A stretch of 36,431 nt of DNA from Crenobacter intestini (GTDB taxonomy: Bacteria; Pseudomonadota; Gammaproteobacteria; Burkholderiales; Chromobacteriaceae): contig NZ_STGJ01000024.1 of assembly GCF_004919095.1 (NCBI RefSeq), positions 1 through 36,431 of the forward strand, given 5' to 3'. This document shows positions 1-36,431 of this stretch, in pieces. The stretch's first letter is position 1. Each line of letters starts with the position of its first letter. Made by a program: the position numbers and the translations under genes. A model generated the notes under the pieces. The model saw nothing but the letters and a program-made list of their open reading frames with translations. It was not told where the DNA came from and searched no databases.

Positions 1-339
1 GATGCCGGTGCCGACGATGCCGCCGAAGGCGATGGTCAGGCCGATCACCGAATCCTGCGGGATGAAGCTGGAGAGGATCATGCCGGCGCCGACCAGGGTC
101 ACGCCCAGGGTGATCACTTTCTTCGGACCGATACGGTCCTGCATGGCGCCTGCGGCCAACAGCGCGATCGCCCACACCACGATGGCGACGTTGTACGGCA
201 TCGACGCGTCGGTGTTGGTCCAGCCCCAGTCTGCGACCAGTGCCTTCTTGATCACGCTCCACGCGTACAGCACGCCGATCGTGAGGTTGATACAGGTGCC
301 GGCGACGAGGACGCCGGTAGCCTTGCTCATTTTGCTCAT
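1..339 (-). CDS. OFA-family MFS transporter, N-terminal part (runs off the window)
   Basis: This is the first 113 residues of a major facilitator protein of the oxalate/formate antiporter (OFA) type, which exchanges or imports small carboxylates across the inner membrane. The visible part has a first membrane helix beginning near residue 9 (VLVAGTCINLTIGVLYAWSV), a second helix around residues 48-64, and the loop DRIGPKKVITLG between helices 2 and 3, which is the MFS motif-A region. The IGVLYAWSV stretch is typical of OFA members. The start at 339 is chosen because GGAATAATTAA lies just upstream; an in-frame ATG at 330 is possible. The substrate cannot be told from this fragment; lactate, formate and oxalate are all known in the family. 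Confidence 0.8.
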   Translation of the reverse strand, partial: MSKMSKATGVLVAGTCINLTIGVLYAWSVIKKALVADWGWTNTDASMPYNVAIVVWAIALLAAGAMQDRIGPKKVITLGVTLVGAGMILSSFIPQDSVIGLTIAFGGIVGTGI

Positions 340-363
340 TTAATTATTCCAGGTTGACAGCCC

Positions 364-445
364 GCGGCACGCAGGACGTGCCGCATCATGCGGATGCCAC
401 AAAAAGTGGCCCGTAAAGATCCGGCAGCGACTGACGGGCCGGATC
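364..445 (-). promoter_or_regulatory. Two strong hairpins in the leader of the MFS transporter gene
   Basis: A perfect 8-bp stem (364-371 with 377-384, 5-base loop) ends 25 bases before the transporter start. A second 8-bp stem (418-425 with 438-445, 12-base loop) lies further upstream. Neither is followed by a T run in the transporter direction, so they look like leader structure rather than terminators. The stretch 470-530 is A+T-rich and probably holds the promoter, but I could not fix -35 and -10 boxes. Function unknown. Confidence 0.4.
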
Positions 446-577
446 CCGAAAGCGCGCCATTCTAATCAGGCTTCTGGATTTGAGCAACGTAATATTATTG
501 TTTTCTAACAGGCTATTATGCCGCAATGAAAAGAATTCGCCGCAAGCCCGATTTGCATGCCTCTGATGCCATAAGGG

Positions 578-961
578 TCAGGCGGGCAGCGCGCTGCTGC
601 GGCCGCCGCGGCGGGCCCACAGTTTCTCGTGCGCGAAGTAGGCGAAAGTGTTGGCCACGGGCTCGACCAGCGCGAGCAGGCCGGCCAGCGCAACGCTGCC
701 GGTCAGCAGCCAGCCCAGGCCGAAGGCGACCGTAAAGTGGCACAGCGCGAAGGTCGCCGTCTTGGCGAGTTCGACGTGGCGCAGTGGGGTACGCGCCAGC
801 AGGCGGGCCCAAGCCTTGTCGTGGAAGTGGTAGGTGACGGTGTTGGTCAGCGGCTCAGCCAGCGCCATCGCGCCGGAGATGGCGAAGCTGCCGGTCAGCA
901 GGTAGGCGACGCCGAAGGCAACCGTGAAGTGGGTCGCGGCGAAGGTGAGGGTCTTGGTCAT
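578..961 (-). CDS. Tandem DUF2061 membrane protein (127 aa)
   Basis: The protein consists of two copies of the short DUF2061 membrane module, residues 3-54 and 67-118. They are clearly duplicates: both carry HFTVAFG, LLTGS, an E-P pair, N-T, an aromatic pair and an H-(D/E)-K-x-WAR ending. His11/His75 and His47/His111 are conserved at the same place in each copy. Each module has about two hydrophobic segments. The family has no assigned function. The start at 961 has GGAG nine bases upstream. The longer reading frame upstream of this ATG is open only because of high GC. A Fur-like operator lies 31-49 bases before the start, so iron-repressed expression is likely (inference). Confidence 0.85.
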   Translation of the reverse strand: MTKTLTFAATHFTVAFGVAYLLTGSFAISGAMALAEPLTNTVTYHFHDKAWARLLARTPLRHVELAKTATFALCHFTVAFGLGWLLTGSVALAGLLALVEPVANTFAYFAHEKLWARRGGRSSALPA

Positions 962-991
962 GGCGTCGTCTCCGGTAAGCTTTCCATAGAT

Positions 992-1010
992 GATAACCAT
1001 TCTCATTTTT
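992..1010 (-). promoter_or_regulatory. Probable Fur box upstream of the DUF2061 gene
   Basis: The 19 bases GATAACCATTCTCATTTTT match the Fur consensus GATAATGATAATCATTATC at 13 of 19 positions; read on the minus strand it gives AATGAGAATGGTTATC. It sits in the short gap between the DUF1835 stop and the DUF2061 start, where a promoter for the latter must lie. Base matching is seen directly; Fur binding is inferred. Confidence 0.6.
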
Positions 1011-1028
1011 ATCGCCAATTGAATGTCG

Positions 1029-1814
1029 CTAAGGCCGGATAGCCTCCACCCGGCAGGCGCGCCCTGCCCCGACCAGCCTGAGCAGGCCGCGGCCGGCCAG
1101 CCCCTGCAGCCGCCAGAACAGGAAGACGTCGCCGACGAAGGCATGCCCGATGCCCCCCATGGCCTCGCCGACCAGCCGCGCCGCGCTGATGCTGCCATGC
1201 CGGGCGAGCACCTCCAGCAGCACGCTGTCGTAGCACGACAGCGGACGGCCCTGCAGCGCGCCGTCGTGCACTTCGCGCACCCCGTCGCCGGCGTCCTGCC
1301 AGCGTGCCCATTCGGCTGCCAGCGCCTGGCGCTCGCCGGCAGCAAGCCGCCGCGCACGGCCAGCGAGCGTGGCAAGATCCGCCGGCCCGTACAGGCCGAC
1401 CGCCCACAAGCCGGGGCGGGGCGTGTCCAGGTGCTGGCTGACATCGACCACCCACAGCTCGCTCGTCGCCGGGCATTGCGCGGCGAGCATGCACAGCAGC
1501 AGCACTTCGCCAGCTTGGTTACCCAGCCACACCGTCAGCGGCGTGCCCTGCTCCCACGCCTGCAGCAAGGCCCGGCACGCGGCGGCGCGCGCACGCTGCC
1601 ACGCCTCGTCCCAGTCCGCCCCGGCAAGCGGGTAGGCCTGCAACAGGCGCAGCCAGTGCGCGGTGCGCAGCTGCGGGTCGACCTGGTCGGCGTCGGCCAG
1701 CGGCCCGTTGCCAAGCTCATCCGGCCAGTCCAGCACCGTCCCCGTGAGCCGGCCTGCCGCGACCAGCGCCTGCAGGCTGCCTGCCGCATTGCTCCCTGCC
1801 ACCACATGCAGCAT
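1029..1814 (-). CDS. DUF1835/DUF3658-type protein of unknown function (261 aa)
   Basis: The N-terminus (MLHVVAGSNAAGSL) and the following DWPDELGNGPL segment match the DUF1835 pattern. The C-terminal third (CYDSVLLEVLARHG, winged-helix-like, then GDVFLFWRLQGLAGRG) resembles the DUF3658 module often fused to it. No catalytic motif is recognised and the biochemical role of the family is unknown. It is soluble, with no signal peptide. It starts two bases after the cysE stop and is therefore probably co-transcribed and perhaps translationally coupled with cysE. It ends just before the Fur-like operator of the next gene. Confidence 0.75.
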   Translation of the reverse strand: MLHVVAGSNAAGSLQALVAAGRLTGTVLDWPDELGNGPLADADQVDPQLRTAHWLRLLQAYPLAGADWDEAWQRARAAACRALLQAWEQGTPLTVWLGNQAGEVLLLCMLAAQCPATSELWVVDVSQHLDTPRPGLWAVGLYGPADLATLAGRARRLAAGERQALAAEWARWQDAGDGVREVHDGALQGRPLSCYDSVLLEVLARHGSISAARLVGEAMGGIGHAFVGDVFLFWRLQGLAGRGLLRLVGAGRACRVEAIRP

Positions 1815-1816
1815 GG

Positions 1817-2596
1817 TCAGACCTTCTGGTCCATGTCGAGCGCCGGGGTGCCGGCCGCCTGCGCGACGATGCGCGCGGGCACGCCGGCGACCGTGGTGTT
1901 GGCCGGCACGTCGTCGAGCACCACGCTGCCGGCGCCGACCTTGGCACAATCCCCGACACGGATATTGCCGAGGATGGCGGCGCCCGCGCCTATCATCACG
2001 CCGTCGCCGATCTTGGGGTGGCGGTCGCCCCGCTGCTTGCCCGAGCCGCCTAGCGTCACGCCGTGCAGCAAGGACACGTTGTTGCCGATCACCGCGGTCT
2101 CGCCGACGACGACGCCGGTGCCGTGGTCGAGCATCACGCCGTAGCCGATGCGCGCGGCCGGGTGGATGTCGGCGCCCATCACCTCGGAGATGCGGTTCTG
2201 CAGGAAGTAGGCGAGCGTGCGCCGGCCCTGCTTCCACAGCCAATGGGTGACGCGCTGGCTCTGGATCGCGTGGAAGCCCTTGAAGTAGAGCAGCGGCGCC
2301 GAGTAGCTGTCGCACGCCGGGTCGCGCTCGAAGCAGGCGTGGATGTCGGCGCGCACCGCGCCGATGATGGTCTCGTCGGCGGCGAGCGCCTCGTGGAACA
2401 GCTCCATCAGCGCACGCGCGTCCATCACCGGGCTGGCAAGCTTGCTGGACAGGTGGAACGCCAGCACGTCCTCCAGCGAGGCGTGCCTGAGCACGGTCAT
2501 GTGCAGGAAGCTGGCCAGCAGCGGCTCCTCGCGTGCCGCCTGCGCGGTTTCGGACAGGATGGCGCGCCACAGCGCGTCATCGCGGATTTCGTTCAT
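1817..2596 (-). CDS. cysE: Serine O-acetyltransferase
   Basis: CysE makes O-acetylserine from serine and acetyl-CoA, the first committed step of cysteine synthesis, in the cytoplasm. The 259-residue product has the alpha-helical N-terminal SATase domain (SFLHMTVLRHASLEDVL around residue 30) and then the left-handed beta-helix of hexapeptide repeats from about residue 140 (DIHPAARIG, VMLDHGTGVVVGETAVIG, HPKIGDGVMIGAGAAILG). The catalytic His-Asp region is visible in DHGTGVV. It is slightly shorter than the E. coli enzyme (273 aa). Family members are feedback-inhibited by cysteine through the C-terminal tail, which here ends GTPALDMDQKV. It lies downstream of rng, separated by two hairpins, and directly ahead of the DUF1835 gene. 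Confidence 0.95.
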   Translation of the reverse strand: MNEIRDDALWRAILSETAQAAREEPLLASFLHMTVLRHASLEDVLAFHLSSKLASPVMDARALMELFHEALAADETIIGAVRADIHACFERDPACDSYSAPLLYFKGFHAIQSQRVTHWLWKQGRRTLAYFLQNRISEVMGADIHPAARIGYGVMLDHGTGVVVGETAVIGNNVSLLHGVTLGGSGKQRGDRHPKIGDGVMIGAGAAILGNIRVGDCAKVGAGSVVLDDVPANTTVAGVPARIVAQAAGTPALDMDQKV

Positions 2597-2618
2597 GCCT
2601 TGCCTTTCAATGCCGTGG

Positions 2619-2683
2619 GCGGGCAAGCCTGCCCGCGCAAAAAGCCACGGATACACCCAAAACGCGCGGCGGACAAGCCGCGC
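2619..2683. repeat. Two GC-rich hairpins between rng and cysE
   Basis: A 7-bp stem (2619-2625 with 2630-2636, loop AGCC) is followed by a second one (2664-2670 with 2677-2683, loop GGACAA) that touches the rng stop codon. There is no T run in the minus direction, so these resemble REP-type extragenic palindromes or mRNA-stabilising structures rather than intrinsic terminators. A related GGCGGGC...GCCCGCC stem is found at 11785-11802. Confidence 0.5.
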
Positions 2684-4179
2684 TACAGCAGGACGACGTC
2701 GAACTGCTCCTGCGTGTACGTCGTCTCGACCGACAGCGACACCGGCTTGCCGATGAAGTCGACCAGCATCGCCAGGCTCTGCGACTCCTCGTCGAGGAAC
2801 ATGTCGATCACCGGCTGCGCGGCGAGGATGCGGAAGCCCTTGGCGTCGAACTTGCGCGCCTCGCGCACGATCTCGCGCTGGATCTCGTAGCAGACGGTCT
2901 GCGCGGTCTTGATCTGGCCGCGCCCCTGGCAGGTCGGGCAAGGCTCGCACAGCACATGGGCGAGGCTCTCGCGGGTGCGCTTGCGGGTGATCTCGACGAG
3001 GCCCAGGCTGGTGAAACCGTTGAGGGTGACCCGGGTACGGTCGCGCGCCAGCGCCTTGGCAAGTTCGGTCAGCACCGCCTGGCGGTGCTCCTCGCTGTCC
3101 ATGTCGATGAAGTCGACGATGATGATGCCGCCCATATTGCGCAGGCGCAGCTGGCGGGCGATCGCGTAGGTCGCCTCCATATTGGTCTTGAAGATGGTCT
3201 CGTCGAAGTTGCGGGTGCCGACGAAGCCGCCGGTGTTGAGGTCGATGGTGGTCATCGCCTCGGTCTGGTCGATGATCAGGTAGCCGCCGAACTTCAGGTT
3301 GACCCGGCGCGAGAGCGCCTTCTCGATCTCCGCCTCGATGCCGTGCAGCTCGAACAGCGGGCGGTTGCCGCTGTAGCGCTCGATCTTGCCGGCGGCCGAC
3401 TGCACGTACTGCTCGGCGAACTCGACCATGCGCTCGTAGTTCTCCGTCGAGTCGACAATGATGCTGCCGGTGTGGTCGCTGACCATGTCGCGCAGCACGC
3501 GCACCGCCAGCGGCAGGTCCTCGTACAGCATCGACTGCGCGGGCAGCGTCTGCGACTTGCTGCGGATGTCGGCCCACAGCCGCGACAGGTAGTCGATGTC
3601 GGCGGCCAGTTCGCGGTTGCTCGCCGTCTCGGCGCTGGTGCGCACGATATAGCCGCGCGGCGAGCCCTCCGGCAGCAGGTTCTCCATGCGCGCCTTCAGG
3701 CTCTGCCGTTCGGAATCGCTCTCGATCTTCTGCGACACGCCGATATGCTCGTCCTGCGGCAGGTGGACGAGGAAACGCCCGGCCAGCGAGATCTGTGTCG
3801 ACAGGCGGGCGCCCTTGGTGCCGATCGGGTCCTTGATCACCTGCACCAGCACCGTCTGCCCCTCGAACAGCATGCGCTCGATGCGCTGCGGCTCGGTCGG
3901 GTGCTGGCGCTGCTCGAGCACGTCGGCGATATGCAGGAAGGCCGCGCGTTCGAGGCCGATCTCGACGAAGGCGCTCTGCATGCCCGGTAGCACCCGCTTG
4001 ACCTGGCCCAGGTAGATGTTGCCGACGATGCCGCGGCTGGCCGCGCGCTCGATGTGCAGTTCCTGCACCACCGAGTCCTCGAGCACGGCGACCCGGGTCT
4101 CCTGCGGGGTGATGTTGACGAGGATCTGCTCCTGGGGCCGCTGGATGTCGCGCGGCAGGGGGATGGTCTGGTGCAGCAT
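2683..4179 (-). CDS. rng: Ribonuclease G
   Basis: RNase G is a cytoplasmic endoribonuclease that matures the 5' end of 16S rRNA and cleaves some mRNAs. The 498-residue product matches the family length (489 in E. coli) and lacks the long C-terminal scaffold of RNase E. The S1 domain is near residues 40-130 (GNIYLGQVKRVLPGMQSAFV). The catalytic Mg-binding segment TTIDLNTGGFVG is present, with the downstream acidic pair in IIIVDFIDM. The Zn-link CEPCPTCQGRG, which bridges subunits in the family, is intact. It starts eight bases after the maf stop and is probably in one operon with it, an arrangement common in proteobacteria. Confidence 0.95.
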   Translation of the reverse strand: MLHQTIPLPRDIQRPQEQILVNITPQETRVAVLEDSVVQELHIERAASRGIVGNIYLGQVKRVLPGMQSAFVEIGLERAAFLHIADVLEQRQHPTEPQRIERMLFEGQTVLVQVIKDPIGTKGARLSTQISLAGRFLVHLPQDEHIGVSQKIESDSERQSLKARMENLLPEGSPRGYIVRTSAETASNRELAADIDYLSRLWADIRSKSQTLPAQSMLYEDLPLAVRVLRDMVSDHTGSIIVDSTENYERMVEFAEQYVQSAAGKIERYSGNRPLFELHGIEAEIEKALSRRVNLKFGGYLIIDQTEAMTTIDLNTGGFVGTRNFDETIFKTNMEATYAIARQLRLRNMGGIIIVDFIDMDSEEHRQAVLTELAKALARDRTRVTLNGFTSLGLVEITRKRTRESLAHVLCEPCPTCQGRGQIKTAQTVCYEIQREIVREARKFDAKGFRILAAQPVIDMFLDEESQSLAMLVDFIGKPVSLSVETTYTQEQFDVVLL

Positions 4180-4187
4180 GGCGCGCC

Positions 4188-4784
4188 TCACGGGAAAGTC
4201 AGGCCGAAGGCCGTCAGCAGGCCGGCCGTCTCGAACAGCGGCAGCCCCATCACGCCGGTGAAGCTGCCGTCGATACGGCGCACGAACACCGCCGCCCGCC
4301 CCTGGATGCCGTAGGCGCCGGCCTTGTCGAACGGCTCGCCGCTGCCGATATAGCGGGCGATGTCGTCGTCGGAGAGTTCGCGGAACCACACCTCGGTCAC
4401 GCTGGTGGCCAGCTCCAGCCGGCTGTCCTGGCGGATGGCGACGCTGGTCACCACTTGGTGGCTGCGCCCGGAGAAGGCGCGCAGCATACGCGCGGCGTCG
4501 GCGGGGTCGGCGGGCTTGCCGAAGATCTCGCCGTCCTGCACCACCGTGGTATCGGCCGACAGCAAGGGGCGCGACGGCAGGCCGCAGCGCTCCGCCACCG
4601 CCCAGCCGGCGTCGGCCTTGGCACGCGCCAGCCGCTCGGTGTACGCGACGGCGTCCTCGCCCGGCAGCACCGACTCGTCGATGTCGGCGTGGATGCGCTC
4701 AAAATTGACGCCGAGCTGCTCGAGCAGCTCGCGCCGGCGCGGGCTGGCCGACGCCAGGTAAATGCGCGAATCCGATAAAGTCAT
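4188..4784 (-). CDS. maf: Maf-family nucleoside triphosphate pyrophosphatase (YhdE type)
   Basis: Maf proteins hydrolyse dTTP/UTP or modified nucleotides to the monophosphate and are linked to septum control and nucleotide-pool cleaning. The 198-residue product begins with the diagnostic LASASPRRRELLEQLG (residues 10-25), followed by the invariant SADTTV and GKPADPADAARML segments and the late FDKAGAYGIQG motif. By sequence feel it is nearer the YhdE (dTTP/UTP) group than YceF, but I cannot separate them firmly. It lies immediately ahead of rng and about 120 bases after the secA terminator, so it probably has its own promoter. Confidence 0.92.
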   Translation of the reverse strand: MTLSDSRIYLASASPRRRELLEQLGVNFERIHADIDESVLPGEDAVAYTERLARAKADAGWAVAERCGLPSRPLLSADTTVVQDGEIFGKPADPADAARMLRAFSGRSHQVVTSVAIRQDSRLELATSVTEVWFRELSDDDIARYIGSGEPFDKAGAYGIQGRAAVFVRRIDGSFTGVMGLPLFETAGLLTAFGLTFP

Positions 4785-4861
4785 GGTTGCCCATCCCGAA
4801 ATATTGAATCGTCACAAGGTTACCAGAGCTGGGACAGGGGCGGATAGCGACCTGCCGCGCC

Positions 4862-4893
4862 GCAAAAGAAAACGGCCGCACCAGGCGGCCGTT
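4862..4893 (-). terminator. Intrinsic terminator of secA
   Basis: A perfect 9-bp stem AACGGCCGC/GCGGCCGTT (4871-4879 with 4885-4893, 5-base loop) is followed on the minus strand by TTCTTTTG. It starts 17 bases after the secA stop codon and separates secA from maf. Confidence 0.85.
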
Positions 4894-4909
4894 GCTGCAG
4901 GCGATACGG

Positions 4910-7618
<2,709 letters not shown>

Positions 7619-7660
7619 TGAGGGATCCACAAGGGCCCGCGGGCCAGAAAAATGGGGTGA

Positions 7661-7669
7661 ATTTTAGCA
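7661..7669 (-). promoter_or_regulatory. Probable secA promoter (extended -10)
   Basis: On the minus strand the bases TGCTAAAAT form an extended -10 element (TGn plus TAAAAT) about 43 bases before the secA start. I see no good -35 box at 17 bases spacing, as is common for extended -10 promoters. The only likely promoter-like hexamer in the gap 7619-7784. Confidence 0.45.
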
Positions 7670-7784
7670 CAAGCCGAACGACGGTTATGGGGGCAGGCTT
7701 GCCTTGCATCAAGATGGCTTGCAGAAATGGCAAGCAAAACCCGGCCGCGCGGGCCAAACAAACAGGATAGACGGCGGCGCCCCG

Positions 7785-7904
7785 TCACTTGTCCTTGCCG
7801 TGGCCAATGAACATCACCCACAGGTGGAAGGCGAGACCGGCCAGCGGCACCACCGCCAGCAGGATGACGAAGAACCATTCGAAGGGGGTCATAAGGTCGG
7901 TCAT
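7785..7904 (-). CDS. Small single-pass membrane protein, 39 aa, unknown
   Basis: This short frame encodes 39 residues: a polar start (MTDLMTPFEWF), one long hydrophobic helix (FVILLAVVPLAGLAFHLWVMF, about residues 11-31) and a charged tail IGHGKDK. Base composition at codon third positions matches real genes nearby. AGGG lies eight bases before the ATG at 7904; an in-frame ATG at 7892 has no ribosome site. It lies 85 bases downstream of the flavocytochrome gene on the same strand, separated by a hairpin. I do not recognise a family. By size and topology it could be a small subunit of a membrane redox complex, as CydX is for cytochrome bd, but this is a guess from context. Confidence 0.6.
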   Translation of the reverse strand: MTDLMTPFEWFFVILLAVVPLAGLAFHLWVMFIGHGKDK

Positions 7905-7952
7905 GGCATGGCCCTGCATGATGCGGAAATAGCCATGCTACACGGATAAACT

Positions 7953-7974
7953 GGCGCGACCAATCGGTCGCGCC
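7953..7974 (-). terminator. Hairpin after the flavocytochrome gene, possible weak terminator
   Basis: A perfect 9-bp stem GGCGCGACC/GGTCGCGCC with a 4-base loop begins 16 bases after the flavocytochrome stop. The following minus-strand bases AGTTTATCC contain only three T in a row, so termination is probably partial, allowing some read-through into the 39-aa gene. Confidence 0.5.
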
Positions 7975-7989
7975 GGCAGCCGTAAAGGT

Positions 7990-9558
7990 TTAGAAACGCA
8001 ACTCGACCCGCTCCGTCTCCGGCTCGGCCTGGCAGGCCAGCGTCCAGCCCTCGGCCAGTTCGGCGTCGGTCAGCACCTGGTTCTCGCGCAGCTTCACCCT
8101 GCCCGCGGTCACCTTGCACTTGCACGCGCCGCAACTGCCGGCACGGCAGGCGGACGGCGGCGTGAGCCCGGCGCGCTCCATGCTTGCGAGCAGCACTTCG
8201 CCCGGCCGGGCCTCGACGTTTTGCATCTGCCCGCCCAACGTCACCTGCAGCGTCGCCGCGCGGCCCGCGCCCGCCGGCGCCCGTACCTGCCCGAAACGCT
8301 CGACATGGACGCGCGCAGCGTCGACCCCCAGGTTGGCCAACGCCGCCTCGGCCGCCTGCATGAACGGCGCCGGCCCGCACACGAAGGCCTGCGCGTGCGT
8401 CCAGTCCTGCAGCAAGGCCGTGAGCGCTGCCGCGTCCAGGTAGCCGGACACCGCGTCGAAGTGGTGGTGCAGCGACAGGCGGTCCGGGTGCGTGGCGCAC
8501 AGGCGTTCGAGTTCGGCGGCGAAGATGGCCGACGCCGCGTCGCGGTTGGCGTAGACCAGGTGTACCCGTCCCTCGCCGTGGGCGAGCGCGTCCTGCAGCA
8601 GGGAAAATACCGGTGTGATGCCGCTGCCGGCGGCGATGAGCAGCAGGTCATCCGCGCAACCGTCGGCGACGAAGTTGCCCGCCGGCGGCAGCACTTCCAG
8701 CGTGTCGCCGGCTTTCAGTTCGCTATTGAGCCAGTTGGAGACGACGCCCCCGGCCACCCGCTTGACGGTGACGCGAGGTTGCGGCGCGCCTGGCGCGCTG
8801 GAAAACGAATAGCAGCGCCAGACCTTGCCATCGGCGGTGGGCGCGGCCAGCGTCAGGAACTGGCCGGCACGGTAGGCGAGGCGTGGCCGCAGGGCCGCCG
8901 GGACGTCGAACAGGATGCTGACAGCGTCGGCGCTCTCGCGGCGGACTTCGGCCACGCGCAGCGCCAGTGCGCCGTTTGCGGCGCCACGGCTGCCCGGTGC
9001 GGGGCCGACCGGCGGCTGCGGGGCCGGGCCTGCCGGCGTGGTCGGGCTGCCTCCGAGCATCGCCCACGCCTGACGGCGGCGGTAGAGGAGCAGCCAGCCC
9101 AGGTGCAGGCCGACCAGCGTGAGCGTCGCGTTAGCCAGCCACTCGTGCACCTCGTCGGCGTCCTTGAGCAAGCCACCGCCGCCCTCGTCGTAATCGCCGT
9201 CGTCGTCGGCCTGCGTCGCCGGGATCACCGTCGACAGCCCTTCGGACAGCGCCGCGCGGTTGTCGATCATCGTCACGCCTATGGTCAGGGTGGAGACGAA
9301 GCCCAGCACCAGCCCCACCGTCAGCAGCTTGCCGGCGAGCGCGTTACCCGGCTTCTTCCATTGCGCGGCAGGCGGCAGCAGTGCAGGAAAGCCGCGGCTG
9401 CGGGCGATGGCCAGCACGAGGCGCACGGCCAGCAGCGCGATCAGGCCGTAGCCCAACCACACATGCGCAAGTTCGGCGTCGTCACCGGTCAGGTAGGCCG
9501 CGCCAAAGGCGATGGCCAGCAGCCAGTGGTAGAGGCGGAAACGTGAGAACGGCTTCAT
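7990..9558 (-). CDS. Fusion of cytochrome b561-like membrane domain and FAD/NAD(P)/2Fe-2S reductase
   Basis: This 522-residue protein joins two modules. Residues 1-165 form a four-helix cytochrome b of the prokaryotic b561 type, with candidate heme ligands His11, His32, His138 and His152 and an acidic glycine-rich loop at about 116-138. A proline-rich linker (171-190) leads to a ferredoxin-NADP reductase-like part. This has the FAD motif RCYSFSS (248-254), the nicotinamide motif GSGITP (311-316) and CGPAPFM (394-400). A plant-type 2Fe-2S domain ends the protein, with Cys471, Cys476, Cys479 and Cys509. Electrons from cytosolic NAD(P)H should pass via FAD and 2Fe-2S to the b hemes (inference). 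It is divergent from the SHP and diheme cytochrome c genes, whose known partner is a cytochrome b. The start has AGGAG eight bases upstream. Confidence 0.9.
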   Translation of the reverse strand: MKPFSRFRLYHWLLAIAFGAAYLTGDDAELAHVWLGYGLIALLAVRLVLAIARSRGFPALLPPAAQWKKPGNALAGKLLTVGLVLGFVSTLTIGVTMIDNRAALSEGLSTVIPATQADDDGDYDEGGGGLLKDADEVHEWLANATLTLVGLHLGWLLLYRRRQAWAMLGGSPTTPAGPAPQPPVGPAPGSRGAANGALALRVAEVRRESADAVSILFDVPAALRPRLAYRAGQFLTLAAPTADGKVWRCYSFSSAPGAPQPRVTVKRVAGGVVSNWLNSELKAGDTLEVLPPAGNFVADGCADDLLLIAAGSGITPVFSLLQDALAHGEGRVHLVYANRDAASAIFAAELERLCATHPDRLSLHHHFDAVSGYLDAAALTALLQDWTHAQAFVCGPAPFMQAAEAALANLGVDAARVHVERFGQVRAPAGAGRAATLQVTLGGQMQNVEARPGEVLLASMERAGLTPPSACRAGSCGACKCKVTAGRVKLRENQVLTDAELAEGWTLACQAEPETERVELRF

Positions 9559-9606
9559 CGGTGGGCTCCTGTCGTCTTGTGGATGCCCCGAGTGTGCCGG
9601 CGCTGC

Positions 9607-9657
9607 CTTAAGCCACGATTAAGTACGATACCAAATGCATTTTAAGCTGGCATTAAG
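9607..9657. promoter_or_regulatory. Two OmpR-family direct-repeat operators in the divergent promoter region
   Basis: Read on the minus strand, 9652-9657/9641-9646 give CTTAATGCCAGCTTAAA and 9607-9623 gives CTTAATCGTGGCTTAAG. Both fit CTTAA-N6-CTTAA, the direct-repeat site known for QseB/PreA- and PmrA-type response regulators. The two boxes are 34 bases apart, about three helical turns, between the start codons of the flavocytochrome (9558) and the SHP gene (9703). They probably control one or both directions. No regulator gene is in the window. Confidence 0.65.
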
Positions 9658-9702
9658 GTCGGCCAAGCATCCTGATGGCATTGAACGACCAGGAGCCCGA
9701 TC

Positions 9703-10110
9703 ATGATGCGTCCCCTCACCCTCTGTCTTGCCGTATTCGCCAGCACTAGCACGCTGGCCGCCACGCCCGCCGAACTGCTCAAGGCTTACGAGCAGCAGGC
9801 GCGCAGCGAAAACCCGGCCTTCGCCGGCTTTTCCGCCAGCCGCGGCAAGGCGTTGTACTTCAGCCAGTCGCAGGCCAGCGGCAAGACCATGAGTTGCACC
9901 ACCTGCCACAGCGCCGACCCGAAAAAGGCAGGCAAGACGCCGGCCTTCCGCACACTGGCACCGCTCGCGCCGGCGGCCGAACCCACCCGCTTCACCGACG
10001 CCAAGAAGGTCGAGAAATGGTTCCGCCGCAACTGCGACGACGTATTCAAGCGTGAATGCAGCGCGCAGGAGAAGGGCGACTTCGTCAGCTGGATCGTCAG
10101 CGTCCGCTAA
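9703..10110 (+). CDS. SHP-type monoheme cytochrome c (DUF1924), oxygen-binding
   Basis: The 135-residue product has a Sec signal peptide (about residues 1-19, ending STLAA), one heme c site CTTCH (65-69) and a C-terminal helix WFRRNCDDVFKREC (106-119). DUF1924 is the family of sphaeroides heme protein (SHP), a high-spin periplasmic cytochrome whose sixth ligand is an asparagine that swings away to let oxygen bind. Asn110, followed by Cys111 and Cys119, which could form the neighbouring disulfide, fits that. ATG 9703 has AGGAG seven bases upstream. It is followed 11 bases later by the diheme cytochrome gene, its known electron donor in Rhodobacter, and is surely co-transcribed with it. Confidence 0.88.
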   Translation: MMRPLTLCLAVFASTSTLAATPAELLKAYEQQARSENPAFAGFSASRGKALYFSQSQASGKTMSCTTCHSADPKKAGKTPAFRTLAPLAPAAEPTRFTDAKKVEKWFRRNCDDVFKRECSAQEKGDFVSWIVSVR

Positions 10111-10121
10111 AGGAGAACCAC

Positions 10122-10634
10122 ATGCGCATCCCCATCCTCACCCTTTGTGCACTGTCGCTCGCCGGCGGCTTCGCGCTGGCCGACGACGACCACCACCACG
10201 GCGGCAAGAAATACAAGCGGCCCAAGCAGCTCGCCGTGCCCTTGTCCGCCCCCAAGGTGTGGACCGCCGAGTGCGGCAGCTGCCATATCGCCTACCCGCC
10301 GGGCCTGCTGCCGCCGGCGGCGTGGAAACAGCAGATGGACACGCTGAAGCATCACTACGGCAGCAACGCGACGCTGGACAAGACCGACGAACAGGCGATC
10401 CGCGATTTCCTCGCCTTTGCGTCGCAGGCGAACCGGCTACCGCTCGAGCCCTCACCCAAGGCCGGCGAGCCGCCGCGCATCACCACCACGCGCTGGTTTA
10501 TCCGCAAGCACGACGAAGTCACCGCCGAGCAGTGGCGGCGCAAGTCGGTGGGAAGCAAAGCCAACTGCCAGGCCTGCCACGCCGGTGCAGAGAAGGGCGA
10601 TTTCGACGACGACCGCGTGCAGATCCCCCGTTAG
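10122..10634 (+). CDS. Periplasmic diheme cytochrome c (DHC type)
   Basis: The 170-residue product has a signal peptide ending GGFALA at residue 20, a histidine-rich start to the mature chain (DDDHHHGGKK) and two heme c motifs, CGSCH (51-55) and CQACH (149-153). His77/78 and His130 are candidates for distal ligands. In Rhodobacter sphaeroides and several other proteobacteria a diheme cytochrome c of this kind is encoded beside SHP and a cytochrome b and passes electrons to SHP. Order, spacing and size agree with that. AGGAG lies six bases before the start. The histidine-rich N-terminus could bind metal but that is untested. Confidence 0.88.
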   Translation: MRIPILTLCALSLAGGFALADDDHHHGGKKYKRPKQLAVPLSAPKVWTAECGSCHIAYPPGLLPPAAWKQQMDTLKHHYGSNATLDKTDEQAIRDFLAFASQANRLPLEPSPKAGEPPRITTTRWFIRKHDEVTAEQWRRKSVGSKANCQACHAGAEKGDFDDDRVQIPR

Positions 10635-10645
10635 CGCACACAAGC

Positions 10646-10670
10646 AAAAAGCCGCCAGCAGGCGGCTTTT
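10646..10670. terminator. Bidirectional terminator between the DHC and fba genes
   Basis: AAAAGCCGCC pairs with GGCGGCTTTT across a 4-base loop (10646-10656 with 10661-10670). Runs of A on the left and T on the right let it work for the DHC transcript (+) and for fba (-), whose stop is at 10690. Confidence 0.9.
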
Positions 10671-10689
10671 GCGAAAAGGCGCGGTACGC

Positions 10690-11754
10690 TTAGCGCACGA
10701 TCTGCGCGAGCTCACCCTTCATGTAGCGGTTGGCCATGGTGTCGAGGTTGACCGCCTTGATCTTGCTTGCCATGCCGCAAGCGCCGAACGCCTGATAGCG
10801 GGCGATGCAGATGTCGCGCATCGCGTTGGTCGAGGCGATCAGGAACTTGCGCGGGTCGAATTCCTTCGGGTTCTGCGCGAGGAAGCGGCGTACCGCGCCG
10901 GTGGAAGCCAGGCGCAGGTCGGTGTCGATGTTCACCTTCCGCACGCCGTGCTTGATGCCTTCGACGATTTCCTCGACCGGCACGCCGTAGGTCTCGCCCA
11001 GGTCGCCGCCGAACTCGTTGATGATCTTGAGCCACTCCTGCGGCACGCTGGAGCTGCCGTGCATCACCAGGTGGGTGTTCGGGATACGCGCGTGGATTTC
11101 CTTGATGCGGTCGATGCGCAGCACGTCGCCGGTCGGCTTCTTGCTGAACTTGTACGCGCCGTGGCTGGTGCCAATGGCGATCGCCAGCGCATCCACGCCG
11201 GTGTCCTTGACGAAGCGGGCGGCTTCTTCCGGGTCGGTCAGCAGCTGGCTGTGGTCGAGCACGCCCTCGGCGCCGACGCCGTCTTCCTCACCGGCCATGC
11301 CGGTTTCCAGACTGCCCAAGCAACCGATTTCACCTTCCACCGACACGCCGCAGGCGTGGGCGAAATTCACCACGGTGCGGGTGACGTCGACGTTGTAGTC
11401 GTAGTCGGCCGGGGTCTTGCCGTCGCTCTTGAGCGAGCCGTCCATCATCACCGACGAGAAGCCCAGCTGGATCGAGCGCTGGCACACGTCCGGGCTGGTG
11501 CCGTGGTCCTGGTGCATCACCACCGGGATATGCGGGAATTCTTCGATCGCGGCCAGGATCATGTGGCGCAGGAACGGCGCGCCGGCGTATTTGCGCGCGC
11601 CGGCCGAAGCCTGCACGATCACCGGCGCGTCGCACTTGTCGGCCGCTTCCATGATGGCGCGCATCTGCTCGAGGTTGTTCACGTTGAACGCCGGCAGGCC
11701 GTAGGAAAATTCGGCCGCGTGGTCCAGCAGCTGTCGCATCGAAACGAGTGCCAT
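10690..11754 (-). CDS. fba: Class II fructose-bisphosphate aldolase
   Basis: This enzyme splits fructose-1,6-bisphosphate into glyceraldehyde-3-phosphate and dihydroxyacetone phosphate, and runs in reverse in gluconeogenesis. The 354-residue product is the Calvin-cycle-type (CbbA-like) class IIA form common in betaproteobacteria. VVMHQDHGT (78-86) holds the catalytic Asp83 and zinc ligand His84. VEGEIGCLG, with the second metal site, is followed by the GTSHGAYKF and VMHGSSSVP zinc and phosphate loops and by KVNIDTD. It follows the LysE-type gene on the same strand after a hairpin and ends in a shared terminator. It is the last of the tkt/gap/pgk/fba block. Confidence 0.96.
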
Positions 11755-11784
11755 GTCTATCAGACTCCAACTGGGGTAGCGAAT

Positions 11785-11802
11785 GGCGGGCGCGTGCCCG
11801 CC
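11785..11802 (-). repeat. GC-rich hairpin between the LysE-type gene and fba
   Basis: GGCGGGC and GCCCGCC (7 bp, loop GCGT) form a perfect stem 14 bases after the LysE-type stop. There is no T run, so it is more like a REP or processing hairpin than an intrinsic terminator. It resembles the stem at 2619-2636. Confidence 0.45.
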
Positions 11803-11815
11803 GTCTGTTCAAATT

Positions 11816-12442
11816 CTAGTGCCGCGAGACCGCCGTCAGCGCGACGCCGGCCGCGCCGAAGGCGGTGCCGGCCGCGCGGTTCATCCACTTGAGCCGCGCC
11901 GGGCTGGCGAGCCAGTGGCGCAAACGCGCGCCGCCGCCAGCGTAGGCAAACTGCCATGCGGTCTCGATCACGTAAAAGGTCACCGCCAGCACCGCCAGTT
12001 GCGGCGCCTGCGGCAGCCGCGCGTCCATGAACTGCGGGAACAGCGCGGCGAAAAACACGAAAGCCTTGGGGTTGCTCATCGCCACCAAAAAACCGGTCGC
12101 GAAGCGGCGCCACGCCGGCCCCTCGGGCGCGCTGTCGTCGCCCGCGTCCAGCGGCGTCGGCGGCGCGCGCCAGGTCTTGATGCCCAGATAGATCAGGTAG
12201 ACGGCGCCGGTGTACTTCACCACCGAGAACGCCAGCTCCGACGCGGCGAGCAGCGCGCCCAAGCCCGCCGCCGACGCGGCCATGATCAGGCCCAAGGCCG
12301 ACAGCAGGCCGAGCAGAGTCGGCACCGTGTGGCGCACACCGTAGCGGATGCCATGGTTCAGCGCGAGCAGCATGTTCGGCCCCGGCGTCGCCGAGACGAA
12401 AAACACAGTCACTACATATAACAGCCAGGTATCCAGTGGCAT
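11816..12442 (-). CDS. LysE/RhtB-family amino acid exporter (first of two in window)
   Basis: The 208-residue product has the family hallmark VSATPGPNMLLALNHGIRYG near the N-terminus and about six hydrophobic segments, with the inner motif FLVAMSNPKAFVFFAALFPQF before helix 4. Family members export amino acids or homoserine lactones from the cytoplasm; the substrate here is unknown. ATG at 12442 (MPLDTWLLY) is preferred; the frame could begin four codons earlier at a TTG. It sits between pgk and fba, where many betaproteobacteria carry pyruvate kinase, and is separated from pgk by the repeat at 12507-12639. Confidence 0.9.
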   Translation of the reverse strand: MPLDTWLLYVVTVFFVSATPGPNMLLALNHGIRYGVRHTVPTLLGLLSALGLIMAASAAGLGALLAASELAFSVVKYTGAVYLIYLGIKTWRAPPTPLDAGDDSAPEGPAWRRFATGFLVAMSNPKAFVFFAALFPQFMDARLPQAPQLAVLAVTFYVIETAWQFAYAGGGARLRHWLASPARLKWMNRAAGTAFGAAGVALTAVSRH

Positions 12443-12506
12443 CGCTACGCCCAAGGTATGGTTTGATCCGGCAGTTTATGCGATGTGCGCGAGCAAGGCC
12501 ATGCGG

Positions 12507-12639
12507 CCCTCACCCCAGCCCTCTCCCGCCAGCGGGAGAGGGAGTACTCCCCACGCACCGTCCAAGGCTCCCCATCCCCTCTCCCGCCCGTGGGAGAGGG
12601 TGGCGCGCAGCGCCGGGTGAGGGCCAAGCCGGGTGAGGG
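12507..12639. repeat. REP-like inverted repeat pair downstream of pgk
   Basis: Two related palindromes lie head to head. The first begins CCCTCACCCCAGCC and has an 11-bp stem CCCTCTCCCGC/GCGGGAGAGGG (12519-12529 with 12532-12542). The second has a 9-bp stem CCCTCTCCC/GGGAGAGGG (12577-12585 with 12592-12600) and is followed by two copies of GGGTGAGGG, the complement of the opening bases. The last copy runs up to the pgk stop codon. The CCCTCACCCC...CCCTCTCCC pattern is a familiar dispersed extragenic repeat of high-GC proteobacteria. It could act as a terminator-like structure for pgk. Confidence 0.75.
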
Positions 12640-13812
<1,173 letters not shown>

Positions 13813-13842
13813 GTTCGCTCCATCAGCAATGAATATTGATAC

Positions 13843-13882
13843 TAATTGGATAGCAAACTCTTTAGAGAGAGCCATCCAATTA
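13843..13882. promoter_or_regulatory. Spaced inverted repeat in the pgk leader
   Basis: TAATTGGAT (13843-13851) and ATCCAATTA (13874-13882) are exact inverted copies 22 bases apart, 31 bases before the pgk start. They could be an operator for pgk, an RNA stem, or a relic of an inserted sequence. The surrounding bases are A+T-rich. Confidence 0.4.
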
Positions 13883-13993
13883 AAACCAAGAGGGATCCAC
13901 TGAGAGAATGCAACGTCACAAACAAAATAATGATGAAATTTTAGAAACGAAAATTATATTGGAAATACTATTCCAAACGACCAAGGGAAAATC

Positions 13994-14242
13994 ATGAAAA
14001 GTGTCTTTGTGTTTCTATGTTTCTCCTTACCAGCCATTTCGTTCGCTGAGTCAGCCAACACAAAGGGCAAAGACTGCGAAACGCTTGGATTTAGATACTC
14101 AGTTTGTGCATTAGTTAGCTCAGCCGGCCAACCCTGCCCAAGCGACTGGAACTTTGCCGTACCAGACCGCTGCAAAAATTCACCTGCATTAGAATCTGGG
14201 ATCAAAAAAGGGGTTGTATGGATAAAAATGAATTCCAATTAG
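13994..14242 (+). CDS. Small secreted four-cysteine protein (82 aa), unknown
   Basis: The product begins with a clear Sec signal peptide (MKSVFVFLCFSLPAISFA, cleavage after residue 18). The mature chain of about 64 residues has four cysteines at 28, 38, 48 and 60, suggesting two disulfides in the periplasm. AGGGA lies six bases before the ATG. Codon use is A/T-rich, quite unlike all neighbours, and the gene lies on the opposite strand between gap and pgk, which are usually contiguous. It is therefore probably an acquired gene. I recognise no family. Confidence 0.65.
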   Translation: MKSVFVFLCFSLPAISFAESANTKGKDCETLGFRYSVCALVSSAGQPCPSDWNFAVPDRCKNSPALESGIKKGVVWIKMNSN

Positions 14243-14254
14243 CAACACAAATGC

Positions 14255-14292
14255 AGAGCGGAAATGAAAAAATCAAATCCGCTCTAGCTTTT
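14255..14292 (+). terminator. Possible terminator of the small secreted protein gene
   Basis: AGAGCGGA (14255-14262) pairs with TCCGCTCT (14278-14285) over a 15-base loop and is followed by AGCTTTT. It begins 13 bases after the small gene's stop and lies just before the gap stop on the other strand. The large loop makes it weak. Confidence 0.45.
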
Positions 14293-14299
14293 CTCCGCT

Positions 14300-15310
14300 T
14301 TACAAGCTGAACATCGCCTTGGCGGTGCGCAGCATCTGCTGGCAGAAGCCCCACTCGTTGTCGTACCACGCCAGCACCTTGACCATATTGCCGCCCGTGA
14401 CCTTGGTCAGGGTGGCGTCGAAGGTCGACGCTTCGGTGCTGTGGTTGAAGTCGCCGGAGACCAGCGGCAGGGTGTTGTAGCCGAGCACGCCCTTCATGCG
14501 GCCTTCCGCGGCTTCCTTGACGATGGCGTTCACTTCGTCGACCGAGGTGTCGCGGCCGGCTTCGAAGGTCAGGTCGACCAGCGACACGTTGATGGTCGGC
14601 ACGCGCACGGCGAAGCCGTCGAGCTTGCCCTTCAGTTCCGGCAGCACGAGACCGACGGCCTTGGCCGCGCCGGTCTTGGTCGGGATCATGTTCTGGGTGG
14701 CGGAACGGGCGCGGCGCAGGTCCTTGTGGCGCACGTCGGTCAGCACCTGGTCGTTGGTGAAGGCGTGGATGGTGGTCATCAGGCCTTTCTTCAGGCCGAT
14801 GGCGTCGTTCAGCGCCTTGGCCACCGGCGCCAGGCAGTTGGTGGTGCACGAAGCGTTGGAGACGACGGTCATCTCCGGGCGCAGCAGGTCGTGGTTCACG
14901 CCGAACACGATGGTGGCGTCGACGTCGTCACCGCCCGGGGCGGAGATCAGCACCTTCTTGGCGCCGGCGTCGATGTGCGCCTGGCACTTCTCCTTGCTGG
15001 TGAACGCGCCGGTGCACTCGAGCACCAGGTCGACGTTCAGCGCCTTCCACGGCAGTTCGGCCGGGTTGCGGGTGGAGAAGAACGGGATGCGGTCGCCGTC
15101 GACGATCAGGTGGCCGTCGTCGTGCGAAACCGGAGTGGCGAAGCGGCCGTGCACCGAGTCGAACGCGGTCAGGTGGGCGTTGGTCGCCAGGTCGCCCGAG
15201 GCGTTGACCGCGACGATCTCGAAGTCGCCACGCATGTTGTATTCGTAGATGGAGCGCAGGGCCTGACGGCCGATGCGGCCGTAACCGTTGATCGCGACGC
15301 GGATGGTCAT
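14300..15310 (-). CDS. gap: Glyceraldehyde-3-phosphate dehydrogenase, type I
   Basis: The enzyme oxidises glyceraldehyde-3-phosphate to 1,3-bisphosphoglycerate with NAD(P). The 336-residue product has the Rossmann start [15 protein letters not shown] (residues 5-19) and the catalytic ASCTTNC with Cys155. The [20 protein letters not shown] and [13 protein letters not shown] segments and the ending [12 protein letters not shown] are also present. It resembles the proteobacterial NAD-dependent glycolytic/Calvin type more than Epd. It starts about 90 bases after tkt, with a strong terminator between, so expression relies on read-through or its own promoter, which I could not place. GGAG lies 12 bases before the start. 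Confidence 0.95.
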
Positions 15311-15366
15311 CTTGTAGAGTCTCCGAAAGTTGAGAAGCCACGCGGGAGGTGGCGGATCGAAACCAG

Positions 15367-15394
15367 AAAAAAGGCCGCCCCTGCCGGGGCGGCC
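15367..15394 (-). terminator. Intrinsic terminator of tkt
   Basis: A perfect 9-bp stem GGCCGCCCC/GGGGCGGCC with loop TGCC (15373-15381 with 15386-15394) is followed on the minus strand by six T. It begins six bases after the tkt stop. Confidence 0.92.
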
Positions 15395-15400
15395 TGTTCG

Positions 15401-17389
15401 TCAAGCAATGACGGCGCGGGTCTTGGCGACCACATTGTCGACGGTGAAGCCGAATTCCTTGAAGAGCAGCGGCGCCGGCGCCGACTCGCCGAAGGTGTCG
15501 ATGCCGACCACGTCGCCTTCCAGGCCGACGTACTTGCGCCAGAAGTCGGAGATGCCCGCCTCGATGGCGACGCGCGGCACGCCCGGCAGCAAGACGCTTG
15601 CCTGGTAGGCCTTGTCCTGGCGGTCGAACACGTTGGTCGACGGCATCGACACCACGCGCACGGCGACGCCTTCGCTGGCCAGCGCTTCCTGCGCCTTCAG
15701 CGCCAGCTCGACTTCGGAGCCGGTGGCGATCAGCACGGCCTTGGGCGAGGCGGCGTCGCGCAGCACGTAGCCGCCACGGGCGACCGCTTCGAGCTGCGAA
15801 GCGTCGCGCGGCACGAACGGCAGGTTCTGGCGGCTGAGGATCAGGTTGCTCGGCCGCTGGCCCTGCTCGATCGCGTGAGCCCACGCCACCGCGGTTTCCA
15901 GCGTGTCGCACGGACGCCAGGTGTCCATGTTCGGGATGTAGCGCAGCGTCGCGGTCTGCTCCACCGGCTGGTGGGTCGGGCCGTCTTCGCCCAGGCCGAT
16001 CGAGTCGTGGGTGAACACGAAGATCGGGTTGATCTTCATCAGCGCGGCCATGCGCAGGGCGTTGCGCGCGTACTCGCTGAACATCAGGAAGGTGCCGCCG
16101 TACGGGCGCAGGCCGCCATGCAGCGTCATGCCGTTCATGATGGCGGCCATGCCGAATTCGCGCACGCCGTAGCTGATGTAGTTGCCGTTGCCCTCGGCGT
16201 CGATCCACTCGGAACCCGACCAGTTGGTCAGGTTGGAGCCGGTCAGGTCGGCCGAGCCGCCGACGAATTCGGGGAACAGCGGCGAGAACGCCTCGATGGC
16301 GATCTGGCTGGCCTTGCGGCTGGCGACCGTCTGCGCCGCCTCGTTGATGCGCGCCAAGGCAGCCGCCTTGTGCTCGGCCCAGCGTGCCGGCAGTTCGCCC
16401 GCCATGCGGCGCTTGAATTCTGCGGCGAGTTCCGGATAGGCACGCGCGTATTCAGCGAAACGCTCGTCCCAAGCGGCTTCGCACTTGGCGCCGGCTTCGC
16501 GCGCGTTCCACGCGGCGTAGATGTCGGCCGGGATCTCGAACGGCGCGTGCGGCCACTTCAGGTGTTCGCGCGCGGCGGCGATTTCGGCGGCGCCCAGCGG
16601 CGCGCCATGCACGTCGTGGCCGCCTTGCTTGTTCGGCGCGCCGAAGCCGATCTTGGTGCGGCAGCAGATCAGCGTCGGGCGGGCGGTCTCGGCCTTGGCG
16701 GTGGCGATCGCGGTGGCGATCTCGTCCGCGTCATGGCCGTCGACGCCGCGGATCACCTGCCAGCCGTACGCCTCGAAGCGGGCCGGGGTGTCGTCGGTGA
16801 ACCAGCCCTCGACATCGCCGTCGATCGAGATGCCGTTGTCGTCCCAAAACGCGACGAGCTTGCCCAGGCCCCAGGTACCTGCCAGCGAGCACGCTTCGTG
16901 GCTGATGCCTTCCATCAGGCAACCGTCGCCGAGGAAGGCCCAGGTGTGGTGGTCGACCACGGCGTGGCCGTCGCGGTTGAATTCGGCGGCAAGCATCTTC
17001 TCGGCGAGCGCCATGCCCACCGCGTTGGTGATGCCCTGGCCCAGCGGGCCGGTGGTGGTCTCGACGCCCGGCGCGTAGCCGTATTCAGGGTGGCCCGGCG
17101 TCTTGCTGTGCAGCTGGCGGAAGTTTTTCAGGTCGTCGATCGACAGCGCGTAACCGGTCAGGTGCAGCAGGCTGTAGATCAGCATCGAGCCGTGGCCGTT
17201 GGACAGCACGAAACGGTCGCGGTCGGCCCAGTGCGGGTTGGCCGGGTTGTGCTTCAGGTGGTCGCGCCACAGGACTTCGGCAATGTCTGCCATGCCCATC
17301 GGTGCGCCGGGGTGACCGGATTTGGCCTTCTCGACAGCGTCCATGGCCAGGAAACGGATGGCGTTGGCGAGCTCGGTACGGGTGACCAT
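15401..17389 (-). CDS. tkt: Transketolase
   Basis: Transketolase moves two-carbon units between sugar phosphates in the pentose phosphate and Calvin pathways, using thiamine diphosphate. The 662-residue product matches the family (663 in E. coli TktA). The N-terminal ThDP domain shows [45 protein letters not shown] and the GDGCLMEG...DDNGISIDG metal-binding stretch. The pyrimidine domain shows [17 protein letters not shown] and [15 protein letters not shown], and the C-terminal domain ends [21 protein letters not shown] at 17389 gives the family start [14 protein letters not shown]. It heads the tkt-gap-pgk-fba block and has a good sigma-70 promoter upstream. Confidence 0.97.
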
Positions 17390-17458
17390 GCGAAAAACCT
17401 CGAATATGTGGACGGCGGGGGTGTCCCGGCGCGCGGTACGTGCCGGAAAAACCTGCGA

Positions 17459-17488
17459 ATTATCGCTGAAATTGCCGCGCTGCGGCAA
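17459..17488 (-). promoter_or_regulatory. tkt promoter overlapped by a palindromic operator candidate
   Basis: On the minus strand TTGCCG (17488-17483) and GATAAT (17464-17459) form -35 and -10 boxes 18 bases apart, about 70 bases before the tkt start. The -35 box lies inside the perfect palindrome TTGCCGCAGCGCGGCAA (17472-17488), which a repressor could use. The promoter is inferred from base matches only. Confidence 0.5.
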
Positions 17489-17574
17489 CCGGCGCCGCCG
17501 CCTATGATTGACGTAAGCATGGTTTGCGCAGACCCTTTAACTATCAGTAATCGAATTATCAAGGAGCCTCCCGA

Positions 17575-18300
17575 ATGCAGCCCGACACGCCCGTCTCCCG
17601 CGCCCCGCTGCCCGGCCGCCAGCCCGCCGGTGCCGGCTGGCACTGGATCACCGCCGCGTTCCGCCTGGTGCGCGAACAGCCGCTGACCTGGATCCTGCTG
17701 TCGGTGGTCTATGTGGTCATCCATGTCGGCACCAGCCTGCTGCCGCTGATCGGCAACTTCCTGCCGCTCTTGCTCGCGCCGATCTTCGCCGGCAGCTTCG
17801 TGCTCGCCGCGCGCAAGGCGGAAAACGGCGGCGAGCTGGAGCTGGCCGACCTGTTTACCGGCTTTCGCGAGCACGGCAAGCCGCTGTTCGGCGTCGCGCT
17901 GGTCTACCTCGCGCTGTGCATGATCGCGCTGATGGTGGTCATCGCGCTGGTCGCGCTGTTGGGGTCGCTCGGCTGGGTGCACAAGCCGGAAGGCGATGAG
18001 ATGGGCATGGGCACCATGCTGCTGTTCATGCTGGTGGTCGGCGTGCCGGTCTACCTGGTCAGCCTCGCGTACTGGTTCGCGCCGGCGCTGGTGGTGTTCG
18101 ACGGCTACGCGCCGATCGCGGCCTGCCGCGCGAGCTTCTCCGCCGGCCTCGCCAACTGGCCGGCGATGCTGACCTGCGCGCTGATGCTCGCGCTGTTGAT
18201 GTTCCTCGCGATGGTGCCCTTCTTCCTCGGCCTGTTGCTGTGGTTCCCGGTGATGTACGTCACCAGCTACACCAGCTACCGCGCGGTGTTCGCGCGCTAG
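17575..18300 (+). CDS. BPSS1780-type integral membrane protein, unknown function
   Basis: The 241-residue product has a short polar N-terminus, the GWHWITAAFRLVREQPLTWILL opening typical of the BPSS1780 family found in beta- and gammaproteobacteria, and about six membrane helices. The loop AARKAENGGELELADLFTGFR between helices is another family feature. The role is unknown. AAGGAG lies nine bases before the ATG. Its stop codon overlaps that of the convergent MscS-like gene. It is divergent from tkt with 185 bases between. Confidence 0.85.
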   Translation: MQPDTPVSRAPLPGRQPAGAGWHWITAAFRLVREQPLTWILLSVVYVVIHVGTSLLPLIGNFLPLLLAPIFAGSFVLAARKAENGGELELADLFTGFREHGKPLFGVALVYLALCMIALMVVIALVALLGSLGWVHKPEGDEMGMGTMLLFMLVVGVPVYLVSLAYWFAPALVVFDGYAPIAACRASFSAGLANWPAMLTCALMLALLMFLAMVPFFLGLLLWFPVMYVTSYTSYRAVFAR

Positions 18301-19901
18301 GCCTGTCCGGCCGGGCCGGGCGGCTCGGCCGGCGCCGCGTACCAGTTGCCCTTGGCAACCAGCACCGCCCCTTCGGGCTGGTTCTCGAAGTTGGGCGACA
18401 TGATCTGCACGCCGAACTCGTTGAAAGCGTCGAGGATCTGGGCGTGCAGCGCGGTCTTCATCGCCGGCGGCGACGCGGTCAGCGGCATCCTCACTTCCAG
18501 TTCGTACTCGACGTAGAAGTCCTGCAAGGAGAGCTGGCGCACGATGGGCGCGCTGTCGGTACGCAAGCCTTCGGTGCGCCGCGCGGCCAGTTCGAGCAGC
18601 GCGTGCACCTGCCGCCACGGCGTGTCGTAGCCGATGGTGATCTTGGTGGTCAGCGGCAGGCCGGCTTCGCCCGCCTGCCGCGTGTAGTTGACCACCTTGC
18701 CGCCGACCACCACCGAGTTGGGCAGCGTCACCTCGTTGCCGTGGCGGGTGCGGATCTTGGTCGACAACGCCCCCAGTTCGGTGACGAAGCCCTCGGTGTC
18801 GCCGACCAGCACCAGGTCGCCCGGCTTGAGCGCGCGCGCGTACACCAGCACCAGCCCGCTCATCGCGTGGTTCATGATGCCGGTCGAGCCCAGCGTCACC
18901 ATCAGGCCGAAGAACACGCTGACCCCCTTGAACGCGTCCGAGCTCGAGCCCGGCAAATAGGGGTAGGCGACCGTCAGCGCAAACAGCCACAACACCAGCG
19001 TGGTCAGCCGGCGCGTCGCGCCGACCGTCTCCTTGTAGAGGCCGGGCAGGGTCAGCCGGCCGTCCTCGACCGCGTCGAACACCCAACCCAAGCTACGTAC
19101 GCCAAGCCGGGTCAGCACCAGGATCAGCGCGACCTTGGCAAGGCCCGGCACCGCGCCGACCAGCCCCTCGCCCAGCGACGCGAGCAAATCGAACAAGGAC
19201 GCCGCCAGCCGCTCGCCCCACGGCCGGGTGTACGGGAAACGGGTCAGGATGAAGCTCAGCCACAGGTGCAGCGCGAGCAGCGCACCGACCAGCGCGGTCA
19301 AGTCGAGCATGTGCTGCTCGAGCTTCTGCATCACGCTGCCCAGGTCGTCGTGCGCGCCGAACCAGCGCTTGGGCAGCAAGGGCTTTTGCAACAGCCGCGC
19401 GCGGGCACGACCGCGCGCACGCGACACCAGCGCGAGCGCGAGCGCCAGCAGCACGGTGGCACCGACGGCCTGCCCGATCGCCCACGCCTGCGCGCGCGGC
19501 GAGCCCTGCTCGACGCGCATCACTCGCAGCGCCTCCAGCCTACCCTTCACCTCGTCGCCGACCTGCAGCAGGTTGCGGCTGTCGCCGGCGTCGAGGTCGC
19601 CGTCGGTCAGCGCGAACAGCGGCTTGTTGTTGAGGTAGAAGCGCAGGCCGCTCACGCCGTCGCGCGAAAACGGCGCCATCAGCACCGGCCGGGCCAGGTC
19701 GGCCTCGCCCAAGGCCCGCACGCGCGACTCGGCGCGCGCCACCCGCTGCTCGGGCGTCAAGCCGCCGACGGTCGCGTGCAGGGTGACGATGTCGCGCCCG
19801 GCGAGCGTCAGCGTCGCCTCGGGCGGCGGCGCGGTGTCCTCGGCGAGCACGAAGCCTGCGAAGAGCAGGCAGGCCAGCAGGCTGAACAGGCGGTGCAGCA
19901 T
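18297..19901 (-). CDS. MscS-family mechanosensitive ion channel protein
   Basis: MscS-family proteins open under membrane tension and release solutes on osmotic downshock. The 534-residue product has a signal peptide (residues 1-20), a periplasmic domain of about 125 residues, several membrane helices, and then the MscS pore and beta domain. The pore region is VTLGSTGIMNHAMSGLVLVY, followed by the family core LKPGDLVLVGDTEGFVTELG and VTLPNSVVVGGKVVNYTR. The cytosolic C-terminus ends in ILDAFNEFGVQIMSPNFEN, typical of the family. It is larger than E. coli MscS (286 aa), like YnaI/YbdG-type members. It overlaps the stop of the convergent membrane-protein gene. Confidence 0.92.
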   Translation of the reverse strand: MLHRLFSLLACLLFAGFVLAEDTAPPPEATLTLAGRDIVTLHATVGGLTPEQRVARAESRVRALGEADLARPVLMAPFSRDGVSGLRFYLNNKPLFALTDGDLDAGDSRNLLQVGDEVKGRLEALRVMRVEQGSPRAQAWAIGQAVGATVLLALALALVSRARGRARARLLQKPLLPKRWFGAHDDLGSVMQKLEQHMLDLTALVGALLALHLWLSFILTRFPYTRPWGERLAASLFDLLASLGEGLVGAVPGLAKVALILVLTRLGVRSLGWVFDAVEDGRLTLPGLYKETVGATRRLTTLVLWLFALTVAYPYLPGSSSDAFKGVSVFFGLMVTLGSTGIMNHAMSGLVLVYARALKPGDLVLVGDTEGFVTELGALSTKIRTRHGNEVTLPNSVVVGGKVVNYTRQAGEAGLPLTTKITIGYDTPWRQVHALLELAARRTEGLRTDSAPIVRQLSLQDFYVEYELEVRMPLTASPPAMKTALHAQILDAFNEFGVQIMSPNFENQPEGAVLVAKGNWYAAPAEPPGPAGQA

Positions 19902-19963
19902 GGGTGCGTCCTTGCGGTGTTTCTCTTCAGCATGGCACGCAAGTGTGCTTTATGCCGTATCGC

Positions 19964-21268
19964 TCAGGCGTGGCCGAGCCGGCGCCGTACCTGCCGCATC
20001 CCCCACCATACGGCGAGCGCGACCGGCGCAATCGCCGCGCCGGTGACGAGTTCGGCGTTCAGGTGCAGCCCGGCCGCCTTCGCCGCCTTCGCCGCGTAGC
20101 CGACCAGCCCGACCGCGTAATAGGTCAGCACCCCGACCGACAGCCCCTCGACCGTCTCCTGCAGCCGCAGCTGCAAGCCGGCACGCCGGTCCATGCTGGC
20201 CAGCAACGCGCGGTTCTGCACCTCGCCCGCCACCTCGACCCGGGTGCGCAGCAGCGCGGTCGCGCGCTGCAGGCGGGCGGTCAGCCTGTCCTGGCGGCGG
20301 GTGACGGTCAGGCAGGTATCCATCGCCGGCGCCAGCCGGTGCTCGACGAACTCGCAAAAGGGCTGCAGGCCGCCGATGCGCCGCTCGCGCAGCTCGCCGA
20401 TGCGCCGCTCGATCAGCTGGTAGTAGGCGTGCGACGCCGAGAAGCGGTACTGCGTCTGCGCGACCAGGTTCTCCAGTTCGGCCGACAGCGCGGAAAACTC
20501 TTCGAGCAGCGTATCGTCGCGGCTGTCCGCCGCGTTGAGCCTGGCGGTGACGGCCTTCAGCGCGATGCCCAGCTCGTCGAGCCGCGCCATCTGCTGCTTG
20601 GCCAGCGGCAAGGCGAGCAGCGCGAGCATGCGGTAGGTCTCGATCTCGAACAGGCGCTGCAGCATTCGCCCGCTCTGACGCGGCCCCATCCTGCGGTCGA
20701 CCAGCACGAAGCGCGAGAAGCCGACCGCCAGCCGCGCGTCCGGGTGCAGCCGCAAGTCGGTGTACGCGACGCCGTTGCCGTCGCCCAGCTCGGCGCCGAT
20801 CAGCTCGTGGCCGGCGAACCAGCGCGCGGCAATCGCCCGCGGCGCGTCCGGCAGCGCGTCGCCGTCGGCCAGCAGCAGCGCGTGGGCGGCGACCAGCACT
20901 TCGCCGGGCAGGGCGCTGAGCAAGGCCGCGGGCACCGCGTCGAGCGCGGTGTCGTCGAAGCCGCCGCCGCCCGCGCCGGGCACGATCACCGTCAGCCGCA
21001 CGAATTCGGTATGCAAGGACCAGCGCAGTGTCAGCGTGCCGTTGCTGCCCTGGTAGTGGCCGGCGCTGGCCTCGGGCGCCGGCAAGCCCAGTTCGGCGGC
21101 GAGGCGCGCGAGCGCCGCGCGCTGGCCGGGCGCGCCGGGCTCGCACAACAGCGCAAGCGTGGAGAGGCGGGCCGGCGACGGGATCGCCGCCGGCGGGCGC
21201 GCGTGCGCCTCGTCGTTCAAGCTCGAGCGCAGGGGGTGGGACAGCAGCAGCGGGGTCGGCGCGGACAA
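19964..21268 (-). CDS. DUF3422 family protein, probably starting at TTG
   Basis: The product shows the DUF3422 opening SHPLRSSLNDEAHARPP and the later GxHxELS-like regions (GRMLQRLFEIETYRMLALLALPLA, FSASHAYYQLIERRIGELRE). It ends with two hydrophobic segments (VEGLSVGVLTYYAVGLVGY, IAPVALAVWWGM), so it is probably a membrane-anchored coiled-coil protein. The function is unknown. I choose TTG at 21268 (434 aa) because AGGAGG lies exactly six bases upstream and the protein then begins shortly before the conserved segment. ATGs at 21292 and 21307 are in frame but lack ribosome sites. It is divergent from the sulfate operon. Confidence 0.8.
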   Translation of the reverse strand: MSAPTPLLLSHPLRSSLNDEAHARPPAAIPSPARLSTLALLCEPGAPGQRAALARLAAELGLPAPEASAGHYQGSNGTLTLRWSLHTEFVRLTVIVPGAGGGGFDDTALDAVPAALLSALPGEVLVAAHALLLADGDALPDAPRAIAARWFAGHELIGAELGDGNGVAYTDLRLHPDARLAVGFSRFVLVDRRMGPRQSGRMLQRLFEIETYRMLALLALPLAKQQMARLDELGIALKAVTARLNAADSRDDTLLEEFSALSAELENLVAQTQYRFSASHAYYQLIERRIGELRERRIGGLQPFCEFVEHRLAPAMDTCLTVTRRQDRLTARLQRATALLRTRVEVAGEVQNRALLASMDRRAGLQLRLQETVEGLSVGVLTYYAVGLVGYAAKAAKAAGLHLNAELVTGAAIAPVALAVWWGMRQVRRRLGHA

Positions 21269-21442
21269 GGTCGTCCTCCTCGGTAGTTCCATGTCATGGC
21301 AGAGCATGCAACGCTGCGCCGCAGCAAGGCAAGCCGGCCCGCCAAAATATAACGTCGGGCGATAAATGTATTGCTGCTAAGTATTTCCCGGAATAAAGAC
21401 GTCTGGGTATTCTCGCCCCATGCCCCGAACGAGGATTCCGCG

Positions 21443-22447
21443 ATGAAAAAGCTTGCCGTACGCACCCTGGCCGCCTTGCTGCTGTCCGTCCCCGCGCTGC
21501 CCGCGCTGGCCGACGCCACCTTGCTCAACGTCTCGTACGACGTGATGCGCGACTTCTACAAGGACTACAACCCGGCGTTCCAGAAGCACTGGAAGGGCAA
21601 GACCGGCGAGGCGGTCACCATCCAGCAGTCGCACGGCGGCTCGTCCAAGCAGGCGATGAGCGTGGTCGGCGGCCTGCAGGCCGACGTGATCACCATGAAC
21701 CAGGCGCCGGACATCAACATCCTCGCCGAGCGCGGCGCGCTGGTCCCTGCAGACTGGTCGAAGCGGCTGGCCAACGACAGCGTGCCGTTCACCTCGGCCA
21801 CCGTGTTCCTGGTCAGGAAGGGCAACCCGAAAGGCATCCGCGACTGGAAGGACCTCGCCAAGCCGGGCGTGCAGGTGATCGTCCCCAACCCGAAGACCTC
21901 GGGTAACGGCCGCTACAGCTACCTCGCCGCCTACGGCTGGGCGCTCAAGCAGCCCGGCGGCAACGACGCCAGCGCGCGCGCCTACGTCGGCAAGCTGTTC
22001 GGCAACGCGCCGGTGCTCGATACCGGCGGCCGCGCGGCGACCACCACCTTCATGCAGCGCCAGATCGGCGACGTGCTGATCACCTTCGAGAACGAGGCCG
22101 AGATGGTCGCCCGCGAGTTCGGCCGCGGCACCTTCGAGGTGGTCTACCCGAGCGTGACCGTCGCCGCCGAGAACCCGGTGGCCGTGGTCGACAAGGTGGT
22201 CGACAAGAAAGGCACCCGCAAGCAGGCCGAGGCCTACCTCGCCTACCTGTGGAGCCCGGAAGGCCAGACCATCGCCGCGCAGAACTACCTGCGCCCGCAG
22301 GACAAGCAGGTCGCCGCCAAGTTCTCCGGCCAGTTCCCGCCGATCAAGGCGTTCCGTGTGGTCGACGTGTTCGGCAGCTGGGACAAGGTGATGAAGACGC
22401 ACTTCGCCGACGGCGGCGTGTTCGACCAGATCTACCTGAAGAAATAA
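21443..22447 (+). CDS. sbp: Periplasmic sulfate-binding protein
   Basis: Sbp captures sulfate in the periplasm and delivers it to the CysTWA importer. The 334-residue product has a signal peptide (MKKLAVRTLAALLLS..., cleavage after about residue 23, PALA). The mature start is TLLNVSYDVMRDFYKDYNPAF, a family signature, with the QSHGGSSKQAMSVVGGLQAD and PNPKTSGNGRYSYLAAYGWA binding segments. GAGGA lies seven bases before the ATG. It is the first gene of the sulfate operon; a CysB-type regulator would be expected but I cannot define its site. Thiosulfate-binding CysP is closely related, but the sequence looks more like Sbp. Confidence 0.93.
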   Translation: MKKLAVRTLAALLLSVPALPALADATLLNVSYDVMRDFYKDYNPAFQKHWKGKTGEAVTIQQSHGGSSKQAMSVVGGLQADVITMNQAPDINILAERGALVPADWSKRLANDSVPFTSATVFLVRKGNPKGIRDWKDLAKPGVQVIVPNPKTSGNGRYSYLAAYGWALKQPGGNDASARAYVGKLFGNAPVLDTGGRAATTTFMQRQIGDVLITFENEAEMVAREFGRGTFEVVYPSVTVAAENPVAVVDKVVDKKGTRKQAEAYLAYLWSPEGQTIAAQNYLRPQDKQVAAKFSGQFPPIKAFRVVDVFGSWDKVMKTHFADGGVFDQIYLKK

Positions 22448-22454
22448 GCGCCGC

Positions 22455-22474
22455 GCGGGGGCCCTGGCCCCCGC
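22455..22474 (+). promoter_or_regulatory. Intercistronic hairpin between sbp and cysT
   Basis: GCGGGGGCC pairs with GGCCCCCGC around a 2-base apex (22455-22463 with 22466-22474) eight bases after the sbp stop. There is no T run. Such a stem could protect the sbp end of the mRNA and so give more binding protein than permease. Confidence 0.6.
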
Positions 22475-22492
22475 CCGCCCGGGATGCCCACC

Positions 22493-23329
22493 ATGAACCT
22501 GATTGCCAAACGTTACAGCGTGCTGCCGGGCTTCGGCCTGTCGCTCGGCTACGCGCTGTTCTGGCTCGGCCTGATCGTGCTGCTGCCGTTCGCCGCGCTC
22601 GCGCTCAACGCGTCAACGCTCGGCTGGACCGCCTTTATCGAGCAGGTCAGCGCGCCGCGCGTGCTCGCCTCGCTGCAACTGTCGTTCGGCGCCGCGCTGA
22701 TCGCCGCCTCCGTCAACGCGCTGATGGGCTTTTTGGTCGCGTGGGTGCTGGTGCGCTACAGCTTCCCGGGCAAGCGTTTCGTCGACGCGCTGATCGACCT
22801 GCCCTTCGCGCTGCCGACCGCGGTGGCCGGCATCGCGCTGACCACCATCTACGCGCCGAACGGCTGGCTCGGCCGCTACCTGGACCCCCTGGGCATCAAG
22901 GTGGCGTTCACGCCGCTGGGCATCGTCGTCGCGCTGATCTTCGTGAGCCTGCCCTTCGTCGTGCGCACGGTGCAGCCGGTGCTCGAGGACCTGGAAAAGG
23001 AACTGGAAGAGGCCGCCACCTGCCTGGGCGCCGGGCGCTGGCAGATCTTCCGCCGCGTGATCTTCCCGGCGGTGCTGCCCGCGCTGCTGACCGGCAGCGC
23101 GATGGCGTTCGCCCGCGCCACCGGCGAGTTCGGTTCGGTGATCTTCATCGCCGGCAACATCCCGCTGGTCTCGGAGATCGCGCCGCTGATCATCATCTCC
23201 AAGCTCGAGCAGTTCGACGTCGCCGGCGCGACGGCGGTGGCGGTGGTGATGCTCGCACTGTCGTTCTTCGTGCTGTTCCTGATCAATCTGCTGCAGTGGT
23301 GGACCGCGCGCCGCCACGGCATGAAGTAA
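22493..23329 (+). CDS. cysT: Sulfate ABC transporter permease CysT (CysU)
   Basis: This is one of two membrane subunits of the sulfate/thiosulfate importer. It shows [20 protein letters not shown] at the N-terminus, about six membrane helices and the permease EAA loop [21 protein letters not shown], which docks to CysA. The ATG at 22493 is chosen because GGGA lies about eight bases upstream; an in-frame ATG at 22484 directly abuts that sequence and would have no ribosome site. The product is 278 residues, close to the family length. The next gene, cysW, follows after 10 bases. Confidence 0.94.
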
Positions 23330-23339
23330 GGAGGCTGCG

Positions 23340-24200
23340 ATGCAGACGACCGAATCGCGCCCGGTGCGCCTCGCGCTGACCGCGCTGACGCTGGCCTTCC
23401 TCGGCCTCTTCCTGGTGGTGCCGCTGGCGGCGGTGTTCTGGGAGGCGCTGTCCAAGGGCTGGGACCTGTACGCGGCGGCGCTGGTCGAGTACGAGGCGTG
23501 GCAGGCGATCAAGCTGACGCTGATCGCGGCCGCCATCGCGGTGCCGCTGAACCTGGTGTTCGGCGTGGCCGCCGCGTGGGCGATCGCCCGCTTCGACTTC
23601 CGCGGCAAGAGCCTGCTCACCACGCTGATCGACCTGCCGTTCTCGGTGTCGCCGGTGGTCGCCGGCCTGATGTACGTGCTGCTGTTCGGCGTCAACAGCG
23701 CCATCGGCGGCTGGTTGGCCGAACACGACATCCAGATCATCTTCGCGGTGCCCGGCATCGTGCTCGCCACCGTGTTCGTCACCTTCCCCTTCGTCGCCCG
23801 CGAGCTGATCCCGCTGATGCAGGCGCAGGGGCAGGAGGAGGAACAGGCGGCGCTGGTGCTCGGCGCGTCCGGCTGGCAGACCTTCTGGCGGGTCACCCTG
23901 CCCAACGTGAAGTGGGGCCTGCTCTACGGCGTGATCCTGACCAACGCCCGCGCGATGGGCGAGTTCGGCGCGGTCAGCGTGGTGTCCGGCCATATCCGCG
24001 GCGAGACCAACACCATCCCGCTGCACGTCGAGATCCTTTACAACGAGTACAACTTCGTCGGCGCCTTCGCCTGCGCGTCCATCCTCGCGCTGCTCGCGCT
24101 GGTGACGCTGGCGGTGAAGACCTACGTCGAATGGCGGATCGAGCGCCAGCACGCCGCGTCGCTGATCCGAACCCAACAGGCCCGCGAGGCGCTGGCTTGA
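23340..24200 (+). CDS. cysW: Sulfate ABC transporter permease CysW
   Basis: The second membrane subunit has 286 residues and six predicted helices. It shows [22 protein letters not shown], typical of CysW, the EAA loop [23 protein letters not shown] and [19 protein letters not shown] near the C-terminal helices. AAGGAG lies six bases before the ATG. It sits between cysT and cysA in the usual operon order. The C-terminus carries a short charged tail rich in Arg and Gln. Confidence 0.95.
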
Positions 24201-24225
24201 GCCCGCCCGCCCGAGGACACACACG

Positions 24226-25290
<1,065 letters not shown>

Positions 25291-25312
25291 GACACCGGCG
25301 CCGCCATGTGAA

Positions 25313-25337
25313 AAGGGGCCCCACGGGGCCCCTTCTT
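25313..25337. terminator. Bidirectional terminator between cysA and the chemoreceptor gene
   Basis: AAGGGGCCCC pairs with GGGGCCCCTT over AC (25313-25322 with 25325-25334), with TTCTT on the plus side and AAAA/TTTT on the minus side. It serves the convergent cysA (+) and chemoreceptor (-) transcripts. Confidence 0.85.
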
Positions 25338-25354
25338 GCGGGTAACGGCACGGG

Positions 25355-26986
25355 TCAGCCCAGCCGGAACACCGACACTTCCTTGTTCAAGCCCTGCGCG
25401 CTCTGCGCGATATTGGTCGCGTTGGCGCTGATCTGCAGCATGGCGGCGGCGGTCTCCTCGCTCATCTGCGCGACCTGTTCCATATTGCGCGCGACTTCGC
25501 TGCTGGCGGTGCGCTGCTCGTCGACCGAGCTGGCGATATGCTCGACGTCGCTGTTCGCCTGCTGCAGCACGCGGTCGCTCTCGTGGAACAGCTCGGCGAC
25601 ACGGGTGCTGCACGCGCGGCTTGCTTCCAGCGTATCGACGCCCTGCTGGACGATGCCAGCGAGCGACGCGGACTTTTCACCGAGCTTGGCGTTGAAGCGG
25701 TCGATCTCGGCGGCCGAAGTCGACGACTTCTCGGCGAGCTTCCTCACCTCGTCGGCGACCACCGCGAAGCCGCGGCCCTGCTCGCCGGCGCGCGCCGCCT
25801 CGATCGCGGCGTTCAGCGCCAGCAGGTTGGTCTGGTCGGCGATGTCGCGCACTTCCTGCGTCATCTTGGTGATCGCCTGCGTGTTCTCGATGAAGTCCTG
25901 AGCCGAGCTCGAGAGCTGCTCGATCACCTGCTGCATCGAGCCCATGTCGCGCTCGAGCGAGTCCATCTCGGAGAGGCCCTGACGGCTGAGCGAGAGGTTC
26001 TGCCGCGCCTTCTGCCGCAGGTCGTCGGCCGCCTCGGCCACCGTCGCGATGCTGACGGTCAGCTGTTCGACCGCGCTCGCGCTGGCGCTGGCCGCCTCCG
26101 ACTGGCGGTTGCTGGCGACCTGCACCTGGCTGGCGGCGCCGGCCAGCTCCTCGACCATGCCGACCGCGCCGCTGGTCGCACCCTGCACCGAGCGCAACGT
26201 CGCGGCGAGCTTGCCGACGCTGTCCCGCAACGCGGCGAGCATATGTCCAAGCTCGTCGTCACGGTTGATCACGATCTGCCGCGCGAGGTCGCCCTCGGCC
26301 AGCGCGTCGGCGGTAGCGACCGCCTCGTCCAGCGGACGCATGATCGACCGCACCAGCAAGGCGCCGACAATGATGCTCAGCAGCACCGCCAGCGCACAAC
26401 TTCCAGCCAGCACCAACAGCGCGGTGTCGATCTGCTCGACACCCCGCCCGGTGTCTTCGTTGGTCGACTGCACCTCAAATTTCGCCAACTCCTGCAACTG
26501 CCTTTGCCATTCGACATTGACGGATGCCAATGCCTCCACGGCCACCTGCAAGGCGGCCGCATCACCTGCACGCAACTCAGCTATGAATTCGCCAACCAGT
26601 TTGTCCGATCGGACGTGCAGTTGAGCCAAGCTCGCGGCCAGCTCTCGTTCTTTTGGCTGAGCTTTCGGGTGCTTCAATTGGGCGGCCAACTGCTGCTCAA
26701 GCCCGTCATAAATGTCCTGCAAGCGCTTGACCTTGTCCTCGATCTCCCGGAAAGAGGCCCCCGGCTGCGCCGTCAGCAGCGTGCGCAACGTGATGCGCTG
26801 CTCAAGCTGGTTGACCTGCATCTGGCTGGCCAGCACCAAATTTGGCTGATTGAGTTCTCGAATATCAAGCAACTGGGTGCGGACAATATTCAGCGCACCG
26901 TAGGTACTGAAACCTGCGCCAAGCAGCAACGCGACGACCAGTGCAAAGCTGCCATACAGGCGATGAGAGAGTTTGAGGCTGCGCAT
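25355..26986 (-). CDS. Methyl-accepting chemotaxis protein
   Basis: The 543-residue receptor has the classic layout. A first membrane helix spans about residues 10-32 ([19 protein letters not shown]), followed by a helical periplasmic sensor domain of about 150 residues of the four-helix-bundle kind. A second helix ([22 protein letters not shown], near 190-212), a HAMP domain and a long cytoplasmic signalling coiled coil follow. The conserved hairpin tip [20 protein letters not shown], which contacts CheA and CheW, is intact. There is no C-terminal CheR-tethering pentapeptide. The ligand is unknown. The ATG at 26986 is used; the preceding GTG is in frame. The gene stands alone, with inverted repeats upstream. 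Confidence 0.95.
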
Positions 26987-27027
26987 CACGTTTGCCGATC
27001 TTTTGAGTGTGAATGCGTGCCATCATA

Positions 27028-27106
27028 AACAAATGCCTATTGGATGCATTTGTTCAAAATCAAATCGATTTACTTTCCTTTTATTCAAATTAGGCATGAA
27101 ATGCCT
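27028..27106. promoter_or_regulatory. Inverted repeats in the A+T-rich gap upstream of the chemoreceptor gene
   Basis: AACAAATGC (27028-27036) and GCATTTGTT (27046-27054) form a 9-bp inverted repeat with a 9-base spacer about 45-70 bases before the chemoreceptor start. A second one, AGGCAT-GAA-ATGCCT (27092-27106), lies just after the dciA-like stop and could be that gene's weak terminator. The gap 26987-27108 is conspicuously A+T-rich. I could not assign promoter boxes with confidence. Confidence 0.45.
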
Positions 27107-27108
27107 GA

Positions 27109-27531
27109 TTAGCGCCGGTGGTGCGCGGCCATCCGCGAGAGCGCGCGGGCGAGCGCCGCGTCGTCGACCTGCTCGGCCGCCGCCTGCAAGGCAGCCACGC
27201 CGGCCGCCCCGACCGCGATGGTCTTCGCGCGTGCGGGCGGCTGCACGCGCGGCGCCACCCTCACCCGCACGCGGCTCGCGGTGAAACCGCGCGCGGCGAG
27301 CGCGGCGAGCAGGCCGTCGCCCAACATGCGCAGCCGCGCGGCCGCGACGCCGTGGTCGGCAAACACGACCAGTTCCCCGTCGCGGATGCGCACCGCGTGG
27401 CACTGGCCGGCGATCGCCGCCGGCAGTTGCTGCTGGAAGGCGTCGTCGAGCGCGCGCGCCTCGCCGGCGATCGCGGCAAGACGGGCGAGCGGCCCCTGGC
27501 GGACCAGGGCGTTGAGCGGGCGGTATTCCAT
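27109..27531 (-). CDS. dciA: DUF721/DciA-like protein
   Basis: The 140-residue product has the DUF721 pattern: a helical start (MEYRPLNALVRQGPLARLAAIAGEARALDDAFQ region) and a KH-like core with the CHAVRIRDGELVVFADHGVAAARLRML segment. In many bacteria DciA is the loader or operator of the replicative helicase DnaB. The ATG at 27531 is preferred over an upstream in-frame start because the sequence before it is not family-like. In many Neisseriales and other betaproteobacteria a DUF721 gene lies near secA; here secA is about 20 kb away. The assignment to DciA proper rather than another DUF721 protein is moderate. Confidence 0.7.
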   Translation of the reverse strand: MEYRPLNALVRQGPLARLAAIAGEARALDDAFQQQLPAAIAGQCHAVRIRDGELVVFADHGVAAARLRMLGDGLLAALAARGFTASRVRVRVAPRVQPPARAKTIAVGAAGVAALQAAAEQVDDAALARALSRMAAHHRR

Positions 27532-27583
27532 GGCAGGCTCGGATGCAGGCAGATGTGCGCATTGTAACGCGGCGTCCGCAAAC

Positions 27584-27612
27584 AAAAACCCGGCGCCAGG
27601 CGCCGGGTTTTT
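27584..27612. terminator. Bidirectional terminator downstream of the YdcH gene
   Basis: AAAAACCCGGCGCC and GGCGCCGGGTTTTT (27584-27597 with 27599-27612) make a very stable stem with A and T flanks. It ends the YdcH transcript before the dciA-like gene. Confidence 0.9.
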
Positions 27613-27633
27613 GGCAAGCCGTGTGGCCTGCGC

Positions 27634-27849
27634 TCAGGCTTCTGCCTTCTTCAGGATCGCGTACAGCTCGTCCTTCAGGTGCAGCTTCTGCTTCTTCAGC
27701 AGCTCGACCGCTTCGCCGGTCGCAGGCGTGATGCCCTCTTCCATGTTCTTGATCTGCTGGTCGAGCGCGTTGTGCTCGTCGAACAGGCGGGCGAAGTGCG
27801 CGTCTTCGGTCTTCAGCTTGGAAATCAGTTCGCGGTATTCGGGAAACAT
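27634..27849 (-). CDS. YdcH/DUF465 family small protein
   Basis: The 71-residue product (MFPEYRELISKLKTEDAHF start, ENAxLDxxI-like DEHNALDQQIKNMEEG middle, KKQKLHLKDELYAILKKAEA end) fits the YdcH (DUF465) family: short, fully helical, coiled-coil cytosolic proteins of unknown role. GGAGAG lies six bases before the ATG. It is monocistronic, with a terminator after it and, upstream, a -10 box and an FNR-like site at the position typical of activator-dependent promoters. Confidence 0.88.
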   Translation of the reverse strand: MFPEYRELISKLKTEDAHFARLFDEHNALDQQIKNMEEGITPATGEAVELLKKQKLHLKDELYAILKKAEA

Positions 27850-27904
27850 GGGTTCTCTCCTGCGTGGATAAGGCGGGCGGTGCGGCCGCCCTTCGTATGA
27901 CTAA

Positions 27905-27965
27905 ATCATACCACTGGCACGCCGGCTGCCCGCGCCCGCCAGCGATGACGTTTGACTTACATCAA
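27905..27965 (-). promoter_or_regulatory. Candidate FNR/ANR-activated promoter of the YdcH gene
   Basis: On the minus strand TTGATGTAAGTCAA (27965-27952) matches the FNR/ANR consensus TTGAT-N4-ATCAA at nine of ten bases. TATGAT (27910-27905) is a good -10 box, and the bases at -35 (GCGGGC) are non-consensus. With a start point near 27898 the FNR-like site is centred about 60 bases upstream, a class I activator position. The site overlaps the stop codon of the upstream HdeD-like gene. Confidence 0.5.
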
Positions 27966-28633
27966 GCACCGCTGGCCGTGCCGCCGTCCACCTTGCCACC
28001 GGCGACCGGCACACTGTCGTCGGTCTTGGCCTGCGGCTGGCTGTCGGCCTGCTTTTCGGCGCGCTCGAGCGCCTCGTGCACGCGGCGCGCGGCCAGCGCA
28101 ATGAACACCGCGCTCCAGCCGTCGAAGATCAGCTCGAAGCTGACCGCGAGGCCGATCAGCCACAGGCCGGACAGCGGCCAGGTCACCAGGATGTACAGGC
28201 CGAACAGGATGGACAGCACGCCGCCGGCGACCACCCAGCCCCAGCCGGGCTCGGGGCGGTGCTGGGTGCCGGCGATCGCGCGCATGAAGCCGACCGCGAT
28301 CAGGAAGCCGCCTATCATCAGCGTCAGCCACTCGGCCGAAAACAGCGGCTGCAGCACCATCAGGATGCCGGCCGCCGCGTACATCAGCGCGATCAGCACC
28401 GCGACGCCGCGGCTCTTCCACCCTGCGCCGTGGAACACCGCGCTATAGAGCTTGAGCGCCGCGCCGGCCAGCAGCAGGGCGCCGACGGCGAGCACCGCGC
28501 CGACCGTGTACGCGACGCTGGCGAACACGCCGATCGAACCGCCGATCAGGTAGAGGATGCCGATCGCGAGCAGGCCCGCCCAGTAGCGGGTCAGCTTGCC
28601 GAACAACTGTACAGAATATGGTAAACGGGACAT
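27962..28633 (-). CDS. HdeD/DUF308-family membrane protein
   Basis: The 223-residue product has six hydrophobic helices with the repeating small-residue pattern of the HdeD family (for example YWAGLLAIGILYLIGGSIGVF and GWVVAGGVLSILFGLYILV). HdeD in E. coli takes part in acid resistance at high cell density; most homologues are uncharacterised. The C-terminal 40 residues are a charged cytosolic tail. GGAG lies six bases before the ATG. It is divergent from the ExoD-like gene. Confidence 0.85.
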   Translation of the reverse strand: MSRLPYSVQLFGKLTRYWAGLLAIGILYLIGGSIGVFASVAYTVGAVLAVGALLLAGAALKLYSAVFHGAGWKSRGVAVLIALMYAAAGILMVLQPLFSAEWLTLMIGGFLIAVGFMRAIAGTQHRPEPGWGWVVAGGVLSILFGLYILVTWPLSGLWLIGLAVSFELIFDGWSAVFIALAARRVHEALERAEKQADSQPQAKTDDSVPVAGGKVDGGTASGA

Positions 28634-28781
28634 TTCGCGCTCCTAAGCCAGAACGATTGAGTATCGACCGTACCGTTATAGGGCGCGCCACGGCGCTTTG
28701 CCGCCGGTGCCGGCCACAGCCGCGCACGCGGCGGGAACTTCCACCCGCCCGTCATCTCTATGTCTGCTGCAGACCCTGACC

Positions 28782-29417
28782 ATGACGACCATGCCGCGTA
28801 CCCGACCCTCCGCCCTGTGGCGCCGCCTGCACGCGGCGCCACCTGCCGACGCCCGCGTCGCTGACGCCGTCGGCCGCCACCCGCGCCACCAGCTCGACCG
28901 CGTCGCGCTGCTCTCCTTGCCCATGCTGCTGCCGGCGGCGCTGCCCGGCATGTCGACCACGCTGGGCGTGCTGACCGTGCTGCTGGCGCTCGCCTACCTG
29001 CGCGGGCAGGCCATGGTGCTGCCGGCCTGGCTCGCCGAGCGGCGGCTGCCGGCGGTGTTGCCCGCGCTGATCGCGCGGCTGCAGAGGAAGGTGTTCGGGC
29101 TGCTCGAGCGCGTCGCCCGCCCGCGCTGGCGGGTGCTGTCCGGCGCGCCGATGCGCGCGGCCAACGCCGGCATGCTCGCGGTCGCCGGTTTGGCGCTGTT
29201 GACGCCGGTGCCGCTGGTGAGCTTCGACAACGTGGTGCCGGCCGCCGCCATCGTGCTACTGACGCTGGGGCTGCGCCTGCGCGACGGCGCGCTGCTGCTC
29301 GCCGGCTACGCGGCGACCGTCGCCGGCGCGGCGAGCACCGCGCTGTTGTGGTGGGGCTTGTCCGTCGCCGGCAAGGCCGGCGTCGATAGCGCTGCCAACT
29401 GGCTGCAGCGCCTGTAG
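28782..29417 (+). CDS. ExoD-like exopolysaccharide synthesis protein
   Basis: The 211-residue product resembles the ExoD family, with a short N-terminal cytosolic part, then LDRVALLSLPMLLPAALPGMSTTLG and several C-terminal helices (MLAVAGLALLTPVPLVSFDNVVPAAAIVLL). ExoD affects exopolysaccharide production and alkaline tolerance in rhizobia; its biochemical role is not settled. The start is uncertain: ATG at 28782 and 28791 are both possible, neither with a strong ribosome site. It ends four bases from the convergent LysE-type gene. Confidence 0.8.
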   Translation: MTTMPRTRPSALWRRLHAAPPADARVADAVGRHPRHQLDRVALLSLPMLLPAALPGMSTTLGVLTVLLALAYLRGQAMVLPAWLAERRLPAVLPALIARLQRKVFGLLERVARPRWRVLSGAPMRAANAGMLAVAGLALLTPVPLVSFDNVVPAAAIVLLTLGLRLRDGALLLAGYAATVAGAASTALLWWGLSVAGKAGVDSAANWLQRL

Positions 29418-29421
29418 CGGC

Positions 29422-30048
29422 TTACTTGTTGCTCAGCGTGGCGACCGACAGCCCGGCGGCGACGAAGGCGCTGCCGGCGCCGATATTGAGGCCGGCGACC
29501 ACCCGCGGCCGCGCCTGCAACAGCCCCGCCAGCCGCGACGCGAACGCGCCCATCAGCGCGAACACCACGGTGGTGAGCAGCGCGAACCATGCGCCGTAGA
29601 TCAGCATCTGCACGCTGGCGTCGCCGCGCGTCGGGCTGACGAACTGCGGGATGAAGGCCAGCACGAACAGGCCGGGCTTGGGGTTGAGCACGGCCGAGAG
29701 CAGGCCGGACAGGAAGATCGCCCGCATCGGCTGGCGCGCGGCGGGCTCGAAGCTGATCAGGGAGCGCGTGCGCAGCGCCTTGATGCCCAGCCACAGCAGG
29801 TAGCCGGCGCCGAGCCCCTTGACGATCCAGAACACCAGCATCGACGTCTTCATCAGCAGCGTCAGCCCGCAGGTCGCCAGCAGCACGTGGAAGAGGATGC
29901 CGGCGCCGGACGCGGTCGACGACACCAGCGCCGCCCGCCAGCCCTGGCTCAGCCCGCGCCCGATCGCGAGCAGGTTGTCCGGGCCGGGCGAGACGATCAG
30001 CAATACACAGGCCGCGGTATACGCGAGCCACACTTCAAACGGAAACAT
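29422..30048 (-). CDS. LysE/RhtB-family exporter (second in window)
   Basis: The 208-residue product shows the hallmark LLIVSPGPDNLLAIGRGLSQG, then FLSGLLSAVLNPKPGLFVLAFIPQFV and six membrane helices. It is only distantly similar to the exporter at 11816-12442, so the two are not a recent duplication. The substrate is unknown. AGGGAG lies six bases before the ATG. It is convergent with the ExoD-like gene and downstream of the DUF2971 gene on the same strand, with 139 bases between. Confidence 0.92.
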   Translation of the reverse strand: MFPFEVWLAYTAACVLLIVSPGPDNLLAIGRGLSQGWRAALVSSTASGAGILFHVLLATCGLTLLMKTSMLVFWIVKGLGAGYLLWLGIKALRTRSLISFEPAARQPMRAIFLSGLLSAVLNPKPGLFVLAFIPQFVSPTRGDASVQMLIYGAWFALLTTVVFALMGAFASRLAGLLQARPRVVAGLNIGAGSAFVAAGLSVATLSNK

Positions 30049-30066
30049 CGGTTTCTCCCTGTCTTG

Positions 30067-30089
30067 CGCGGGTCTGCGCCCGCGTTTTT
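30067..30089 (+). terminator. Plus-strand terminator-like hairpin with no plus-strand gene before it
   Basis: CGCGGG (30067-30072) pairs with CCCGCG (30079-30084) and is followed by five T. It is oriented to stop plus-strand transcripts, yet the nearest plus gene ends 650 bases earlier. On the minus strand it would be a leader structure 20 bases before the LysE-type start. Confidence 0.4.
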
Positions 30090-30187
30090 ATCGTGAAAAT
30101 CATGGCTTGCACCCGCCAGCAGCCGAAGCTGCGACCGGTTGGCGGAAACAGACCCAGCGGCGCTACAGATCAGGCGGAGCCTGCTTT

Positions 30188-31071
30188 CTAAAATGGCGTC
30201 AGCGTCTCTTCACCATGTTCGTTCACAGTTTTTAATGCAGGCACCCCGAGCCGGCTTGCGGTTTGCTGCAAATGTGCCTGCAACGCGACAGGCATTTTGC
30301 GCCCGGCGATCAAGGCCGAAATTTGCATGCCATCAGGCATCTGCGCGCACTCGCCCTGATGCTCGAAGCTCACCAGCCGCCATTCCTTCTCGTACGCCCA
30401 GTCGACATGCTTGGTGGCCAGATAGCGGCCGACGGCCTGATGTGGAGAAAACAGCAGTTCGGACAGGCAAAGCTCCGGCACTTCGGATAGGTATTGCACT
30501 TGGTACGGCTGGAACGGACTGTTGTCGTCAGCAGCTACTTTATTTTTTATGACTGAGTATTCGATACAAAAACCTTGATGGCTGCTCGCGTAATGCGCCC
30601 ACATCAAGCGATTTCGCCAGTCCGATGTAAAGCAGGCGACACCGAACTGCTTCATCCGATCTTTGAATGCCTTAATCAGCTGTTCTTCTTCAGCATCAGG
30701 CTTCAGTTCAACGAACTCTGGGGCAATCCAGTTTTGCAGTACATCCAATAGCTCATCGCTATAAAACCGTCCGGCGTGGGTTCGGTCACTCTTGGAAAAA
30801 CTAGGATTGCCGTCCCACAAGGCGTAGAAGACCGACTTCAGCCGGTCTGGGCCGGCATCGCCATACGGGCCCCGTTCTGTCCGATTCTCGATCGGCAGAT
30901 TCAAATCCCACAAATCATTGAACCTAGCCGGATCTGACAGCCACAGTCTGCCCTGTTCAAGCTCTGAAAGCCGAATACACTCATCTGGCTGAAACCGGTA
31001 AACGGGAATGCTGTTTCTCAACAGCTCCTCCCGCTCTTTCATCAGGTCCTTACCCACCTGTTCTGGCGCGC

Positions 31072-31075
<4 letters not shown>
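30188..31075 (-). CDS. DUF2971 family protein, coupled to metH
   Basis: The 295-residue product has the DUF2971 pattern: [19 protein letters not shown], later [20 protein letters not shown] followed by HQGFCIEY, then [24 protein letters not shown]. The conserved aromatic, His and Glu-Trp-Arg residues are present. The function of the family is unknown; members are patchily distributed and often lie in accessory regions. Base composition is visibly less GC-rich than in neighbours, which suggests transfer. Its ATG overlaps the metH TGA (ATGA), so it is read in the metH operon. The following gap holds a nested hairpin (30113-30145) without T run. Confidence 0.85.
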
Positions 31076-34797
<3,722 letters not shown>

Positions 34798-34885
34798 GGG
34801 ACAGACGCTGGGTGGTTTTTATCACCGGCTATCTTATCATCATGAATGTTCGTTTCAGCGCCCGCATTAGAACATTTGATTATCA

Positions 34886-34902
34886 GGACGGAACCGCCGT
34901 CC
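34886..34902 (+). promoter_or_regulatory. Hairpin next to the ribosome site of the YqiA-type gene
   Basis: GGACGG (34886-34891) pairs with CCGTCC (34897-34902), ending immediately before the GGAAAGG that serves as ribosome site for the gene at 34915. It may only reflect local base composition. The 34798-34914 gap must hold promoters for both metH and the esterase gene. Confidence 0.3.
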
Positions 34903-34914
34903 GGAAAGGCTGCC

Positions 34915-35490
34915 ATGGCCCACTGGCTCTACCTGCACGGCTTCAAGTCCGGCCCCGGCTCGCTGAAGGTCACCGAGACGCGCAGCTTCCTCGCGCGCCA
35001 CGCGCCCGGCACCGAACTGCTCTGCCCGGCGCTCTCGCCGCACCCGGCAGAGGCGCTCGCGCAGGCCGAACGCGTGCTCGCCGGGCTTGCCGAGCCGCCG
35101 CTGTTGATCGGCAGCAGCCTGGGCGGCTTCTACGCGACGGCGCTGGCCGAGCGGCACGGCCTGCCGGCAGTGCTGATCAACCCCTCGGTGCGCCCGTTCG
35201 AGCGCTTCGACGCCTTTTACGGCGAGCACGAAAACCCGTACAGCGGCGAGCGCTTCACGCTGGGTGAGGCCGACCGCGCGGCGCTCGAAGCGATGTACGT
35301 GGCGCGCCCCAACCCCGCGCATTACTGGCTGGTGCTCGGCAGCGCCGACGAGGTGCTCGACTGGCGGCTCGCCGCGCGCCACTTCGCCGGCGCCCGGCAG
35401 ACGGTGCTCAACCACGACGACCACCGCCTCGCGCGCTGGCCGCAACTGCTACCTGGGGTCGCCCGCTTCGCCGCCGGGCATCAGGCATGA
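34915..35490 (+). CDS. YqiA/YcfP-type alpha/beta-hydrolase (esterase)
   Basis: The 191-residue product starts with YLHGFKSGPGSLK, the oxyanion segment of the YqiA family, and has the nucleophile elbow GSSLGG with Ser68. The INPSVRPFE segment, a late acid in GSADEVLDW and the catalytic His in HDDHRL are also present. E. coli YqiA hydrolyses short acyl esters; the physiological substrate is unknown. GGAAAGG lies five bases before the ATG, which supports 34915 over an upstream in-frame ATG. It is divergent from metH and ends in a bidirectional terminator. Confidence 0.9.
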   Translation: MAHWLYLHGFKSGPGSLKVTETRSFLARHAPGTELLCPALSPHPAEALAQAERVLAGLAEPPLLIGSSLGGFYATALAERHGLPAVLINPSVRPFERFDAFYGEHENPYSGERFTLGEADRAALEAMYVARPNPAHYWLVLGSADEVLDWRLAARHFAGARQTVLNHDDHRLARWPQLLPGVARFAAGHQA

Positions 35491-35513
35491 AAAAAGCGCG
35501 GCTCGCCGCGCTT
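35489..35513. terminator. Bidirectional terminator between the esterase and META-domain genes
   Basis: AAGCGCGG pairs with CCGCGCTT across CTCG (35494-35501 with 35506-35513). Six A before it become a T run for the minus-strand META gene, and CTTCTTGTTG follows on the plus side. Confidence 0.85.
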
Positions 35514-35533
35514 CTTGTTGTGGCAAACAAGCC

Positions 35534-36175
35534 TTACGGCTTGACCACCTCGGACTCGACCACCATGTCGAGCACCCAGCGCCTGGACGGCGCGTCGGCC
35601 GGCGGGTTGGCCACGTCGAACTCCTTGATGCGCAGGCGGTAGTTCAGCCCCGCCTCCGGGGTGAAGCCCTCGATCTGGCCGTAGTGGTGCTGCCACGGCG
35701 CGTTCTTGTCCTCGCGCACCTGCAGGCACTGCATCGGCGCGACGCCGACGCAAGGCGCGGTCTTGCCCTGCACATAGATGAAGCGGGTCTTGCCGCCGTC
35801 GAGCGCAGGCATCGCGTTCAGGGCCAGCGTGCGGCCGTCGCCCTTGAGCAGCAGGCGGCCGTCCTTCTGTTCGACTTGCGGGCGGCTGGCGAGCAGCTTC
35901 TTCAGCGCGTCTTCCGCCGCCATCTCTTCCGGCGCGCACATCATCATGGTGCCGGCCAGGTTGCCGACGACCAGGCGGCCGCCTTCGACGCTCGCCGGCC
36001 CGAACAGGCGGTTGCAGCCGGCGCTCGCGCTCAGCTTGCCGTCTTTCAGTTGCAGCTGGACCTTGCTGTCGTCCGCCTGCCAGCGGCCGGACAGCGGTGC
36101 CTGGCTGGGGGTGGACGCGCAGGCGGTCGCCAGCAGCGAGGCGGTGAGCATCGCGGAGTAACGGGAAAGGCTCAT
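35534..36175 (-). CDS. META-domain/DUF4377 lipoprotein
   Basis: The 213-residue product has a signal sequence with a lipobox-like LLATAC, putting the lipidated cysteine at residue 19. A META (HslJ-like) domain follows (LSGRWQADDSKVQLQLKDGKLSASAGCNRLFG region, with the conserved GCN, and TMMMCAPE). The C-terminal half fits DUF4377 (APMQCLQVRED...WQHHYGQIEGFTPEAG, YRLRIKEFDV). META/HslJ proteins are cell-envelope stress factors, and DUF4377 is often fused to them; the exact role is unknown. The start at 36175 has GGAG nine bases upstream; an ATG five codons earlier is in frame. Confidence 0.88.
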   Translation of the reverse strand: MSLSRYSAMLTASLLATACASTPSQAPLSGRWQADDSKVQLQLKDGKLSASAGCNRLFGPASVEGGRLVVGNLAGTMMMCAPEEMAAEDALKKLLASRPQVEQKDGRLLLKGDGRTLALNAMPALDGGKTRFIYVQGKTAPCVGVAPMQCLQVREDKNAPWQHHYGQIEGFTPEAGLNYRLRIKEFDVANPPADAPSRRWVLDMVVESEVVKP

Positions 36176-36252
36176 GCGGGAAGTCTCCATTCTTGTTGCG
36201 GCGATTCTGGCCGCCGGGTGCGCGTCGTCGATCAGACGATGCTGATGGACGC

Positions 36253-36281
36253 ATTGTAAGCGCGAACCGCCGGCCGGCCAA
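36253..36281 (-). promoter_or_regulatory. Probable promoter of the META-domain gene
   Basis: On the minus strand TTGGCC (36281-36276) and TACAAT (36258-36253) are spaced by 17 bases, giving four and five of six consensus matches. The start point would be near 36246, with a leader of about 70 bases before the META-domain start. Confidence 0.5.
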
Positions 36282-36314
36282 AAGCCGTCTGTTAAGGAAT
36301 ATGGCCGCGGCAAA

Positions 36315-36346
36315 CGAAAAAAGCCGCAGCACGGACGCTGCGGCTT
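36315..36346 (-). terminator. Intrinsic terminator downstream of the pntB-like gene
   Basis: AAGCCGCAGC pairs with GCTGCGGCTT across a 6-base loop (36321-36330 with 36337-36346). On the minus strand it is followed by a T run (TTTTTTCG). It lies 20 bases after the stop of the pntB-like gene. Confidence 0.9.
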
Positions 36347-36365
36347 GTGTAGACGGGCGGCGGGC

Positions 36366-36431
36366 TTAGTGCTCGGCGCCCTTGACCAGGTCTTCGACCA
36401 CCTTCTTCGCGTCGCCGAACACCATCATGGT
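36366..36431 (-). CDS. pntB: C-terminal end of a probable NAD(P) transhydrogenase beta subunit
   Basis: Only the last 21 codons are in the window. The peptide reads TMMVFGDAKKVVEDLVKGAE and ends in His before a TAA stop. The MMxFGDAK-plus-helix ending is characteristic of PntB, the proton-translocating transhydrogenase subunit that binds NADP, whose family C-terminus is N-T-x-M-L-F-G-D-A-K. The call rests on this short motif alone. The gene is followed by a strong terminator. Confidence 0.65.
   Translation of the reverse strand, partial: TMMVFGDAKKVVEDLVKGAEH

Follow-up and report, generated by a model that had tools for sequence, protein, structure and literature searches.

Here, we found that in Crenobacter intestini the cytochrome b of an SHP locus is fused to an NAD(P)H reductase, a combination of which no description was found in the literature searched. 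The fusion gene lies in a window of 36,431 nucleotides, i.e. the whole stretch of DNA analysed (GCF_004919095.1, NZ_STGJ01000024.1, positions 1-36,431, forward strand), and is divergent from the genes for SHP and the diheme cytochrome c DHC, in the arrangement that the first-pass annotation had described and that frames and Pfam matches bear out. We consider it probable that the locus encodes a transmembrane NAD(P)H:DHC/SHP reductase, in which electrons would pass from NAD(P)H through FAD, 2Fe-2S and hemes b to DHC and then to SHP.

The fusion protein is encoded on the minus strand at 7990..9558 by a single ATG-started frame of 522 amino acids without internal stops. Four Pfam domains, each above its gathering cut-off, follow one another from the N- to the C-terminus: cytochrome b561 (PF01292, aa 7-170), FAD (PF00970, aa 201-296), NAD (PF00175, aa 307-404) and 2Fe-2S ferredoxin (PF00111, aa 440-513), the order of b-heme, flavin, nicotinamide and iron-sulphur domains already proposed for this protein. 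The b561 module (9052..9558, minus strand, aa 1-169) scores 53 bits against a PF01292 cut-off of 30.1 and contains four histidines, H11, H32, H138 and H152, that are invariant in 13 of 13 aligned sequences. In the reductase module with its C-terminal ferredoxin (7993..8988, minus strand, aa 191-522), assigned to the PaaE class by the three Pfam domains, the PaaE model and a tree, RCYS, GSGITP, CGP and the cysteines C471, C476, C479 and C509 are likewise unchanged in all 13. As is general in these families, we take the histidines to bind heme and the other motifs, cysteines included, to bind cofactors. Since full-length fusions recur in relatives at identities down to 44% and the motifs are invariant, chance can be excluded, and the recurrence also rules out an oddity of a single strain. 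Judged at the level of sequence, the fusion is a continuous protein with cofactor motifs and a strict SHP neighbourhood.

A small frame of 39-44 amino acids with one hydrophobic stretch lies 3' of the fusion (7785..7919, frame 7788-7919, minus strand). It is 79-95% identical in three other genomes of the genus and finds weak, chance-like matches elsewhere in the compared loci; with clear matches confined to the genus, it is at best a doubtful candidate for a conserved subunit, and its role is perhaps unrelated. The interval 7785-10634 given by the first-pass annotation holds for fusion, SHP and DHC, but its start also takes in this frame outside the fusion.

The SHP gene (DUF1924; 9703..10110, plus strand) encodes a c-type heme protein with a signal-like N-terminus, a CTTCH heme site and a WFRRNC ligand region, and it matches PF09086 with 125 bits (cut-off 22.5). 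The Rhodobacter sphaeroides SHP structure 1dw0 aligns with it (E 2.9e-27), such that WFRRNC...C falls on WLGRNC...C, i.e. the asparagine sixth ligand, the tryptophan four residues before it and the cysteine pair that follows. The roles of these residues, and the binding of O2 by reduced SHP, are described in excerpts of PMC2909971. The tryptophan and asparagine of the O2-binding type are kept in 38/38 fusion loci examined and also in 44/44 classified unfused loci (our motif script missed 4 of 48), so that the pattern is not specific to fusion loci. The DHC gene (10122..10634, plus strand; start picked by eye, the longest frame starting at 10056) encodes a basic protein (computed pI 8.9) with two CxxCH sites, CGSCH and CQACH, which matches PF09626 with 120 bits and aligns with the structures 3u99 and 2fw5.

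Is the neighbourhood of fusion and SHP a common arrangement? Among the Pseudomonadota genomes searched, at E limits of 1e-60, 1e-75, 1e-100 and 1e-140 that more divergent fusions could escape, 43 genomes carry 45 full fusion genes between them; they belong to the Neisseriales family of the window, to a second family of the order (one genome), and to Pseudomonadaceae including Stutzerimonas. SHP adjoins the fusion in every case (7/7, 1/1 and 37/37, respectively), with 248-290 bases between the fusion and the SHP domain match in 45/45. Both the co-occurrence of such fusions with DUF1924 genes, suggested as a check, and the conservation of the reductase beside SHP were thereby supported. In the 248 Pseudomonadaceae sampled, each of the 37 strong SHP matches (E <= 1e-36) has its own partner among the 37 fusion genes, and this holds for the two genomes that carry two copies as well. 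DUF1924 matches that are weak (E above 1e-5; four in this family, two of them in the fusion-free genomes G976 and G999) were excluded from this count. A plasmid of Pseudomonas sp. BYT-5 carries SHP and the fusion near a Tn3-type transposase, with no DHC noticed adjoining; this copy was excluded as functional evidence. In the sample of the order (399 genomes), 107 have a DUF1924 match and three the fusion.

Among 40 further SHP loci of the order that were examined, 38 contain a b561 without reductase. It counts against NAD(P)H input that the unfused loci, which by far predominate in the sample of the order, do with a plain b561, presumably fed by quinol; quinol may remain a donor for the fused b561 as well. 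The remaining 2/40 carry a flavoprotein of the NOX/ferric-reductase type instead; in these two SHP-DHC loci no b561 was seen, and PF01794 is present in the proteins (L203, L206). The NOX-type flavoprotein seemingly represents a second route to flavin-linked input, and we count this parallel in support of NAD(P)H input. Two loci from the genus of Aquitalea pelogenes (G003, G005) have lost the FAD/NAD part and retain ferredoxin-only forms along with SHP-DHC; direct NAD(P)H input is therefore dispensable there.

In the b561 tree, the fused rows and the two ferredoxin-only forms cluster in a single group that is separate from free homologues, and in the reductase tree the fused rows again form one such group (SH-aLRT 93 and 92/94, neither starred). 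With this moderate support, both halves fit a single fusion event. Of the 30 Pseudomonadaceae fusion loci L107 and L111-L139, 10 entered the b561 tree and 9 the reductase tree. Both trees also include five named loci, and the b561 tree has the plasmid copy in addition. Four loci that are duplicates and two b561 genes that are second ones were kept out of the b561 tree. A duplicate locus, the plasmid copy and both NOX-type proteins are absent from the reductase tree, which has 38 rows, 4 of them repeats.

How does the locus compare with known systems? According to excerpts of PMC2909971, SHP operons of Rhodobacter sphaeroides and other proteobacteria share with it an Asn-ligand SHP, DHC and a b561-type partner, and in many species a QseC-type regulation ('SK2'). 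Their cytochrome b, thought to be quinol-fed, is separate, as the first-pass annotation had stated, but also occurs fused to DHC or SHP; chimeras with a reductase do not appear in those excerpts, whereas the cytochrome b of the window is joined to an NAD(P)H-FAD-2Fe-2S reductase. With PaaE-class reductases the fusion shares the order FAD, NAD, C-terminal plant-type ferredoxin, but it is joined to a membrane cytochrome and serves no soluble oxygenase; at 247.9 bits against the TIGR02160 cut-off of 420.8 it is a relative of the class and not PaaE proper. A free PaaE-class paralogue in the same genome is 56% identical and lies near genes matching 3-ketosteroid dehydrogenase models with scores below cut-off. 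In the flavohemoglobin Hmp, a single soluble protein with a globin, an NAD(P)H-FAD module feeds an O2-binding heme. This feature and the proposed NO dioxygenation are common to both, but in the fusion locus the heme c protein lies outside, membrane b hemes are placed between and a 2Fe-2S centre is added; NF009805 gave 136.8 bits against 432, over the reductase part only, with no globin among the Pfam matches, and assignment as a flavohemoglobin was rejected. NOX/SpNOX and Fre-MsrQ-MsrP likewise lead from NAD(P)H over flavin and membrane hemes to a periplasmic acceptor (excerpts of PMC5676040), but they have PF01794, no ferredoxin domain, and MsrP or O2 as acceptor. The fusion has PF01292, and the absence of PF01794 from its Pfam matches excludes it from the NOX/ferric reductase family.

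Based on these features, we propose that NAD(P)H from the cytosol reduces the C-terminal module at its FAD and that single electrons would move via the 2Fe-2S ferredoxin to the N-terminal four-helix b561 with its two b hemes. The N-terminus, second loop and stretch after the last helix are basic and the first and third loops acidic, which argues for both termini and the reductase being in the cytosol; a crude hydropathy scan passed two of the four helices expected in a b561, and the topology thus leans on the family. After crossing the inner membrane, electrons would exit at the loop aa 97-138, which is presumed periplasmic and has a net charge of -9, opposite the basic DHC and SHP. DHC would in turn reduce the ligand-switching, O2-binding SHP, which may then react O2 with a periplasmic substrate, NO being the best candidate. 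For direction, docking and topology, we infer the line from NAD(P)H over b hemes and DHC to SHP as the natural reading. R. sphaeroides SHP reportedly has NO dioxygenase activity, and our guess, offered with more doubt than confidence, is that periplasmic NO dioxygenation by SHP is the purpose, as in a flavohemoglobin with its heme head outside the membrane. DHCs are termed 'low-redox potential' in one title of the reference list excerpted from PMC2909971, which would suit NAD(P)H better than quinol.

The divergent intergenic region (9559..9702) contains two boxes TTAAG-N6-TTAAG (pattern search; 9608-9623 and 9642-9657) of the PmrA/QseB type as defined in PMC3973317, and a QseC-like kinase gene is present elsewhere in the genome; expression of the locus is probably activated by a response regulator of the QseB/PmrA type. 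In a background of 667 kb of partly overlapping loci there are 59 exact matches and 190 with up to one mismatch; as near-matches are common, one-mismatch boxes weigh little. The looser pattern was set after the Pseudomonadaceae variants were known, with mononucleotide shuffles and related loci. A TonB-dependent copper-receptor-like gene was discarded as a box neighbour, the box sitting past the gene end and not ahead of it.

Which other explanations could account for the locus? That assembly or gene calling joined two adjacent genes, or that a frameshift did, is refuted: the frame is continuous in the window and in each of the 45 full-length matches, none of which has an internal stop and some of which come from single-contig genomes (e.g. 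G002, G260); the modules are, as had been suggested, not separate genes. The fusion could instead be mainly an NAD(P)H:quinone oxidoreductase that hands electrons from FAD and 2Fe-2S to a quinone at the b561 and so couples the pool locally, with SHP-DHC drawing on this pool as they do in other species. Such a role would agree with the persistence of SHP-DHC in the Aquitalea-group loci and with SHP-locus cytochromes b being thought to react with quinol (excerpts of PMC2909971), but we regard it as unlikely: all 45 fusions found have SHP beside them, a neighbour for which a quinone reductase of general function would have no use, and the two loci with another type of flavoprotein membrane reductase and no b561 seen also speak against it. 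Even less credit goes to a reductase of ferric or other metal chelates, or a NOX-like producer of reactive oxygen species, with SHP-DHC as bystanders or secondary acceptors; the NAD(P)H-FAD-heme design resembles such enzymes (excerpts of PMC5676040), but the fusion has no PF01794 and its pairing with SHP is strict.

Electrons might also flow inward, such that donors in the periplasm (superoxide, metal species or others via SHP/DHC) are oxidised and NAD(P)+ is reduced, as by a superoxide oxidase b561 with a reductase attached, which we rate as the most improbable of these functional alternatives. That superoxide oxidase is presumably itself a b561; PaaE-class reductases take electrons from NAD(P)H and pass them to acceptors, which counts against inward flow. 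A membrane-bound four-helix superoxide oxidase does exist (excerpts of PMC11869295), but SHP binds O2 in its reduced state (excerpts of PMC2909971).

In summary, our preferred reading remains outward flow from NAD(P)H to SHP. More speculatively, and with reservation, b561 and PaaE-class module may constitute a separate class of transmembrane NAD(P)H:cytochrome c reductases powering SHP as a periplasmic, flavohemoglobin-like dioxygenase for NO, or another O2-dependent dioxygenase, under QseB/PmrA control, with flavoprotein input recruited at least twice independently (b561-PaaE and NOX-type). If true, the quinol-fed model of SHP would not be general: in one lineage, cell-internal NAD(P)H rather than membrane quinol would be the likely driver, a source in keeping with the low potential that DHCs are reported to have. 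Through its tandem boxes the locus is assigned to a regulon that can be tested, and the long-unknown job of SHP would become testable in an assay of one locus, with NAD(P)H as input and the SHP redox state as read-out, in cultivable hosts such as Stutzerimonas.

The first-pass annotation had proposed an SHP locus in which the cytochrome b partner is fused to an NAD(P)H reductase, and the single protein beside SHP and DHC is confirmed. One uninterrupted ORF of 522 codons (window 7990-9558, minus strand) carries four Pfam domains above cut-off, i.e. b561 (PF01292, residues 7-170), FAD_binding_6 (201-296), NAD_binding_1 (307-404) and Fer2 (440-513). Divergent from it lie, by Pfam, SHP, a DUF1924 c-type heme protein (9703-10110), and the diheme cytochrome c DHC (10122-10634); compared with solved structures, the former is near SHP 1dw0 and the latter near DHCs 3u99 and 2fw5. 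The cofactor motifs are invariant in all 13 aligned fusions. The ferredoxin is C-terminal, an arrangement shared with PaaE-class reductases, and the PaaE model is the top NCBIfam match, at 247.9 bits far from reaching its cut-off of 420.8. Read by eye, the flanks hold a putative secA and a putative aldolase/phosphoglycerate kinase group. Between the fusion and the next gene lies a small ORF of 39-44 residues with a single hydrophobic stretch (7788-7919, minus strand), which has no match in Pfam and NCBIfam, is 79-95% identical in all three other genomes of the genus and finds only weak matches elsewhere among the loci compared.

Is the pairing of such fusions with SHP general? The proposed co-occurrence with DUF1924 was borne out: all 45 full fusions found (b561 and the whole reductase in one gene), from 43 genomes, adjoin an SHP match. 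Among 61 genomes of the window's family, DUF1924 is matched in 16 and the full fusion is present in 7, all within those 16; one of the sampled fusions (G030) is 92% identical to that of the window. The remaining nine DUF1924 genomes comprise two with b561 and ferredoxin without the FAD/NAD part (G003 and G005, in the genus of Aquitalea pelogenes), four with a lone divergent b561 and three with a more distant b561 on the same strand as SHP. In the genus of A. pelogenes, the fetched loci L037 (6487-7455, plus strand) and L038 (6186-7130, plus strand) show these ferredoxin-only forms, FAD/NAD part absent, and in G005 an in-frame stop parts b561 from ferredoxin. Across the order (399 genomes sampled), DUF1924 is matched in 107 and the full fusion occurs in three, the window's genome, G002 and G260; the family of G260 (6 genomes) has SHP in five and the fusion in one. 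NCBI taxonomy places Crenobacter and Craterilacuibacter in Neisseriales. The class sample (369 genomes) yielded the fusion in the window's genome and in G607, whose family we take to be Pseudomonadaceae, its loci coinciding with those of named records such as Stutzerimonas frequens and Pseudomonas songnenensis. Its 248 sampled genomes hold 37 fusion genes in 35 genomes, and SHP is matched strongly 37 times in the same 35; in another two genomes the matches are weak only, and no strong SHP match without a fusion was found among the 248. All 37 of these fusions lie 248-260 bases from the SHP match, and the eight outside the family 256-290 bases, as computed from coordinates.

A genome-collection scan with the b561 part as query gave 64 pattern matches, and 16 loci were confirmed. 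In ten of these the full fusion adjoins SHP and DHC: Crenobacter caeni, two Craterilacuibacter, Vogesella aquatica, Aquitalea pelogenes, P. songnenensis, Stutzerimonas stutzeri 24a75, Serpens gallinarum, P. oligotrophica and S. frequens; these are the same genes as ten of the 45 and do not add to the total. In five loci a reductase-free b561 adjoins SHP, which in one of them, Paludibacterium denitrificans, is split across two frames, and one b561 belongs to a genome without SHP. The fusion form is found in Pseudomonadaceae (Stutzerimonas included) and in the window's group. Plasmid pBYT5-2 of Pseudomonas sp. BYT-5, typed as conjugative, carries the fusion and SHP (L210, 14411-16587) with a Tn3-type transposase close by; no DHC was noticed beside them.

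For the order, 40 of 95 strong SHP places (E 1e-33 or better) were taken, about one per genus. DHC is present in 39 of the 40 and b561 in 38, none of which bears a reductase; in three (L172, L178, L182) the DHC match falls within the b561 frame as well. In locus L209 (3907-4949, plus strand), b561 directly follows SHP, and DHC was not detected in the stretch. Two loci, L203 (5234-6571, plus strand) and L206 (2103-3440, minus strand), have downstream of DHC a protein of 446 residues in which Ferric_reduct (PF01794) and an FAD domain are matched, its nucleotide-binding half matched solely by a custom FAD/NAD profile. No b561 was seen in either fetched locus, L206 ending at a contig edge; another SHP lies elsewhere in the genome that holds L203. 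We read these as loci in which a NOX-type flavoprotein would replace b561, as an independent flavin-linked input. In Allochromatium vinosum, DUF1924, DHC and b561 genes are among those most induced on pyrite versus sulfide, as are efflux genes with nearby locus numbers (PMC11267869, Table 1), which hints at metal or sulfur stress.

In a quick b561 tree (24 fused and 50 unfused rows), the fused rows and two ferredoxin-only forms make up one fork (SH-aLRT 93, not starred), and two changes of state are needed; this is best read as a probable single fusion event and a single loss. In a careful reductase tree (22 fused and 16 free modules), one branch, present in 92% of 200 bootstrap trees (92/94, not starred), splits fused from free. 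Common to both trees are three fusion groups: the window's genus with G260, Vogesella together with the Aquitalea group, and Pseudomonadaceae. The window's genome also has a free reductase paralogue (56% identity), whose neighbours match 3-ketosteroid dehydrogenase models below cut-off. Judged by sequence, the fusion locus would be a new form of the SHP system and not a separate kind of system. No description of this fusion was found in the open literature, a coverage outside which most subscription papers fall, and PMC2909971 contains none of the words 'fusion', 'reductase', 'FAD' and 'ferredoxin'.

The 144-base divergent region contains two tandem copies of TTAAG-N6-TTAAG (9608-9657), putative PmrA/QseB-type boxes. 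The pattern occurs seven times in the 3.4-Mb genome, at six places, two occurrences being in the SHP-fusion intergenic region; the reversed pattern, as control, occurs zero times. Two of the other places precede genes, one by about 45 bases (an EptA-like gene, counted from its start) and one by about 53 bases (a YgiW-type gene). The gene eptA (pmrC) is a PmrA target. In Salmonella, ygiW is a target of PreA (QseB), and the genes activated by PreA/PmrA include the cytochrome b561 STM1253 (PMC2653508); the first window box, CTTAAG-N5-ATTAAG, closely resembles the PmrA box of Salmonella, CTTAAG-N5-XTTAAT (PMC3973317). It looks as if the SHP locus shares a regulon with the EptA-like and YgiW-type genes. 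SHP operons have been linked to the QseC-type kinase class SK2 (PMC2909971). Contig 15 of the window's genome carries the gene of a QseC-like kinase, which scores 452.9 bits against a cut-off of 475, and we read its neighbour as a putative OmpR-type regulator. In the order sample, 33 of the 40 SHP loci contain a regulator similar to this one (45-62% identity) and 28 a similar kinase; neither was found in the fusion loci compared. Among the fusion loci, 38 were examined (30 out of 37 from Pseudomonadaceae, and 8 others), and TTMAG-N6-TTMAG precedes SHP in 34 of them; it does so in 20 of 44 unfused loci as well, where for the two sets simple shuffles expect 0.05 and 0.04, respectively, for a pattern picked after the variants were known. 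Vogesella, G002, A. pelogenes and G260 have one-mismatch forms only and no exact box. The box distribution and the QseC-like kinase elsewhere in the genome suggest that the SK2-SHP link is kept in trans where the locus is without kinase genes.

The further proposal, a direct line from NAD(P)H across the membrane to SHP, is supported as far as the sequence reaches by cofactor motifs, loop charges and pairing with SHP. The charges run +3 (N-terminus), -3 (loop 1), +4 (loop 2), -9 (loop 3) and +4 (start of the C-terminal part), with helix borders of our own, simple hydropathy picking out two stretches only; they would put the reductase module in the cytosol and the acidic loop on the periplasmic side, opposite DHC and SHP, whose computed pI values are 8.9 and 9.5 (first 20 residues left off both). 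The DHC of R. sphaeroides has potentials of about -240 and -310 mV, well under ubiquinol and near NAD(P)H. DHCs are named 'low-redox potential' in the reference list of PMC2909971, which gives the published view of electron flow from quinol to CytB, the membrane cytochrome b of SHP operons, DHC and SHP, and reports NO dioxygenase activity for R. sphaeroides SHP. Based on the cofactor motifs, the loop charges, the DHC potential and this reported activity, we infer that the locus would constitute an NAD(P)H-driven SHP reductase, for which NO dioxygenation may be the likeliest purpose.
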